Source of the DNA: Nitrospirales bacterium
GTDB lineage: Bacteria > Nitrospirota > Nitrospiria > Nitrospirales > UBA8639
Direction of reading: 5' to 3'
DNA length: 64,000 nt
Assembly (NCBI GenBank): GCA_031315865.1
Contig: JALDRJ010000002.1
Span: forward strand, 1,648,001 to 1,712,000
The translations under genes and the position numbers were made by a program. This document shows, piece after piece, positions 1-64,000 of this stretch. The notes beneath the pieces were generated by a model. That model was given only the letters and a program-made list of their open reading frames with translations, was not told where the DNA came from and did no database searches. Position 1 is the stretch's first letter. Every line of letters starts with the position of its first letter.

Positions 1-253
1 AGCCGTCTTTGATCGTGACGGTGTAATCGAGGGATTTGGGCTCTTCAAGAGGCAACTCCTTCACGGTACCGACGGTCACCCATTCTTTTTTATGTCTGGC
101 AAACGCCGGAAATATGACATACCCTACGATCGGGATGGTCAGGGAAGCCCCGATGAATGAGGCAATCAAGGCTGTCATTCGGGTAAAAAACGATCTTCGA
201 GTGCCAACCGGAGTCGATAGCCCGGGCTCGCCTTCCTGCACAGAATCAGACAT
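1..253 (-). CDS. petA: Rieske iron-sulfur protein, N-terminal part (runs off left edge)
   Basis: The minus frame starts at an ATG at 253, preceded by a strong GGAGGAGAAT ribosome-binding site, and stays open to base 1, giving about 84 residues. The N-terminus holds a twin-arginine-like motif (RRSFFTRM near residue 19) followed by a hydrophobic stretch (ALIASFIGASLTIPIVGYVIF). This is the layout of a TAT-translocated, membrane-anchored Rieske subunit of a cytochrome bc-type quinol oxidoreductase. After the anchor comes EWVTVGTVKELP, typical of the start of the Rieske domain. The cluster-binding CxH boxes lie beyond the window edge, so the assignment rests on the anchor layout only. It would transfer electrons from quinol to cytochrome c1 on the periplasmic side. 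Partner cytochrome b genes would be expected to the left. Confidence 0.75.
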   Translation of the reverse strand, partial: MSDSVQEGEPGLSTPVGTRRSFFTRMTALIASFIGASLTIPIVGYVIFPAFARHKKEWVTVGTVKELPLEEPKSLDYTVTIKDG

Positions 254-675
254 ATTCTCCTCCAGATCGCAAACCTCCCTCGACAACTTCCATGTCGATT
301 TTTGGAGGGTTTGAAAAATATGAACGGAATGCTACGGATTAATAATCCTTGCCTGGGAGAGGCATTCCGTTGATGACAGGCACAAGAAACAGCCGCTTCG
401 CCCGAAACGTTTTAGGAGAAAACATTGATGGTCAATGGACTCTGGTCGTCACGGTTGGTCGTTTAGCAAGACAAAGATTTAAAGAAGAATCGTGCCGGAA
501 ATACTCTCCGTGAAGACAATCAAGTCTACTATATCATAGAGCCGAGATGCTGCAAATAAAGGAACGGGGCTGGCGGTCTGCCAGAGACGGCTTGTCCCCA
601 TATGCCCGCTACGATAGACTCAAAGGCATAGTGACGAGGACGACGAAGCGCGAGAGCACTGGTTAACAGGATCCC
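254..675. other. Intergenic region between Rieske gene and kinase-like gene
   Basis: About 420 nt separate two divergent genes. Apart from the Rieske ribosome-binding site and the nested dyads at 325-369 I see no gene here. Short open frames in it lack coding character and a ribosome-binding site. A promoter for each flanking gene must lie here, but no box pair stands out. Confidence 0.5.
325..369. promoter_or_regulatory. Nested inverted repeats upstream of the Rieske gene
   Basis: An 8-bp perfect inverted repeat, CGGAATGC (325-332) and GCATTCCG (362-369), encloses a second, nearly perfect 13-nt dyad, GGATTAATAATCC (336-348). It lies 70-115 nt upstream of the Rieske start codon. It could be a regulator site or an mRNA leader hairpin; no regulator is identified. 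Confidence 0.35.
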
Positions 676-1443
676 ATGTCGCGAGCATTTCCACGAGAAA
701 CGAAGATTGATGGTGAAGTCTACAGGTATGAGCGCGTCTTGAAAGACGATTTCTTTTCGATGAATTTGCTGTACCGCAATACTCACGGTCAAGGATATGT
801 GTTAAAGCTCAGCGACTTTCGATTCATTGGCGGGATTCTGTTTCGCCCACTTGCCTGTCTCATCTCCAGACATGAATACCGGGTCTATCAACGGATAGCG
901 GACATCGAAGGCATTCCCACGCTCGGGCCTCGGTGGGGATGGCGAGGGTATTTCCATCATTATATAGAAGGGAAGACCCTTCATGAAATAACCCCGAAAG
1001 ATCATCTGCCGGATTCGTTCTTCGATCGATTGAAAAAGATCCTGCAGCAAGTGCATGCTCGACGCGTGTTTTATGTCGACCTGAATAAGCAAGGGAATGT
1101 AATTTGTTCGACCAATGGTCAGCCTTATTTGATTGACTTTCAGATTTCTCTGGCGTTTCCTGGTGACGGGACCTTGATGGGAAAGATGCTAGACCGGATT
1201 TTCAACCGGCTCATTCAAGAAGATTTTTATCATCTCTATAAACACAAAAAGGCGTTTCAACCTCAGGGTATGACGGAGGACGAGTTGAGATGGGCAAGGC
1301 GTTCCAAGCTGAACGCACGATATTCGCGGTATCTTTTGCGACCATATTTACGCATCAAACGACGCCTCTATCCGCACGGCAGCAATGAGGTCATCTGGTA
1401 CAGGTGGAAAAAGTTAAAAGACAAGTCAGTCCAGATGCCTTGA
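676..1443 (+). CDS. Protein-kinase-fold protein (RIO/LPS-kinase-like)
   Basis: This 255-residue cytosolic protein has the remnants of a eukaryotic-like kinase fold. VLKLSD near residue 44 carries a lysine in the position of the ATP-binding lysine. VDLNKQGNVI near residue 137 resembles the catalytic loop, with tyrosine instead of the usual histidine before the Asp (YVD), and YLIDFQ near residue 152 matches the metal-binding DFG-like strand. The C-terminus is strongly basic (many Arg/Lys after residue 210), as in membrane-associated sugar or LPS core kinases. Substrate unknown: lipopolysaccharide core phosphorylation is one option and protein phosphorylation another. It stands alone, with no co-directional partner closer than about 240 nt. 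Confidence 0.55.
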   Translation: MSRAFPRETKIDGEVYRYERVLKDDFFSMNLLYRNTHGQGYVLKLSDFRFIGGILFRPLACLISRHEYRVYQRIADIEGIPTLGPRWGWRGYFHHYIEGKTLHEITPKDHLPDSFFDRLKKILQQVHARRVFYVDLNKQGNVICSTNGQPYLIDFQISLAFPGDGTLMGKMLDRIFNRLIQEDFYHLYKHKKAFQPQGMTEDELRWARRSKLNARYSRYLLRPYLRIKRRLYPHGSNEVIWYRWKKLKDKSVQMP

Positions 1444-1683
1444 CTGAAAAGACGCACTCTGATGATCGACATTTCGTCTCAGCGCGATCATTTCCATGAA
1501 CGTGTATGTCGTGAACGTTGAGATGTTCCTATTCTTATGTCATAAAATAGGTTCTTGTCCGACTCAACCGTTGTCCTTGTTCGTTGCGGATCAAATTTTT
1601 TGATTGTCTCTCTTGTGAGAGTCTTGAAGTTGTGTTATCATTCCGTCCGGTTTTCCTCACAATTAATGAACGAGACGCCTATC

Positions 1684-3123
1684 ATGGACAAGTCTCTACA
1701 TTCTTTTCCCAGACACAATCGATCCAGCGCTGAGAGCATATGGGCTTCTCGGTCCCTTTCTTCTGCCAATACTATTGTCCTGGTGTTCTTGCTGTGTATC
1801 GGATGCTCGACAGATCAACAAGCCACGTCGAGCGAACCCCGAAAGTCCACCGCGTTGATCGAGCAGGCGTTAGAAAAAGAAAGCGCCCTATCCCCCGCCG
1901 AAGCCAGCTCTACGTACGAAGAGAAACGACGCTTGAAAGCGAGCGAGCTGGTGTCGTCAAGTGAGCTTCTGGACGGTAAGCACCACACCGTAGAGCCAGA
2001 GGTTCGGACAGATGGTTTTACCAATACCTATACCATCATTTCTGATTACGGTACGTTTGTGGCCCATGGTGACGCGATGCTTCCTATCAGAGTGCATGAA
2101 ATCAATACCATTGCCACCTTAAAAGAATTGCCGGCCAGGACTGGATATCTAGGAGGCCTCGCAGGTTCTCTTACCCGACCGTTTCGAGGAGCCTGGGATT
2201 TTATCAAAGATCCGGTCGATACCGTGGCTGGAATTCCGAAAGGCGGATACCGCTGGTACACTCGCGTTAAAGAAATGGTGAGAGGGAAGCGAGGGGAAAT
2301 GGAAGATACCTACGCAGAGGAGATGATCGGGTTTGGACAATCGAAACGTGAATGGGCCTATAACTTGAAAGTCAATCCATACACGACGAACACAGTGCTC
2401 CAAGAAGAGTTGAATACTGCCGCTTGGGCCTCGTTGGCCGGCAATTATACCGTGACCATCGCCACCATTCCCATTGGTGGAGTCGCCAGTTTAGCGTTGT
2501 CGACCACAAAGACGGCTAAAAATATGGAGATTGTTCTTCGGGATAGTTCTCCTGAAGATCTTCGTACCAAGAATCGAAAAAAGTTAGAGGACATGCATAT
2601 TGAAAAACCGGTGATCAAACAATTCCTCGAGAATCCCTGGTTCAACCCGTGGAATGAAACGATTTTGATCGAGGCCATGGCCAAGCTGAACGATGTGGAA
2701 AACAAGACTGCGTTCTTCGAAGTCGCTGTGGAGGCTGAATCGGAAGAAGAAGCATTCTTTTTTCAACGTATGGCGGAGATGCTGCTGGGGTATCATGAGT
2801 TTGTGACGCCGGGAAAAGAAATTCTGGTGGTGGACAAGATTCCTCTATTGTACACAAAGGACCAACGCTTGGTCTTTACGGTCGAGTTGGATTACGGCTG
2901 GTGGTCGAAGGAAACTGATTTAATTTCAGATTTGATTCTAAATTTTTCGCCGCCCAATCACCCGATCACGAAACGTGAGGTCTGGATATCAGGACGGTTT
3001 TCACCACGTGCGAAGGCAGAACTGGAACAACGAGGTTGGAAGGTAGAAGAATCGGCGGTCCAAAAACTTGTCGTACGAAGAGAACTGCGGGATAAAACAT
3101 TCAAGATCATGAATGATGACTAG
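1684..3123 (+). CDS. Large putative lipoprotein of unknown function
   Basis: I do not recognise the family. The frame is open from about 1555, but the credible starts are ATG at 1684 or 1666, which put a signal sequence (ANTIVLVFLLCIGC) at the N-terminus ending in a lipobox-like LCIGC, so a lipid-anchored envelope protein of roughly 480 residues is expected. A segment near residues 260-285 (TVTIATIPIGGVASLALSTT) is hydrophobic enough for a membrane-associated hairpin. The rest is mixed alpha/beta with acidic, Trp-rich C-terminal sequence. The stop overlaps the start of the next gene (DUF3313 lipoprotein) by 11 nt, so the two are probably co-translated and act together in the envelope. Confidence 0.6.
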   Translation: MDKSLHSFPRHNRSSAESIWASRSLSSANTIVLVFLLCIGCSTDQQATSSEPRKSTALIEQALEKESALSPAEASSTYEEKRRLKASELVSSSELLDGKHHTVEPEVRTDGFTNTYTIISDYGTFVAHGDAMLPIRVHEINTIATLKELPARTGYLGGLAGSLTRPFRGAWDFIKDPVDTVAGIPKGGYRWYTRVKEMVRGKRGEMEDTYAEEMIGFGQSKREWAYNLKVNPYTTNTVLQEELNTAAWASLAGNYTVTIATIPIGGVASLALSTTKTAKNMEIVLRDSSPEDLRTKNRKKLEDMHIEKPVIKQFLENPWFNPWNETILIEAMAKLNDVENKTAFFEVAVEAESEEEAFFFQRMAEMLLGYHEFVTPGKEILVVDKIPLLYTKDQRLVFTVELDYGWWSKETDLISDLILNFSPPNHPITKREVWISGRFSPRAKAELEQRGWKVEESAVQKLVVRRELRDKTFKIMNDD

Positions 3124-3880
3124 ACACATGAAGACATCACCATTTCTGCAAATATTCAGGAACTCAGGAACTAACAGTACGTGGTCGGTTATCTGGTTGT
3201 GTGTTCTTCTTGGTCTGCTTGGTGGGTGTGAATCGACGAAGCAGGCGCGAGTCGACAGTACATCGGGTTTTCTGAATGATTATTCCATCCTCAGGGTTGG
3301 GAAGGTGGACGAGGCAGATCGGATCTATCGAAAACCTCTGGTTGATTGGAAGTCCTACCGCAAAGTTCTTTTAGATCCTGTGTCCATTTGGAAGCCATCT
3401 CAAAAACAACTGGATGCCCATGCGGAAGCGCTGGATCTTGAGCATTTTGCAGATTACTTCTACCATGCATTATATCAATCACTCTCAAATGATTATGAAA
3501 TGGTGTTTGATCCAGGTCCTGATACCTTACGAGTGCAAGCTGCGATAACCAACATCGAACAATCCTGGGTCATTCTTGATGTCATAACCGCCATGCCGGG
3601 GGTTGACCTCTTCTCCAGGGTCAAAGAGTACACGACAGGAAAACCTCTGTTTACCGGAGGAACCAGCATTGAATTCAAAGTTGTGGATGCCAAGACTCAA
3701 GATTTACTGATGGCAGGGGTCGATCGGCGAGTAGGCACTAAGGACATTGATGCTGATGCTTTCGACAGCTGGGCTGATGCTGAAGCTGCGATGAATTACT
3801 GGGCGCAACAAGCCCGATGGCGTTTCTGTACGCTCCGTGGCGACATCAACTGTGTAAGGCCTGGGGACGAAGAAAACTAG
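3113..3880 (+). CDS. DUF3313 family lipoprotein
   Basis: A 255-residue exported protein with an N-terminal hydrophobic segment ending in a lipobox (LLGLLGGC, Cys near residue 39). Directly after it comes SGFLNDYSILRVG, the conserved opening of DUF3313 lipoproteins, and further on the family's DADAFDSWADA-like acidic stretch. The start could be 3113, 3116 or 3128; all give the same signal peptide. DUF3313 proteins have no established biochemical function. The overlap with the upstream lipoprotein gene suggests a two-gene envelope operon. Confidence 0.7.
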   Translation: MMTRHMKTSPFLQIFRNSGTNSTWSVIWLCVLLGLLGGCESTKQARVDSTSGFLNDYSILRVGKVDEADRIYRKPLVDWKSYRKVLLDPVSIWKPSQKQLDAHAEALDLEHFADYFYHALYQSLSNDYEMVFDPGPDTLRVQAAITNIEQSWVILDVITAMPGVDLFSRVKEYTTGKPLFTGGTSIEFKVVDAKTQDLLMAGVDRRVGTKDIDADAFDSWADAEAAMNYWAQQARWRFCTLRGDINCVRPGDEEN

Positions 3881-4043
3881 GCCTTCCCTCCACCTTGAAT
3901 TCTTGCTAAGCAGCATCGATCCTCCTATTTTTCTCTCCCACATTGCATCCCTCTGATCCATTAAGCTTCCTTAGAAAATATCGGAATCTTTCTTGTGTCG
4001 GTGTCATGAACGCGTTGAACGATTGCGGAAAATTTTCAAGAAC

Positions 4044-4928
4044 TTACGTTGATTCAGCCTGAAGCAGGGAAGCCATCCATCCCCCGGCGGGAATTGTCAA
4101 TAACGGACATGTCACCTTGCTGAGAATTTGTTCTGTGTGACTTCCCCTCAAAGCATCCAAAAATCCGCGTCGTCCTGCAGTCGCCATGACCAAAAGGTCG
4201 GCTTCTTCCTCTTTGACGGTTTTGAGGATAGTTTCTGTGACGTGGCCTTCTACCGACTTCTGAATCCATTTCCACCCCGGTACCGTAGGAAGACTGACGG
4301 TTGGTGTTTGATCAGCCTGGCCGACATGGAGGACGGTGAAACGACCGGATGGGCAGTTGAGCCGGTAGACGACACGGGCGGCTGTTTGAATGGCCAATTG
4401 AGGATCAGGATCGGACGCGATGGGAATCACGATATGTTTGACGGAGACCGTTCCGTCTTTCTCCGACACAAACCCTTTGAGCCCTGTGGGGATCATGAGG
4501 GTCATTAATCGGGATTTCCTCGATACGGGTCTAGCCACCGATCTCCGGAACCAAAGGAGCCGGCCTTTGTCCTGTTGAGTCGCTAGAACAAGCAGATCAG
4601 TGGGGTGGCTTTCCAGCCAGCTCAGAACTGATTTTACTGGATCGCGACGTTGCGCGATCACTTTGCTGACCTCAATGCCTAATCGTGGAACAGCGGACCG
4701 TGGACTGTCTTTTGGTATGAGCTTCCATTGTAGGAGCGTTTTTCTGACTTCGGGAAATTCTGTCCAATCGGTCGGTTTTTCATCGGGCACATGGAGGATT
4801 GAGAGTTTGGATTGAGTAACCAGCGCAGCTTTAAGGGCATGTATAAATGCGGTATGACTTCCTGGACTGAAATCTGAACAATGGACGATATTATTAATGA
4901 GTGGAACGTGGAGGTGTTGTTCGTTCAT
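4044..4928 (-). CDS. Tandem universal stress protein (two UspA domains)
   Basis: This 294-residue protein consists of two UspA folds in tandem. The first begins at VPLINNIVHCSDFSPGS and the second at VSVKHIVIPIASDPDPQLA near residue 160. The second domain ends with GRRGFLDALRGSHTEQIL, matching the ATP-binding G-x2-G-x9-G(S/T) signature, so it probably binds ATP. The first domain lacks a clean copy of that signature. A ribosome-binding site (AAAGGA) precedes the ATG at 4928. Tandem Usps typically act as cytosolic stress or nucleotide sensors; the partner here is unknown and the gene stands alone on the minus strand. Confidence 0.85.
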   Translation of the reverse strand: MNEQHLHVPLINNIVHCSDFSPGSHTAFIHALKAALVTQSKLSILHVPDEKPTDWTEFPEVRKTLLQWKLIPKDSPRSAVPRLGIEVSKVIAQRRDPVKSVLSWLESHPTDLLVLATQQDKGRLLWFRRSVARPVSRKSRLMTLMIPTGLKGFVSEKDGTVSVKHIVIPIASDPDPQLAIQTAARVVYRLNCPSGRFTVLHVGQADQTPTVSLPTVPGWKWIQKSVEGHVTETILKTVKEEEADLLVMATAGRRGFLDALRGSHTEQILSKVTCPLLTIPAGGWMASLLQAEST

Positions 4929-5250
4929 GGCAATCCTTTCAAGATGTGGCGACGAAGGTCGTCTTCATTGTTTCCAAACGTCCTTGATCATTGGATATGG
5001 TCCTTTGTAGCTTTGCATCTACGGCCCTGATTCATCACGAGATGCGTCTGTCGTGTGACTGCCTCACTGCACCGAGCGGGAAAGGCACATGACAACAGTC
5101 ATTGAGAAAACTTCCACACACCTGGATGAAGCGTTTCGAGAGCAAAAATTGTGAATACGCCAAGAGGATAATTTAAGGAAGATTGTCTGTAAAGTAATAT
5201 GCCCCACGAATCTTTCGTGATCTGTTTTACGAAATATGATATAAGTCGAA
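4929..5250. other. Divergent intergenic region, usp and pqi operon
   Basis: About 320 nt with no gene visible. The right part holds ACGAA-type palindromic half-sites and a TATAAG (5240-5245) very close to the pqiA start. The left part carries the usp ribosome-binding site. Small open frames here lack support. Confidence 0.45.
5205..5234. promoter_or_regulatory. Candidate operator: ACGAA/TTCGT half-sites before pqi operon
   Basis: CACGAATCTTTCGTG (5205-5219) is a perfect 6-bp inverted repeat with a 3-nt centre, and a third half-site ACGAAA follows at 5229-5234. The group sits immediately upstream of a TATAAG element at 5240-5245. This is the position of a repressor site for the pqi genes, but the binding protein is unknown. 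Confidence 0.35.
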
Positions 5251-5865
5251 ATGGAACATGCGTCAGTCCATTCTTTAATCGCCTGTCATGAATGCGATTT
5301 ACTGCACCGCAAGCGATTCTTGCAGGATGGCCAGCGTGCCATATGCGTGCGTTGCGGCACGCTCCTCTATCGTCAGGTCCAAAACGGGTTAGAGCGTACA
5401 CTCGTCATGACCCTGACAGCTTTGATTCTGTTCCTGTTGGCGAATACCTTTCCGTTTATGACGTTCATGCTGGAAGGCCGTTCTCAGGAGAGCATCTTAT
5501 TGACGGGCGTCGTCGAGCTCTATCTGCAGGGATTTTGGGAGCTTGCGATCTTGGTGTTTGCGGCAAGCATCGGGTTCCCGTTGATGAAAATTATCGGGAT
5601 GTTGTACGTTCTGTTACCGCTGAAGTGGAACCGCCAGCTCTGGAAAGCCAAGGACATATTCCGGTTTGTCACCTATCTGACTCCGTGGGCGATGACGGAA
5701 GTGTACATGCTTGGAGCGTTTGTTGCGTATGTCAAACTGATCGATCTTGCGAGGATTGAGCTGGGGATTGCGGTCTATGCGTTTGCCACGCTTATTGTCG
5801 TGCTTGCTGCGGCCGGAGCCGCACTGAATCCCGAAGAAATCTGGGAGAGATTGGACGCGACGTGA
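5251..5865 (+). CDS. pqiA: PqiA-family integral membrane protein, first half
   Basis: The 204-residue product starts with a zinc-ribbon-like pair, CHECD and CVRCG (near residues 13 and 34), followed by four predicted membrane helices. The first is TALILFLLANTFPFMTF, the PqiA family hallmark. E. coli PqiA is one protein with two such units; here the units are separate genes, this one and the next, overlapping by 4 nt. PqiA works with the MCE protein PqiB and lipoprotein PqiC in moving lipids between inner and outer membrane under envelope stress. No Shine-Dalgarno precedes the ATG, and a TATAAG lies only 5 nt upstream, so the mRNA might be leaderless. Confidence 0.85.
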   Translation: MEHASVHSLIACHECDLLHRKRFLQDGQRAICVRCGTLLYRQVQNGLERTLVMTLTALILFLLANTFPFMTFMLEGRSQESILLTGVVELYLQGFWELAILVFAASIGFPLMKIIGMLYVLLPLKWNRQLWKAKDIFRFVTYLTPWAMTEVYMLGAFVAYVKLIDLARIELGIAVYAFATLIVVLAAAGAALNPEEIWERLDAT

Positions 5866-6506
5866 CAAGCCACGCTTCCTCTACTATGGCGGTTCATGCT
5901 TCGCTCATGAATTGCCATACATGTCACCAATTGAGCCGGGTCCGTTCCCATTCTCCTCATTTCCGTCCCCACTGCCCGCGCTGCGGGACGACCCTACATT
6001 TTCGCAAACCCAATAGTGTTAGTCGCACATGGGCGCTGACGCTGACGGCGTTTATCCTATACATTCCAGCCAACGTGTTTCCAGTCATGACGGTGATTTC
6101 ATTCGGCGAAGGTTCCCCCGATACGATCCTGAGTGGCGTGATACATCTTATCGAAGCCGAGATGTGGCCGATCGCGCTTTTGGTGTTCTTCGCGAGCATC
6201 GTCGTTCCCATGGCGAAACTCGTGATCATGACGTATCTCCTGCTATCTCTTTACTTTCGATCTCATTGGAGGCCTAGACAACGTACGGTCCTTTACCGGG
6301 TTACTGAAGCGATCGGACGTTGGTCGATGATTGATATCTTCATGATCTCGATTTTGGTCGCCTTAGTACAGCTCCAGGCGATTGCGACGATAGAGCCTGG
6401 GCCGGGGGCGATATCGTTTGCAGCCGTTGTCATCATCACCATGGTCGCCGCGATGTCATTTGATCCGCGTTTAATCTGGGATGTGATGGAGAAGCGCGAT
6501 GAGTGA
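5862..6506 (+). CDS. pqiA: PqiA-family integral membrane protein, second half
   Basis: A 214-residue paralogue of the preceding gene with the same plan: a zinc-ribbon-like CHTC...CPRCG at the N-terminus, then four hydrophobic helices beginning TAFILYIPANVFPVMTV. Translation begins at a GTG overlapping the stop of the upstream gene (GTGA), so the two should be translationally coupled and probably pair in the inner membrane, together equivalent to full-length E. coli PqiA. An internal ATG eight codons downstream is an alternative start. It overlaps the following pqiB gene by 8 nt. Confidence 0.85.
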   Translation: MTSHASSTMAVHASLMNCHTCHQLSRVRSHSPHFRPHCPRCGTTLHFRKPNSVSRTWALTLTAFILYIPANVFPVMTVISFGEGSPDTILSGVIHLIEAEMWPIALLVFFASIVVPMAKLVIMTYLLLSLYFRSHWRPRQRTVLYRVTEAIGRWSMIDIFMISILVALVQLQAIATIEPGPGAISFAAVVIITMVAAMSFDPRLIWDVMEKRDE

Positions 6507-8103
6507 CACGAAACCGACTCAGTCCGACTTGGCCGGGTTGCCAGAGGCGGTGGTGGAAAGGCGAACGAAATTCCCGCTCGTATGGCTGATCCCGCTCATC
6601 GCGGCCATCATTGGTATTTGGCTCGCGTATAAAACTATCACTGCAATGGGACCGACGATTACTATCAGTTTCAAAAACGGGGAAGGCCTGGAGGCTGGCA
6701 AGACCAAAGTCAAATATAACGCCGTAGAGGTTGGTCTGGTCGAAACGGTTGAAATCAGCGAAGATCTGAGCCGCGTCATCGTAACCGCTAAGATGACCAA
6801 GGGGTCGAAATCGCATTTGAGGGAAAAGACACGGTTTTGGGTGGTCCGGCCTCGCATCGGATTAGCTGGTGTGTCCGGTCTCCAAACGTTGATCTCAGGT
6901 CCCTATATCGGGGTGGATCCCGGTCCAGGGGCTCTGAGCATGAACTTTGTCGGACTTGAAACTCCACCAGGAGTTACCGCGTTCGAAGAAGGTCGTCAAT
7001 TTCGTTTGCAATCTCCAACGCTCGGGTTTTTAAAAGTCGGTACGCCGGTATACTTCCGGGATATCGAGGTAGGAAGAATCTTAAGTCATGAATTGGCGGA
7101 TGATTCCCAGAGCGTATTCCTCAATATCTTCGTCCATGCGCCGCATCACCTTCGAGTACGTAGCACGAGTCGTTTCTGGAAGACCAGTGGGTTCGAGGTT
7201 TCTCTAGGAGCCAAGGGGTTGGACGTCAAATTGGATTCTGTGGCTTCCTTTATCGCGGGGGGGGTCGCGTTTGATACCCCTGTCACCGCGGCAGGAGGGG
7301 CGACGCCCAGTCAAGAGGGAACGGTCTTTGAGCTTTATGAGAGTTTTGACAGTATCGGTGAATCAGTGTACACACAGAAAGTCCCATATTTATTGCATTT
7401 TGATGGGTCGGTGCGAGGACTGGCAACCGGCGCGCCTGTGGAATTTAGGGGCATCAAAGTCGGGTCCGTCACGGACATCGCCGTCGTCATCGATGAAAAG
7501 GCTCTTGATGTCAGCATTCCCGTCGCGATCGAGATAGAGCCGCAACGTGTCTCGACGACACTCCATGAAGCTCGCCGGAACGACTACCAGACCATCAGCC
7601 TCCTGGTAAAACGCGGGTTACGGGCGCAGCTTCAAACGGCGAGTTTGCTCACGGGGCAACTGTTTGTCCAGCTCGAATTTTTCGAAGACCTTCCTAAGAA
7701 GAAACTGATCATGACCGGAAAATATCCTGAGATTCCAACCGTTCCATCAACCATGGATCAATTGCAAAATACGGTGAATGATGTTCTGGCAGATGTGAAA
7801 ACACTTCCCTTGGACAAGATTGCCGACGAAGTCTTAAGCACCATGAAGGGGGTAAACCGGTTTGCGAACTCACCTGAGTTGCTCACTTCCGTCAGGCAAT
7901 TGACCGCGACATTACACGATGTCAGGAGATTGACCCGTGATATGGATCGGGCGATCGTTGATGCGGCCGATCCTGACGCGCCAACGATGGTTAATTTGGC
8001 GAACATGCTGGAAGAGCTCTCGGATGCAGCCCGTTCCATTCGGGTCTTTGCCGAATATCTCGAGCGTCATCCCGAAGCGTTGGTGCGGGGGAAAAGTGAG
8101 TAA
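6499..8103 (+). CDS. pqiB: PqiB, MCE-domain intermembrane transport protein
   Basis: A 534-residue protein with one N-terminal membrane anchor (FPLVWLIPLIAAIIGIWLAY, residues 26-45) and three MCE/MlaD-type repeats: residues about 46-140 (ITISFKNGEGLEAGKTKVKY), 160-245 (PTLGFLKVGTPVYFRDIEVG) and 285-400 (FDGSVRGLATGAPVEFRGIKVG). A helical C-terminal region with coiled-coil character follows (LTATLHDVRRLTRDMDRA). Length and repeat number match E. coli PqiB (about 546 residues), which forms a hexameric tube spanning the periplasm for lipid movement. It overlaps the upstream pqiA-like gene and is followed by the PqiC-like lipoprotein gene. Confidence 0.9.
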   Translation: MSDTKPTQSDLAGLPEAVVERRTKFPLVWLIPLIAAIIGIWLAYKTITAMGPTITISFKNGEGLEAGKTKVKYNAVEVGLVETVEISEDLSRVIVTAKMTKGSKSHLREKTRFWVVRPRIGLAGVSGLQTLISGPYIGVDPGPGALSMNFVGLETPPGVTAFEEGRQFRLQSPTLGFLKVGTPVYFRDIEVGRILSHELADDSQSVFLNIFVHAPHHLRVRSTSRFWKTSGFEVSLGAKGLDVKLDSVASFIAGGVAFDTPVTAAGGATPSQEGTVFELYESFDSIGESVYTQKVPYLLHFDGSVRGLATGAPVEFRGIKVGSVTDIAVVIDEKALDVSIPVAIEIEPQRVSTTLHEARRNDYQTISLLVKRGLRAQLQTASLLTGQLFVQLEFFEDLPKKKLIMTGKYPEIPTVPSTMDQLQNTVNDVLADVKTLPLDKIADEVLSTMKGVNRFANSPELLTSVRQLTATLHDVRRLTRDMDRAIVDAADPDAPTMVNLANMLEELSDAARSIRVFAEYLERHPEALVRGKSE

Positions 8104-8115
8104 AGGATGGTGCGT

Positions 8116-8730
8116 ATGAGAATTTCCGTCATGGCATGGGTAATTGTCACCGGCTTTCTTATCGGTTCGAGTGCCGGATGTGTGAGAACTCAACCGACGC
8201 ATTATTATATCCTGAGCTCAATCGATTCTGAGGGCCGTTCGTCAATGCCTTCCATAGACGGGCCGGATGTGCGTATCGGCCTCGGGCCGCTGACCCTGCC
8301 GTCGTACTTGGATCGTGCGGGAATTGTCACGCGAATCACACCCAATACACTGAACATTGCTGATTTTGATAATTGGGCCGAACCACTTCACCAGAATGTC
8401 ATGAGTGTGGTGTCCGAGAACCTGTCCTGGCTGCTCGGGACCGACAACATCGTCACGTACCCATGGAAGCGGAGTCATACCGTCGATTATCAACTCGTGC
8501 TTGACGTCATCGAATTTGATGTCAACTCAGCGGGGAATGCGCTCTTGTTTGCGCGCTGGAGTGTGGTGGGCGATGACGGGGAAACGGTCATCGCCACCAA
8601 CAAAGGCCGGTACGTCAGGACGCCTGCGGGGAAAGACTACCACCACCTGGTACAAGCCCTCAGTGAGACGCTTGAGGACATGAGCCGGGAAATTGCGGAT
8701 AGGATGACGGCTCTTCTCACACACGAGTAG
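8116..8730 (+). CDS. pqiC: PqiC-like lipoprotein (ABC-type auxiliary lipoprotein family)
   Basis: About 204 residues with a lipoprotein signal (WVIVTGFLIGSSAGC) and then TQPTHYYILSS, the conserved start of PqiC/DUF330 outer-membrane lipoproteins. Its central IGLGPLTLPSYLDRAGIVTR also fits the family. The family member anchors the PqiB tube to the outer membrane. The frame could start at 8107, but an AAGGA element is correctly spaced only for the ATG at 8116. It is the last gene of the pqi operon. Confidence 0.85.
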   Translation: MRISVMAWVIVTGFLIGSSAGCVRTQPTHYYILSSIDSEGRSSMPSIDGPDVRIGLGPLTLPSYLDRAGIVTRITPNTLNIADFDNWAEPLHQNVMSVVSENLSWLLGTDNIVTYPWKRSHTVDYQLVLDVIEFDVNSAGNALLFARWSVVGDDGETVIATNKGRYVRTPAGKDYHHLVQALSETLEDMSREIADRMTALLTHE

Positions 8731-8842
8731 TCACATGTCTTTTGATATGAAACCTCTTGTGATTTACTAAGGTAAGCGACCGACCGTCTCACATCAAAGC
8801 GCTACGTGACACCTGGTGATGACTGGCGCTTGCCAGGAGCAG

Positions 8843-9379
8843 TTACCTGGGAAGCGTATACTGGAGATTTGGCCATAGGGCCAGCCCGGAGGCGATTTGT
8901 TGAAAGCTATCCGGCGAAACAGGATTGGCGATGATGCGCATGGCGATTCGGAACACGACGGAATTCTTTCCCGAGATACCGAAGAATTTTCCCGTTCCGC
9001 CGACAAGATTGAATGGACCTTTGCAGCCATGTTCGTTTCCTCGGCACGACCATTGGGCATACACCTTGTCACCCTCTTTATCCGTGATGATACATCGTCC
9101 GCTTCCGACCCTGACTTGAGTTTCTAAATTCGTCTCTACCGAGCCTGGGCATAGAAGGCCGGCGGCATCTAATTTCCCTTTCCCCTCTTCGATAAACATC
9201 ACTCCAGCCAGCACTCCGACCATTAAGGCTTTGTCTTCTTCCACTTGAGTAATCAGGCCTTGAGCTTGCCATGTGGCCATGGCCTTGACTGAAGTCTCTG
9301 TCGCGAGCCCAGAAGAAACGGTAGCAAGAATTGACCAACAGCAAAGAATGAAGACAGGAAAAATGGTTTGGCCTCTCAT
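8843..9379 (-). CDS. Secreted protein of unknown function
   Basis: A 178-residue protein with a clear signal peptide (FPVFILCCWSILATVSSGLA) and a good ribosome-binding site (GAAAGGAGCG) before the ATG at 9379. The mature part has four cysteines (near residues 97, 115, 131 and 138) suited to two disulfides, and a GGTGKFFGISGK motif near residue 148. That motif resembles the turn of small beta-barrel domains such as allene-oxide-cyclase-like folds; this resemblance is weak. I do not recognise the family. It is monocistronic. Confidence 0.6.
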   Translation of the reverse strand: MRGQTIFPVFILCCWSILATVSSGLATETSVKAMATWQAQGLITQVEEDKALMVGVLAGVMFIEEGKGKLDAAGLLCPGSVETNLETQVRVGSGRCIITDKEGDKVYAQWSCRGNEHGCKGPFNLVGGTGKFFGISGKNSVVFRIAMRIIANPVSPDSFQQIASGLALWPNLQYTLPR

Positions 9380-9706
9380 ACATCGCTCCTTTCATGAGAT
9401 GAATGGGGTTTATGGTATTAGAGAAAACGAAACTTTAATCCTGGCCAAGTAAACCACTTCGCATGATGACGCATCTCAAGTATGTGAAAGTGATGTGATG
9501 CGGCGACAGACGGGCTTACTCTCCAAGATAGAGTGCTGGAATCGCTTTGTCCTCCACAATCTTGTTTTGGCGTATCTTATGCAAAAATTCTGGAGAAGGC
9601 CAGCGAAGATGTGAACGAGAAATACACTAAAAATAGCTGTGGTGCATCGATTATGATTTTGGTGAACGTGCTTTCTAGAATGGCGAGATTTTGTAAGGGA
9701 GCAGAA
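9380..9706. other. Intergenic region, no gene seen
   Basis: Some 327 nt between two minus-strand genes. It should contain the promoter of the secreted unknown, but I see no convincing box pair or hairpin. A plus-strand open frame from 9533 into the next gene is an antisense shadow. Confidence 0.4.
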
Positions 9707-10351
9707 TCAGGATTGAGCACGAGAGGAATTGGGATCTCTCGACGGGGAGACCACAACCTTGCCGGGAACAAAGAAATCCTCGGTTTTAGCTTGAGGATCA
9801 TCGGTGCCCCACGTGATGGTCTTTTCCATCTTTTGAAGACGCGGAATGTGTTTGGAACAATGGATGTAAGCTTCCTCAATATCCACTAGGACCCACTGCA
9901 CGATGAGGTGTGGTGACGGACTGGCCTCGTGCAGGAGGGCGATTTGTGCCAGGGAGGCCGGGATCTGCTCCGCCTGAAATAATCGAGCGGTGCCATTGAC
10001 ATGGAGTCCGACAGTTGAACCGAAAAAATCGACAAACACCAGTCCAATGTGAGGATTCTCGACGATATTCCCTAGGCTCGCGAAGACACCATTCCCGCGA
10101 AATTCGGGGTACGCTAACGTGTGGGGATTCAACACGACAACAAACCCAGGCTTGCCGAATCTTGGAGAGCAATCACAGTGGCCATTGGTGTCGGATGTCC
10201 CGATAAACATCATCTCTTGCCTGCCGATAAACGTTTGCATGTCTTCCGTCAAATGGTCGTGCATTTGACGGTCATAAAACCGGCGAGCCCGATCTTGGCT
10301 GCCTAGCGTTTGTTGTAATTGCCGCTCGCCTTGAGAACCTGTCGTACTCAT
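9707..10351 (-). CDS. Pyridoxamine 5'-phosphate oxidase-fold protein
   Basis: This protein of about 214 residues has the split-barrel flavin-binding layout of the PNPOx-like family. FIGTSDTNGHCDCSPRFGKPGFVVVLNP gives the first strands (cited in part), and RGNGVFASLGNIVENPHIGLVF is characteristic of the subfamily found beside or inside other redox proteins. Likely an FMN- or heme-binding oxidoreductase of unknown substrate. The frame is open to a GTG at 10393; the ATG at 10351 (MSTTGSQ) gives a more usual N-terminus, but neither start has a strong ribosome-binding site. Confidence 0.7.
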   Translation of the reverse strand: MSTTGSQGERQLQQTLGSQDRARRFYDRQMHDHLTEDMQTFIGRQEMMFIGTSDTNGHCDCSPRFGKPGFVVVLNPHTLAYPEFRGNGVFASLGNIVENPHIGLVFVDFFGSTVGLHVNGTARLFQAEQIPASLAQIALLHEASPSPHLIVQWVLVDIEEAYIHCSKHIPRLQKMEKTITWGTDDPQAKTEDFFVPGKVVVSPSRDPNSSRAQS

Positions 10352-10515
10352 TTTGGTACCAGTGAAATCGTGAGAAACCTTAAGCTGTGGCACTTGGATT
10401 CAAGCCTACTATAAATGCAGATGGAAATGCATCCCTTCTTAAGTGCGGGGGAGGTATAGGGGGAGAATGGTGAGAAGGACTTCAGCGCAAGAGCCAATTC
10501 ATGAGTGATGGCGAA

Positions 10516-11085
10516 TCAGAGGCCTTCAAAATAATAACTGAATTCAATCATGTGGAGATCTGTCCCTCGACTTTTTCCATAAATCATCGCATCTGACATG
10601 TGATGAAATCGATAGCCGACGGCCAGATTCCAAGGAAGATGGTAGGTAACTCCCAGGTGCCCAATAAATTGGAACGGTCCTCCGACATCTTGACGGCCAT
10701 ATTCCCAATCGCTAATTAGCGCTCCACCAGCGGCGATATCGAATGTGAGATTCCAACTCTTGTTGGTGGCTGCCAAGCCAGGGGTCACGGTTGTGATGAA
10801 ACCCAAGTCACGGGCTCCACGTATGACGCCAGCTGAGCCATACAGTCTGACTCGTGCGCTCCAGTCCGGTGATAAGTCCCATTGCCATGGCAAGCCCATG
10901 ATGCCAAACACGTCGAATTGCTCAAAGTCCACCTTTTCACCGGGTGGCAAACCTGCATCTTTGAAATTCATGCCTCCACGAATGCCTACGGCCATGAGGT
11001 CAAGGTCTTTTGCCCAAGCCCCTCCCGCAACAAATCCCGTAGAGGCAAAAAATAACGTAGAAACAAATAGAATTAGAATGTTCAA
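10516..11085 (-). CDS. pagL: PagL-like lipid A 3-O-deacylase
   Basis: A 189-residue exported protein with signal peptide (ILFVSTLFFASTGFVAGGAWA) and an eight-stranded outer-membrane barrel pattern ending in the aromatic-rich strand HMIEFSYYFEGL. GYRFHHMSDAMIYGKSRGTD near residue 157 matches the PagL active-site strand, in which His and Ser two residues apart (HMS) form the catalytic pair; the usual Asn after Ser is Asp. The enzyme removes the 3-linked acyl chain from lipid A. It lies next to two envelope lipoproteins, consistent with an envelope-remodelling neighbourhood. Confidence 0.75.
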   Translation of the reverse strand: MNILILFVSTLFFASTGFVAGGAWAKDLDLMAVGIRGGMNFKDAGLPPGEKVDFEQFDVFGIMGLPWQWDLSPDWSARVRLYGSAGVIRGARDLGFITTVTPGLAATNKSWNLTFDIAAGGALISDWEYGRQDVGGPFQFIGHLGVTYHLPWNLAVGYRFHHMSDAMIYGKSRGTDLHMIEFSYYFEGL

Positions 11086-11380
11086 TGTAAGTGGAATATT
11101 GAGTCTATTTAATCGGATAAGCAGAACGTTGCGCGGCCCGCCAGAAAAAAGCTCGGGTTCGTCACTTTGGGATGCGGCAATGTCGGGTGAATATATAATT
11201 GCATTTCTTCATATTTCAAGATTTATTTGATAGCATTACTGTTACCCCTTGATCCCAGCCAAAATATCATCCAGGAATTGATTGATTTAGTCCCTGGACC
11301 ACTGAGACTGTTACAACTTACCTTTTACCTTGTTTCTGGAAAACATTATGCCTGAATGGGTAAAGTGTGAAATTTTCAAA

Positions 11381-11409
11381 TGTTACATCTATGTTAATTG
11401 TATGTTACG
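11381..11409 (+). promoter_or_regulatory. Phased TGTTAC direct repeats (PhoB/OmpR-family-like box)
   Basis: Three 7-mers, TGTTACA (11381), TGTTAAT (11392) and TGTTACG (11403), recur every 11 bp (7 bp plus a 4-bp spacer) and end 11 bp before a perfect TATAAT. This arrangement is that of OmpR/PhoB-class activator sites, which replace a weak -35. The regulator itself is not in the window. Confidence 0.5.
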
Positions 11410-11426
11410 AATGTATTAATTATAAT
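11398..11426 (+). promoter_or_regulatory. Promoter of the slp-like gene
   Basis: TTGTAT (11398-11403), a 17-bp spacer and TATAAT (11421-11426) form a promoter with a perfect -10 and weak -35. The start codon follows 33 bp later. The -35 is embedded in the phased TGTTA repeats, suggesting activation. Confidence 0.55.
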
Positions 11427-11458
11427 GAATTTTAGAATAATCATTATAAGGGAGGTGA

Positions 11459-11986
11459 ATGATGAAACATATCATGATTGGAGCCACAGTCGGATATTTC
11501 TTGTTTCTCTCGGGATGCGCTGCGACTTCGCCGTTTCCGATGAATGATAGTCAAGCCTTAAAGTCGGATTCAGAGTTTGGAAGCCTGACGGCTCAACCGG
11601 ATGTCTTCAAAGGGCGAGCGATTAAGCTGGCAGGTCGTATGGTTGGGGTTGAGTCGACCGATGAGGGGACATTCGTCACGGCAGAATGGCTTCCCTATCC
11701 AGAGGCTGAATACCTAGGGCCCTACAAGACCACTGAGGGCTCGCCTGAGAGATTCGTCATTTTCTACCCGGGCAAGCTTGATTCTAAGGGACAATTGTAC
11801 GGGAATAAATTTCTTGTCTACGGCAAAAACGAAGGGAAGCCTCTAGGTGAGCGCGCTTCTGCAAGCGTTCCCTACATTACCGCTCGTTGTCTGCACGTAT
11901 GGAAAACAGGGCTTGATCGACTAGATACGAGACCTGACACCGAATACACACAATACGACGAGGAAACCTATTGCGCTGATACATAA
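11459..11986 (+). CDS. Slp-family outer-membrane lipoprotein
   Basis: A 175-residue lipoprotein with a short signal and lipobox (YFLFLSGC, Cys at residue 21). The mature part begins with an Slp-type sequence: QPDVFKGRAIKLAGRMVGVE, then EWLPYP and RFVIFYPGKLD. Slp proteins are starvation- or stress-induced outer-membrane lipoproteins whose exact role is unsettled. GGGAGGTGA precedes the ATG. It has its own promoter and ends in a strong terminator, so it is a single-gene unit. Confidence 0.8.
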   Translation: MMKHIMIGATVGYFLFLSGCAATSPFPMNDSQALKSDSEFGSLTAQPDVFKGRAIKLAGRMVGVESTDEGTFVTAEWLPYPEAEYLGPYKTTEGSPERFVIFYPGKLDSKGQLYGNKFLVYGKNEGKPLGERASASVPYITARCLHVWKTGLDRLDTRPDTEYTQYDEETYCADT

Positions 11987-12010
11987 AGAGTAGAGGTGTT
12001 AAGGAGAAAG

Positions 12011-12055
12011 TCCCTGCCGAGGCCCTTTGCATGGAGGTCCGGCAGGGATTTTTTT
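12011..12055 (+). terminator. Intrinsic terminator after slp-like gene
   Basis: Perfect 9-bp stem TCCCTGCCG (12011-12019) with CGGCAGGGA (12040-12048), followed by seven T residues. It lies 25 nt after the slp-like stop codon. Confidence 0.85.
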
Positions 12056-12080
12056 ATGAAGGGCGAGACAGGATGGGACG

Positions 12081-12959
12081 TTACAGTTGGAGATGGACTT
12101 GTGTCTGAATTCCGGAATGATCGCAGGCTTGATAAATATGTCGTTGACAGGCTAAGTCATACTCTTCTTGAGCGTGGCCCTCGTCTCCCGCCATTGTAAG
12201 CGCCACTCCCCGATTGTAGTGAACGAGTCCTCCATCCGCTCCTAAATGAATCGCTCGGGTAAAATCTTGAATAGCCGCTTCGATTTCGCCATTCATAAGC
12301 TCAAGGAGTCCTCGGCTCTGAAACGCTTGGTGAAGCGAGCTATTGAGTCTGATCGTTTGATCGAGGTCTTTCTTCGCTGCTTCTCTCGCGCCCGACTTGA
12401 GGTACGCGACTGCTCGATTGAGGTAGATTTCAGCCATGGGGTTGTCGAATGTCAAGGCTTTTGAAAAATCCTGAATGGCGTCTTGATACTGTCCGAGTTG
12501 ACTGAACGCCAACCCCCGATGATTCAACGCTTGCGGAGAATCTGAAGCAGATTCCAAAACCAGAGAAAAATATTCGAGAGCTTTCTGGGGATGCCCTGCT
12601 TCCAAATAGGCGGTCCCGAGATTCTCCAGATATCGAGAGTTCTGTGGGGCCAATTTGACGGCCTGTGTCAGATCTTTGATCGCTTGATCCCATTTTCCTC
12701 GTTTTGCGTAGACATATCCCCGGGCATTTAAGATGGCGTGCTGACTCGGGTTTTTCTGCAACGCCTTCGAGAAGACCTCCTCAGCTTCATTCAACCGTCC
12801 AGAATAATAAAGATTCTGACCTTGCGTTAATGTTTCAGAAGTGTGATCAGGAGCAGAATCTCTCGAATTCAGACTCATACAGCCTATGAGAGTTCCTAAT
12901 AGTGCGAGGAGGAGAACCCATTGAACACATTTACAGATTGTTAGTGATATTTTTCTCAT
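12081..12959 (-). CDS. TPR-repeat lipoprotein
   Basis: About 292 residues starting at the ATG at 12959, which gives a lipoprotein signal (VLLLALLGTLIGC); an upstream ATG at 13028 would bury that signal and is less likely. The mature protein is a chain of about seven tetratricopeptide repeats, for example AILNARGYVYAKRGKWDQAI and ALNHRGLAFSQLGQYQDAI. It resembles NlpI-type outer-membrane scaffolds that bind other proteins. It converges on the slp-like gene, and its upstream region carries the same 11-bp-phased TGTTAC motif. Confidence 0.8.
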   Translation of the reverse strand: MRKISLTICKCVQWVLLLALLGTLIGCMSLNSRDSAPDHTSETLTQGQNLYYSGRLNEAEEVFSKALQKNPSQHAILNARGYVYAKRGKWDQAIKDLTQAVKLAPQNSRYLENLGTAYLEAGHPQKALEYFSLVLESASDSPQALNHRGLAFSQLGQYQDAIQDFSKALTFDNPMAEIYLNRAVAYLKSGAREAAKKDLDQTIRLNSSLHQAFQSRGLLELMNGEIEAAIQDFTRAIHLGADGGLVHYNRGVALTMAGDEGHAQEEYDLACQRHIYQACDHSGIQTQVHLQL

Positions 12960-12986
12960 CTCTGTATATTTCTCCAGGAATGAATG

Positions 12987-13001
12987 TTGAGCAATGCTCA
13001 A
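12987..13001. promoter_or_regulatory. 15-nt perfect palindrome before TPR lipoprotein gene
   Basis: TTGAGCAATGCTCAA is a 7-bp inverted repeat around a single central base, located 28-42 nt upstream of the TPR lipoprotein start. The position near the expected transcription start suits a repressor site; the factor is unknown. Confidence 0.4.
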
Positions 13002-13015
13002 CTGTATCGCGCTCG

Positions 13016-13054
13016 TGTTACGCTTCAAGGTCGTCTTTGTTACATTGGTGTTAC
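13016..13054 (-). promoter_or_regulatory. Phased TGTTAC repeats upstream of TPR lipoprotein gene
   Basis: TGTTAC occurs at 13016, 13038 and 13049, that is at 22- and 11-bp intervals, the same phase as the array before the slp-like gene. Relative to the downstream gene the repeats read in the opposite direction (GTAACA), so they may act differently or be bound in the other orientation. Confidence 0.4.
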
Positions 13055-13191
13055 GTTATGGTTGTTTGGGCGGTCGTACGCTGGTGGTGTTTCAGTCATT
13101 CAAGGAAAGGGGGGGAGATTTTCTTCTGGCAAGCCTGGAAATCAGTTATTCGAAAGGATGGTAGGAATGGGAAAGGGTAGGGAAGAAATCC

Positions 13192-13836
13192 TTACACTGA
13201 TGGAAGCTGCATGCTCAGGTCTTTTGCGGTGGCTCGCCGGGCTCCGGCTGCCGTCATTTCTTGAAGGGCGTCCTCAGAGTCATGGGGCTTCAGGTTGACG
13301 CCGCATATCGCGTCTTCCAGCACGACCATCCGCAACCCCAATTTCAATCCATCCAAAACAGATTGCTTAATCCAATGCTCGGTGGCGAGACCGACGATAT
13401 AGACAGTTGTGGCGTCCCGGTCTTCGAGATAATCGGCCAGGGAGGTGCCATCAAACCCTGAATAGGATTCTTTTTGAGGGTTTGTGGCAACAGAAATGAT
13501 GAGGCTGCCGTTCGGGAGGTGGAGATCTGCATGAAATTGTGCCCCCCGTGATCCCTGGACACAGTGAGATGGCCATGGGCCACCATGTTCTTGGAAAGAA
13601 CAGTGATTAGGCGGATGCCAGTCTCGTGTGGCCATCACTGTGGCTCCTTGGTGTTGAAACAAGGCGATGTAGCGATTGATTTGAGGAAGAATCTGATCGC
13701 TACCCTCTACAGCTAATGCTCCTCCAGGAAAAAAGTCATTCTGGAGATGGATAAGAACCAGGGCGCACGTTTTATCTGGTTTCAAATCCGGTGGCGGTGG
13801 GCTGGTGGGCTCCTGGGATCTTTTAACGAGTTTCAT
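13192..13836 (-). CDS. Nicotinamidase/isochorismatase-fold protein lacking catalytic Asp and Cys
   Basis: A protein of about 214 residues of the nicotinamidase (PncA) fold. The metal site appears intact: TRDWHPPNHCSF and WPSHCVQG supply the Asp and His ligands. ATNPQKESYSGFDG holds the catalytic lysine. But the catalytic Asp of the family motif VDxQNDF is His here (LIHLQNDF), and the nucleophilic Cys of GLxxDYCVK is Trp (GLATEHWIKQ). I read both codons directly (CAT and TGG). It is therefore probably not a working amidase. The start chosen (13836) lies 4 nt after the argB stop, so it appears to be the last gene of the argB operon. Confidence 0.75.
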   Translation of the reverse strand: MKLVKRSQEPTSPPPPDLKPDKTCALVLIHLQNDFFPGGALAVEGSDQILPQINRYIALFQHQGATVMATRDWHPPNHCSFQEHGGPWPSHCVQGSRGAQFHADLHLPNGSLIISVATNPQKESYSGFDGTSLADYLEDRDATTVYIVGLATEHWIKQSVLDGLKLGLRMVVLEDAICGVNLKPHDSEDALQEMTAAGARRATAKDLSMQLPSV

Positions 13837-13840
13837 ACGA

Positions 13841-14734
13841 TTAGGCCACGATTTCAGTGCCAATGCCCTTGTCGGTAAAAATTTCCAGCAAAATGGCATG
13901 GGGGATTCGTCCGTCAATGATGTGAGCTTTTTGGACTCCACCATCCAAAGCCGTCAAACAGGCATGGACTTTGGGGAGCATGCCTTCGCTAATGATCTTT
14001 TTCTTGACCATTCGCTCTGTGTCTTTACGCGACAACGTGGGCACATGATGATTCTCGGCATCCCGAATCCCTTTGATGTCGCTCAACACCAGGAGTTTTT
14101 CGGCATGGAGCGCGCCGGCCACGCTTCCAGCCACGAGATCCGCATTGATGTTGTAGGTATTGCCTTTTTTGTCGACACCAATCGGAGCGATGACAGGAAT
14201 GAAATTTTCTTCTTGAAGTTTTACGATCAATCTTGCATCGACCTGGTCGACTTCGCCGACGAACCCATAGTCGTGATCTTCCGGGGTATCGGTTTCACCC
14301 GTCAGTTTGTGGACCAATGCCTTCGCATTAAATGGTTTGGAGAGAAACAGACGTCCATCTTTTCCCGTCAGACCAACAGCCTTTCCTCCATGCTGGTTGA
14401 GCATGCTCACGATTTCTTTGTTGATCTTTCCCCCTAGGACCATTTCAACGACGTCCATAGTGGCCTGGTCGGTCACACGGACGCCATTGACAAACTTGGG
14501 TTGAATGTTCAGCTTATCGAGCATGGCATTAATTTGTGGACCGCCTCCGTGGATCACGACGGGATTCAAGCCCACGTATTTGAGGAGCACGACATCCTCG
14601 GCAAAACCCTCTTTCAAGGCATGCTGTGTCATCGCGGCTCCCCCATATTTGATCACGATGGTCTTGCCGGCGAATGTCCGGATGTAGGGAAGAGCCTCGA
14701 CGAGAATGTCAGCTTTCTTAATCAGTCGTTCCAT
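13841..14734 (-). CDS. argB: Acetylglutamate kinase
   Basis: A 297-residue amino acid kinase. KTIVIKYGGAAM near residue 25 is the ATP-binding strand, NPVVIHGGGPQIN near residue 57 the substrate loop, and LLVLSDIKGI near residue 210 the nucleotide site. ArgB phosphorylates N-acetylglutamate, the second step of arginine synthesis, in the cytosol. Arginine-inhibited ArgBs carry an N-terminal helix like that seen here (MERLIKKADILVEALPYIRTF), so feedback inhibition by arginine is plausible. It follows hslU after 68 nt. Confidence 0.95.
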   Translation of the reverse strand: MERLIKKADILVEALPYIRTFAGKTIVIKYGGAAMTQHALKEGFAEDVVLLKYVGLNPVVIHGGGPQINAMLDKLNIQPKFVNGVRVTDQATMDVVEMVLGGKINKEIVSMLNQHGGKAVGLTGKDGRLFLSKPFNAKALVHKLTGETDTPEDHDYGFVGEVDQVDARLIVKLQEENFIPVIAPIGVDKKGNTYNINADLVAGSVAGALHAEKLLVLSDIKGIRDAENHHVPTLSRKDTERMVKKKIISEGMLPKVHACLTALDGGVQKAHIIDGRIPHAILLEIFTDKGIGTEIVA

Positions 14735-14802
14735 TGACGAAGAACCTCTAGAGAATTGGGATGCCTCCTCTCGGCATGTGCCTCATGCCGGGGAGAACAA
14801 GG

Positions 14803-16200
14803 TTACAGGATGTAGCGGCTGAGGTCCTGATCTTTCACGATGTCGTGCAGATGTTGTTTCACGTAAGCCGCATCCACGACGACCTTCTTGTTAGTCAGTT
14901 CTTGAGCTTCGAACGATACATCTTCCAGCATTCGTTCGACGATCGTGAAGAGCCGTCTTGCCCCGATATTTTCAGTCCGATCATTGACTTCGACAGCGGT
15001 GGCAGCAATTTCTTCAATGCCATCATCGGTAAAGTCGAGTGTCACCCCTTCCGTGTTCATCAGCGCTTGATACTGTTTGACGAGCGCGTTTTTAGGCTCT
15101 GTCAGAATGCGGATGAGGTCGTGTTTCGTGAGGGCTTCCAGTTCGACTCGAATGGGGAAGCGACCTTGCAGTTCCGGAATCAGATCCGCTGGCTTCGAGA
15201 CGTGGAACGCACCAGCCGCCACGAATAAAATGTGGTCGGTGCGAACGGGGCCATACTTGGTGTTCACGGTGGAGCCTTCGACGATAGGGAGCAGGTCGCG
15301 TTGCACCCCCTCCCGAGAGATGTCAGGGCCGGTATGTTTTTCCCGTCCGGCGATTTTGTCGATTTCATCCAAGAATACGATGCCTGATTGCTCGGCTTTC
15401 TCGATGGCCTCTTTCGTGACTTCGTCCATATCGATCAGCTTTTGCGCTTCCTCTTGTGCCAGCACTTTCAACGCATCGGGGACTTTCATCCGGCGATTCT
15501 TACTTCGACCGGGCATGAGCCCGCCAAGCATGTCACGTAAGTTATTTTCTAAATCTTCCATGCCACCCACGTTCGAAATAATCCCGACGGGCAATGTCCG
15601 TTCCTTGACTTCGAGTTCGACGTGACGGTTGTCGAGTTTTCCTTCCCGTAATTGCTTGCGAAGTTTTTGGCGAGTATCCTCGGCGGTATCGTAGCGTTCT
15701 GGCTGACCTGGCTCTGTCTCTTTGGACGGCGGCGGGGAGGACGGTCTCGAACTGGAAGGCAGCAACAGGTCGAGGATTCGATCTTCAGCCAGATCTTCGG
15801 CTTTCTTCTCGACCTGCTCAAGATATCGAGTTTTGACCATGTTCACCGACAGTTCCGTCAAGTCGCGGATCAGTGACTCCACATCACGCCCGACATATCC
15901 CACTTCGGTAAACTTCGATGCTTCAATCTTGATGAACGGAGCATCATCGAGCTTAGCCAAGCGACGTGAAATTTCGGTTTTCCCCACGCCGGTTGGTCCG
16001 ATCATAATGATGTTTTTTGGATAAATTTCTTCACGAAGTTCAGGGCTGAGTTGTTGGCGTCTCCAACGATTTCTGAGCGCAATGGCTACCATGCGTTTTG
16101 CATCGCGTTGTCCGATGACGTACCGATCGAGTTCGTCTACGATCTGTCGAGGTGTGAGGCCATCGAGTCGGCTCGGGTTTTGTTGGGATGTATGATTCAT
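14803..16200 (-). CDS. hslU: HslU, ATPase subunit of the HslUV protease
   Basis: 465 residues, the usual length. [20 protein letters not shown] is the family N-terminus, the Walker A motif GPTGVGKT lies near residues 68-75, and [10 protein letters not shown] near residue 277 is Walker B. The inserted I-domain region (about residues 140-200) is highly charged. HslU is the AAA+ unfoldase that feeds proteins into HslV. Its ATG lies 4 nt after the hslV stop, so the two are co-translated. Confidence 0.97.
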
Positions 16201-16204
16201 GGTC

Positions 16205-16747
16205 TTAGGTTGTCAACTCCTCAATCATGATGTGGTGGTTCGTATAGATGTCAATGGCTGCTGCAATGCCCATGGCATGTTCCACGATGGGTTTGGGGGC
16301 CAGAGTCGTGTGGGCGACAAGCGCGCGTGCGGCCGCTAAGGCATACGATCCGCCTGAGCCTATGGCCATCACCCCATCTTCTGGCTCGACGACGTCGCCT
16401 GTCCCTGAAATGATGAATGAATGGTCGCGGTTCGCCACGGTTAGCAGCGCTTCCAACCGCCGCAAGACACGATCCGTTCGCCAGTCTTTCGCCAATTCGA
16501 CGGCTGCCCGTGTGAGGTTCCCACGATATTCTTCAAGTTTGGCATCAAACTTCTCAAACAAGGTAAAGGCATCCGCCGTGGCTCCGGCGAATCCTGCCAG
16601 CACTTGATTGTTGTGCATCTTCCGCAATTTCTTCGCGTTGCTTTTCATGATGGTCGTTCCGACGGTCACCTGACCATCGCACCCCATGGCGACGGTGTGT
16701 TCTTTGCGTACGCATAATATGGTCGTAGATCTGACTCGTATCCCCAT
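16205..16747 (-). CDS. hslV: HslV, proteolytic subunit of the HslUV protease
   Basis: 180 residues of an N-terminal-nucleophile hydrolase. The catalytic threonine is expected at [20 protein letters not shown], so the first seven residues (MGIRVRS) would be a short propeptide that must be removed, longer than the single Met in E. coli. Downstream [14 protein letters not shown] is the conserved family motif. HslV forms the double-hexamer proteolytic chamber for HslU. Confidence 0.95.
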
Positions 16748-16857
16748 GAGATATCCTTCTCTAAATTTTTTGTAAGGTCCACAGCTCTAGCAGAGAATGC
16801 TCCCACCTGACAATAGTGAGGGGGCTGCTCATGAGCCGGTCTGACCCTTTACCCGTC

Positions 16858-17805
16858 TCATGTCTTTCGCATGTGCTGGGCTCGTGGATGCGCACGATCG
16901 TACACTTCCATCAGCCGGTCTGCGGCGACTTGCGTGTATTTTTGAGTCGTCGCGAGAGATTCATGGCCTAACAGTTCTTGAATGACTCGTAAGTCTGCTC
17001 CTTCATCCAACAGATGAGTGGCGAATGAATGTCGTAGCGTATGTGGGCTCACGGCTCCGTGAGGCAGTCGTTGAGAAAGTTTCTTGACGATTCGTTCAAC
17101 GCTTCGACTGGTCAGGCGTCCACCACGATTATTCTTAAAGAGAGCATTGTCTTCTGAGCGTACACGAGAGGGTTTATTGGATTGGGCGGCAGATTGCTTC
17201 TGTCTCGATGCGTGATGACGATACTCCTCTATGGCCTGAATAGCGACATCGCCGATCGGAACAATCCGTTCTTTTTTGCCCTTCCCTCTCAGACGGGCAA
17301 TGCCGGAACGGAGGTCGAGGTCGTCCCAATCTAACCCAACCAGCTCACTCACCCGTGCGCCGGTAGAATAGAGGGTTTCAAGGATGGCCCGATCTCTCAT
17401 GGCCGTGCGGTCTTGACTGTCCGGCGCATCCAAGAGGATTGCAGCATCATCTTTAGTCAGGACTTTGGGCAATCGTTGACCTTGACGAGGCGAGCGAATT
17501 TGGGCGGCCGGGTTCGTGTCGATCCAGCCTTCGTGCGTCAAAAAACGGTAGAAGCTTTTGAGTGTCGCGAGCTTTCTGGCCAACGATGACTTTTTTTCAT
17601 GTTTGTCATCGAGCCATTTGAGGAAGCCTCGAATCGTCACGCTCTCCACAGAGGTTGGAGTGGGACATGGTTGGGATTCGGCGTGTATGGATTGCAAGAA
17701 GGTCACAAACTGTCGAAGATCGGAACGGTAGTTACGAATCGTTTCAGGAGAGGCTCCACGCTCGACGTCGAGATACGTTATGAAAGCTCTGATCGCCTCA
17801 TCCAT
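16858..17805 (-). CDS. xerC: XerC/XerD-type tyrosine recombinase
   Basis: 315 residues. The N-terminal SAM-like core-binding domain (FITYLDVERGASPETIRNYR) is followed by the catalytic domain with its Arg in YSTGARVSELVGL, HTLRHSFATHLLDEG, the LLGHESLATTQKYT box and the nucleophilic Tyr of KYTQV. A linker near residue 200 (SRQKQSAAQSNKPSRV) is longer than usual. It should resolve chromosome dimers at dif with a partner recombinase. Its position between trmFO and hslVU copies the Gram-positive gid-codV-clpQY order, which supports the chromosomal XerC role over a mobile integrase. It overlaps trmFO by 28 nt. Confidence 0.9.
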   Translation of the reverse strand: MDEAIRAFITYLDVERGASPETIRNYRSDLRQFVTFLQSIHAESQPCPTPTSVESVTIRGFLKWLDDKHEKKSSLARKLATLKSFYRFLTHEGWIDTNPAAQIRSPRQGQRLPKVLTKDDAAILLDAPDSQDRTAMRDRAILETLYSTGARVSELVGLDWDDLDLRSGIARLRGKGKKERIVPIGDVAIQAIEEYRHHASRQKQSAAQSNKPSRVRSEDNALFKNNRGGRLTSRSVERIVKKLSQRLPHGAVSPHTLRHSFATHLLDEGADLRVIQELLGHESLATTQKYTQVAADRLMEVYDRAHPRAQHMRKT

Positions 17806-19094
17806 TCTTGAAACTCATGTTCAGCCCGTTGTTGAATGTTCTGTCGTTTTTTTTGTTTGTCCCGAATCGTGGATGTGAGGGGAGGGAAGAGTCCGAAATT
17901 GGTGTTAATGGGTTGAAAGTGCGCTGAGTCTGTTGTGGTAATGTACTGTAACAATGCCCCATGCGCTGTTGTGGCCGGTGGGGGGATAATTGGTTTCCCG
18001 GCTACGGTTTTCGCCGCATTGATCCCCGCCAACCCTCCGCTGGCCGCGGCTTCGACATAACCTTCCACTCCGATCAGTTGCCCGGCGAAGAACGTCTGAT
18101 CGTGGGTTTTGAGTTGCAAGGTGTCTTTGAGAAGTTCTGGTGAATTGATAAACGTATTACGATGAATGCTGCCGCACCGTAAAAATTCAGCCTCTTCGAG
18201 GCCTGGAATCATTCGAAAGACTTTTTTCTGATCGGGGTACGTGAGCTTCGTCTGAAAACCGACCATATTATAGCAAGATCCATGGATATTTTCCGGACGG
18301 AGTTGGAGCACGGCATAGGGCCGTTTTCCCGTTTTCGGGTCGAGCAATCCGACTGGCTTCAGCGGACCAAAGAGGAGTGTTTGCTTGCCACGATCGGCCA
18401 TGACTTCAATGGGGAGACAGCCTTCAAAGTAGGGAACGTTCTCGAAATCTTTGGGTTGCACCCGATCGGCTTGTGTCAACGCGTCATAAAAACGATCGTA
18501 GGTTTCGCGATCCATCGGGCAATTTAAGTAGTCAGCTGTGCCTTTATTGTAACGAGAAGCGCGAAACACTTTGGTCATATCCAGGGAATCCGTATCGATG
18601 ATAGGTGCGATCGCATCGAAAAAAAACAAATTTTTCGAATGAGTGAGTGTGCTGATGGCATGGGATAAATCGTTAGATGTGAGGGGGCCGGTCGCAACGA
18701 TACTGATACCGTCTTCGGGAATGTCTTTGATCTCCTCTCTCACGATTCGAACGTTTGGATGATCCTCCAAAGCTTTGGTGACTCCCAAGGCAAACCGTTC
18801 GCGATCCACGGCCAGTGCAGATCCCGCGGGAACCTTGGCTTGATCGGCTTGTTGGATGATCAACGAATTCAGCTTCCGCATCTCGTTTTTGAGGATGCCG
18901 GGAGCGCTCATCGCATCATTGGACCCCAGGGAGTTGGAACACACAATTTCCGCGAGATAATCGGTTTTATGAGCGGCCGTCCCTTCTTGGGGACGCATCT
19001 CGTAGAGCGTGACCTTGGCTCCGTGGTTGGCCGCTTGCCAGGCTGCTTCTGAGCCGGCCAACCCTCCACCGATAATAGCAATATCGTTTCGCAT
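17778..19094 (-). CDS. trmFO: TrmFO, folate/FAD-dependent tRNA m5U54 methyltransferase
   Basis: 438 residues. The FAD-binding N-terminus IAIIGGGLAGSEAAWQAANHG, EIVCSNSLGSNDAMSAPG and GVEGYVEAAASGGLAGINAA are diagnostic of TrmFO. The enzyme uses methylene-tetrahydrofolate and NAD(P)H to methylate U54 in the T-loop of tRNA. It heads the minus-strand operon with xerC, hslV, hslU and argB, and has a promoter at 19139-19168. Confidence 0.95.
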   Translation of the reverse strand: MRNDIAIIGGGLAGSEAAWQAANHGAKVTLYEMRPQEGTAAHKTDYLAEIVCSNSLGSNDAMSAPGILKNEMRKLNSLIIQQADQAKVPAGSALAVDRERFALGVTKALEDHPNVRIVREEIKDIPEDGISIVATGPLTSNDLSHAISTLTHSKNLFFFDAIAPIIDTDSLDMTKVFRASRYNKGTADYLNCPMDRETYDRFYDALTQADRVQPKDFENVPYFEGCLPIEVMADRGKQTLLFGPLKPVGLLDPKTGKRPYAVLQLRPENIHGSCYNMVGFQTKLTYPDQKKVFRMIPGLEEAEFLRCGSIHRNTFINSPELLKDTLQLKTHDQTFFAGQLIGVEGYVEAAASGGLAGINAAKTVAGKPIIPPPATTAHGALLQYITTTDSAHFQPINTNFGLFPPLTSTIRDKQKKRQNIQQRAEHEFQEWMRRSELS

Positions 19095-19138
19095 TGCAAT
19101 GAGGGGTCGAAGAACAAAAAATGATATAAAGGAAGCGA

Positions 19139-19168
19139 ATTCTAAGAGCCCTGCGAAAATCCTGTCAA
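19139..19168 (-). promoter_or_regulatory. Promoter of the trmFO operon
   Basis: On the minus strand TTGACA (19168-19163), an 18-bp spacer and TAGAAT (19144-19139) lie 45 nt before the trmFO start. The -35 overlaps the stop region of cysQ. Confidence 0.5.
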
Positions 19169-19989
19169 CCGCGAATGTGTTCAGTGATCGAACTGATGGA
19201 TTGAATAATCACATCATGACAAGCCCCGTTTGTTGCGACGAGACCTTTCGTGTTTTTTAGGGTATCATGACCATAGAGAATGTGGTTGCCATAGATGTCA
19301 GAAAACTGGCCCCCAGCCCCTCGAATGATGGCTTCTGGGGCACAAGCGTCCCAGAGACTGGTGTAGGGACCCGGCTCAATATAGACATCTGCCTTTTGTC
19401 TGGCGATGAGACCTATTTTTAGCCCTACGCTTCCACTGGAATATTCCTGCGAGATTCCGGTCTGTTGTTTAATGGTTTCTATGTGAGGATTTCGGTGTGA
19501 GCGCGAGACAATGAGGGTTAAGAGTTCGGGTGTCTTCTGGCGTGCGGTTTGAAGTGGTGTGCGGCCGGTCGCGGTTTCCATCCATGCTGTTTCGTCAGCG
19601 ATGCCTGCATAGAGCCTGTCTTCACTCGGTTGATACACAACTCCGAGTTTGGCTCGGCCGTTAATCGCCAGTCCAATCATGACAGAAAACTCTCCATTTT
19701 TATTGATGAATTCTTTAGTGCCATCTAAAGGATCGACGTACCAGACGCGTCCTCTGCTGGAGAGGTCTGGAGGGGGAGGACTTTCTTCGGCTACGATGAG
19801 ATCTTCCGGGAATTGGCGATGGAGTCCCTCCACGATGATCGTGTTGGCTCGTTGGTCAGCTTCGGTGACTGGATCTGACGGTTTTTTGTATGCGACTGAA
19901 AAGTCGGACTGACTGACGTCCATGATGAGTGTTCCCGCTTGTTTTGCAAGATCAGAGGCTATCGAGACTTCGGATGATAGACTATGCAT
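19165..19989 (-). CDS. cysQ: CysQ-type 3'(2'),5'-bisphosphate nucleotidase
   Basis: 274 residues of the inositol-monophosphatase superfamily. PSDPVTEADQRAN supplies the first metal ligands, WYVDPLDGTKEFINKNGEFS is the CysQ version of the DPLDGT metal site, and SLWDACAPEAIIRGAGG the C-terminal metal-binding motif. It hydrolyses 3'-phosphoadenosine 5'-phosphate to AMP, clearing a by-product of sulfate assimilation. It lies upstream of trmFO on the same strand with a 70-nt gap. Confidence 0.9.
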   Translation of the reverse strand: MHSLSSEVSIASDLAKQAGTLIMDVSQSDFSVAYKKPSDPVTEADQRANTIIVEGLHRQFPEDLIVAEESPPPPDLSSRGRVWYVDPLDGTKEFINKNGEFSVMIGLAINGRAKLGVVYQPSEDRLYAGIADETAWMETATGRTPLQTARQKTPELLTLIVSRSHRNPHIETIKQQTGISQEYSSGSVGLKIGLIARQKADVYIEPGPYTSLWDACAPEAIIRGAGGQFSDIYGNHILYGHDTLKNTKGLVATNGACHDVIIQSISSITEHIRG

Positions 19990-20096
19990 ACCTGTTCTCC
20001 TTTATTCCCCTAGTCCTGACTGTCTGATTATCCAGGACGATGCGTAGGGTGTCGTTATTGAATCGAGTGTCATTACTTGAAAGCTGAATACCATAC

Positions 20097-20576
20097 ATGC
20101 TTCGCCTCATCATAATTCTTGCGATTCTCATTCTGATCCTTTCCGCATTTTTTCTTCCTCGTTTTCGACGTGCTCTGTGGATAACATTGGCTGTTGTCCT
20201 AAGTGGTATCGTTGTGATTATTTGGTTGGATAATCGCGAAAAAGAGCTAGCCCGACTCAATTTCCCGCTCTCACAGGTCGAGCTTGAAAACATGCAGGTA
20301 GCTCCAGGGTTAAACGCTAGATCGCATGTGGTAAGTGGAAGAATCTTCAACCACTCTACCACTGAGTCGCTGCGCCAAGTACTCATTGAAGTGACAGCTA
20401 AAGACTGTGAGAATCTAAATTGCCCTATCATTACGCAAGAAAGGGGGCGAGTGTCGGTAGACATTCCGCCGGGGCAAGCCAGGAATTTTCAAATTTCTAT
20501 TCCTTTCTCCACGACCCTGCAATTAGATGACGGTCAAGCATGGGTATTTCAGGTTGTGGACGTCAATGATCGATAA
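20097..20576 (+). CDS. Small membrane-anchored protein of unknown function
   Basis: 159 residues with two adjacent membrane helices (LIIILAILILILSAFFL and ITLAVVLSGIVVIIWL) and then a periplasmic or cytosolic beta-sandwich-like domain. ARSHVVSGRIFNHSTTESLRQVLIEVTA and the C-terminal QVVDVNDR resemble FxLYD-type domains, in which a protein describes how parts differ from a local environment; the resemblance is by eye. It has two Cys in CENLNC. The opposite-strand frame here is a shadow. Confidence 0.6.
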   Translation: MLRLIIILAILILILSAFFLPRFRRALWITLAVVLSGIVVIIWLDNREKELARLNFPLSQVELENMQVAPGLNARSHVVSGRIFNHSTTESLRQVLIEVTAKDCENLNCPIITQERGRVSVDIPPGQARNFQISIPFSTTLQLDDGQAWVFQVVDVNDR

Positions 20577-20649
20577 GAGAAAATAGAACGAATGGGTCTT
20601 TAGTCAACGGATCAAGTTCCTAACGGCCAAAACGTTCTAACGTTCTGAT

Positions 20650-20679
20650 TTGACAAGGAATAAAATCAGTTCATATACT
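20650..20679 (+). promoter_or_regulatory. Promoter of the for operon
   Basis: A consensus -35 TTGACA (20650-20655), 18-bp spacer and TATACT (20674-20679). The forD start is 197 nt further on, so the transcript has a long leader. The repeat ACGTTCTAACGTTCT lies directly upstream of the -35. Confidence 0.6.
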
Positions 20680-20684
20680 GAGGA

Positions 20685-20836
20685 TTGCCCTTTTGAATTT
20701 TAGGGCAAAAGGCTCATATCTCGCCCTGTCTTTAGTCTAATTTTATTCGTGCTTGGGCCTTTTTCGAGGTTGCGGATTTTCCATGTTTCTCCTAGAGTTA
20801 GGTGTATCACGTAGGCCGAAGGCTTCTATTTTTTTG
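20685..20836 (+). promoter_or_regulatory. Long leader of the for operon with two hairpins
   Basis: Just after the expected transcription start, TTGCCCT (20685-20691) can pair with AGGGCAA (20702-20708). Near the end of the leader a short hairpin (AGGCC-GAA-GGCTT, 20813-20825) is followed by a run of seven T. The second looks like a weak terminator placed before the first gene, as in attenuation. This is inference from pairing only. Confidence 0.3.
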
Positions 20837-20875
20837 ATGAGCTTATCTATAACGTAATTGGAGATTGGAAAGAAC

Positions 20876-21487
20876 ATGACAACACATTATAAGGTGATGC
20901 CAGGGCCAGAACATTTTCTTCCTCCTGCTGCCGCGAGTATGGGGAATAGTTTGCCTGACCCAGGTCAGGGCCATATTCATGGATCGATCGTTCCAGAAGA
21001 GCAAGCGATGGAGGAGGCGGCACGCCAGTTTCTGTCGGCCAAAGTTCCGACCATCTTTCCTGGGCCTCTTGTGTTATGGGCATGGAATGAAAAGGCGGCC
21101 AAAAAGGCCACAGCGGTTCGGCACCTGTTTGAAACCATAAAAGACTCCGTAGCGTCCACCCAGACTCCGATGCTCATACCTATGCCGGATTATCGCCCTA
21201 AGTATCCGAAGATCAACCCTGAAATCGAAATTAACCCGAATCATCCTAATTTGACCATTTGGCACAATAAGATTGATGCCTGCATGTTCGTTGGCGTTCA
21301 TTGTCATCAAGCGAATCTTTCTCTGAAGATTATCCGAGGTGGAACGAATTGCTATACGGTGGCCATGTGCGCACAGGCCGGACATGAGGATGCCATGTTG
21401 TCGTTCAGAGATGCCACAGCTGATAAAATATTGCGGTTAGCTGACTGGGTGAAAAAGTTAAAAGGTTCAGTTGAACCCCCTAAATAA
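20876..21487 (+). CDS. forD: Oxoacid:ferredoxin oxidoreductase, ForD-type subunit
   Basis: A protein of about 203 residues. I recognise it by gene order and size: it precedes the alpha subunit in the forDABGE layout of five-subunit 2-oxoacid:ferredoxin oxidoreductases. TIFPGPLVLWAWNEKAAKKA and MFVGVHCHQANLSLKIIRGGTNC with several His/Cys are conserved-looking. The domain resembles the N-terminal domain of CO-dehydrogenase/acetyl-CoA-synthase-type proteins. Its biochemical role in the complex is unclear. Start ATG at 20876 has GGAAAG upstream; an in-frame TTG at 20858 is unlikely. Confidence 0.6.
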   Translation: MTTHYKVMPGPEHFLPPAAASMGNSLPDPGQGHIHGSIVPEEQAMEEAARQFLSAKVPTIFPGPLVLWAWNEKAAKKATAVRHLFETIKDSVASTQTPMLIPMPDYRPKYPKINPEIEINPNHPNLTIWHNKIDACMFVGVHCHQANLSLKIIRGGTNCYTVAMCAQAGHEDAMLSFRDATADKILRLADWVKKLKGSVEPPK

Positions 21488-21546
21488 TATAATAAAGATA
21501 CGTCAATGCATATTAAACGGTGATTTTATTCAACATCCTCACCAAA

Positions 21547-21613
21547 AATTAGACAGAGAACCGGTTTTAACTCGTGTAGTTCAAATGAAGTTCAGAAGGG
21601 TTTTTGTCTAATT
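21547..21613 (+). promoter_or_regulatory. Long-range stem between forD and forA
   Basis: AATTAGACA (21547-21555) and TGTCTAATT (21605-21613) are perfect inverted repeats; G-U pairs extend the stem to about 13 bp, with a loop of some 41 nt. The forA ribosome-binding site starts just beyond. It may set the relative expression or stability of forD versus forABGE mRNA. Confidence 0.35.
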
Positions 21614-21635
21614 GAATAAAAAGGAGGTCGTAAGT

Positions 21636-22844
21636 ATGGCGACGCAATCTGTAATTGGACAGAAAAATAAAAAAGGCCAAACCTACACTGACCCTTGGCA
21701 TATGCTTCATGATGCTCCCAAAACGCCCTCCTTTTTCACGGGAAGTGAGGTCATCAAGGAAGCGATTCGCCGGGCAAGTTGTGATGTGATGATTGCCTAT
21801 CCGATCACTCCGCAGAGTGAAGCTGCGGCATTAATCGGAGAATTATTTGCTGAAGGGTATATTGGCGATTACTTTCGCGGAGAGAGTGAATTTGCGGTGA
21901 TGTCTCAATGTGCGGGAGCGGCTTTCGGTGGAGCGCGAGTCTTCACGACAACCGCTGGCCCCGGCACCATGCGGGCTATGGAAAATTTTCCGATGTGGGC
22001 TGGCGCTAGGCTCCCGATTCAAATGATTGTGACCTGTCGGGGCATTAACTCTCCTCTGTCTATCCAGCCGGACACTTTGGAAATATCCTACCTGATGCAA
22101 ACGGGCATGTTAGTGTGGCATGCCGAAACTGCGCAGGACTTTTATGACTGGATCTTAAAAGGATATATGGTTTCTGAAGAACCTGATGTTCATCTTCCCC
22201 TTGCGTTGTGTTGTGATGGGTTCTTTGTCACTCATACCAAGGACATGGTCGATTTAACTCCAGTCGATATGTGCCTGCCTCCCTATGATCCCTATCGTTC
22301 CCCAGTTCCATGTATGGATATGGAATGTCCGCCCGTCCGCATGATGCGTGACCCGTTTGTCATGAAGAGCAATTACATCAGTTACGCCACGCATGCCAGT
22401 TGGCAACAGGAAGTGTGGGCTGCCGTTGAACGATCCAGGAAACATTCGATCGCCTGGCTCGATGGATTAATCGATGCAGAAGATACAGATGCCGATATCA
22501 TCCTTTTGGCATCAGGAACGGCCGTTTCCCAAGGGCGGGAAGCCATTGCGATGTTGGAAGACGAAGGGATCAAAGTCGGACTCGTCAAAGTAAAGACCTT
22601 GCGTCCTTGGCCAGGGGAGGAAATCCGAGAGGCCACAAAAAACGCCAAACATATTATTGTGCCAGAGTTTAACGTGACCGGATGGTTGGCTCGTGAAGTC
22701 AGATCGACGATCCCGAATAATGAACGTGTTCATGCAGGTCCTCATGTGTGTGGAGGGATGACCATGCCACCGGAGATCATTGTTGCAGAAATCAAGACGC
22801 TGATGGGAATTAAGACTGAAACCTTATCGGCTCGAGGAAGCTGA
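21636..22844 (+). CDS. forA: Oxoacid:ferredoxin oxidoreductase alpha subunit
   Basis: 402 residues. CDVMIAYPITPQSEAAALIGEL is the pyrimidine-binding start of the family; FAVMSQCAGAAFGGARVFTTTAGPG supplies the catalytic-site region (the E of ESEF). The C-terminal VGLVKVKTLRPWPGEEIREA is domain II. It binds the thiamine diphosphate pyrimidine with the beta subunit and catalyses reductive carboxylation or oxidative decarboxylation of a 2-oxoacid, pyruvate or 2-oxoglutarate. AAGGAGG precedes the ATG at 21636; an upstream TTG in frame is not a start. Confidence 0.85.
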   Translation: MATQSVIGQKNKKGQTYTDPWHMLHDAPKTPSFFTGSEVIKEAIRRASCDVMIAYPITPQSEAAALIGELFAEGYIGDYFRGESEFAVMSQCAGAAFGGARVFTTTAGPGTMRAMENFPMWAGARLPIQMIVTCRGINSPLSIQPDTLEISYLMQTGMLVWHAETAQDFYDWILKGYMVSEEPDVHLPLALCCDGFFVTHTKDMVDLTPVDMCLPPYDPYRSPVPCMDMECPPVRMMRDPFVMKSNYISYATHASWQQEVWAAVERSRKHSIAWLDGLIDAEDTDADIILLASGTAVSQGREAIAMLEDEGIKVGLVKVKTLRPWPGEEIREATKNAKHIIVPEFNVTGWLAREVRSTIPNNERVHAGPHVCGGMTMPPEIIVAEIKTLMGIKTETLSARGS

Positions 22845-22900
22845 TTATTCCCACGTTTCGAAATCGTTTGTAGGACGATTCAAAATAAAAGGAGAATACG

Positions 22901-23809
22901 ATGAGCAAAGAACGAATTAAAATCGCTCCTGAGATGTTTGAGATCATGCCTCCCGAATATCAAGATCTTGTTGACCGTGCGACCTATGGTAATGAGACAC
23001 GTGGATGGAAAGATATTGGAAATGCTAAAGAATTGATCGAAGAACATTCACTCTGTGCTGGTTGTCCAGAATCAATGGCATTCCGGTACATCTTGGCTTC
23101 TCTCCCGAATCCAGAAGATACAGTCATGGTTGGTTCGACCGGATGTACAAGCCTGGTGTTTCCCCATGTCGCTGTGCATAACATTCATTCACTCTTTGGT
23201 AATCAGAATGCCATTGCTTCAGGTTTAAAGCGGGCACTCAGCGTTCGTTTCCCTGATCGCCACAAAGATGTTGTCGTGCTGGCTGGTGATGGTGCAACGG
23301 TTGATATCGGTTTAGATATGACCTTGCAGGCCTGGTTCCGTCAGGAGAAGTTCACCACGATTTGTTTTGACAATGAGTTGTACGCAAACACGGGTGGACA
23401 GGAAAGCGGGCTCATGCAAAAGGGCTTCGTGGCCAAAATGGCCCCGGTTGGAAAAACCTTTGAAAAGGTCCGCCTTCCTGAAATAGCCCGGGAGTCAGGT
23501 TGTCATTACGTCGTCAATTGTACGGTCAGCAAACCTAATTTGGTTGAGAAGGTCATTAAGAATGCGATTCATGTCGCGCGCGAGATTGGTCCAACGTATT
23601 TGCAGCTGTATACGCCATGTATTCTAGAAATTGGAAAGAATAGCATGGAAGGTCTCCAGGAAATGCGAGACTCGGAAAAGCCGACAGAACGTTTTGCGTA
23701 TAAAGAATATGTGAGTGAGCCGGCAAAAGAATTGCTGTCAGAACTTGCCGCAAAAGAAAAAGAACGAAAGGCTGCGGCCAAAAAACAACTCGCAGGGCAA
23801 AACGCCTAA
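22901..23809 (+). CDS. forB: Oxoacid:ferredoxin oxidoreductase beta subunit
   Basis: 302 residues. CAGCPESMAFRYILASLP is the Cys motif for the [4Fe-4S] centre, and VVLAGDGATVDIGLDMTLQA with the following N forms the GDG...N thiamine-diphosphate site. NELYANTGGQESG resembles the pyruvate:ferredoxin oxidoreductase signature (NTGGQ) more than the 2-oxoglutarate one, so the substrate of the complex is open. A good ribosome-binding site (AAAAGGAGAA) precedes the ATG. Confidence 0.85.
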   Translation: MSKERIKIAPEMFEIMPPEYQDLVDRATYGNETRGWKDIGNAKELIEEHSLCAGCPESMAFRYILASLPNPEDTVMVGSTGCTSLVFPHVAVHNIHSLFGNQNAIASGLKRALSVRFPDRHKDVVVLAGDGATVDIGLDMTLQAWFRQEKFTTICFDNELYANTGGQESGLMQKGFVAKMAPVGKTFEKVRLPEIARESGCHYVVNCTVSKPNLVEKVIKNAIHVAREIGPTYLQLYTPCILEIGKNSMEGLQEMRDSEKPTERFAYKEYVSEPAKELLSELAAKEKERKAAAKKQLAGQNA

Positions 23810-23846
23810 GTCTAACAGATATCATCCCGATCGTGGAGGGCAAGCA

Positions 23847-24551
23847 ATGATAAAACGACGAATCAATATTCGAATGTCCGGGCTAGGAGGACAAGGCGCT
23901 GTGACGGCGGCGCATGTCATGGCCATGGCTGCGGCCAAAGATGGAAAATTTGCGATTTCGAATCCATTTTTCGGCGCAGAGAAGCGAATGGCTCCGGCTG
24001 AAAGCTACTGCCGAATCGGTATCAAGAAAATTTATGATCGGGGGGAATTAGTCTTCCCGGATGTCATTGAAGTCTTTCACCCTCAGGTGATCACCATGGG
24101 GAAAAGTTATACGATGCCGTTTTATTCTGGTATCAAGGAAGGTGGAATCGTCATTATTAACACGGACATGCCACTGTTGTCGGAAGAAGATCAAGTCAGA
24201 CTCAAAGATTTAAACGTTGCCGTCTTTAACATTCCTGGGACCAATATCGCTCTGGACATTGCAGGGACTGAACTTTCAACAAACATGACCATGATTGGTT
24301 CGGTTGCCGGCATTACGAAGTGCGTTTCAATGGAAGCCTTAGATAGCGCTCTTCAAGAACGGTTTGGTAAGAAGTTTGTGGCTTCTGGGGGAACAGCAAC
24401 TCTGGATGAAGCCATCAAGAAAAAATTCGCCAAGAAAGAGATGTTGTTAAAGAAGAATTTAGAAACGGTCGTTCGTGCGTATGAGATAGCATCCGAATGG
24501 GCCGAGAAGAATAATGTGGAATTGCAAGTTGGCGAGGCGGCGGCTGCCTAA
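23847..24551 (+). CDS. forG: Oxoacid:ferredoxin oxidoreductase gamma subunit
   Basis: 234 residues. IRMSGLGGQGAVTAAHVMAM is the nucleotide/CoA-binding glycine loop of the gamma family, and NPFFGAEKRMAPAESYCRIG follows. The start ATG at 23847 has GTGGAGGG upstream; the frame is open upstream, but that part overlaps forB. Domain III of the oxidoreductase, which binds coenzyme A and closes the active site. Confidence 0.85.
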   Translation: MIKRRINIRMSGLGGQGAVTAAHVMAMAAAKDGKFAISNPFFGAEKRMAPAESYCRIGIKKIYDRGELVFPDVIEVFHPQVITMGKSYTMPFYSGIKEGGIVIINTDMPLLSEEDQVRLKDLNVAVFNIPGTNIALDIAGTELSTNMTMIGSVAGITKCVSMEALDSALQERFGKKFVASGGTATLDEAIKKKFAKKEMLLKKNLETVVRAYEIASEWAEKNNVELQVGEAAAA

Positions 24552-24579
24552 ATCTAGAATCGAAAAAGGATAAAGATAG

Positions 24580-24858
24580 ATGTATAACGTTGCACTTGTG
24601 ACAGATGAGAAATGCGTGGCGAAAAAGGGGTGTCGGCTGTGTATCATGTATTGCCCCGAAGCGAATTGTCTTGACTTGAATTCTGATAAAATGGTCGCGG
24701 AAGTGAATATCGATCGCTGCAAAGGATGTGAGCTATGTAAGGTCGTGTGTGATGCGGCCAAACATCAAGCGATCGCGATGGTTGCGGTAAACTCCGATGG
24801 AACACTCATGGATAAAGAAGGGGAAGCCGCGGAGTTGGGGCAGGCCTATCAGGGGTAA
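24580..24858 (+). CDS. forE: Oxoacid:ferredoxin oxidoreductase ferredoxin-like subunit
   Basis: 92 residues with eight or more cysteines arranged for two [4Fe-4S] clusters: C-x5-C-x2-C-x3-CP (near residues 13-26) and CKGCELCKVVC (near residues 47-57). It would relay electrons between the thiamine site and soluble ferredoxin. It closes the forDABGE operon and is followed by a strong terminator. Confidence 0.85.
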   Translation: MYNVALVTDEKCVAKKGCRLCIMYCPEANCLDLNSDKMVAEVNIDRCKGCELCKVVCDAAKHQAIAMVAVNSDGTLMDKEGEAAELGQAYQG

Positions 24859-24875
24859 AAACGAAAACGTGTATA

Positions 24876-24915
24876 AGCCCCGCGATGTCGTCTCAGCAAG
24901 TCGCGGGGCTTTTTT
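24876..24915 (+). terminator. Intrinsic terminator of the for operon
   Basis: AGCCCCGCGA (24876-24885) pairs perfectly with TCGCGGGGCT (24901-24910), followed by six T (from 24910). Confidence 0.85.
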
Positions 24916-24990
24916 GTGTCCCCTGGGCATAAAGACCGTCAGTAGAAATTGATTGATCGTCACAGAATAACTTGGTGAAGAGGACAGAAT

Positions 24991-25254
24991 ATGAGTGACC
25001 AGCTTCGAGAAAAGCTCTCAGACATTGGGACTCAAATGGAACAATTCCATCTTTTGCTGAACGAACGGGCCAGAGAAATCGAAGTGACCGGTGGAGACCC
25101 TGATATAGTTACAAAACTTGTGAATGGCGCTGATGCCATGAAGGACAGTGCCAATATTTACCTGTCATGGGCTCGCCATTTTGTGGGACTTTCAGAAGGC
25201 GGTGCCTCTGAAGCTGAGGAAGGTGAAGAGGATTCTGCGGATTTTCAATTTTAA
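24991..25254 (+). CDS. Small acidic helical protein, unknown
   Basis: 87 residues, mostly helical, with an acidic tail (EAEEGEEDSADFQF). I do not recognise it. A possible ribosome-binding site GAAGAGGA precedes the ATG at 24991. It stands between the for terminator and tRNA-Asn, with no partner of its own, and no motif for metal or nucleotide binding is visible. Confidence 0.6.
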   Translation: MSDQLREKLSDIGTQMEQFHLLLNERAREIEVTGGDPDIVTKLVNGADAMKDSANIYLSWARHFVGLSEGGASEAEEGEEDSADFQF

Positions 25255-25375
25255 CAAGAGGCCATGTTGGCAGAAGATATCATGATTGGAGAGGCAATAT
25301 TGTGTGAAGTGTGGTATTGATCCTAATATGGAGTATGGTATAGTTTAGGCGTTTCTATGGACGAAGACCATCTGT

Positions 25376-25451
25376 TCCTCGGTAGCTCAGCTGGTAGAGC
25401 GTTCGGCTGTTAACCGAATGGTCGCAGGTTCGAGTCCTGCCCGGGGAGCCA
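25376..25451 (+). tRNA. tRNA-Asn (anticodon GTT)
   Basis: A complete 76-nt cloverleaf: acceptor TCCTCGG pairs with CCGGGGA, D-arm GCTCAGCTGGTAGAGC, anticodon loop CTGTTAA with GTT, T-arm GCAGGTTCGAGTCCTGC. The CCA end is encoded (25449-25451). A terminator follows directly. Confidence 0.97.
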
Positions 25452-25457
25452 AATACG

Positions 25458-25496
25458 AAAGGCCAGCGAATAATCATCGCTGGCCTTTGTGTTTTT
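25458..25496 (+). terminator. Terminator after tRNA-Asn
   Basis: Perfect 12-bp stem AAAGGCCAGCGA (25458-25469) and TCGCTGGCCTTT (25477-25488), followed by a T-rich tail. The same hairpin faces the stop of the fdx gene (40 nt away) and may serve both strands. Confidence 0.8.
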
Positions 25497-25535
25497 ATAC
25501 GAATGATTTGAGAAAAACACTTGCGGTATAGGGGG

Positions 25536-25949
25536 TCAATGTGCTTCCTTTACAAGATTCTTATTCCATTCTGGAATTTCCACGACCAAATTTTTCTCAC
25601 CATTTGGCACGCATTGACAGGCTAATCTGGATTGTAAACTCAATCCAGGAGCTTCTTCGAGTTGATCGTCTTCATCTTCGGTCGGTTCAGGACAAGTGTC
25701 CAGGCCTTCTTTAATGATCACATGGCAAGTTGAACAAGCGCAGACTCCGCCGCAGGCATGTTCAATGTCGATACCGGCACTTAGAGCGACATCTAGAACG
25801 CTTCCAGGTAAACCCGTTTCGCCATAGGGAATTTTCCCGGGATCTACCTTCACCTCAAGTGTTTCATCCTGGTTTTTAAAGGTAATCGTAAAAGACTTCG
25901 TCGCAGTTGGTGAGTCAACTTTTTCAATGTATGGATTGCTGCCTCCCAT
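25536..25949 (-). CDS. fdx: [2Fe-2S] ferredoxin of the Isc type
   Basis: 137 residues. DIEHACGGVCACSTCHVII gives C-x5-C-x2-C, and the fourth Cys is in RLACQC; together they match adrenodoxin/Isc ferredoxins rather than plant-type. The N-terminal 15 residues are a low-complexity extension. It supplies electrons for Fe-S assembly on IscU. It is divergent from the isc operon rather than inside it. The ribosome-binding site AAGAAGGAG precedes the ATG. Confidence 0.9.
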   Translation of the reverse strand: MGGSNPYIEKVDSPTATKSFTITFKNQDETLEVKVDPGKIPYGETGLPGSVLDVALSAGIDIEHACGGVCACSTCHVIIKEGLDTCPEPTEDEDDQLEEAPGLSLQSRLACQCVPNGEKNLVVEIPEWNKNLVKEAH

Positions 25950-26057
25950 GATTTCTCCTTCTTAGTGATGGTAATTCGTCTCTTGTAACTTGAAAAATCA
26001 CTTAATATTCAATGGCATATCGTATTTTTACTACTTGTTGAAATTAACTTGTTAATT

Positions 26058-26080
26058 CTCCGACAAATTCAATCTCCGAC
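26058..26080. promoter_or_regulatory. Direct repeat TCTCCGAC upstream of iscR
   Basis: TCTCCGAC occurs twice, 15 bp apart, just upstream of the isc -35. Both copies share the TCCGA core found in the downstream dyad, so they may be half-sites for the same regulator. Confidence 0.35.
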
Positions 26081-26090
26081 CATTTTAGTC

Positions 26091-26120
26091 TTGACTAGAT
26101 TGCCAGGTCAATGATATTCT
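26091..26120 (+). promoter_or_regulatory. Promoter of the isc operon
   Basis: TTGACT (26091-26096), 18-bp spacer, TATTCT (26115-26120). About 68 nt of leader before the iscR ATG. Confidence 0.5.
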
Positions 26121-26123
26121 TAA

Positions 26124-26142
26124 TCCGATAATATTTGTCGGA
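26124..26142. promoter_or_regulatory. Candidate IscR operator
   Basis: TCCGA (26124-26128) and TCGGA (26138-26142) form a perfect inverted repeat with a 9-bp AT-rich spacer, immediately downstream of the -10. A repressor bound here would block transcription start, which fits autoregulation by an Rrf2-type regulator such as IscR. Sequence does not match E. coli IscR sites closely. Confidence 0.5.
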
Positions 26143-26187
26143 CTTAAGGATGATTTGAAAAGTGCTTAAGGGCTATTGAGCAGTAAA

Positions 26188-26661
26188 ATGTTAAAACTCT
26201 CGAAAAAGGCTGATTATGCACTTATGGCGTTGCAATACATGGCCACGGTCCAGTTTGGTGAAGTGACGGAGGCGAGAGTGGTGAACACCAAAGAAGTGGC
26301 GGAAGAGCATAATATTCCCGTTGAGCTTCTTGCCAAAGTTCTTCAAGCATTGGCGAAGCAAGATATTATTGAAAGCCACAATGGACCTAAAGGGGGATAT
26401 CTCTTGGCCCGTGAACCGAAGCGAATCACTATCGCTCAAGTGCTGGAAGCCATTGAAGGGCCGTTGGGCATTGCTGATTGTTACCATGACAAGGAAGCAT
26501 CGCCCTGCGACCAAATGGATCATTGTAATATCCGAACGCCGCTTTTAAAGGTGCAAGAGAGCATTCATCAACTATTGAACAGTATGTCCATTGAAGATAT
26601 GGCAGTTGGCTCCCCATTAATTATCGTCGAATCGCGTAAAACAGAAGGAGTGCGATTATGA
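26188..26661 (+). CDS. iscR: IscR-like Rrf2-family transcription regulator
   Basis: 157 residues. [16 protein letters not shown] is the Rrf2 winged-helix N-terminus. [17 protein letters not shown] near residue 99 holds three cysteines, the [2Fe-2S] site of IscR-type regulators, with spacing C-x8-C-x5-C. It should sense Fe-S status and repress the operon it heads. The start could be the ATG at 26188 or a TTG at 26176. Its TGA overlaps the iscS ATG (ATGA), so the two are coupled. Confidence 0.88.
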
Positions 26662-27872
26662 AGTTGCCGATATACTTAGACAATCATTCCACGACTCCGT
26701 GTGATCCTCGGGTTGTGGAAGCCATGCTTCCGTACTTTACCGAGAAGTTCGGGAATGCGGCGAGTCGGAATCACAGTTTTGGATGGGAAGCTGAGGAAGG
26801 GGTGGATACCGCGCGAAAGCAAATTGCCAAACTGATCCATGCAGATCCGAAAGAAGTCATATTTACCAGTGGCGCTACGGAATCCGACAACCTCGCACTC
26901 AAGGGTGTCGTGGAAATGTATAAAGACAAAGGCGACCACATCATCACGAGTGCGACAGAACATCGTGCTGTGATCGACACCGCGAAAGCTCTCGAGAAAA
27001 AAGGAGTACGCGTCACCTACTTAGATGTCGATAAATATGGCATGGTGAACCCTGACGATGTCCGGAATGCGATAACCGACAAGACCATCTTGATTTCGGT
27101 CATGCTCGCGAACAATGAAATCGGGACGATTAATCCGATCAAGGAAATCGGGAAAATCGCGAAGGAAAAGGGGATCCTTTTGCATTGTGACGCGACGCAA
27201 GGAGTTGGGAAAATTCCCGTGGACGTTCAAGAATTGGGTGTGGATTTGATGGCCTTTACGAGTCACAAAATATACGGCCCGAAGGGCATTGGAGCTCTCT
27301 ATGTTCGCCGGAAAGGTCCTCGCGTCCGCTTGGAACCGATGATACATGGTGGAGGACATGAACGAGGCATGCGGTCGGGAACCCTCCCGGTTCCGCTTAT
27401 TGTGGGCTTTGGAAAAGCCTGCGAACTATGCGAGCAGGAGATGGCGACCGAGGCTTCTCGACTCATCAAGTTACGAGATCGGTTGGAGGAAGGGATTACC
27501 AAAGAACTTGAAGAAGTCTACCTAAACGGTCACCGGACAGAACGCTTGCCAGGGAATCTCAACCTGAGTTTTGCCTATGTTGAAGGTGAAGCCCTGCTTA
27601 TGGGCGTGAAAGAAATCGCTCTGTCTTCCGGGTCAGCCTGTACTTCGGCCACTCTTGAGCCTTCCTATGTGTTGCGAGCATTAGGAGTCGGATCTGACCT
27701 GGCCCATTCTTCCATCCGGTTCGGGTTGGGCCGCTTCAACACTGCAGAAGAAGTGGAATACGTTATTGACCGGATGGTGAAAGCGGTCAATCATCTACGG
27801 GCCATGTCCCCCTTGTATGAAATGGCCAAAGAAGGTATTGATCTCAAAACGGTGCAATGGGCAGCGCATTAA
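26658..27872 (+). CDS. iscS: Cysteine desulfurase IscS
   Basis: 404 residues. [20 protein letters not shown] is the family start; [11 protein letters not shown] and [14 protein letters not shown] contain the PLP lysine (SHK near residue 205). [20 protein letters not shown] has the catalytic Cys loop of group I (IscS-type) enzymes. It takes sulfur from cysteine as persulfide for Fe-S clusters and tRNA thiolation. It overlaps iscR by 4 nt. Confidence 0.97.
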
Positions 27873-27919
27873 TGAACAGTATTTCTGCATATTCTTGTCA
27901 ATAAAGGGAGGTTTCGATC

Positions 27920-28330
27920 ATGGCGTATAGCGAGAAGGTCATTGACCACTACAACAATCCCCGTAATATGGGAAGTTTCGGCAAGGATGAAGAGGGAGTG
28001 GGAACGGGTATTGTGGGAGCTCCAGAATGTGGTGATGTGATGAAGCTTCAGATTAAGGTGGAAAACGAGACGATCGTTGATGCGAAGTTTAAAACGTTCG
28101 GTTGCGGGTCAGCGATCGCGAGTTCAAGTCTAGCCACCGAGTGGTTAAAGGGGAAGACGGTAGAAGAAGCGGGACAGATTAAGAACACTGAAATTGTACA
28201 GGAATTGAATTTGCCTCCAGTCAAAATTCATTGTTCGGTGTTGGCTGAAGATGCCATTAAATCGGCCTTGAATGATTATAGGAAAAAAGCAGAGGAAGGC
28301 TCGAAAGTTGAAGGAGCGGCCTCATCATAA
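27920..28330 (+). CDS. iscU: Fe-S scaffold IscU
   Basis: 136 residues. The three cluster cysteines are in GAPECGDV, KTFGCGSAIASSS and KIHCSVLAEDA, and LPPVK, the HscA-recognition motif, is present in full. The C-terminal tail is charged and a little longer than usual. A strong ribosome-binding site (AAAGGGAGG) precedes the ATG. It builds [2Fe-2S] clusters with IscS and passes them on through HscB/HscA. Confidence 0.96.
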   Translation: MAYSEKVIDHYNNPRNMGSFGKDEEGVGTGIVGAPECGDVMKLQIKVENETIVDAKFKTFGCGSAIASSSLATEWLKGKTVEEAGQIKNTEIVQELNLPPVKIHCSVLAEDAIKSALNDYRKKAEEGSKVEGAASS

Positions 28331-28373
28331 ACGGATGAAGATGAGTATCATAAGTATGAGAGAGGAAAAAACG

Positions 28374-28724
28374 ATGGAAACGAAGACAACAGAAACGCCG
28401 ATCGTGACCTTGACGGATGCGGCCATCAAAGAGGTGAAGCGACTTCTTGACCTTCAAGGTATTACTGAGGGAGGGCTTCGGCTTGGAGTCAAAGGTGGCG
28501 GGTGCTCTGGATTAAGCTATACGACAAACTTCGATGATAAAATTGGAGAATTTGACACGGTATCTGACGTCGATGGGGTCAAAGTCATCGTTGATGCGAA
28601 AAGCGCCATTTATTTGACTGGAATGACGCTTGATTATGAAAAAGATATGGTGAGCGGAGCGTTTAAATTCATCAACCCCAATGCCAGTAAAACATGTGGA
28701 TGCGGGGAATCCTTCTCGGCCTGA
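28374..28724 (+). CDS. iscA: A-type Fe-S carrier IscA
   Basis: 116 residues. GGGCSGLSY and the C-terminal TCGCGESFS supply the three A-type cysteines. ATG at 28374 is preceded by GAGAGGAAA; several upstream ATGs in frame would add an implausible basic tail. It carries iron or clusters from IscU to target proteins. A second, separate copy (erpA) lies at 36.4 kb. Confidence 0.92.
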   Translation: METKTTETPIVTLTDAAIKEVKRLLDLQGITEGGLRLGVKGGGCSGLSYTTNFDDKIGEFDTVSDVDGVKVIVDAKSAIYLTGMTLDYEKDMVSGAFKFINPNASKTCGCGESFSA

Positions 28725-28848
28725 TTGGCGTCGAGGTTGAGGAGTGCTATTGCATGTAGATAGCTGATAGGGAACGTTATTTGGCATTTTTTGTCGCGGG
28801 CATGGCGAAGTTGGTCATGCCCGTTTTTTGAGCCATAGGATACAAGGA

Positions 28849-29568
28849 ATGGATCACGAACACGGCAGACACGCATCAGCAAAAGAATTACCGATGGCAC
28901 GAAGCATGTGTTGGCACTGCCAATCCGAGGTGAAAGGGGAATATCTGTGCGGGCAGTGTGTCAAAGTCCAGCCACTCTCAAAGGATCTGGACTATTTCAC
29001 GTGCATGCGGCTTCCCCGCCTGTTAAGCATCGATCAGGAAAAACTCCAAGAAAACTTCTATGATCTTAGTCGCACGTTTCATCCTGATTTCTATTCAGAT
29101 AAGGACGAACAGGAACAAACCATTAGCCTGGGAAATTCTGCCTTGCTCAACACAGCTTATCGGACGTTAAAAGATCCTATTCAGCGGGCGGAATATTTAA
29201 TCCGTTTGGAGGCCGGCGCCGTGAAAGAAATTCGTTCAACTCCACCGGCTGACCTGTTTGATGAAATACTTGAGCTTCAAGAGGATCTCGAGGAATATCG
29301 TGCGCTGTCTTCACACGATCAGGATCGACGTGAGGCGTTGCGACAGAAACTGAATGCCAGTCGAGAAACGTTGGAGCAGCGGCAGGCACAGATGGAATCT
29401 TCCCTGAAAGCAAAATTTGGAGAGTGGGATGCCGTACAGCAAGGTTCTCCAGACTCCGGTGAAGCCCGAGATAGGAAAGAGATCATACTCAAGGAAATGC
29501 GGGAAATCCTCTCGGACAAAACCTATGTTCGAAATATCGTGAATGATCTTATAGAAACGACCTCATAA
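28849..29568 (+). CDS. hscB: Co-chaperone HscB with N-terminal zinc-finger
   Basis: About 239 residues. The J-domain signature HPD is in SRTFHPDFYSDKDEQEQT; the C-terminal half forms the helical IscU-binding domain. Before the J-domain there is CWHC...CGQC, a four-cysteine metal site seen in mitochondrial-type HSC20 but absent from E. coli HscB. It stimulates HscA ATPase on IscU. The start at 28849 has an AAGGA just upstream; 28828 and 28894 are alternatives. Confidence 0.88.
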   Translation: MDHEHGRHASAKELPMARSMCWHCQSEVKGEYLCGQCVKVQPLSKDLDYFTCMRLPRLLSIDQEKLQENFYDLSRTFHPDFYSDKDEQEQTISLGNSALLNTAYRTLKDPIQRAEYLIRLEAGAVKEIRSTPPADLFDEILELQEDLEEYRALSSHDQDRREALRQKLNASRETLEQRQAQMESSLKAKFGEWDAVQQGSPDSGEARDRKEIILKEMREILSDKTYVRNIVNDLIETTS

Positions 29569-29605
29569 CGATTTTCATAAGCCAAATTCATATAGGTACT
29601 GCATT

Positions 29606-31426
29606 ATGTCACGAATTGTTGGAATAGATCTTGGGACGACGAACTCATTAGTGGCTTATATGGATGGCGTACATCCTCGCGTGATCGCCGATCTCCATGG
29701 TCAGGCTAAAGTTCCGTCCATTGTGGGGATGACGGATAATGGGCTCATTATTGGGGAGCCAGCCAAGGAGCACTTAGTTCGAGATCCCTCTCGCACAATC
29801 TATTCCGTAAAACGATTTATGGGAAAGACCTTGGCCGATGTCGCCGAAGAACTCAAATATTTCCCCTATTCACTCCAGGAAAAAAACGGGGTGATTCGTA
29901 TTGCAATTGGTGAAAAACTCTATTCACCTCCGCAGGTCTCGGCCATGGTCTTGAAAGAATTGAAAAGCCGGGCCGAGTCGCATTTAAAGGAGAGCATCAC
30001 GAGAGCCGTTATTACGGTTCCGGCCTATTTTAACGACAGTCAGCGCCAAGCGACGAAGGATGCCGGAATGATCGCTGGCCTTGAGGTGTTGCGGATCATT
30101 AATGAACCGACCGCCGCCGCCTTAGCCTATGGTCTTCAGAAAAAAACCCAAGGCTGCATCGCGGTGTATGATTTAGGCGGGGGCACGTTTGATATATCTA
30201 TTCTGCAGTTGAAGGGCGGAATCTTTGAGGTCCTGGCGACGAACGGGAACACGCATCTGGGAGGGGATGATATCGATCAGCGCGTAACCGATGTCTTGAT
30301 CCGGGAAATCAAGGAGCACTATTCGATCGATGCGCATGAGCATTCAGAATTAGTCCAAGCCATCAGGTTGGAAGCTGAACGGCTTAAGATCACTCTGTCA
30401 GATACGCTCACCGCGAACGCGAGGGTCGAACTTCCTGACTTGAAGGGCGTGTACGAACGAGAATGGACCAGAGATGAGTTGGAAAGTCTCACCAAAGAAT
30501 TAGTCGGGCAGACTTTAGGGCCTTGCCGGCTTGCCTTGAAAGACGCCGGGCTTCTCGCTGAACAGATTGACGAAGTGGTGTTGGTCGGTGGAAGTACGCG
30601 AATGCCGCTGGTTCGTCGTCGAGTACAAGAATTATTCGGGAAAGAGCCCCATTGTGACTTGAATCCTGACGAAGTCGTGGCGCTCGGGGCCGCTGTACAG
30701 GCTGATATCCTGAGCGGTAACAAAAAAGATATGCTCTTGCTGGATGTGACGCCCTTATCATTGGGCATCGAAACCATGGGTGGCGTCATGAGTACTTTAA
30801 TTCGACGCAACACCACAATTCCGACGAGCGCGAAGGAAATGTTTACGACCTATGTGGATGGGCAAACATCCGTCGATATTCATATTCTGCAAGGCGAAAG
30901 AGAATTGGTGAAAGACAACCGCAGTTTGGCGCGTTTTCAACTGAAGGTCCCGCCTTTACCTGCGGCCGTGCCTCGCGTGGAAGTCACCTTTCTGATCGAT
31001 GCCAATGGCATGTTGCATGTAACAGCCAAAGACATTAGAACAGGCGAGGCGCAATCCGTCCAAGTAAAGCCTTCGCATGGACTCACTGATGATGAAGTCG
31101 AAGGAATGGTTCGGGAATCGTTTGAATTCGCTGCCGAAGACATTAGGCAACGTCAAGTGATAGAAGCACGAACTGAAGCCGATGCGATACTCGTAGCGAC
31201 AGAGAAGGCTTTGATGCGCGGAAAGAGTTTAATTCGTGACAGTGAGGTCAAGAAAATTCAGCAAGTCCTGGATGAACTCAAATCGGTCAAAGAAGTTGAT
31301 GACCACCGGGTGATTCGTTCGAAAATCAGTGAGGTCGAAAAAGTCACGTATCATCTTGCCGAGGTCTTGATGGATGCAACACTCAAAGAAGCGTTAGAGA
31401 ATAAGAAACTTTCTGAAGTGACCTGA
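29606..31426 (+). CDS. hscA: Hsp70-type chaperone HscA
   Basis: 606 residues, Hsp70 architecture: VGIDLGTTNSLVAYMDG at the start, VYDLGGGTFDISILQLKGG (second phosphate motif) near residue 190, VVLVGGSTRMPLVRRRVQE near residue 325, and a beta-sandwich substrate domain followed by a short helical lid. Length near 600 and neighbours identify it as HscA, not DnaK. It drives cluster release from IscU using ATP. Confidence 0.95.
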   Translation: MSRIVGIDLGTTNSLVAYMDGVHPRVIADLHGQAKVPSIVGMTDNGLIIGEPAKEHLVRDPSRTIYSVKRFMGKTLADVAEELKYFPYSLQEKNGVIRIAIGEKLYSPPQVSAMVLKELKSRAESHLKESITRAVITVPAYFNDSQRQATKDAGMIAGLEVLRIINEPTAAALAYGLQKKTQGCIAVYDLGGGTFDISILQLKGGIFEVLATNGNTHLGGDDIDQRVTDVLIREIKEHYSIDAHEHSELVQAIRLEAERLKITLSDTLTANARVELPDLKGVYEREWTRDELESLTKELVGQTLGPCRLALKDAGLLAEQIDEVVLVGGSTRMPLVRRRVQELFGKEPHCDLNPDEVVALGAAVQADILSGNKKDMLLLDVTPLSLGIETMGGVMSTLIRRNTTIPTSAKEMFTTYVDGQTSVDIHILQGERELVKDNRSLARFQLKVPPLPAAVPRVEVTFLIDANGMLHVTAKDIRTGEAQSVQVKPSHGLTDDEVEGMVRESFEFAAEDIRQRQVIEARTEADAILVATEKALMRGKSLIRDSEVKKIQQVLDELKSVKEVDDHRVIRSKISEVEKVTYHLAEVLMDATLKEALENKKLSEVT

Positions 31427-31473
31427 TGGGATCAAATCGGAGTTATGAGAAGCATGGGGAACGAGGATAAAAT

Positions 31474-31686
31474 ATGGCACAAGAATTAACGTGGGATGAT
31501 GTCGAAGAAATTGGTATCCGTCTCTACGAAGAACATCCGGATACCGATCCGCTGACCGTACGGTTTACCGACATGCATGCCTGGATCGTGGCGTGGCCCG
31601 AGTTTACGGCGGATCCCAAAGGCTCAAATGAAAAAAAGCTCGAAGCCATTCAGATGGCGTGGTACGAAGAATATAAAGACAGCTAA
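31474..31686 (+). CDS. iscX: IscX
   Basis: 70 residues, matching IscX (YfhJ): LTWDDVEEIGIRLYEEHPDTDP and DLHAW-like DMHAWIVAWPEF with the acidic surface patch. It binds IscS and iron and tunes desulfurase activity. It is the last gene of the isc operon; the next gene converges 20 nt later. Confidence 0.92.
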   Translation: MAQELTWDDVEEIGIRLYEEHPDTDPLTVRFTDMHAWIVAWPEFTADPKGSNEKKLEAIQMAWYEEYKDS

Positions 31687-31706
31687 ACTTCAGTACACGA
31701 TTCGTT

Positions 31707-34133
31707 CTAGTTCTCTCCTATGTATTCTGATCTCTCTTGAATGTTCCCCAAAAACGATGGACTAGCCGTAGCCGAGGATGGACCGATCTGGTCCATCTCA
31801 AAAAAGTCTAAGGGGCTGGGTTTGGGAGGGGGTGGCTTTGTCGGCTCGCTTCCTTCGGCAAAGACTTCGGTGGCGGTACTCGTAGAATTCTGTGTTGGCA
31901 GGTTTCCGGTTTTCGTATCTATCTGGGCAAAGTGAATGCCATCAGGAATCGTGAAAGTTGTCACGGGCAAGGGCTGTAAGGCATTGGCCATGTATTCAGT
32001 CCAGATTGGTAGAGCGGCATGTGCGCCTGACTCCAGCCTTCCGAGCGTACGAACGTCGTCAAATCCCACCCACACTCCGGTCGCCAGGTTTGGAGCATAG
32101 CCGACAAACCACGCATCATGATAGCTATTGGTCGTGCCCGTTTTCCCAGCCAATGGCCGTCCGATGGACTTTGCTCGGCGGCCGGTTCCACTTTGAATCA
32201 CGTCCATCATCATATTGGTGACGAGGTACGCGGTTTCTTTCGAGACCGCCTGCTGCGGTTCGAAGATGTGTTGCTCAAGGACTTCGCCGTCAATGTTTTT
32301 CACGGCCGTAATGGTATACGGAGGTAGCCAGAGTCCTTGATTGGCGAAGACTCCATAGGATGAGGTGATTTCTTGAAGGGTCACGCTTGAGGAGCCAAGC
32401 GCGAGGGATAGGTCTTGGCTGAGAGGGCTGTCAATCCCGAGCGCTTTCGCCAAGTCCATCACATCCTGCACGCCAATCTGTTCTAAGAGCCTGACCGTCG
32501 CCGCGTTGCGTGAGTGACGAAGGGCCTCACGTAATGAAATCATGCCAAAGAAACGTTTTTCGTAATTTTCCGGTTTCCAGATTTCTCCTTCCTCTTCCTG
32601 TTCGTAGACAACTGGAGCATCGAGGACGAGCGTGGCGGGTGTGAACCCCCTGTTGAGTGCCGCCGCATAGATGATTGGTTTAAACGACGAGCCAGGCTGA
32701 CGTTTGGCGGTGATGGCCCGATTGTATTCGCTTCGTTGAAAGTCATAGCCCCCCACCATCGCGCGTACGGCTCCTGTTCGTGGATCGAGGGAAAGTAATG
32801 CGCCTTCGACTAGAGGTGTTTGTTCAAGGACAAACGTCCCTGATTCGAGATCTCCATTTTTGGCCGCAACCTCGATAATATCTCCAGGCTTGAGAATCTG
32901 ATTTGCCGTAAGATTTTGTCGAAATGTGGCTTCAGTCACTTCTTTACCGGGTTTCAGTCGCCGTTTAGCCCAAGCCATGTCGGCTAAGGCGATCTGTCCT
33001 TTGTAAAGATTGTCGACCAAGATTTCAGCGGACTCCTTCGATGTCTTGGTCACGATGGCTTTATGGAAGCCGTGGGCATTAGACTTGTCAGAAGATTCAA
33101 CGGGATTGTCAGCCAGTTCTTTCAACGACACATGTCCTAGCGGCCCTCGCCAGCCCTGTCGCTTATCCAGTTCATGCAGGCCACGGTGAATGGCTTGATC
33201 GGCAGCCTGTTGCATGGCCACGTTTAACGTCGTATGGACTTGTAGGCCGCCTTTGTAGACCATCGTTTCTCCATAATGGTCGACCAATGTTTGACGAATG
33301 TGCTCTAAAAAGTAGGATGCAATTGGCTTGATGGATTTTCGGTGGAATGCGAGTTCTGTGGCAGCAGCTTCATTGGCTTCTTCCTGGGAGATAAATCCTG
33401 CCTGGACCATACGCTTTAATACGTGTTCCTGTCGGTTTTTTGACAGTTCCGGGTTACGGTAGGGGGAGTAGGTATTCGGCGCCTTAGGGAGGCCAGCCAG
33501 GATCGCCGCTTCCGCGAGGGTAATGTCCGTAAGACTTTTGTCGAAGTAGGTGTGAGAGGCTGCTCCGACGCCATAGGCGCCGTGTCCGAAGTATATTTGA
33601 TTGAGATACATCTCCAAAATTTTTTCTTTACTCAATGCGAGTTCCATTTTGAAGGCGAGAATGAGCTCTCGAATCTTTCGCTTGTATGTTCGTTCACGAG
33701 ACAGGAACAGCGTTCTGGCGAGTTGTTGAGTGATCGTACTCGCGCCCTGCACTTTGCCGCCACTTTTCAAGTTTGTCCACGCCGCTCGACCGATGCCAAC
33801 GATATCAAGGCCGGGATGCTCAAAAAATCTGGTGTCTTCGACGGCGATGATCGCATTGATGAGGGATTTCGGCATATCATCGATGGATATGTAAATGCGG
33901 CGTTCGACGAAAAATTGGCCGATTACATCGCCTTCATCCGAGTACACGCGGGTTATGAGACTCGGTTGATAGTCCTGAAGCGACTCAATCGAGGGGAGAC
34001 CCTGTGTGCCAATCCAGAGAATGCTGACGAGACCACCAATCGCGAGTCCTCCGCAAATGGCTACCCCAATGACGAATTTTCTAGAAAAAAAGATGTGGGT
34101 CAGAGTGGTGCGAAACGATCGTGTATCAGCCAT
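31707..34133 (-). CDS. mrcA: Penicillin-binding protein 1A (bifunctional)
   Basis: 808 residues. One N-terminal membrane helix (VIGVAICGGLAIGGLVSILW), then the glycosyltransferase (GT51) domain with AVEDTRFFEHPGLDIVG near residue 95 and ASTITQQLARTLFLSRERT. The transpeptidase domain has SSFK (nucleophilic Ser near residue 480), the SRN motif (HSRNAATVRLL) and KTGTTN. It polymerises and cross-links peptidoglycan on the periplasmic face. A proline/threonine-rich C-terminal tail is present. Confidence 0.93.
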   Translation of the reverse strand: MADTRSFRTTLTHIFFSRKFVIGVAICGGLAIGGLVSILWIGTQGLPSIESLQDYQPSLITRVYSDEGDVIGQFFVERRIYISIDDMPKSLINAIIAVEDTRFFEHPGLDIVGIGRAAWTNLKSGGKVQGASTITQQLARTLFLSRERTYKRKIRELILAFKMELALSKEKILEMYLNQIYFGHGAYGVGAASHTYFDKSLTDITLAEAAILAGLPKAPNTYSPYRNPELSKNRQEHVLKRMVQAGFISQEEANEAAATELAFHRKSIKPIASYFLEHIRQTLVDHYGETMVYKGGLQVHTTLNVAMQQAADQAIHRGLHELDKRQGWRGPLGHVSLKELADNPVESSDKSNAHGFHKAIVTKTSKESAEILVDNLYKGQIALADMAWAKRRLKPGKEVTEATFRQNLTANQILKPGDIIEVAAKNGDLESGTFVLEQTPLVEGALLSLDPRTGAVRAMVGGYDFQRSEYNRAITAKRQPGSSFKPIIYAAALNRGFTPATLVLDAPVVYEQEEEGEIWKPENYEKRFFGMISLREALRHSRNAATVRLLEQIGVQDVMDLAKALGIDSPLSQDLSLALGSSSVTLQEITSSYGVFANQGLWLPPYTITAVKNIDGEVLEQHIFEPQQAVSKETAYLVTNMMMDVIQSGTGRRAKSIGRPLAGKTGTTNSYHDAWFVGYAPNLATGVWVGFDDVRTLGRLESGAHAALPIWTEYMANALQPLPVTTFTIPDGIHFAQIDTKTGNLPTQNSTSTATEVFAEGSEPTKPPPPKPSPLDFFEMDQIGPSSATASPSFLGNIQERSEYIGEN

Positions 34134-34452
34134 ATAGAGTTTTCAGGAAATTGTAAGGACGAGTCTTTCGTCTTGGGATGGCAGGAAGTGGCATGCATGA
34201 CTACATAACTTTACGATACCCTGCATGTGTCGAAATTACAAGGCACCAAGACGCATGCGCGGCGATGAGCTGACGCGGGGGGAAATTGTGTGAAAGCGAT
34301 TATGTGGAGAGGCCCCGTCGCATGGCGAAGTGCTGAAAACGTGGAAAGATGTAGGTCTTTTTCACGTGTTGACAAAGATTTGAATCCCATGGTACCTCCT
34401 TTGAAGGTAATGTTGAAGAGTCTTATTTGTCATTAATAAAGGGAGGGTTCTC
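34134..34452. other. Divergent intergenic region mrcA / peroxiredoxin
   Basis: About 320 nt. It contains a TTGACA at 34369-34374 and the dyad TACCT/AGGTA (34393-34409) on the peroxiredoxin side, but no gene. The TACCT dyad partly overlaps the likely -10. Confidence 0.4.
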
Positions 34453-34923
34453 ATGTCCGATGTTGCGCCTGAAATTAAGGTCGGTGACGAAGCACCTGAT
34501 TTCACGATGAAAGATCAGGATCAAAATGATGTAAAACTCAGTGATTTCCGTGGGAAGAAAAACGTCGTGCTTGCTTTCTACCCGCTGGATTGGAGCCCTG
34601 TCTGTGAAGGGGAAAATAAGTGCCTGACTGATGACTTCCCGAGCTTGGAATCCGATAATTCAGTATTGTTTGGAGTCAGTTGCGATAGTTTCTTTTCACA
34701 CAAGGCGTGGGCCGATGCTTTGGATCTGAAGCATAAGTTGCTGGCCGATATGAGCCGTTCGGTGAGTAAGTCGTACGGTCTCTATTTCGAGCCGCTCAAT
34801 TGTTCAAAGCGCGCAACTGTGATCGTTGGGAAAGACGGCAAGGTTGGTTACGTCAAAGTGCAAGAAATTAAGACCGCTCGTGATGATAAAGAAATCATCG
34901 ATGCGCTCAAAGCCATGGGCTAA
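34453..34923 (+). CDS. Peroxiredoxin (AhpC/TSA family)
   Basis: 156 residues with a thioredoxin fold. [17 protein letters not shown] contains the peroxidatic Cys in a Pro-Val-Cys context, with a nearby second Cys (KC) and a further one (GVSCDSF) that could resolve. It reduces hydrogen or organic peroxides. AAAGGGAGG precedes the ATG. Its neighbour is a thioredoxin-like gene, a likely electron donor; the peroxide-defence operon lies 1.4 kb further. Confidence 0.9.
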
Positions 34924-34936
34924 CGTCGTCAAGGGA

Positions 34937-34973
34937 AAGAAGAAGGGGATCTTCCGAAGATCCCCTTCTTCTT
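34937..34973. terminator. Hairpin between peroxiredoxin and thioredoxin-like genes
   Basis: A long near-perfect stem, AAGAAGAAGGGGATC against GATCCCCTTCTTCTT, with a tight loop. The 3' arm is pyrimidine-rich but not followed by a clean T run, so it is a terminator or a processing/attenuation hairpin. Confidence 0.6.
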
Positions 34974-35014
34974 GAGAACATTTTCTCTACACATCACGAA
35001 AAACGGGATACGCA

Positions 35015-35350
35015 ATGCCTGGAACCGTCGAAAATGTCACGGATGAAAACTATGAAGCATTGACCAAATCGCCGGCTGCGGTCGTGGTGTATGGGATCGT
35101 GCCCTGTGATGGCTGTCAGGCGTACGACCCGATTTTAGTCGAAACCGCCGCCAAGTATGAGAACATCCGGATCGGGAAAGCCAAAATGCACGTTCCTGGA
35201 AAATGCCGGAACATCAAAAAACAACATAGCTTCAAAACCTACCCCACCACCCACTTCTTTTCCAATGGAACGCTCGTGCTGACCCGAGAGGGGAAACTCG
35301 AGGCTCCAGAGTTAGCGACATTGATCGACCAGCATCTGGTTAACCCATAA
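35015..35350 (+). CDS. Thioredoxin-like protein
   Basis: 111 residues. The active site is PCDGC rather than the usual WCGPC, with the cis-proline region TYPTTHFFSNG and the C-terminal helix of thioredoxins. GKCRNIKKQH adds a third Cys. It may reduce the adjacent peroxiredoxin; this is inference from context. Confidence 0.8.
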   Translation: MPGTVENVTDENYEALTKSPAAVVVYGIVPCDGCQAYDPILVETAAKYENIRIGKAKMHVPGKCRNIKKQHSFKTYPTTHFFSNGTLVLTREGKLEAPELATLIDQHLVNP

Positions 35351-35375
35351 GTATTTCGTGCCTTTCCGTCTTCTT

Positions 35376-36173
35376 TTATCGCTCTCGATACACGGCATGT
35401 GAGTTTGGCCCCTCACTGACAGTGATTTGAGTCAATGTGGCTTCCGAGATTTTCTCGTGAAGGATATCCCACAGGACGTGTGAGAGTGAGGGTTCGCTGG
35501 GAGGGAAATCGGCAAATGCTTGATCGTCAGAAAGGTTTTTCCCTTCGAATCGAGCTAACACATGTTCCTTCACCAGCGCATCTAACGTTGCAAGATTGAC
35601 GACTTGTCCGGTGTCCGGTGCGATGGGACCGGTGACGGTGACATCCACCGTGTAGTTGTGTCCCGTGGTTTGTCCATGAGATAGATTGTGGGCTGCTGAA
35701 AAGTGATATCGTCTCGTGACGTCCGCATGCGGGGTTTGGGCCGAACCATCTAATCCATGTAAGAGGTCGAACGTGACATCTGCAAACAGGGTGTGATCCT
35801 CGTAAAGTCTGATGCGCTCGAGGGGAGGCATGTGGGGATGCTGCTCCAGCCGCTGCCATAACGTGACCGCGAGGTTTTCCGTCGTGGGAATGCGGTCTAT
35901 GAAATACGATGTATCAAGATTTAAGTTTTTATGATCGAATTCTTTCAAGATATCCCAGAGATAAATCTTCAAGTCATACAGGTTGATGATCATTCCATTG
36001 ACTGGATCAATGGGACCGCAAAGCGTGACTTCGAGCATGTAATTATGTCCATGCGTGTTTTCATTGTTGCATGGGCCGAAGACTTCTCGGTTCTTGGCAT
36101 CATCCCAGTTGGGATTGTGGTATCGATGGGAGGAGCAGAATTCAGTTCGTTTAGTTAATGTAGCTTTGGACAT
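35376..36173 (-). CDS. queD: Tandem 6-carboxytetrahydropterin synthase (QueD/PTPS) fusion
   Basis: 265 residues, twice the normal QueD length of about 120, with two PTPS folds in series. Domain 1 (about residues 1-125) keeps FCSSHRYHN, CNNENTHGHNY and FDHKNLN, so its zinc histidines, the catalytic Cys and His are present. Domain 2 (about 137-265) has RRYHFSAAHNLSHGQTTGHNY, but the catalytic Cys is missing and the FDHKNL His is replaced (FEGKNL). The enzyme converts dihydroneopterin triphosphate on the queuosine or biopterin route. Domain 2 is probably structural or altered in specificity. Confidence 0.8.
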   Translation of the reverse strand: MSKATLTKRTEFCSSHRYHNPNWDDAKNREVFGPCNNENTHGHNYMLEVTLCGPIDPVNGMIINLYDLKIYLWDILKEFDHKNLNLDTSYFIDRIPTTENLAVTLWQRLEQHPHMPPLERIRLYEDHTLFADVTFDLLHGLDGSAQTPHADVTRRYHFSAAHNLSHGQTTGHNYTVDVTVTGPIAPDTGQVVNLATLDALVKEHVLARFEGKNLSDDQAFADFPPSEPSLSHVLWDILHEKISEATLTQITVSEGPNSHAVYRER

Positions 36174-36289
36174 AGGTTTCGTTGCGTAAGGGTCTTAAGA
36201 TAGTGGATTGAAGCTTTCCCTTCTTTTTTTCTTGGTCTTGGCCTTCTTGGTCGTCTCGCCTTAGAAGGGGCGGGGAAAGATAAAGAATG

Positions 36290-36333
36290 AAAAAAGGGGC
36301 TGGGCTGTGAGATTCACGCCCTAGCCCCTTTAA
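36290..36333 (-). terminator. Terminator after the erpA-like gene
   Basis: Read on the minus strand, AAGGGGCTAGGGC pairs with GCCCAGCCCCTT across a 12-nt loop and is followed by a run of T. It ends the perR-rbr-erpA direction of transcription. Confidence 0.75.
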
Positions 36334-36355
36334 GAGATTTTCTGAAACCGTACGA

Positions 36356-36676
36356 TCAGGTCGAAAAAGAGCTACCACAGCCACACGTACTCTTGGCTTG
36401 CGGATTCTTAATCGCAAACCCCGAACCCTGCAGGCTGTCAACATAGTCCACTTCGGCTCCACTGAGGAGCGGTGCGCTTTGAGAATCAACGATGACTTTG
36501 ACGTCGCCTTTTTCGATCATCGTATCGTCATCGCCGATCTTGTCCTCGAAGGACATTCCATATTGATAACCGCTGCATCCTCCGCCTTTAACGTAAATAC
36601 GGAGTCCAACGGCGCTCTCTTCGTCCTTTATCATTTCCTTGATTTTTTGTTCCGCGATCTCGGTAATGGTTACCAT
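36356..36676 (-). CDS. erpA: A-type Fe-S carrier, ErpA-like
   Basis: 106 residues. GGGCSGYQYGMSFED and the C-terminal STCGCGSSFS give the three A-type cysteines. Distinct from the iscA inside the isc operon. It lies 170 nt downstream of the DUF3501 gene and may be part of that transcript, delivering clusters to its Fe-S oxidoreductase; this is inference. Confidence 0.88.
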   Translation of the reverse strand: MVTITEIAEQKIKEMIKDEESAVGLRIYVKGGGCSGYQYGMSFEDKIGDDDTMIEKGDVKVIVDSQSAPLLSGAEVDYVDSLQGSGFAIKNPQAKSTCGCGSSFST

Positions 36677-36845
36677 CTCTCGGCCTCCGATGCTATAAGT
36701 TAATGAAACTAAAAGGAAAATCTGAATTGATGGGAGCCTTTAATTTTAGCAAGCCACCAATAGGTTGTCAATCGAGCCACACCTGACAAGCCATTGATTC
36801 TCCGTGATATTATCGCCAACTTCTGTTGGTTTATTAAGGAGATAA

Positions 36846-37430
36846 TCATAATGTGAGATCTTTCAACCATTCTTCGCGCATTTCTTTTGAAACCGCCACT
36901 TCAGCCTGATGGTGTGGGTGCGTCAGGCACAGAGAAGCTGGAAGATCAAAGTTTCCTAATGATTGACGAAAGGCCGGATTGGTCTTGAACCGGACAAAGT
37001 GCACCGCGCTGATTTTGTCTTCTTTGCTGTGACCTGCCTCAAATTCCGCGTAGATGCGTTGATCGCCGACACGAATGGCCAGGGTGTCAGAGCGATCGAT
37101 CTCTTGAAAGGAGTCGAGGAGTTCTTGGATTCGTTCAGAGTCGGTAATCTCGATAAACAGCGTTGCACTTAATTCTCCGGATTCGGGCAACAACACATTG
37201 TAGACATCAATTTCTTCCTGAATCTTGGCTTCGTCGAAAATCCGTTCTGTGCGGATCATTTCCTGGATTTGAAACAACAGGGTTTCACGGTTTTCAAAGA
37301 TCAATGTGACCAGGTCGCCCACGGAGACACGGCGTCGTTTTTTGAGGTCAATAATGTCCCGGCGAATGGCCGTACGCCGGGCTTCGTAGTCTGCGTGAGA
37401 GAGGAGATCGTGTTGGGTAATCTTATTCAT
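36846..37430 (-). CDS. DUF3501 family protein
   Basis: 194 residues, helical and charged, with no cysteine cluster. Length and the sequence HADYEARRTAIRRDIIDLKKRR at the start fit DUF3501, a family recurrently found beside CCG-domain Fe-S oxidoreductases. It overlaps the upstream gene by 4 nt (ATGA). No biochemical role is known. One or two His pairs near the C-terminus (HPHHQ) could bind metal. Confidence 0.75.
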   Translation of the reverse strand: MNKITQHDLLSHADYEARRTAIRRDIIDLKKRRRVSVGDLVTLIFENRETLLFQIQEMIRTERIFDEAKIQEEIDVYNVLLPESGELSATLFIEITDSERIQELLDSFQEIDRSDTLAIRVGDQRIYAEFEAGHSKEDKISAVHFVRFKTNPAFRQSLGNFDLPASLCLTHPHHQAEVAVSKEMREEWLKDLTL

Positions 37431-38710
37431 GAGGAAAGCCCGTAAGCGTCTCGAATAATCTGGATCGGATGGCGAGCGGTCTTTGGAGAGTCCCGCGCGA
37501 TGTCACGCACTTGATCGAGCTGGAGTGCAGACAGCGGGCAATCGGAGACGACAACATCGACTAAGTCATCTTCGATCTCTCTCACCGCCTTTTTGGCGAT
37601 GTTCATCGACAGATCAAAAAATTCGACCTTAGCACCCCACGTTCCATCATGACCGGAACACTTTTCGATGAGCTGAACTTTGGCGCCGGTCAGTTCCATC
37701 AGTTCCTTGGACTTAAACCCGATGTTTTGATCACGCAGATGACATGGAATCTGATAGGCCACGCGCCCAGGATTTTGAGGGAATTCAACAGTGAGATTCC
37801 CGTCTTTCTTCAGTTTCATGAGGTACTCGCAAATATCATAGGTCCGTTCCGCCAGAGTTTTGATCTGATCGTTGTCAGGAAGAAGGTAGGGGTATTCACG
37901 TTTCAGCATCAAACTACAGCTGGCAGTCGGAACGATAATGTCATGACCGGACTCGAGGTAGGGTCGAAATGTCTGGTAGTTGGCCTGAGCCGTTGCGATC
38001 ATGCTCTCCGTATCTCCGAGGTCAAAGGAGGGCATGCCACAGCATCGCTGGCCTTCGGGCACCACGACGTCGATGCCATTCTTCTCTAAGACCTGTACGG
38101 TCGCTTTCCCGATGTCCGTTGCTTGATGGTTCACCATGCAGCTCGGGAACAACGCCACTTTTCTCTTAGCGGCTGGCTTGGCCGTTGCGGTCTTTCTCTT
38201 GGACCACCATGAAGGAAAGGATTCTTTCTGGAAAGGAAGAATCTGACGATCCCGATGGACACCAATCAGGCGTTCCATCACATGACGGACCCAGGGCGTC
38301 CGCAAGGCCCAATTCGTGAGGGGAGCCGTCAGCGTCCCCATCTTTCCGATGAAATCCGTCTGAACGAGCAATCGGTCGCGCATGGTCGACCCCTTTTCCT
38401 TCACCCGTTGCTTTTTCCAGGCAGTCATCAGGCGTGGAAAATCGATTTCATACTTGTGGGGCGGGGAATAGGGACAGTGGTTAAAGCACAGCTTGCAGTA
38501 GTAGCATTCTTGTTCAATCCGCTCGAAATCATGGGCCGTAAATTTATTCACGTCATTGTCGTAGTCGTCGATCCGGTCGATGAGCGTATTAAACGAAGGA
38601 CAGAGGTTGAAGCAGCGGCGACATCCATCGCAGATGTCGAACACGCGCAACGTTTCTGTCTCGAGTTGCGAGCGGTTCCATCCGGGGGTGATCAGGTCAA
38701 AGCCTTTCAT
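37427..38710 (-). CDS. CCG-domain Fe-S oxidoreductase (GlpC/HdrB-like)
   Basis: 427 residues. N-terminal ferredoxin part with CDGCRRCFNLCP and CYYCKLCFNHCP, two [4Fe-4S] sites. Two cysteine-rich repeats follow: PEGQRCCGMPSFDLGD near residue 218 (CCG intact) and EKCSGHDGTWGA near residue 350, where the usual second Cys is Ser. The first repeat could hold an additional cluster. Members pass electrons from quinones or NADH to partner reductases. The overlapping DUF3501 gene and the upstream rubrerythrin suggest it feeds electrons to the rubrerythrin. Confidence 0.8.
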   Translation of the reverse strand: MKGFDLITPGWNRSQLETETLRVFDICDGCRRCFNLCPSFNTLIDRIDDYDNDVNKFTAHDFERIEQECYYCKLCFNHCPYSPPHKYEIDFPRLMTAWKKQRVKEKGSTMRDRLLVQTDFIGKMGTLTAPLTNWALRTPWVRHVMERLIGVHRDRQILPFQKESFPSWWSKRKTATAKPAAKRKVALFPSCMVNHQATDIGKATVQVLEKNGIDVVVPEGQRCCGMPSFDLGDTESMIATAQANYQTFRPYLESGHDIIVPTASCSLMLKREYPYLLPDNDQIKTLAERTYDICEYLMKLKKDGNLTVEFPQNPGRVAYQIPCHLRDQNIGFKSKELMELTGAKVQLIEKCSGHDGTWGAKVEFFDLSMNIAKKAVREIEDDLVDVVVSDCPLSALQLDQVRDIARDSPKTARHPIQIIRDAYGLSS

Positions 38711-38753
38711 AACAAGTCCTGGAAGAGAAAGAAGAGAAAATCGGTAGTGAAAA

Positions 38754-38785
38754 CCCCAGACAGGGATCCTTACTCCTGCCTGGGG
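38754..38785 (-). terminator. Hairpin between rubrerythrin and Fe-S oxidoreductase genes
   Basis: On the minus strand CCCCAGGCAGG pairs with CCTGTCTGGGG and is followed by TTTT. It lies 25 nt after the rubrerythrin stop. A partial terminator here would keep rubrerythrin more abundant than the downstream proteins. Confidence 0.55.
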
Positions 38786-38809
38786 CGAACCACTTGGGTT
38801 CGTGCGTCC

Positions 38810-39235
38810 TTAGAGAGAAAGAGACTCTAAGCCTTTCGTGAACCGGTTGGCGTGCGACTTTTCAGCTTTCGCCAACGTCTCGAACCATTCTGCCAGCTCT
38901 TCGAACCCTTCTTCTCGCGCAGTTTTGGCCATGCCAGGATACATCTGTGTGTACTCGTACGTTTCGCCTTCAATCGCCGCCTTGAGGTTGGCTTCGGTAT
39001 TCCCGATGGGTACGCCCGTCGCAGGATCACCCACTTCTTTTAAAAAGTCCAAGTGCCCGAATGCATGTCCGGTTTCCGCTTCAGACGTGTCACGAAAGAG
39101 CCCCCCGACATCGGTGTAGCCCTCAATATCTGCACGGCGTGCAAAATAGAGATAGCGTCGATTCGCTTGTGATTCACCGGCAAACGCGTCTTTTAAGTTT
39201 TGATGACTCTTTGTTCCTTTCAAACTCTTACCCAT
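38810..39235 (-). CDS. rbr: Rubrerythrin, diiron domain only
   Basis: 141 residues forming just the four-helix ferritin-like domain: [33 protein letters not shown] and [12 protein letters not shown] supply the ExxH diiron ligands. The C-terminal rubredoxin domain of classical rubrerythrin (about 190 residues) is absent, so it needs an external electron donor. Family members reduce hydrogen peroxide. The ribosome-binding site TAAGGAGGGTG precedes the ATG. Confidence 0.93.
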
Positions 39236-39284
39236 GACACACCCTCCTTAATGATTGAAAAATAACGAATCGTGAATACGTCAC

Positions 39285-39713
39285 TCACGTTCTCTTCTGA
39301 CAACTCTTGCAATATCCTCGAAACTCTACCTGATAATCCGTGATGGTAAATCCTTGTGGTAGGCCATCCGGGAACGCCAGCGTGTTTAAACGTTCATCCA
39401 TGACATCCACGATTGATTGGCAGGTATGACAGATCAAATGATGATGGGGCGAGAGATTGCCATCATACCGGGCTCGATCATGTCCGACATTGACTTCACG
39501 AATGAGTCCGGCCTGTTGTAACACGCCAAGGGTGTAATACACCGTGTTTTGAGAAATCATCGGGTAATCTTGGGAAACGTGCCGGTACAAGTCCTCAGCC
39601 GTGGGATGGCTTGCCGTTTCAATCAAGGCCTTGTATATCGCCGTACGCTGAGGCGTGATCTTTAACCCTTGCTCTTTGAATCGTTGTCGAATTGTTTCAG
39701 GAACTGTCTTCAT
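39285..39713 (-). CDS. perR: Fur-family regulator, PerR-like
   Basis: 142 residues. GLKITPQRTAIYKALIE is the winged-helix start; SPHHHLICHTCQSIVDV and YCKSCQ give the structural zinc CxxC pairs, and the His-rich loop between supplies the regulatory metal site. It heads the operon rbr-CCG-DUF3501. Gene context suggests peroxide sensing (PerR) rather than iron sensing. A 17-bp palindrome overlaps its upstream region, consistent with autorepression. Confidence 0.82.
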   Translation of the reverse strand: MKTVPETIRQRFKEQGLKITPQRTAIYKALIETASHPTAEDLYRHVSQDYPMISQNTVYYTLGVLQQAGLIREVNVGHDRARYDGNLSPHHHLICHTCQSIVDVMDERLNTLAFPDGLPQGFTITDYQVEFRGYCKSCQKRT

Positions 39714-39724
39714 CTGATTCTCTT

Positions 39725-39741
39725 TTAGGAATTATTACTAA
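39725..39741. promoter_or_regulatory. Fur/PerR-type box
   Basis: TTAGGAATTATTACTAA is a near-perfect palindrome (one mismatch pair of G/T type on each side) close to the PerR box pattern of TTA-AT-ATT-TAA. It lies 12-28 nt upstream of the perR start. Confidence 0.55.
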
Positions 39742-39862
39742 CTAGCAAATTGTGGTAGGGAGGGTCAAGCGAGTTAAGAACCGTGATCCGATCTTCATTT
39801 GCTACGATCCTTCAACACTCCCAATAACGAAACACGAACGATGAACGACGAGACAGGTGTGG

Positions 39863-41230
39863 TTACAAAATCCCGACAGACGTGAGCAGCACGATAAACA
39901 CGGCAATTGGCGCGATGTATCGAACCAGCGCTTGCCAGACCAGGTATAGGGTGGGATTTTGGATCTTGAGTTCGGACTTGGTGAGTTGAGGGTTCATCAG
40001 CCAGCCTGTAAAGATGGCGATGAGAATGCCTCCCAGCGGGAGCATGATATTCGAAGTGACAAAATCGAGAAGCTCGAAAAAGTTCAGCCCAAAGAATGTG
40101 ATGTTCTCCCAAATATTGAAGGAAAACACCGTTCCCAATCCGAACAGCCAGGTAGCGATACCAGACCAGAGCGAGGCGGTGATACGGGACATGTCGAATC
40201 GTTCGATCAGCCAGGTTACGAGCGGTTCGATGAGTGAAATGGAGGATGTCCAGGCGGCCACTAACAAGAGAATAAAAAACAACGAGCCAAAGGCGATACC
40301 GCCCGTCATATTGCCGAATGCCACGGGAAGTGTTTGGAAAATGAGGCCGGGACCTGACCCGGCCTCCATCCCATTGGCAAACACGATCGGGAAAATCGCC
40401 ATACCGGCAAGGAGAGCGACTACGGTGTCGGCAATCGCTATCGCGACGGTCGTACTGGCGATAGACGTCCCCTTCGGAACATAGGAGCCGTAAACCATAA
40501 TCGTACCCATACCCAGGCTGAGGCTAAAGAAGGCTTGTCCCATGGCGGTGAGCATGCTGGCTCCGGAGAGTTTGCTGAAGTCGGGAGTGAAGAGAAAGGC
40601 CAAGCCTTTCCCGAAAAACCCGGTTGTCATGCTGTAGCCCACCATCAACACGAGGAGAGCGAAGAGGGTGGGCATGAGATACTGAACAGCTTTTTCCAGC
40701 CCACCTTGTACCCCGCCGGCGACGATGCCCATCGTGATGATCATGAATAGGCTATGCCACAAAAACAGAGTCCATGGGCTGCCGACAAATTCAGAAAAGG
40801 TGGAAGCGGCCAGCTCTCCCGACGCCTCGCTAAATGTCCCGATGGCGGATTTAAAAATATACGCCAGCGTCCATCCCCCGATCACGCTGTAGTACGACAG
40901 GATCAACATTCCGGCGATGGTCCCAGACCATCCGATAATCTGCCATCCTTGGCTGGCGTTGGTTTCTGTGGCCAAGACTTGCATACTGTTGATCGGAGTC
41001 GAGCGGCCACGTCGTCCCAACAAAATTTCCGCCATCATCAACGGGATGCCAAGCGCGGCCACACAGACGATATAGATCAATACGAACGCGCTTCCACCAT
41101 GCTCGCCGGTTAAATATGGGAATTTCCAGATGTTCCCCAGGCCGACCGCCGCGCCGGTTGCGGCTAAGATAAAGGTCCAGCGGGATGACCACTGGCCATG
41201 CCTGGATTGTTCGGGGAGATGCACTGTCAT
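39863..41230 (-). CDS. Sodium-dependent transporter, SNF/NSS family
   Basis: 455 residues with about 11-12 membrane helices. WTFILAATGAAVGLGNIWKF and FPYLTGEHGGSAFVLIYIV are the family's signature first helices and sodium site. Members import amino acids or related compounds with sodium. The substrate here cannot be read from the sequence. It stands alone, downstream of no operon partner. Confidence 0.88.
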   Translation of the reverse strand: MTVHLPEQSRHGQWSSRWTFILAATGAAVGLGNIWKFPYLTGEHGGSAFVLIYIVCVAALGIPLMMAEILLGRRGRSTPINSMQVLATETNASQGWQIIGWSGTIAGMLILSYYSVIGGWTLAYIFKSAIGTFSEASGELAASTFSEFVGSPWTLFLWHSLFMIITMGIVAGGVQGGLEKAVQYLMPTLFALLVLMVGYSMTTGFFGKGLAFLFTPDFSKLSGASMLTAMGQAFFSLSLGMGTIMVYGSYVPKGTSIASTTVAIAIADTVVALLAGMAIFPIVFANGMEAGSGPGLIFQTLPVAFGNMTGGIAFGSLFFILLLVAAWTSSISLIEPLVTWLIERFDMSRITASLWSGIATWLFGLGTVFSFNIWENITFFGLNFFELLDFVTSNIMLPLGGILIAIFTGWLMNPQLTKSELKIQNPTLYLVWQALVRYIAPIAVFIVLLTSVGIL

Positions 41231-41503
41231 AGAAAGGAGTCAGCAAATAAAAAGCGAAAGTGTACCGAGTGTTTTGCAGTGTTTCAAGGATTTACCATAG
41301 GAAGTGCGTTATGGCTAGGAGACTTTCGCCAGGAAGGCGGGATTTTGCCTGAAGGAAAGATCGATGATATAGAGAAAAGAACACAGACGTGACGTTTGGG
41401 TGTGAGGAACGAGACCCACATGGGACGATGGGGAGTCAGATAGCCGTTAGAGCATGGAGTGTATGGTGAGGCTTGGTCCTTCATGAGAACAGGAGGTGTG
41501 CGT

Positions 41504-42163
41504 ATGCCACGTTTCATGCGGTTCGGGTATATGGGAGTCATGGTGACCATGTTCTGTGGAATGCTCTTGTCACCTCCTTCAGCGGTAGCGGAATCATCCG
41601 TCGACTCCGGCAACGAGACACGAGTCACGCTCGAAGGGTTTCGGTCCGCACGTTTTGGGATGAACGTGCAAGAGGTGGAACAGGCTATTTTGAACGATTT
41701 TTCAATAGAACCGGAAGCGATTCAACGGGAGAAACATCCCACCCAAAAAACGGAAAACCTGAAGGTGACGGTGGACGATTTATTGCCGGAAAGTGGTACG
41801 GCCACGCTGTATTATATTTTTGGGTTTCAATCCAAACAATTGATTCAAATCAATGTCATCTGGGGTGGGGCTGCGTCAGCGGCCACGACTCCTGATGAGA
41901 TAGTCGCGATCGCCAATCAGTTACGGGAACATTTTTTCCGTAAAGGCTTTCAAAAGGAAGGATTGATGATGAATGCCCCGTTAGGTGAAGGCATCCTCTT
42001 GGTGTTTCGTGGGACGGATGTTCGGGGCCGCATGGTGGTTTTGCTGTTAACCGACCCCAAGCCTCAAGAGAAATCAGAAAAGAAGGTCCCGACTCTCAGG
42101 CTCTCCTACATCGTCGATCCCGACAATCCTGATATCTACCGGATCAAAGACGACGCCTTTTGA
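41504..42163 (+). CDS. Secreted protein of unknown function
   Basis: 219 residues from the ATG at 41504, which follows AGGAGGTGTGCGT; the upstream ATG at 41459 has no such site. A signal peptide (YMGVMVTMFCGMLLSPPSAVA) is cleaved near residue 30. The mature part contains a SARFGMNVQEVEQAI-like segment that resembles SmpA/OmlA-type or DUF-type periplasmic domains. No catalytic motif is visible. It converges on the adhesin gene. Confidence 0.65.
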   Translation: MPRFMRFGYMGVMVTMFCGMLLSPPSAVAESSVDSGNETRVTLEGFRSARFGMNVQEVEQAILNDFSIEPEAIQREKHPTQKTENLKVTVDDLLPESGTATLYYIFGFQSKQLIQINVIWGGAASAATTPDEIVAIANQLREHFFRKGFQKEGLMMNAPLGEGILLVFRGTDVRGRMVVLLLTDPKPQEKSEKKVPTLRLSYIVDPDNPDIYRIKDDAF

Positions 42164-42286
42164 CGAACGAGCCATGCACGGACCTCGCAGGGCTGTGATG
42201 GCCGTTTAAAATAACTTCCGTCTGGTTCTTCGTCGTCCCGCGCGGGGTTTGTCGTATTTGCCGGTTGGAACGTATGTGGATTCGCT

Positions 42287-45200
42287 CTAATTCTGCTCGG
42301 AAAACACGACCATCAATTCCCGTCCTCCTGTCTTGATCTTCATTTCCAGCGGGAATGCGCTCGGAGGGGGCGATGTGAGACGAAATCGCCTGTCTGCCGC
42401 TTCGTAGGTGAGCCAAGCCGGCAGCGGCTGGTCGTGAGCGAGTTCGAACGTTCCGGTGAAGGTGGACAGGGTTTGCTTGATGGATTCTGGGAACTCAATG
42501 AGGAATCCAGTGTTATCGCGTGGTCGGTCGCGGGGAAGGGAAATCGTGATGAGTCCGGGGCCATAGGGAGTCACGTCTTTCACTTCCTGAATGATCGTCG
42601 TCTGCGGTATCGGACTGGCCAGCGTCGTCAGCGTAGGGACGACAAGTGGCAGTGGCGCGTTCGTGGAACCGGCATTCGCGACTGTGGTGAGTACTTCAAG
42701 GCTCACAGCGGGGAGCGTGGCGGGGGTGCCGACGGGTGGAATCACATTCACTCCCGTTTGGCTCGAGATGCCTCCAAGAGTGTCCACGACCGAGTTCTCG
42801 ATCGCGACACTGTCCACGCCCGTGAGGGCCAGTTGGCCTGTGGAGGTGACCGTTCCTGTCTGTAGTCCGCCATTCCCATCCACGATAGTGATGTTTCGGC
42901 CGTTCAAATCGACGAGGCCGAGAAAATCATTGCCGGGATTGGGGAGGAGAATATCCGCCGGTTGTCCACCAGTCCGTGCGGTGAATTGACTAGTACTGCC
43001 TGCCGTCAGCGTGGTCCCGCTCGTTTGGGTAATGTCGCCATCGGTACTCGTGACCACTAATGGGCCAGTACTCGAAAGATTGCCGAGACGAAGTCCTCCC
43101 GACGTATCCGTGAGTGTGGTGGTCCCGCCGACGGTGACGGTGCCGGTGCCCGGTTGGTCATATTCCTGTGTTGTGGTGAAGTTGCCCTGGGTTGATGTTG
43201 AGCCACTACTTTGCGTGAAACGCCCGAGCATGATATCGCCGGTGCTGGAGACCGTTCCGCCCGTTTGATCCAGGCTATTCAACGTCACTCCGCCGGTGCC
43301 CACTTGTAACGTCCCCTGTTGCATCGCGAGACCGCCATTGGTCCCCAGGCTCGTGATTTCCACCGTCCCTGTCTGTGCGGGGGGCGTGACGCTCTGATCA
43401 TTGAACGTCACGGTCACGCCAGTCGGAATCGTTACGGCTTCGACGTTGGCGAGATCCGGGACCGCTCCGCCTGCCCAGTTGGCCGGATCAAACCAATCTC
43501 CTGTCGCTCCCCCTGTCCAGGTGACCGTGCCTAATCGGGTGATGGAGGCCGTCGTGCTGTCGGTGGCGCTCACGGTGTAATTGCTGGCATCCGCTCCGCC
43601 AAGACCGAGTCCTGTGACCGTCACGACTTTGTTGGTGCCCACGTTTTTATCGGCAAACATCGCTGTGGCGCCGCTGCCATCGGAGGAGACCGTATCGCCA
43701 TGGACGACGCCGGCCAAGGTGCCCACATTGCTGAGAGTCGCGGCCGTGCCCCCAGTATAGACTCGATCATTGGCCGTCAGTCCCTGTCGAGTCAGGAGTT
43801 TCTGGGTGATGATCCCGTCCGTGCGTGAAAGGCTTCCGCCCGTGACATAATTGCCGGCATCGGACCCGGAAAGCGCGATGCTGCTGAGCGTATAGGTGAG
43901 TCCCGTACCCACTTGTGGCGTCGCATAGGTTCCAGTCCCGGTGACGTTTACGACGTCGCCGCTGGCCAGACCCGTGAGCCCAAGCATGAGATCAGGCATG
44001 GCTGTCGTCCCGTCATACGTCTTGCTGACCTGAGTCGTGGGGACCGTTACGGTTTTAGGGGTGACGGTATGGGTGCCGACGAACGTCACGGTATCACTAA
44101 AATTCGCACTGGACTCGGTAATCGTGTTGCTGCCGACTTGGTAAGTGCCGACTTGAAGATGTCCGCCGGTACTCGTCAGAGGGTTCAGAGCCGTGAGGGT
44201 AAACGCCGCGTTTCCGCCGGCGCCATCGGTGAGGGTCACGGTATTACCATTGGCGCTGACGTTCCCGGTGAGATCGATAATTGTGTTGCTGTTATTCAAA
44301 TAGCGCGCGCTACTCACGGTATACGTGGGAGTGGTTCCAAAGGTGGAGGTGGGGGTACTCGCCACTTCCACGAGAAGCTGTTCTGCCGGGACGATCCTGA
44401 AATCGCCATTGACATAAGTAAGGCTATAGTTGGTGGCGCTGAGCCCACTGGGGACCAGGACCGAGGAATGGGTGCCGATAGCATTGTTCCCGCTATCGCT
44501 CCGGCTGACCACCGCGGTGCCGCTAAGGACACTCGTGGTTTCCCCATTTACGAGACCCTCAACCGAAATGCCATGAAAGCCGGCTGGATCAGCTTCGGTG
44601 ACGAATTTGGCCGAGGGGTTGGCCCGAATGGTCAACGGGGCCTGCGTAATGGACCCGTTGCCATTCGTCCAGGCAAGAGAATAGTTGCCGGCGTCGGCGC
44701 CTTGGAGGCCGACGGTGCCTTGCTGAATCGTCCGGGCCCCGACATTTTTATCACTGTAGACCGGGGTTCCGGTCAGGGTCACTACATCACTGCCGAGGAG
44801 GCCGCCAAGCGTGCCGTATCCTGTTTGTCCTGTAGGGAGATTGGTCGTGCCATCGTAGACTTTATCGAGTCCAGTGGTCCCGGAGAGCGTCAGAGATGCG
44901 GCCGTAATGTTGGCGGTGGTCGAGGTCTGATCGGTTACGCTGTAGTTGGCGGCATCGGCTCCGCCGTAGGTGGTGCCGCTCAAGGTGACGGATTTGCCGG
45001 TGCCCACGTTTTTATCGGCAAAGGTGCCGGTGGTGCTGGCGGCGGTGACGGTATCGCCACCGACGAGGCCGGTAAAGGTAACGCCGCTATGATCGACGGT
45101 GGCGCTCGTAGTGCCGTCATAGACTTTATTGGTGGCGGTCAGGCCGGAGACGGTGAGGGCTTTGGCCGTGATGTTGGCGGTGGTCGAAGTCTGATCGGTT

Positions 45201-48200
45201 ACGCTGTAGTTGGCGGCATCGGCTCCGCCGTAGGTGGTGCCGCTTAAGGTGACGGATTTGCCGGTGCCCACGTTTTTATCGGCAAAGGTGCCGGAGGTGT
45301 TGGCGGCGGTGACGGTATCGCCGGCGACGAGGCCGGTAAAGGTAACGCCGCTATGATCGACGGTGGCGCTCGTAGTGCCGTCATAGACTTTATTGGTGGC
45401 GGTCAGGCCGGAGACGGTAAGGGCTTTGGCCGTGATGTTGGCGGTGGTCGAAGTCTGATCGGTTACGCTGTAGTTGGCGGCATCGGCTCCGCCGTAGGTG
45501 GTGCCGCTTAAGGCGACGGATTTGCCGGCGCCCACGTTTTTATCGGCAAAGGTGCCGGTGGTGTTGGCGGCGGTGACGGTATCGCCGGCGACGAGGCCGG
45601 TAAAGGTAACGCCGCTATGATCGACGGTGGCGCTCGTGGTGCCGTCATAGACTTTATTGGCGGCGGTAAGGCCGGAGACGGTGAGGGCTTTGGGGGTAAT
45701 ATTGGCAGAAGAAGTCCCGGTCGTTGAACTCAAGACGTAATTGCTCACGTCAGTCCCGGTGATCGTCAATCCTGTCAGGTTGACGGTCTTGCCGGTTCCG
45801 ACGTTTTTATCCCCAAACGTTGCCGTGCCGTTGACGGTCACCACATCCCCCGTGATCACCCCATTGCCAGTGGTGCTGATTGAGGCGGCGGTTGTGCCAT
45901 CATACACCTTGTTGTTCACGGGGAGCGGGGTCGTGATGGTTTTCTGGTTGACGGTCAACGTGCCGTTGTTCGTGACGACCGCATAGCCTAATTGATCCAC
46001 GGCTCCACCAATCGTGAGACTGTGGGTCCCTGCCGTATAACGGCCAGAGGTCGAAGTGCTGCCGCCCACGGAGATCGACGGTGGCGTGCTAAAAATTTGC
46101 GGGCTTGTATCCCCATTTTGGCTGTTGATTGTGATGGCCGTTGCGGGCATGGTCCCATAGGTGATGGTTTCATCCGTGGCTGTGACAGTGACCGATGGCT
46201 GCTCCCGGTAGATCGCGTATGTCCCTGTGGCGCCAAGTGCGGCAGTAAAGTTACTTGCCGCTTCATCGGAGTGGTAGCGGAAGTTTCCGCTGCCTGAGCC
46301 AATGAGATTCGTCAGGCCGGTACTGCCGGACACATTGCCGGAATACAGTGTGGTGTTCCCGGTCGTGGCGGTCAGGGTTGGTGAACCGCTGATAAGCAGG
46401 TTGCCGCCAGTCGCTGTGCCGGCTGCTGCATTTTTGCCGGCATTCAGCGTAATGCTGGTGCCGCTGATATTGTCTGAGACGGTGAGGTCTCCGGTGAGGG
46501 TCGCGATGTTCACGGCGCCAGTGGCGGTAATCCCGGTAGGGTTGACCGTGCCGATCGTCAGCGCATTGCTGTCGGTGAAGCTGAGGGTTCCCACGCCGCT
46601 GGCCGCCAGGGTTCCGATGTTGGTACTGCTATGATCCAATGTCACGTTGCCGCCTAAGAGGGCCAGCTTGTCGGCCGTCAGATACCCGCTGGCGCCGTCC
46701 GTGACGGAGCCCGTGCCGGTAAGGGTGACGGTATTGCTGCCCGTGGCGGTCAGCGGGGCATTGATCGCGACTGTCCCTCCGTAGAGGGTGATGTCGCCGT
46801 TGATTGTAGCGGTACTGCCGAGCGTGACGGTGTCATACGGCTTGCCGGAAGTGCCTACATTGAGGCCAGTCAACGTGCTTCCAAAATCCCACCCGGTGGT
46901 GTCGGCTGACGTATTCGCGCCCGTACCGGCGCTGGAAGAGGGTTGAAAAGCCAGGGTCCCTGTCGTCTTGATATTCAGGTTGGCTGAATTGTTTGGCACT
47001 TGGTCGGCCACGATGACGATCTCGCTGCTCGAACTGAGTATCGACGATCCCGTTTTGGCACCAAGGTAACTTTGGCTTGATGCATTGAAAAACGCGAGTT
47101 GATCGTCTCCGGTGTCAATGGTAATGGTGCCCGAAGTGGCCAGTGCTTCAAGGTTGCCACTATCGACTGTGCTGCCGACGCGAATGCCCTCGGTTGCGGC
47201 AGACCGGCCGGTCAGCGTGATGCCGCCGGTGCCTGTGGACTGTATCGTCAAGTTGTCTTCGATCAGCAGCGCCGAAAAGGACGTATCGGTCGATGCCGTC
47301 TCGGCAGACAGTGAAATGGCTGTTGGGTCATTCGAGCTGCTGGTGAGCGTTAACAAACTGTCGACGCCATTGGGGTGCAGACCGATCAACATGGAGTAGG
47401 CGCCGCTCGACCCAGCGTACGCATGCATCTCAATCGTGCCACTACCCGCACTTATCGAACCGTTAGTCCCGCCGTGAACGATACCAGAGCCTGCAATAGG
47501 GGAGCCGCCGTCGATATTCAAGTCCATTCCGGCCGCGTAGAAGTCACCACCAGCGGTCGAAATCGTCGCGTTTGCCATTCCGATGCCAGCTCGCCAATTG
47601 ACACCGTTGGGCATAGGGACGCCCGCGCCGCTGGCCGCATACCCATTCCCAACTGTTAAGCCATTCCACGTCGTGGAGCCGTCACCGTTGAGTGTGCCCG
47701 GATTGCCCTTATCGGTACTGCCACCTAACCACACGTGTCCGCCATTGGTTGAAATCGAACTGCCATCGGCCAGGTAGATATAGCCATTTTTGTCGCCGCC
47801 ATCTGCACTGCTCCATCCGATGACGTGACCGTTAGTGGTGGTGAGAGCCGCGCTGGAATTGACCGTAATGCTTCCAAGACTCTTCAGCAGGATGCCGGCG
47901 CCGGATGCACCGCTCACGTCAATGTCCTGGTTGATCGTGATGTCGCCGCCGTAGATCGTGACTGGCCCAGCAACAGTTGCCGTGTTGAAGGTCACGTTCG
48001 CCGTGTTCGTGGTCTTGCCAACTCGCAGGCTGCTCGGGTCGCCCGTGATGTTGGCATTCGTAAGCGTGAGGCCGGCAAGGAAGCTTGTACCAACGGACTC
48101 GATGACCACATCGCCGCTGGTCGTGATGTCGCTGGCGGCGACGTCAAAGGTCATTTTATCCGCCTGGAACGTGATGTTCGAAGAGCTGGACGTGACCGTT

Positions 48201-51200
48201 GATCCGTCGGCTCCTATGTTGATGTTCCCGGCTGAACTGGGGCGAAGGTAGAGACCGGTATACGTTCCTGTCAGCCCGGTCGGTTGCGCGTCGTGGATCG
48301 TGATGGCGCCGGAACTGGAAAGAATATCTGCGCTGGAACCATCGACCGCGAAGCCACGTGAGTTACCGGAGGCTTTTCCCCCGGTTCCCGTGATGTTGAT
48401 CGCTCCGGATTCGGTTTGAATCAACGGGCTGGAAGCCTGCATGCCCCATGTATTTCCCGTGTTGGGATTGTTTGTCGCGTCGCCCACGATGGTTATGGTT
48501 CCGCTGCCCGTCGTCGTGATCGAGGCGCTGGATAGACTAATCGCACGGTCGGTCCCGCCGGAAGTTCCTCCAGCGCCGAACGATGCATTCAGGCTGATGT
48601 CGCCGCCATTAGCGTTGAGGGTATCGTTTACGGTGATCCCTACGTCACCACCAGATGTCCCAAGGGACCCGCTTGCCAAGAGCTGAATGTCGCCACCGTT
48701 GCTTTCAATACTCGCATCAGTGATGATCCGACTGCCGATCAGATTCACGTCGCCTTGGATGTCGATCGGATCGTAGGTCCTGATCTCTATCGTGTTGCCG
48801 ACTTTCCCCAGCGTGAGTCCGCCCAACTGACTGAAATTGAGGAATTTTAGGTATAACGCGTCGCCCAACCCGGTGTAGGTGCCGCCAGACAACGTGCCGT
48901 CGAAATCGAACGTGCCACCGTAGCCGCTCCACGCGGTGCCGTTCGGTTTGTACGTCCAATGCCCGGTCGAATTGATTGTCAGCACCTGGGTGCCGATGGT
49001 GTCCGCGATCAGCGTGATATCGCCCGCGCCCGCGGTAATGGAATGTGGCGTATTCAGGGCGATACCTGAGATGCCGAGGTTGTACCCATCTCCAGCCCAG
49101 AGTAACACGTCGCCGCCGTTGGTGGTGATATCGCCAAAAAAGTCCAGTGCGTTTTGGTTGTACCCATTCGCCCCGACCGACGGACCGTTGCCCACGGTCA
49201 GGCCGTTCCATGTATCACTACCCGGTGTGGCAGCACTGCCCCCGGCCCACAAGTGTCCTCCGCCGGTGTTGATGGAGGTCAAGATCGAGACCCCACCCTG
49301 GTCGCCGCCGTCGTAATCGGACCAGAGCACCACGTTCAACCCATCGGAGGAGGACGCATCGATCGTTCCATTCACGCTCACCCGCGAGACACCTTTGAGT
49401 GTCATGGTGCCGGTTCCGGCTGTCTTGGTGAAGTTGCCCCTCAGACCAACGGACGGATTGCCGTCTGCGCTTCCGTGAAGCCATACGTCTCCCGTTGCCG
49501 ACTGTGTGATAGTACCGCTGATATCCACGGTGCCGCCGTTCATGGTGATGGCGCCGGGTACGACCAGCGATGCATCGACGTCAATGAGGTTTGTCGCGGA
49601 AAAATCCAGGTCGCCGCCGGTCGTCACTGTCGTCCCGTTCACAAGCAGACCGGTTGTACTGTTGACATCAAGCCCCGAATCATAGGTTTGCGTCCCTGTG
49701 GTGACTAAGGAACTGCCATTAATGGTGACCCCGTTGGACGTCACATCCAGCGACGTCAGCGCATCGGTGCCTCCAATGCCGCCTGAGGTGACCGTGCCGG
49801 TGGCTCCCGCGTCGATCGTCACCTTTGTTGATACCGTGTTGCTTGAATTCAGCAGACCGCCAAAGACGATATTCCCGCCGTCTGAATCAAATGTCACTCC
49901 CGCTGGCGACGAATTCGCCACGATCGTGTCGCCGTCGATCGTGATGTCACCACCATTGGTTTTGATGTTCGGTGAATTGACGGTGTTGAAACCGTCTCCT
50001 GAGCTATCCGTGTCGGCCGACAGCGTCACGTTTAGTCTCGCCGTATTGCCATTCTGCGTAGCATCGATTTCCGCGCTGCTGTTTATCGTGATATGGCGAG
50101 CCGCCTGCAAGGTCAAGGTGGCATCGCCAGCCATCGCACCGGTCACAATGTCACTCGTAACGCTAATGTCGCCTGGGTCGGCGTTGTTGCCTGAACTTCC
50201 GAACGAAGCATTATCGGCTGTTGTCGTCACCGTGACATTCGTTCCGGCATCAAGCGCCGTGACGATATTGCCCGCCGCGGTCGCATCGATCACATAATTG
50301 TATGGATCGAGCAGCCACTGGCCGCCTTCCCCCGCGCTGACCGAGGCCGACGCGTCGATGGTCAGATCGTGTCCGGAAGTTTCGATCTGTCCCCCGTGGC
50401 CATAGTGCCTTCCGCCCCTGGCCAGTATTTCCCCGGCAACCGAGGTTCTGGATTCCTGGCTCGTGATATCCGACCACAAGACGATCGTGCCGCCGTCGCC
50501 CCGTTCGGTCGCGGAGGCATCGATGGATGCCCCGGGTTCCATCGTGACGGTTGTGGCGTGGCGCATCCCGCCGGAACCCTGCCAGCCACCGCCGATGAGC
50601 ACTTCTCCCCCTCCGGTTGCGCCGGTCGCCGTAATGGAGGAATCGGTTCCGAGCTTCAGATCATCGCCTTCCAAGAGAACCCGCCCGCCCTTGCTGACGA
50701 GACTCGAGGCGCTCAGGATTCCATCATGTCGCACCACGCTGCCGTGGAGCTGGTTGGCCGCGTGGGCCGATAAGATAATGAGCCCATCGGGCGCGAGCAC
50801 GGCGTGGCCATTTTCCACGATGGTGTCGATAGTGGCCGGGTCGACACGGATGCCGGTCAGACTGCGATTCGGATCAAATTGTAATTCGAACGCTTCGCCG
50901 GCCGCGAGCGCCACGGTTCCGAGTTCGGCGATGATCACGCCATCATTCCGGACTTCCGGGGCCAAGAGCGCGATATAGCCGCCAAGCGACGCGCGCAGTT
51001 GCCCTTCGTTGATGATGCGGCCGGTCGCCCCGTTTCGCGTAAAGTGATTCTTGCCGGCCATGAATTCCTCCACGCTCAAACTATGGGTGGTGGCCACGAG
51101 GCCGCCGACATCGATGTTGGCGCCCGGTGCGAAATACACGCCGTTGGGATTGGTCAGGAACACCTGGCCGTTGGCGTTGAGCTGGCCGAAAATCTGGCTG

Positions 51201-51580
51201 GGGTTGGGGCCCTGGACGCGATTGAGTATGACACTGCTGGTCGAGGGTTGATTGAAATTGACGGTGGCTTGGCTGCCAATATCGAATGTGTGCCAGTCAA
51301 TCGCCGCACGATTGGTGGCCTGGTCGATGTTCATGGTGTTGTGTTGGCGACTGATGCTGGCTTGCCCTCCCACGACCTGTTCGCCTGTCGGTAATTGGGT
51401 CGCGCCTGGGGCAGCAGCGTGGCTGACTGCGGGGTTCAGCACCAAGGTGCTGCAGAGTAAGACATGGAGAAGAAGACGTTGCCGGCCGGATTGTCGTGGG
51501 GTCTTGGGTGTTCGCTGTGAATTAGGGAAAGTCATGTTGTTTGTTTCCATGAAGATCGTTTGATTCGTATCCTGGGCCAT
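42287..51580 (-). CDS. Giant two-partner-secretion adhesin (TpsA, filamentous haemagglutinin type)
   Basis: 3097 residues. An extended signal region (RLLLHVLLCSTLVLNPAVSHA) precedes the TPS secretion domain (NMNIDQ-like start, ILNRVQGPNPSQIFGQLNAN, LTNPNGVYFAPGANIDVGG, residues about 60-320). A long beta-helical stalk follows. About residues 1730-2620 contain an MBG-like domain and seven YDG domains (KVYDGTT, DKNVG), three of them nearly identical. Later WTGGATGDWFDPANWAGG and a C-terminal LPAWLTYEAADRRFRL element that looks like an Ig-type cap. It should be exported by the adjacent TpsB and act in attachment or biofilm. The start may be 51580 or 51535. Plus-strand open frames across it are shadows. 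Confidence 0.9.
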   Translation of the reverse strand: MAQDTNQTIFMETNNMTFPNSQRTPKTPRQSGRQRLLLHVLLCSTLVLNPAVSHAAAPGATQLPTGEQVVGGQASISRQHNTMNIDQATNRAAIDWHTFDIGSQATVNFNQPSTSSVILNRVQGPNPSQIFGQLNANGQVFLTNPNGVYFAPGANIDVGGLVATTHSLSVEEFMAGKNHFTRNGATGRIINEGQLRASLGGYIALLAPEVRNDGVIIAELGTVALAAGEAFELQFDPNRSLTGIRVDPATIDTIVENGHAVLAPDGLIILSAHAANQLHGSVVRHDGILSASSLVSKGGRVLLEGDDLKLGTDSSITATGATGGGEVLIGGGWQGSGGMRHATTVTMEPGASIDASATERGDGGTIVLWSDITSQESRTSVAGEILARGGRHYGHGGQIETSGHDLTIDASASVSAGEGGQWLLDPYNYVIDATAAGNIVTALDAGTNVTVTTTADNASFGSSGNNADPGDISVTSDIVTGAMAGDATLTLQAARHITINSSAEIDATQNGNTARLNVTLSADTDSSGDGFNTVNSPNIKTNGGDITIDGDTIVANSSPAGVTFDSDGGNIVFGGLLNSSNTVSTKVTIDAGATGTVTSGGIGGTDALTSLDVTSNGVTINGSSLVTTGTQTYDSGLDVNSTTGLLVNGTTVTTGGDLDFSATNLIDVDASLVVPGAITMNGGTVDISGTITQSATGDVWLHGSADGNPSVGLRGNFTKTAGTGTMTLKGVSRVSVNGTIDASSSDGLNVVLWSDYDGGDQGGVSILTSINTGGGHLWAGGSAATPGSDTWNGLTVGNGPSVGANGYNQNALDFFGDITTNGGDVLLWAGDGYNLGISGIALNTPHSITAGAGDITLIADTIGTQVLTINSTGHWTYKPNGTAWSGYGGTFDFDGTLSGGTYTGLGDALYLKFLNFSQLGGLTLGKVGNTIEIRTYDPIDIQGDVNLIGSRIITDASIESNGGDIQLLASGSLGTSGGDVGITVNDTLNANGGDISLNASFGAGGTSGGTDRAISLSSASITTTGSGTITIVGDATNNPNTGNTWGMQASSPLIQTESGAINITGTGGKASGNSRGFAVDGSSADILSSSGAITIHDAQPTGLTGTYTGLYLRPSSAGNINIGADGSTVTSSSSNITFQADKMTFDVAASDITTSGDVVIESVGTSFLAGLTLTNANITGDPSSLRVGKTTNTANVTFNTATVAGPVTIYGGDITINQDIDVSGASGAGILLKSLGSITVNSSAALTTTNGHVIGWSSADGGDKNGYIYLADGSSISTNGGHVWLGGSTDKGNPGTLNGDGSTTWNGLTVGNGYAASGAGVPMPNGVNWRAGIGMANATISTAGGDFYAAGMDLNIDGGSPIAGSGIVHGGTNGSISAGSGTIEMHAYAGSSGAYSMLIGLHPNGVDSLLTLTSSSNDPTAISLSAETASTDTSFSALLIEDNLTIQSTGTGGITLTGRSAATEGIRVGSTVDSGNLEALATSGTITIDTGDDQLAFFNASSQSYLGAKTGSSILSSSSEIVIVADQVPNNSANLNIKTTGTLAFQPSSSAGTGANTSADTTGWDFGSTLTGLNVGTSGKPYDTVTLGSTATINGDITLYGGTVAINAPLTATGSNTVTLTGTGSVTDGASGYLTADKLALLGGNVTLDHSSTNIGTLAASGVGTLSFTDSNALTIGTVNPTGITATGAVNIATLTGDLTVSDNISGTSITLNAGKNAAAGTATGGNLLISGSPTLTATTGNTTLYSGNVSGSTGLTNLIGSGSGNFRYHSDEAASNFTAALGATGTYAIYREQPSVTVTATDETITYGTMPATAITINSQNGDTSPQIFSTPPSISVGGSTSTSGRYTAGTHSLTIGGAVDQLGYAVVTNNGTLTVNQKTITTPLPVNNKVYDGTTAASISTTGNGVITGDVVTVNGTATFGDKNVGTGKTVNLTGLTITGTDVSNYVLSSTTGTSSANITPKALTVSGLTAANKVYDGTTSATVDHSGVTFTGLVAGDTVTAANTTGTFADKNVGAGKSVALSGTTYGGADAANYSVTDQTSTTANITAKALTVSGLTATNKVYDGTTSATVDHSGVTFTGLVAGDTVTAANTSGTFADKNVGTGKSVTLSGTTYGGADAANYSVTDQTSTTANITAKALTVSGLTATNKVYDGTTSATVDHSGVTFTGLVGGDTVTAASTTGTFADKNVGTGKSVTLSGTTYGGADAANYSVTDQTSTTANITAASLTLSGTTGLDKVYDGTTNLPTGQTGYGTLGGLLGSDVVTLTGTPVYSDKNVGARTIQQGTVGLQGADAGNYSLAWTNGNGSITQAPLTIRANPSAKFVTEADPAGFHGISVEGLVNGETTSVLSGTAVVSRSDSGNNAIGTHSSVLVPSGLSATNYSLTYVNGDFRIVPAEQLLVEVASTPTSTFGTTPTYTVSSARYLNNSNTIIDLTGNVSANGNTVTLTDGAGGNAAFTLTALNPLTSTGGHLQVGTYQVGSNTITESSANFSDTVTFVGTHTVTPKTVTVPTTQVSKTYDGTTAMPDLMLGLTGLASGDVVNVTGTGTYATPQVGTGLTYTLSSIALSGSDAGNYVTGGSLSRTDGIITQKLLTRQGLTANDRVYTGGTAATLSNVGTLAGVVHGDTVSSDGSGATAMFADKNVGTNKVVTVTGLGLGGADASNYTVSATDSTTASITRLGTVTWTGGATGDWFDPANWAGGAVPDLANVEAVTIPTGVTVTFNDQSVTPPAQTGTVEITSLGTNGGLAMQQGTLQVGTGGVTLNSLDQTGGTVSSTGDIMLGRFTQSSGSTSTQGNFTTTQEYDQPGTGTVTVGGTTTLTDTSGGLRLGNLSSTGPLVVTSTDGDITQTSGTTLTAGSTSQFTARTGGQPADILLPNPGNDFLGLVDLNGRNITIVDGNGGLQTGTVTSTGQLALTGVDSVAIENSVVDTLGGISSQTGVNVIPPVGTPATLPAVSLEVLTTVANAGSTNAPLPLVVPTLTTLASPIPQTTIIQEVKDVTPYGPGLITISLPRDRPRDNTGFLIEFPESIKQTLSTFTGTFELAHDQPLPAWLTYEAADRRFRLTSPPPSAFPLEMKIKTGGRELMVVFSEQN
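44900..45691 (-). repeat. Three tandem 264-bp repeats (88-residue YDG units)
   Basis: Copies run 45691-45428, 45427-45164 and 45163-44900 on the minus strand. Each encodes KALTVSGLT...NKVYDGTTSATVDHS...TANITA. They differ at few positions (for example AAN/ATN, GAGKSVA/GTGKSVT, VAGD/VGGD). The near identity at DNA level shows recent duplication and predicts copy-number variation between strains. Confidence 0.9.
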
Positions 51581-51607
51581 TCGTTTCTTTCTTCTGTTGT
51601 ATTTTGT

Positions 51608-51636
51608 GAGACATTTAGAGAATTTTCGGAGACATT
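51608..51636 (-). repeat. 21-bp-spaced direct repeat upstream of the adhesin
   Basis: GAGACATT occurs at 51608-51615 and 51629-51636, two helical turns apart, about 30-55 nt before the adhesin start. It might be a regulator site. Confidence 0.3.
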
Positions 51637-51760
51637 AGGGGAGAACTTTAAGACGAGGGCGCGCAGGATTGGCGGGCGTCGTGCGGGGAGTCCGTGACCG
51701 TCGTTATTACCTGGAAGTGTTGAATCCAAGAAGTCCATGTCGCGAGAAAGACGTCGTGCG

Positions 51761-51796
51761 TCCGAAGCTTCGGAGCGGTTCAACCAAGCCTTGGTT
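51761..51796. promoter_or_regulatory. Two adjacent palindromes between tpsB and tpsA
   Basis: TCCGAAGCTTCGGA (51761-51774) is a perfect 14-bp palindrome and AACCAAGCCTTGGTT (51782-51796) a 7-bp inverted repeat around one base. They sit 12-47 nt after the tpsB stop. They could form RNA hairpins that separate expression of the transporter from the much longer adhesin message. Confidence 0.4.
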
Positions 51797-51807
51797 TATC
51801 AGGATTG

Positions 51808-53502
51808 TTAGAAGGCATAGACGGCTGAAAGCCAAAAGCGGTTGAGAATGTGGGAGCCATCTTGGTCTTTCCCTGTCGCGGTGGGATTGGGGTTGTCGCC
51901 TAAGCGGTGGGACCAGGTGGCATCCAGAGAGAGCCCAAACCAACTCACCCATGCCACGGACAGTCCGCCTCCTTTGAGGGTGTAGTCTTTCCCGACGTTC
52001 CGTTTATTGTAGACGCGGCCGACGTCGTAAAATCCCGTGAGCGTCAATCCGTAAGGGAGCTGTGCTTGGAGTTCAAGGTTGGTGGTCAAGCCGCTGGACC
52101 CACTGGCTTCATTGACTGGATACGCGCGCACGCTGCTTGGCCCTCCCATGTAATATTTTTCCGCGGAGTCGAGGGTCTCAAAGGCTTTTTGGCCGGAAAA
52201 GATGCCTCGGAGCGACAGCCAGGGAAGCAGCTCTTGCTGGCGGCTCAGAGACAAGCGAAATTTGGTAAAGAAGCCTTCCCGGTTGGAGTTTTCCGATGCT
52301 TGATGTCTTCCCTGGTCCAGGGTTCCCAATACCCAGGTGAGACTGCCGAAATTGGACCCGTGAAGGCCGGTGAGGGTTTCAAACCAGTTCCCGGCCAGAC
52401 CAAAGGTGCCTTCGTTGATATGGTAATCGGATTGACGTGTTCCGAGGGCTCGATTTTCAAACTGTCGATAATCGTAGTTCATCAGCATCTGGAGGTTGTA
52501 GGTGCGGGCCCGTATGAGAGGATAAAACGCCTCGAGACCGACAGTTGAGGCATGTCCTTTTCCCCTTAATGCGGAAAACTCGGGAGCGATGAGTCGATAG
52601 GAGAGCAGAGAGGCGCTGGCGCCTATCCTCCAACCATCATGTCCAATCGGGACGGTATAGCGTAAGCGTCCATATTCACTCCCCGGCGAAATAATGGTTG
52701 ATGCGATGAGTTGATCGCCAAGCTTGAGCGGGCTGTTGAGGTAGGCGGTGGCATAGCCTTGCGCCATGCCGGTCCCGCGGTTCCCGCCATTGTTTACGCC
52801 GAGCTGGCCATGAAGGAGCGGGTCGTCCGCGGCGGTGACCTGGACGGTGGTTTCTCCTTCGCGCGCTCCGGCTTGGAGAGCCCCAGCTACCGCCACCCCC
52901 GGGAGATCGTCCGCGAGGAGCAGTCCTCGATCGAGGGCCTTCGTGTTCAACAATTGCTGAGGCGTCAGTTGCGTGTCGATCAGGTCTGTGATGTCGTGCG
53001 CGGCGACGTGCGTCGGTGGCTCCCCGCTTATGGCGGCTCCGCCAAACGTGGCTTCTTGGATATTGATGGTGACGGTGCCGTCCGTAATATCTTGCTTCGG
53101 GAGATAGGCGCGCACGATCCATCCTGCCTGACGGTAGTATTCGGCGATGTCTGCCGTGGCTTTTCTGAGCGCGGCCAAATCCAGATGTTTGTTCACGTAG
53201 GGGGCGACGACGGTTTGGAGCCGTCCGTCTGAGATTTGAGTATTTCCAGAAAATCGAAAGGACTTGACCAGGATCGTGACAGCGGATTGAGGGGCTTGCT
53301 GTGGCGCGGGGGGCGCATCGGGAGGGACTTCTTCCGGGAATGACTGTTCGCGTTCCATCTCTGATTGCCGCTGTTGCTGTTGCAGTACGCCGGCATCAGG
53401 AATGGTTTGCGCGAGGCTTGTGAGGATTCCCCAATGGCCGATGGTGCAACTCAACAGAATGATCCCAATCAGCAGGCAGGTTGCGAAGTGTCGTGTGTTC
53501 AT
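51808..53502 (-). CDS. TpsB, two-partner secretion outer-membrane transporter
   Basis: 564 residues from the ATG at 53502, preceded by GGAAGGAC; longer start at 53589 would bury the signal peptide (FATCLLIGIILLSCTIGHWGILTSLA). A Gln/Pro-rich linker (QQQQRQSEMEREQ) leads to POTRA domains beginning VKSFRFSGNTQIS, then the 16-stranded barrel with SVRAYPVNEASG (the conserved VRGY loop, here VRAY) and a final Phe (FWLSAVYAF). FhaC/ShlB family: it threads the neighbouring adhesin across the outer membrane. Confidence 0.92.
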   Translation of the reverse strand: MNTRHFATCLLIGIILLSCTIGHWGILTSLAQTIPDAGVLQQQQRQSEMEREQSFPEEVPPDAPPAPQQAPQSAVTILVKSFRFSGNTQISDGRLQTVVAPYVNKHLDLAALRKATADIAEYYRQAGWIVRAYLPKQDITDGTVTINIQEATFGGAAISGEPPTHVAAHDITDLIDTQLTPQQLLNTKALDRGLLLADDLPGVAVAGALQAGAREGETTVQVTAADDPLLHGQLGVNNGGNRGTGMAQGYATAYLNSPLKLGDQLIASTIISPGSEYGRLRYTVPIGHDGWRIGASASLLSYRLIAPEFSALRGKGHASTVGLEAFYPLIRARTYNLQMLMNYDYRQFENRALGTRQSDYHINEGTFGLAGNWFETLTGLHGSNFGSLTWVLGTLDQGRHQASENSNREGFFTKFRLSLSRQQELLPWLSLRGIFSGQKAFETLDSAEKYYMGGPSSVRAYPVNEASGSSGLTTNLELQAQLPYGLTLTGFYDVGRVYNKRNVGKDYTLKGGGLSVAWVSWFGLSLDATWSHRLGDNPNPTATGKDQDGSHILNRFWLSAVYAF

Positions 53503-53689
53503 ATGTGGAGAGTCCTTCCGATCTGTCGGTGTTTTGACGAGTGAACGGCGAGAGGGCCAAAATTTTGACTTTCTCCTGCCATCCGTCATGTCACCATCCG
53601 AACATCGTTCGTGGCTTCACGAAATCTGGAGAAAGGAGACGATTGGCTCTATGGCTCTGAATGTATTCACTTTTGCTCATGTCCAGAAC

Positions 53690-53718
53690 TTGCTTACTGT
53701 GCAGGACCGCTCTATATT
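53690..53718 (+). promoter_or_regulatory. Promoter of the ThyX-like gene
   Basis: TTGCTT (53690-53695), 17-bp spacer, TATATT (53713-53718), leaving a leader of about 70 nt. Confidence 0.4.
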
Positions 53719-53745
53719 GATCTGATTCGACAGCCTACTTCCTTC

Positions 53746-53769
53746 CATGCAAGGGCATGCTGTTGCATG
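53746..53769 (+). promoter_or_regulatory. Leader hairpin of the ThyX-like gene
   Basis: CATGCAA (53746-53752) pairs with TTGCATG (53763-53769). The loop sequence AAGGGCAT can alternatively pair with downstream ATGCCTT, so two exclusive structures are possible. Confidence 0.3.
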
Positions 53770-53796
53770 ATTAATGCCTTGCCTTGTTGCTGATGT

Positions 53797-55287
53797 ATGA
53801 GTTCTGACAAGAAAGCACAGCGGGTCATCGCGTTGGCGCCCATGCCGCCGGAGAAATCGGCCTATGCGTTGGCTCGGTACAGTCGGTCTCCTGATTCCAT
53901 CGAAGAGAGTCTCGCGTGGGTGCATTCCCATTCGTCAGAAAAATTCTGGGAACAGTTTTATTTTGCGTATGGCCATGGATCAATCGCGGACTTGGGTCAT
54001 GTGACGATTTGTTTTGAAAACATCTCGGAGTTGGCGGCAATTCGGATCGAAGACGAATCGCTGTGGGACGGGCAGGCCAAGTCGAGCCGGTATCAAAACT
54101 TCGAGGCCAGCGGGTGCTTTGTTCCGGCTTCGATTCAAGATTCAGAAACAGAGGGTGCGTATCACGGGCTCTTGAGCAGCCTGTTTAACGTGTATCGCGA
54201 GCTGAAAGGGCCTGTCGAACGGTTCTTGTCGGAACGGGACCCGCGGCCGGCGTCGATGTCTGAGGCTCAGTACAATCGGACCATCGCCGCCCGGGCGTTT
54301 GATGTCACGCGTTACTTGCTTCCATTGGCCGCTCGAACGAACGTTGGGCAAGTCGTCAGCATTCGGACATTGGAAAAGCAGATTGCGCGATTATTGTCGG
54401 CGCAATTGCCGGAATTGAAATCCATCGGCGAAGAGCTGAAGGAAGCATGTGCGAAGAAACCTTCTCCGGCTTGGGCCGATCTCGAACAGCAGGATGTCAG
54501 CTCGCTCGAGCCGTTAGCCCCAACCTTGGCCCGCTATGCCGTGGCGAGCCCCTATCAGTCGGAAGTCTACCGGGACCTTTCCCGGGCAGGGAGGCCAATT
54601 TTACGGGATGCCGGTTTGGATCGTCCTGAAGGTTGGGTTGGGCGAAGCCATCCTGTGGACTTGATTGAACCCCATGAACCGTTGGATGAATTAGTCGCCA
54701 CGTTGCTCTATCGTGTGTCCCACGCGCCGTATCGCTGTCTTCTCGAACTGATTCAGCAGTGGCCGGAAGGACAGAAGCATGATTTTATCGGAGTGGCCCT
54801 GCAGACACGCGGTCCTCATGACGAGCTGATTAAAGAATTTCGTTCGGGGTATGCGTTTATCTTCGATGTGCTGATGGATATTGGTGGATGGCGAGATATG
54901 CATCGGCACCGCCGGTGTCAGCAGGTCCAACAGAACTTTACGACGCTGCATGGCTATGATGTTCCGCCAACCCTTGAAGCTGCGGGGCTGGATACCATGT
55001 ATCGTCAGGCCATGGATGCCGTGAGAGACGATATCGATAAATTGCGCGCCACGAGTCAGGAAGGAGCCTTGTACGCCATTCCTTTTGGGTTCAAGGTACG
55101 TTGTCTTTTTAAAATGGACTATGCGGAAGCCGAATACGTGTCGCAGTTACGGTCGGGTGTGAAAGGCCATTGGTCGTACCGGACTATTGCATGGTTGATG
55201 AAAGAAAAGATCTTGGAACGGTATCCCTACCTGGGAAGTCTCATTCAAGCGACCCCGCCAGATATCGAAGATTCGTTGACCCGGTAA
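53797..55287 (+). CDS. Double-domain ThyX-like protein (FAD-dependent thymidylate synthase family)
   Basis: 496 residues, about twice a normal ThyX (220-250). The N-terminal half has YGHGSIADLGHVTICFENIS and SSRYQNF, matching the HxS..EH and S-RY elements of ThyX, but no RHR. The C-terminal half has RDMHRHRRCQQVQQNF, which supplies an RHR like the ThyX RHRX7S motif but with the final Ser not obvious. A single chain would thus hold complementary halves of the active site. Classical ThyX makes dTMP from dUMP with FAD and methylene-tetrahydrofolate. Activity of this version is unproven. Start ATG lacks a strong ribosome-binding site. Confidence 0.7.
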   Translation: MSSDKKAQRVIALAPMPPEKSAYALARYSRSPDSIEESLAWVHSHSSEKFWEQFYFAYGHGSIADLGHVTICFENISELAAIRIEDESLWDGQAKSSRYQNFEASGCFVPASIQDSETEGAYHGLLSSLFNVYRELKGPVERFLSERDPRPASMSEAQYNRTIAARAFDVTRYLLPLAARTNVGQVVSIRTLEKQIARLLSAQLPELKSIGEELKEACAKKPSPAWADLEQQDVSSLEPLAPTLARYAVASPYQSEVYRDLSRAGRPILRDAGLDRPEGWVGRSHPVDLIEPHEPLDELVATLLYRVSHAPYRCLLELIQQWPEGQKHDFIGVALQTRGPHDELIKEFRSGYAFIFDVLMDIGGWRDMHRHRRCQQVQQNFTTLHGYDVPPTLEAAGLDTMYRQAMDAVRDDIDKLRATSQEGALYAIPFGFKVRCLFKMDYAEAEYVSQLRSGVKGHWSYRTIAWLMKEKILERYPYLGSLIQATPPDIEDSLTR

Positions 55288-55334
55288 GCGAGCATAGGCA
55301 AGAGGGTGGAAGCGGGATAGAGGATGAAGATTTC

Positions 55335-56357
55335 ATGAAGTATGAAACGGCTATTGTTGATGCGATCCGTCAGGGCGACTGGGCACATGTTCGAGAGATG
55401 GCGATTGCCTGGTCGCAAGAGACTGACGCAGGCCCGCGCGCGTTTTTCGCGGTCAATGTGAGCAGTTTAATTTTTGGAGAATTCGCTCAAGCCTGGCAGG
55501 CCCATGCCCGGTCATTGGAGCAGGAAAAGGATATTGAGTCTGTACGGGACTGGCTTGATGACATCCTCACGAGACATGCAGAGGATAGTCATCTTCACTT
55601 GCTCAAAGGCCTGTTCCTCGCGCAGTCTGGGAAATCCGAGGATTCAGTGGCCTGTTATCAACAGGCTATCGCGCTCGATGCTCAGTCGCCATACCCGCAC
55701 TTTTTTCATGCGCAGATTCTTCGACGGATGGGGAAGATGGAGCAGGCGATCAAATCCTGCCGTGAGGCGGTCAAGATCATGCCTGACTATACGGCTGCTC
55801 GACTGAATCTTGGGGTCATGTATCAAGAGCAGGGGCGGTTGGAGATGGCCATTCCACAATACCGGGAAATTTTAAAATTGCAGCCTGATCATGCCGTGGC
55901 TCATACGAATTTGGGATGCGCCTTGGCAGAGCAGGGAAAAATTGAACCCGCTGTTTTGGCCTACAAGAAAGCCTTGGAGTTGGTTCCCAACGATCCAGAG
56001 GTTCACTTTGCTCTTGGCGGCTTGTATGAAACGAAAGGTCGAAAGGATCTGGCCAATCGAGAATATGAAGAGGCCTTACGCCAGGATCCCAATTTTTTCC
56101 CCGCCGCGACGGCCATCGGCTGGTATCTCATGGAGCGTGGACAGGTTGATCATGCGTTGGACTATTTTAGCAAGGCGCTCAACGCGAACCCTGATGACGC
56201 GTCTGCGACCTTCGGAGTTGGCCAAGTTTATGACAAGAAGGGAAAGGGGTCCATCGCCGCGGATCACTATTACCGGGCTTTGGACTTAGAAAAAGACCCG
56301 GACCGCAAGGCGAGAATCCTGAATTTTATCGATCGCGTCGGGGGGTTTCAGGCTTAA
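55335..56357 (+). CDS. TPR-repeat protein
   Basis: 340 residues starting at the ATG at 55335 after GAGGATGAAG; the frame is open upstream, overlapping the ThyX-like gene, but that part is not coding. After a 90-residue helical N-terminus come about seven TPRs, for example HFFHAQILRRMGKMEQAI and AVAHTNLGCALAEQGKIE. No signal peptide, so cytosolic. It lies 47 nt after the ThyX-like gene and is probably co-transcribed. Confidence 0.85.
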   Translation: MKYETAIVDAIRQGDWAHVREMAIAWSQETDAGPRAFFAVNVSSLIFGEFAQAWQAHARSLEQEKDIESVRDWLDDILTRHAEDSHLHLLKGLFLAQSGKSEDSVACYQQAIALDAQSPYPHFFHAQILRRMGKMEQAIKSCREAVKIMPDYTAARLNLGVMYQEQGRLEMAIPQYREILKLQPDHAVAHTNLGCALAEQGKIEPAVLAYKKALELVPNDPEVHFALGGLYETKGRKDLANREYEEALRQDPNFFPAATAIGWYLMERGQVDHALDYFSKALNANPDDASATFGVGQVYDKKGKGSIAADHYYRALDLEKDPDRKARILNFIDRVGGFQA

Positions 56358-56363
56358 TAGGGG

Positions 56364-56633
56364 TCACGGTGAAGACAGCGTTTGTTGAAGGGCGCTGATT
56401 TGGGCACTTACGTTTCCACCCTGCTCAAGTTGAGACTGAATCTGCTCTTTTAAGTATGTGGAATATCCAACCTTTTCGAGCAATATGGATAGAAAGCGGT
56501 CAGCGGTCGCCGTCGCGTGCCCTTGAAGCGTTTCCACGTCATTATCGCTGACCGGTACGTAGCAATCTCCAATGTGAAGAATGAGTTTATAATAATCTCC
56601 CTCTCGTCTTTTCTCAAAATGCAAGCCTGTCAA
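56364..56633 (-). CDS. Small protein without a clear start codon
   Basis: 89 residues from a TTG at 56633. The same frame remains open upstream to a stop near 56745, and the upstream translation (QCLRVEDGQLIFHEWGN) flows into it naturally, yet it holds no ATG, GTG or TTG. A CTG near 56681 is the only candidate. Either the start is non-standard or the gene has lost its N-terminus. The product is acidic-helical with no recognised motif. It converges on the TPR gene with only 6 nt between stops. Confidence 0.45.
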   Translation of the reverse strand: MTGLHFEKRREGDYYKLILHIGDCYVPVSDNDVETLQGHATATADRFLSILLEKVGYSTYLKEQIQSQLEQGGNVSAQISALQQTLSSP

Positions 56634-56891
56634 AGTATTACCCCATTCATGAAAGATAAGTTGGCCATCTTCAACACGCAGGCATTGTAGGCCATCGTTT
56701 TGAACAAGACAAGGCGGTTCCCATCCTTTCTTGACTGGGTAGAGACCCTATGCTAGCGTTACTCCCTTTTCCGGAAAAAGAATATTGCGTATGGAGTGGG
56801 TAATTCGGTTCATGGGAGTCTAGATGATAGATTTCTCGTGAACCCGATAAGAATTTCTTCGTCATCAATCTCCCTGGAACAGGAGCCCCTT

Positions 56892-57974
56892 ATGTCGCGA
56901 ATCTATAATTTCAGTGCTGGTCCGGCCATGTTGCCGGAAGCGGTGCTGCTTCAAGCTCAACGTGAATTACCCGATTGGCACGGGGCTGGTGCGTCCATTA
57001 TGGAGATGAGCCACCGCGGGAAAGAGTTTGTGTCCGTCGCCACAGAGGCCGAGCAAGATGTCCGTGACCTTCTTGGCGTCCCGAAAAACTATAAAGTCTT
57101 GTTCCTGCAAGGAGGGGCGACCACTCAGTTTGCGTCGATTCCCATGAACATTCTGAGGGGAGAGACCAAGGCTGATTATATCTTGACAGGAGCCTGGGGG
57201 AAAAAAGCGATCAGTGAGGCCAAAAAATACTGCACAGTCAATGTGGCGGCTTCTTCACAGGATGATAAATTTTCGAGCATTCCGTCTCAAGATCAATGGG
57301 CCCTCGACCCAGAGGCGGCTTACGTGCATTATACGCCCAATGAGACGATTGGTGGCGTGGAATTTCATTGGGTACCCGATACAGGAGATGTCCCACTCGT
57401 GGCGGACTTCTCATCTACGATCTTGTCCCGCCCCATTGACGTGAGCCGTTTTGGGATTATTTATGCCGGAGCCCAAAAAAATATCGGACCATCTGGAGTC
57501 ACCTTAGTTATCGTGCGAGACGACCTTATCGGTCAGGCATCATCGATCACGCCGAGTGTCTACGACTATGCCCAGCAGGCTGAGGCTGACTCGATGCTCA
57601 ATACTCCCCCCACCTATGCCATCTATGTGGCCGGGTTGGTGTTTAAGTGGCTCAAGGAGCAGGGCGGCTTGGCCGCGATGGCGCAGTTGAATGAACGAAA
57701 AGCCAATAAACTCTATCAGGCCATCGACCAATCGAGTTTTTACCGTAATCCAGTCGAAAAATCAGCTCGGTCCTGGATGAATGTGCCGTTTGTCTTGGCT
57801 GATGCGGGTTTAGATAAAGAGTTCCTCGCCGGAGCCACCGAAGCGGGGCTCACGACTTTAGAGGGGCATCGTTCTGTCGGTGGTATGCGAGCCAGTATTT
57901 ACAATGCCATGCCCGAGGCTGGTGTTGATGCGTTAATTCAGTACATGACAGATTTTGAAAAGCGCAAGGCATAA
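56892..57974 (+). CDS. serC: Phosphoserine aminotransferase
   Basis: 360 residues. [18 protein letters not shown] is the SerC N-terminus; [19 protein letters not shown] holds the PLP lysine (AQKN), and [17 protein letters not shown] closes the active site. It converts 3-phosphohydroxypyruvate and glutamate to phosphoserine. The ATG at 56892 follows AGGAGC; the frame further upstream is non-coding. It lies 52 nt before serA, whose product supplies its substrate. Confidence 0.96.
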
Positions 57975-58026
57975 ATTCAACGCATGTCTTGAGGCGAGAG
58001 ACTAGAGGAGGCCGTCAGAGAACATC

Positions 58027-59625
58027 ATGAATATTTTAGTGAGCGATAAACTCTCTGCCCGTGGGGTCGAAGTGTTAGAACGTGCGGGATTTTCAGTTGG
58101 TGTGAAGACCAAACTGTCTAAAGAAGAATTACTTGATGAGATCAAGAATTATGAAGGTCTGATCGTCAGATCCGCGACCAAAGTGACCAAAGAAGTGATC
58201 GAGGCGGGCGGTCGACTTCGAATCATTGGCCGTGCCGGCACGGGGCTGGACAATGTCGATAGTGACGCGGCGACTCGGCGGGGCATTGTCGTCATGAATA
58301 CGCCCGGTGGGAATACCATTACCACCGCTGAACATACGATGGCGATGGTCGTGTCAATGAGCAGGAAAATTCCTCAGGCCACTGCGTCGATGAAGGCGGG
58401 GAAATGGGAAAAAAGTAAGTTCATGGGGGTCGAGCTGTATAACAAAACGATGGGGCTGGTTGGACTGGGTCAAATCGGTTCTCATGTCACCAAATTGGCT
58501 CAAGGGCATTTCATGAACGTTATTGGTTATGACCCCTATTTGGCCAAGGACCGTGCACAGCAAATGGGGATTGAGGTCGTGGAATTGGATGAACTTTTTC
58601 AGCGAGCCGATGTCATCTCTGTGCATACGCCGTTGACCAATGAAACTCGGGGGTTGATCAACGCGAAGACGATTCAGGAGATGAAAGATGGGGTTTTGAT
58701 CGTCAATTGCGCCCGGGGCGGGATTATTCATGAGCTCGATCTGTATGAGGCGTTGAAATCAGGGAAGGTCTATGCTGCGGCATTTGATGTCTTTGAAGAG
58801 GAACCCATAAAGCCCGATCACCCTCTCCTGTCTCTCGATAATTTTATCTGTACCCCGCATATCGGGGCTTCGACGGAAGAAGCCCAGGAAAATGTGGCGA
58901 TCGGGATCGCAGAGCAGTTCGTGGATTACTTTAAACGGGGGTTGGCGCGTGGCGCGGTGAATGTCCCTTCGGTTTCTCCAGAAGTCCTGCCTCAGCTTCA
59001 ACCGTACCTGACGCTGGCGGAACGGATGGGTCTTTTCCAAGCGCAATTGCTCGACGGGGGCGTGAAATCGGTGACGGTCGAATATTTCGGCGAAGTTGCC
59101 GGTTTGTCGGTGGCGCCTTTAACGACTGCCGTCTTGAAAGGCTTATTGTCTCCGATACTGGAAGATGTGATTAATTTCGTCAATGCCCCTGTCGTCGCGA
59201 AGGAGCGCGGGATTGAAGTCAAAGAAGTGAAGAGTAGTGACGCCGGAGACTTTACGAGTCTTATTCGCGTCAAAGTCCAGTCTGGACAGAAAGATTACCA
59301 ATTGGCTGGTACGCTCTTTCATCGACAAGAACCGCGAATCGTCGAAATCAATCAGTTCCAAGTCGAAGTGAGTTGCGACGGACAAATGTTCTTGATCGAC
59401 AATGTCGATCGGCCGGGAGTCATTGGAACAGTTGGGGGTATTCTTGGTAAGCACTCGGTCAATATTGCACAGATGCAATGCTCCCGGGTTGAACAGCAAG
59501 GCGGTCAAGCTCTTCTCATTTTTAGCTTGGATGCTCCTCCTCCGAAGGAGGTCCTCGAAGAGGTCAAGCGAGAGGATGGTATTCTGTCCGTCAGGCTTGT
59601 TGACCTTTCTAGAAGCCACTCATAG
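58027..59625 (+). CDS. serA: D-3-phosphoglycerate dehydrogenase
   Basis: 532 residues, the long bacterial type. NAD-binding MGLVGLGQIGSHVTKLAQG near residue 140, RGGIIHELDLYEALKSG and the active-site His in CTPHIGASTEEAQ near residue 280. An intervening domain follows and the C-terminal ACT domain (VDRPGVIGTVGGILGKHSVN) probably mediates serine feedback. First step of serine synthesis; operon with serC. Confidence 0.97.
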   Translation: MNILVSDKLSARGVEVLERAGFSVGVKTKLSKEELLDEIKNYEGLIVRSATKVTKEVIEAGGRLRIIGRAGTGLDNVDSDAATRRGIVVMNTPGGNTITTAEHTMAMVVSMSRKIPQATASMKAGKWEKSKFMGVELYNKTMGLVGLGQIGSHVTKLAQGHFMNVIGYDPYLAKDRAQQMGIEVVELDELFQRADVISVHTPLTNETRGLINAKTIQEMKDGVLIVNCARGGIIHELDLYEALKSGKVYAAAFDVFEEEPIKPDHPLLSLDNFICTPHIGASTEEAQENVAIGIAEQFVDYFKRGLARGAVNVPSVSPEVLPQLQPYLTLAERMGLFQAQLLDGGVKSVTVEYFGEVAGLSVAPLTTAVLKGLLSPILEDVINFVNAPVVAKERGIEVKEVKSSDAGDFTSLIRVKVQSGQKDYQLAGTLFHRQEPRIVEINQFQVEVSCDGQMFLIDNVDRPGVIGTVGGILGKHSVNIAQMQCSRVEQQGGQALLIFSLDAPPPKEVLEEVKREDGILSVRLVDLSRSHS

Positions 59626-59696
59626 GACGCGCTCACGTATTCCGCCAGCGGCGGTTCTAGTCTAGGCTTGGCATTTAGACTTTCACCAACACGGTC

Positions 59697-61022
59697 ATGA
59701 AACCAGCCCGCGCCCTCATTCCGATCGGAACAGCCACGTTTGGTCCTGACACGGCTCGCCGCGTCAGGACATTAGAAAGACAGCTGATCACACTCCTCTC
59801 CCGGTGGGGGTACCGGGAGATTATCCTTCCCATCTTCGAATACCTGGATGTCTTATCAGTGGGACTTGCGCCTGAAGTCCTTGAGAAATGTTATAAGTTC
59901 GCCGATTGGACGACGGGCCGTATTCTGGTGTTACGTCCTGATATCACGGCCCAAATTGCTCGAATCGTTGCGATGGGCATGGGCGGGGCTGAGCTGCCTC
60001 TGCGACTGTCCTACCGCACGACGGTCTTTCGGTATGAACCCGAACATGCCGGAAGAGAAAGGGAACGGTTTCAGGTTGGCGTTGAACTGATAGGGACAGA
60101 TGATGCATCCGCCGATGCTGAAGTCGTGATGTCTCTCATCGAACTGCTGAAAACCATCGGTCTTCCGGACTTTAAGGTTTCGCTCGGCCATGTCGGGTTT
60201 TTTCAAGCCTTACTGAAAAAGTCCGGTCTCTCACCATCCGATCAGCGGAACGCGGCGTATGCCGTGGCCCACAAGGATCTTCCTCTGCTGGAAAATCTTT
60301 TACGGCAGGGACGATTACCTCACAAGAAAATTCACGTGATCTTGGAAGCCGCGGGCCGATGTGGCCAGGAAGATGTCCTGGAGTGGGGGCGAGGCGTGGC
60401 TGGGCGTGATCGAAACTTGATACGCCCGATTGAGCGTTTAGTCGCCGTGTATGCCCTGCTTGAGTCCGCGGGGCTTAAAGATCATATCTTGGTCGACCTC
60501 GGTGAATTTCGAGGGTTTGACTATTACGATGGTGTGGTCTTTGATGTGTTTACGTCCTCGCTCGGGCAGGAAATTGGGGGAGGAGGGCGGTATAATCACC
60601 TGTTGGGAAGGTTTGGGCGCGACTTGCCCTCGACAGGGTTTGCCCTGGACATGGACCGTGTGTTCGCGAGCTTAGACCATACTGGGCTTTTTCCCAACGA
60701 GCACGCGGCTTCGATATTGCTTATGGCATCTCAGAAGCAATTTGGGGCAGCGTACCGTCTGGCTCAACGCTTGCGCCGTGAAGACATGCCGGTCATTCAG
60801 GAAATGGTCAGTGTCGGGACCGCCAGCCGACTCAAGGAGCATGCCAACGATCGGTTAAAGAACGTGGGCGCATCGACCGCGATTCTCTTGGGAGGCGGGC
60901 GATCTCCGGAATCGGCGATCCTCATTCGTCGCACGGCATCACAGAAAAACCCTCGCCACGTTACCGTGCGGGTTGAAGATGTACCGGCTATCTTAAAGGA
61001 AGGTGCATATGCCCGTCTCTGA
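59697..61022 (+). CDS. hisZ: HisZ, regulatory subunit of ATP phosphoribosyltransferase
   Basis: 441 residues with class II histidyl-tRNA synthetase folding: GYREIILPIFEYLDVLS, LRPDITAQIARIVA, and YRTTVFRYEPEHAGRERERFQVG. It lacks the typical HisRS anticodon-binding and histidine-A motifs of a working synthetase, so HisZ rather than HisS is likely. It pairs with short-form HisG to start histidine synthesis; no hisG is in the window. It overlaps dnaB by 14 nt. Confidence 0.85.
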   Translation: MKPARALIPIGTATFGPDTARRVRTLERQLITLLSRWGYREIILPIFEYLDVLSVGLAPEVLEKCYKFADWTTGRILVLRPDITAQIARIVAMGMGGAELPLRLSYRTTVFRYEPEHAGRERERFQVGVELIGTDDASADAEVVMSLIELLKTIGLPDFKVSLGHVGFFQALLKKSGLSPSDQRNAAYAVAHKDLPLLENLLRQGRLPHKKIHVILEAAGRCGQEDVLEWGRGVAGRDRNLIRPIERLVAVYALLESAGLKDHILVDLGEFRGFDYYDGVVFDVFTSSLGQEIGGGGRYNHLLGRFGRDLPSTGFALDMDRVFASLDHTGLFPNEHAASILLMASQKQFGAAYRLAQRLRREDMPVIQEMVSVGTASRLKEHANDRLKNVGASTAILLGGGRSPESAILIRRTASQKNPRHVTVRVEDVPAILKEGAYARL

Positions 61023-62358
61023 AATGACGGATCTCCGGCTGCCTCCCCAAAATCTCGAAGCAGAACAATCGGTGCTTGGTGCGATTTTGCTCGATAACGC
61101 GGCGCTTAACCGTGCTATCGAGATTGTCTCGGAAGAGGATTTTTATCGTTCAGCTCATCAAAAACTGTACCGAGCGATGATGACGTTGTCGGAACAGAAT
61201 GAACCGGTCGATCAAATCACCTTGACGGAACACCTCAAGGGTATCGGTGAGCTCGATACTGTCGGAGGCGCCTCGTACATTGCTGAGCTGGTCCATATCG
61301 TCGCGAGTGCGGCGAATATCCGCTATCACTGTAAAATCGTTCACGATAAATCCATGCTCCGTGGGCTGATCCGTACGGCAACCGATGTGGCCACGCGAGG
61401 GTATGAAGGAACGAGCCCGACTGAGGAATTGTTGGATTTTGCCGAACGCGAAGTCTTTCGGCTGGCGCAGGGAAAATTAGGACGTTCCTTTCTGCCGGTC
61501 AGTGACATTATTAAAGAAAGTGTCGAGATTGTCGATCGTTTGTACAGTCGGAAGGAACGGATTACGGGAATCCCCACAGGGTACGCTAAATTAGATGACT
61601 TGACCGCTGGATTGCAGCCGTCCGATTTGATCATCATCGCCGGTCGACCGAGTATGGGGAAGACGAGTCTGGCGTTGGGAATCGCTGAGAATGCTTCGAT
61701 CAAGGCCAATAAAGTCGTCGGTATCTTTAGCCTGGAAATGTCGAAGGCGCAGTTGGTCTTGCGGATGTTGAGCTCGCAAGCCTTGTTGGATTCCCATGCC
61801 TTGCGGACCGGACAGTTGTCCAGTCAGGATTGGCAAGCCTTGACGAATGCGGCGACGCGGTTAGAAGACGCTTCAATTTTCATCGATGACTCGGGCAATT
61901 TAACCGTTCAGCAAATGCGGGGAAAAGCCAGGCGGCTCAAGGCCGAACATGGGCTTGATCTGCTCATCATCGATTATTTACAACTCATGGAAGGCCGTCG
62001 TGACTCCGAGTCTCGTCAGCAGGAAATTTCAGATATTTCCCGTTCCTTAAAAGCTCTGGCCAAGGAGTTGGATATTCCAGTGATTGCTTTATCACAGCTC
62101 AGCCGCGCCGTCGAGAACCGAAAACCGCCGGTGCCTGTTCTTGCTGATCTTCGGGAATCCGGCGCCATCGAACAAGATGCTGATGTGGTCATGTTCATTT
62201 ACCGAGAAGAAGTGTATGATCCAGATACGGAGGAAAAAGGGGTTGCCCAAATCCTCGTTCGGAAACATCGAAATGGCCCCATTGGCGAGCCGAGGTTGCA
62301 TTTTCATGAGCGATATGCTGCCTTTAGAGATCTTGAAGAGCATCGACAAGTCACTTAG
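61009..62358 (+). CDS. dnaB: Replicative DNA helicase DnaB
   Basis: 450 residues. The N-terminal primase-interaction domain begins RLPPQNLEAEQSVLGAILLD; the RecA-like motor has Walker A GRPSMGKT at about residues 212-219, Walker B LLIIDYLQLM, and the DnaB motif SQLSRAVENR...DLRESGAIEQDADVVMF. It unwinds DNA ahead of the fork as a hexamer. ATG at 61009 has AAGGAAGG upstream; the overlap with hisZ implies coupling. No intein is visible. Confidence 0.97.
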   Translation: MPVSEMTDLRLPPQNLEAEQSVLGAILLDNAALNRAIEIVSEEDFYRSAHQKLYRAMMTLSEQNEPVDQITLTEHLKGIGELDTVGGASYIAELVHIVASAANIRYHCKIVHDKSMLRGLIRTATDVATRGYEGTSPTEELLDFAEREVFRLAQGKLGRSFLPVSDIIKESVEIVDRLYSRKERITGIPTGYAKLDDLTAGLQPSDLIIIAGRPSMGKTSLALGIAENASIKANKVVGIFSLEMSKAQLVLRMLSSQALLDSHALRTGQLSSQDWQALTNAATRLEDASIFIDDSGNLTVQQMRGKARRLKAEHGLDLLIIDYLQLMEGRRDSESRQQEISDISRSLKALAKELDIPVIALSQLSRAVENRKPPVPVLADLRESGAIEQDADVVMFIYREEVYDPDTEEKGVAQILVRKHRNGPIGEPRLHFHERYAAFRDLEEHRQVT

Positions 62359-62426
62359 GGAGGGTGTGGAAGTTTTTGGTGGTGCTGTACTTTGTGCGAA
62401 TAATAAAAGGATAGTATGATACGAAT

Positions 62427-64000
62427 ATGTCTGGCTCTTCTCCTATGATGAGACGCGAGTGTGCTCGCCATGACCGATGTCATGTGACGTCATGGACACG
62501 TGTCTCGTTAGTATTCCTGGCCGCTCCTCTGCTTATCCTGTCTTGTGGTACCGCCCCACAAGGGAGTCTCCAAACGCCTGACGCGACTCCGGTTCAAACG
62601 TCTGCACCGATTCACCCTCAGGCCTACTATTATTTCTTGCGTGGCTACTTAAATGAATTAGCCAATGATCCCGATCAGGCGATTATTGAATATCACAAAG
62701 GGTTACGCGTTGACCCGGATTCCGTCTATCTTAGGATACGAATCGCGAGGCTCTATTTTTCCAACAGTGAAATGTCCAAAGCCGTTGAGATGGCTGACAG
62801 TATTTCAACCTCGAACGTGACGGACCATTCCGAGCTTTTCGATCTTGCGAAGATTTATGCGGGAACGGGCCATTCGGAGAAAGCTCTTGACTTGTTTGAC
62901 CGTGTGATCGAAGCCGCCCCAGACCAAGAGAAGGGATACCTCTCCAAGGGGATGCTTCTATTGGGGTTAAAGCGAACAGGCGAAGCCCAAGCGGTCTTGC
63001 AAGAAGCGATCGCCAACGTTCCCCGCTCGTCCTCTGCCTATTATTACTTGGGTGTTGCGGTGCACGAAGATGGCAAAACGGCGGACGCCACACAATACTT
63101 TGAAAAGGCCATAGAATTACAACCAGATTTTCGCCGAGCCTATCAGGGCTTAGGAACGCTCTATGAGAGACAGCAGCAGCTTGAGCATGCCAGCCGGGTG
63201 TACGGACGTTATTTGGAGGAGGTGAACCCGCATGACAAGGAGTTTCGCCTGCAATTGGTGAAGCTCCATCTTGAGACGCAGGCGTACGCCGATGCCTTGA
63301 AACAATTGGAGCTGATCATCAAAGATTATCCGGGTGATTTGAATGCCCAAGTCCGCGTGGCCCTTGTGTACGGTGAAATGGGGGATTACCAACAGGCTAT
63401 CGATAGGTTGACAGGTATTTTGAAAGCTCGTCCCAATGAACTCCGGGTGCGTGATTATTTAGGCTTGATGTATGAAGAAATGAAAGATTATGACCAGGCC
63501 GCAGAGATTTATCGTGAAAATTTGCGATTGAACCCCGATTTTTACGATAGCATCTTGCACTTGGGGTTTTTGTCCTATCGTCAGAAACAATTTTCAGAAG
63601 CCATCACTCGCTTGGAACATGCGAAGGCCATTCATCCTAAGCGTTCAGAGTCCTATTTGCTCTTGGGCCTTACCTATCTCCAGCAGGAGCAGTATGTGTC
63701 GGCTATCAAAGAGTTTGAAGAGGGCATTCAACAGGACCCCACCAATGCCGACCTTCATTTCAACCTGGGGACCGTCTACGATAAGTTGAACAGATTTGAT
63801 GACGTCGTTCTGGAAATGGAACGCACGTTGACCTTGGAACCCGAGCATGCTGACGCTCTGAATTACCTGGGGTACAGTTATGCCGACCGAGGAGTGAAAA
63901 TTGAGCAAGCCGTCGAGTTGACAAGACGCGCGGTCAAATTAAGACCGAACAACGGCTATTATATCGATAGTCTTGGATGGGCCCTGTTCAAGGTCGGTCG
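62427..64000 (+). CDS. TPR-repeat lipoprotein, 5' part (runs off right edge)
   Basis: The plus frame from 62427 is open to the window end, over 520 residues. A lipoprotein signal (VSLVFLAAPLLILSC) is followed by a long chain of TPRs, about twelve, for instance YLRIRIARLYFSNSEMSKA, SSSAYYYLGVAVHEDGKTAD and ESYLLLGLTYLQQEQYVSA. Such proteins act as outer-membrane or periplasmic scaffolds. Alternative starts are 62445 or 62448. AAAAGGATAGT lies better before a short upstream frame at 62416 than before 62427. The C-terminus is outside the window. Confidence 0.85.
   Translation, partial: MSGSSPMMRRECARHDRCHVTSWTRVSLVFLAAPLLILSCGTAPQGSLQTPDATPVQTSAPIHPQAYYYFLRGYLNELANDPDQAIIEYHKGLRVDPDSVYLRIRIARLYFSNSEMSKAVEMADSISTSNVTDHSELFDLAKIYAGTGHSEKALDLFDRVIEAAPDQEKGYLSKGMLLLGLKRTGEAQAVLQEAIANVPRSSSAYYYLGVAVHEDGKTADATQYFEKAIELQPDFRRAYQGLGTLYERQQQLEHASRVYGRYLEEVNPHDKEFRLQLVKLHLETQAYADALKQLELIIKDYPGDLNAQVRVALVYGEMGDYQQAIDRLTGILKARPNELRVRDYLGLMYEEMKDYDQAAEIYRENLRLNPDFYDSILHLGFLSYRQKQFSEAITRLEHAKAIHPKRSESYLLLGLTYLQQEQYVSAIKEFEEGIQQDPTNADLHFNLGTVYDKLNRFDDVVLEMERTLTLEPEHADALNYLGYSYADRGVKIEQAVELTRRAVKLRPNNGYYIDSLGWALFKVG

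Follow-up and report, generated by a model that had tools for sequence, protein, structure and literature searches.

An argB-linked protein of the nicotinamidase family that has lost its catalytic triad, probably a pseudoenzyme, in a genus of Nitrospirales

Results

The gene that follows argB in the DNA analysed here (the window, a stretch of 64,000 nucleotides from a Nitrospirales bacterium) encodes a protein of the nicotinamidase family in which all three residues of the Asp-Lys-Cys (D/K/C) catalytic triad are replaced. To judge from its sequence, it is likely (with a probability of roughly 0.78) that this argB-linked protein is a pseudo-nicotinamidase maintained by selection, which lacks the D-K-C machinery and would act by binding, outside NAD salvage. 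The protein so described is conserved in one genus, with intermediate states in neighbouring genera; it is no artefact, is maintained by selection and invites misannotation.

The argB locus

The ATG of the gene lies 4 nt beyond the argB stop codon, on the same strand, as a preliminary description of this DNA had stated. The locus comprises the following features.

12081..13028, minus strand: TPR protein, downstream, conserved in 3 of 4 sister species
13192..13836, minus strand: argB-linked putative pseudo-nicotinamidase gene, 214 aa, PF00857 fold, ATG at 13836
13777..13836, minus strand: N-terminal extension of about 20 residues, starting MKLxK, absent from 1ilw and modelled with low confidence (pLDDT 53-65)
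13841..14734, minus strand: argB (acetylglutamate kinase; TIGR00761, 1.4e-78), 4 nt upstream, conserved neighbour
14803..16200, minus strand: hslU, conserved neighbour
16205..16747, minus strand: hslV, conserved neighbour
16858..17805, minus strand: xerC-type tyrosine recombinase, conserved neighbour
17778..19094, minus strand: trmFO (GidA family), conserved neighbour

The order trmFO-xerC-hslV-hslU-argB-gene was found, as far as the contigs reach, at 41 of 41 argB-linked loci (40 from the family, plus the window), and none of the nicotinamidases from other families in the order adjoins argB. The preliminary description had rightly called this an odd place for a gene of NAD salvage, and the linkage proves to be conserved throughout the family. 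The gap between argB and the gene is 4 nt in the genus of the window (g1 in our numbering of genera), 5 nt in most g9 genomes and up to 309 nt in g4. Because of such large intergenic gaps in some genomes, the linkage could reflect an inherited neighbourhood and not function. A scan for promoters and terminators around the gene gave nothing beyond chance level.

Elsewhere, at 42287-53589, the window also holds a two-partner secretion pair.

42287-51580, minus strand: 3097-aa TPS-domain exoprotein with seven YDG and two MBG repeats
51808-53589, minus strand: ShlB/FhaC-type transporter with a POTRA domain, partner of the exoprotein

Fold of the protein

In profile searches the 214-aa protein matched the Pfam Isochorismatase family (PF00857) at 6.8e-31, and it could be aligned end to end with the P. 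horikoshii nicotinamidase 1ilw (8.3e-56). The AlphaFold2 model (mean pLDDT 91.8, pTM 0.87) found 1ilw as its best match among solved structures in the PDB (Z 31.0, TM 0.97 on the target), superposing with an rmsd of 1.0 over 179 residues at 48% identity, and the protein is thus confidently predicted to have a nicotinamidase fold. Against the NCBIfam nicotinamidase model NF008623 it scored 166.1 bits, below the cutoff of 174, a threshold that is not decisive alone since partial translations of D/K/C relatives likewise scored below it. Within the N-terminal extension, K2 and K5 are conserved across the argB-linked clade.

Loss of the triad and retention of the metal site

The nicotinamidase triad consists of Asp10/Lys94/Cys133 in the P. 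horikoshii enzyme (PhPncA) and of Asp8/Lys96/Cys138 in that of M. tuberculosis (MtPncA), and the metal ligands of PhPncA are Asp52/His54/His71 (PMC3025910). The corresponding positions of the window protein, where the alignment to 1ilw replaces D/K/C by His30/Val116/Trp155, are listed below.

13747..13749, minus strand: codon CAT of His30, at the catalytic Asp position (PhPncA Asp10, MtPncA Asp8; alignments)
13489..13491, minus strand: codon GTT of Val116, at the catalytic Lys position (PhPncA Lys94, MtPncA Lys96); Gly in four sister species
13372..13374, minus strand: codon TGG of Trp155, at the nucleophilic Cys position (PhPncA Cys133, MtPncA Cys138; alignments)
13621..13623, minus strand: Asp72, kept metal-ligand residue (PhPncA Asp52; alignment)
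13615..13617, minus strand: His74, kept metal-ligand residue (PhPncA His54; alignment)
13603..13605, minus strand: His78, part of the NHCSF motif, without variation among the aligned argB-linked sequences
13564..13566, minus strand: His91, kept metal-ligand residue (PhPncA His71; alignment)

His and Trp had been reported in place of the catalytic Asp and Cys, and the alignment bears this out, H30 falling on Asp10 and W155 on Cys133 of 1ilw. The accompanying claim that the lysine was kept was mistaken: the catalytic Lys94 of 1ilw lies within 'IISKATEPDKEAYSGF', the aligned segment of the window protein is 'IISVATNPQKESYSGF', and the residue is accordingly Val116. The lysine that had been seen is K122 (in PQKESY), a non-catalytic residue six positions downstream of the catalytic one. 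The metal ligands D72, H74 and H91 are indeed retained, together with H78, a candidate additional ligand that may correspond to MtPncA His57. Phe35 and Trp88, which form the ring pocket, and the LAT motif of the oxyanion loop are kept as well.

The retention of the fold, the metal ligands, Phe35, Trp88 and the oxyanion-loop residues would be expected if the protein were still a nicotinamidase working with non-canonical residues. This is, however, barely credible, as the site contains neither Cys nor another nucleophile, no general-base Asp and no Lys, and the genus has no PncB match that could make use of nicotinate. Engineered single substitutions at the triad of MtPncA are already fatal or nearly so: no activity could be detected for C138A and K96Q, and none or almost none was left in Asp8Glu (PMC3025910).

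NAD metabolism in the family

Of 49 family genomes, 19 gave a match to PncB (NAPRTase, PF04095), and the five g1 genomes are not among these; the PF04095 model matches weakly in this family (27-40 bits), so that a divergent PncB is possible. NadA is present in 46 of the 49, including the genome of the window, and the genus g1 as such has it, so that NAD can be made de novo. PncB presence is not a simple correlate of triad state, half of the g4 genomes, with H/G/C (residues at the Asp, Lys and Cys positions), holding PncB. In six g9 genomes with PncB, a separate D/K/C PncA adjoins pncB, and the argB-linked copy is therefore not the dedicated salvage enzyme there. These second nicotinamidases of g9 (L077-L082) form a long-branch clade with the signature T152E, Y154V and Y125N. 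Some pncB-like frames of g9 (L093 and L095; G071 and G069) are about 700 aa long, against 450-470 aa in other genera, and are possibly fused or preceded by an upstream open extension.

The search for an intact paralogue that the preliminary description had proposed yielded a single other PF00857 protein in the window's genome, a divergent 262-aa RutB/biuret-hydrolase-like protein (20% identity) which is apparently secreted and is not a nicotinamidase. No other nicotinamidase was found in the genus.

Conservation and selection within the genus

Among 83 outgroup nicotinamidase homologues, the triad positions are conserved at 100% (Asp), 95% (Lys) and 100% (Cys); four of these homologues (L120, L125, L137 and L157) have Ala or Thr at the Lys position and keep Asp and Cys. 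In the genus, sampled as the window species and four others, His at the Asp position and Trp at the Cys position occur in 5 of 5 species, the four sister proteins being H/G/W at 73-76% identity to the window protein. The recurrence of the replacements in these four, together with the conservation in the outgroup, rules out sequencing error or chance. Forty-seven positions are at least 90% conserved in the 83 outgroup sequences, and the only genus-wide changes among them are at the three triad positions (hypergeometric 6e-5). Individual species carry one or two further changes among Tyr125, Tyr154 and Val156, the median for outgroup rows being one change.

The gene is under purifying selection, weaker than that on its neighbours: pairwise dN/dS comes to 0.11 for the genus and, for its closest sister pair, to 0.13, as compared with 0.03-0.08 for neighbouring genes. 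At His30, CAT and CAC show synonymous turnover. These observations bear on the view that the protein is a decaying relic, a nicotinamidase that became useless after PncB loss and is drifting towards loss itself. The want of a PncB match in the genus would fit such a history, as would the absence of a clear argB-linked copy from several family genomes (some of them incomplete) and the erosion of the active site in other argB-linked members (G010, Cys to Phe with the metal Asp changed to Ala; G064, Cys to Ser; G067, Cys to Ala). The selection result nevertheless disfavours it, with dN/dS at 0.11-0.13 in the genus and 0.10 in g4; moreover, each of the five species has kept the open reading frame intact, and the genus-shared changes at conserved positions are confined to the triad. 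We consider decay improbable.

States of the triad across the family

Among the nicotinamidases, the argB-linked proteins group in a single supported clade. In g1 the triad reads H/(G or V)/W, and in g4 and g7 it reads H/(G, V or C)/C, apart from one sequence with Phe at the Cys position; the single g10 sequence has H/S, its Cys position being unread. All sequences of g3, g5, g6, g8 and g9 have Asp and Lys, and only two of them lack the Cys, for which they have Ser and Ala. The argB-linked proteins of g3, g5 and g6 show just 1-3 deviations over the 47 positions from the consensus of the outgroup and come from genomes that contain PncB, for which reasons they are probably genuine nicotinamidases. 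The triad is likewise intact in most g9 sequences and in the g8 sequence, but these carry 7-13 changes, including Tyr125, oxyanion-loop Ala151 to Pro and Trp88, so that their activity is doubtful too. The g9 and g8 group L058-L076, mostly D/K/C, departs from the ordinary nicotinamidase by a different route, with a Pro in the oxyanion loop instead of Ala151 or Leu150 and with Tyr125 or Trp88 exchanged for other residues.

In the gene tree, which was built with the triad columns left out, g1/g10 and g4/g7 fall outside the supported D/K/C clade, and a single His-bearing clade is not rejected (AU 0.198). According to the linked housekeeping genes, g4/g7 belong with g3/g5/g6, and g1/g10 belong with g8/g9; by these genes such a clade is strongly rejected (AU 5e-130). 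Given this conflict, the change of Asp to His with loss of Lys either occurred twice in parallel or arose once and then spread by gene transfer. The change of Cys to Trp is an additional one, in g1. Among 396 genomes of the phylum searched for the pattern H-x-Q-N-D-F, 51 matched; the ten loci examined from outside the family were without a nicotinamidase homologue (one chance match, E 0.14).

Across the 20 His-bearing sequences, which come from four genera, His30 never varies and is encoded by both CAT and CAC, while position 116 drifts (G/V/S/C); Asn119 goes together with His30. Simple loss of function would not require this invariance, and His30 may for this reason have an active role. Conceivably, His30 and the metal site constitute a new catalytic centre, in which either a histidine serves as base to a water activated by the metal or the metal site is rearranged, and the protein is an enzyme for another reaction, one that might be connected with arginine metabolism. 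Besides the constancy of His30 and its companion Asn119, this would be consistent with the retention of all metal-ligand residues in every sequence but one, and with the housekeeping genes, which split the His-bearing genera into two places and so allow that Asp to His arose twice. We nonetheless hold a new enzyme to be unlikely: in the window's genus, none of the remaining catalytic positions has a residue that could plausibly act as a new nucleophile, the pocket would be crowded by a Trp in place of the Cys, the genome points to no substrate and, as stated, the gene tree does not reject a single origin of the His.

Discussion

The preferred reading, a selected pseudo-nicotinamidase, agrees in kind with the preliminary description, which had likewise proposed a pseudoenzyme; the case has become stronger in that three catalytic residues have been lost and not two, the loss is common to five species and the gene is under purifying selection. 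In the family at large, a Cys nucleophile is activated by Asp and Lys. With all three residues gone, the established mechanism and the sequence together indicate that amide hydrolysis by the known route is not possible, and the thioester intermediate of the family would be unable to form. The PncA fold, the metal-site residues and the aromatic pocket are all retained next to a catalytic machinery that is wholly lost. Because these elements are still conserved, binding would be the most likely mode of action, possibly as a metal-stabilised scaffold or sensor produced together with ArgB. We infer the lack of amidase activity, the metal occupancy and the role of the window protein in binding a partner or ligand.

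It had been suggested that the protein might be a metal- or nicotinamide-binding regulator. The kept ligands are compatible with metal binding; a nicotinamide-binding regulator is unsupported, since the pocket is probably occupied, at its amide end, by the Trp that stands in for the nucleophile. There is an outside chance that, in these relatives of nitrite-oxidising Nitrospira, the change of Asp to His and of Lys to Gly (or Val), possibly twice in parallel, gave rise to a new metal-histidine activity or to a regulatory role linked to ArgB and arginine synthesis.

The part that PncA plays in activating pyrazinamide, a tuberculosis drug, has made nicotinamidases a much-studied family. Our searches of the open literature yielded no report of a pseudoenzyme among PncA/nicotinamidases or isochorismatases, and nothing relevant on a nicotinamidase in Nitrospira. 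Automatic labelling of such proteins as 'nicotinamidase' is probably wrong, and a warning in this respect comes from an H/G/C member that passes the NF008623 cutoff (189 versus 174 bits). The erased triad in g1, the H/G/C intermediates and the intact D/K/C relatives, all at one syntenic locus, amount to a natural experiment on the passage from enzyme to pseudoenzyme.

Compared with PncA (1ilw/1im5 from P. horikoshii, 3pl1 from M. tuberculosis, and NF008623), the window protein shares the fold, the D/H/H metal ligands, Phe35, Trp88 and the LAT motif, and differs in its H/V/W triad, its sub-cutoff score, its N-terminal extension of about 20 residues, its linkage to argB and the lack of a PncB match in its genus. 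The isochorismatases PhzD and EntB have the same fold and work without a Cys nucleophile, acting on vinyl ethers; they keep the catalytic Asp, whereas the window protein has lost this residue too, and sequence identity to them is about 13%. With pseudoenzymes in general, it has in common a conserved fold, ablated catalytic residues and purifying selection.
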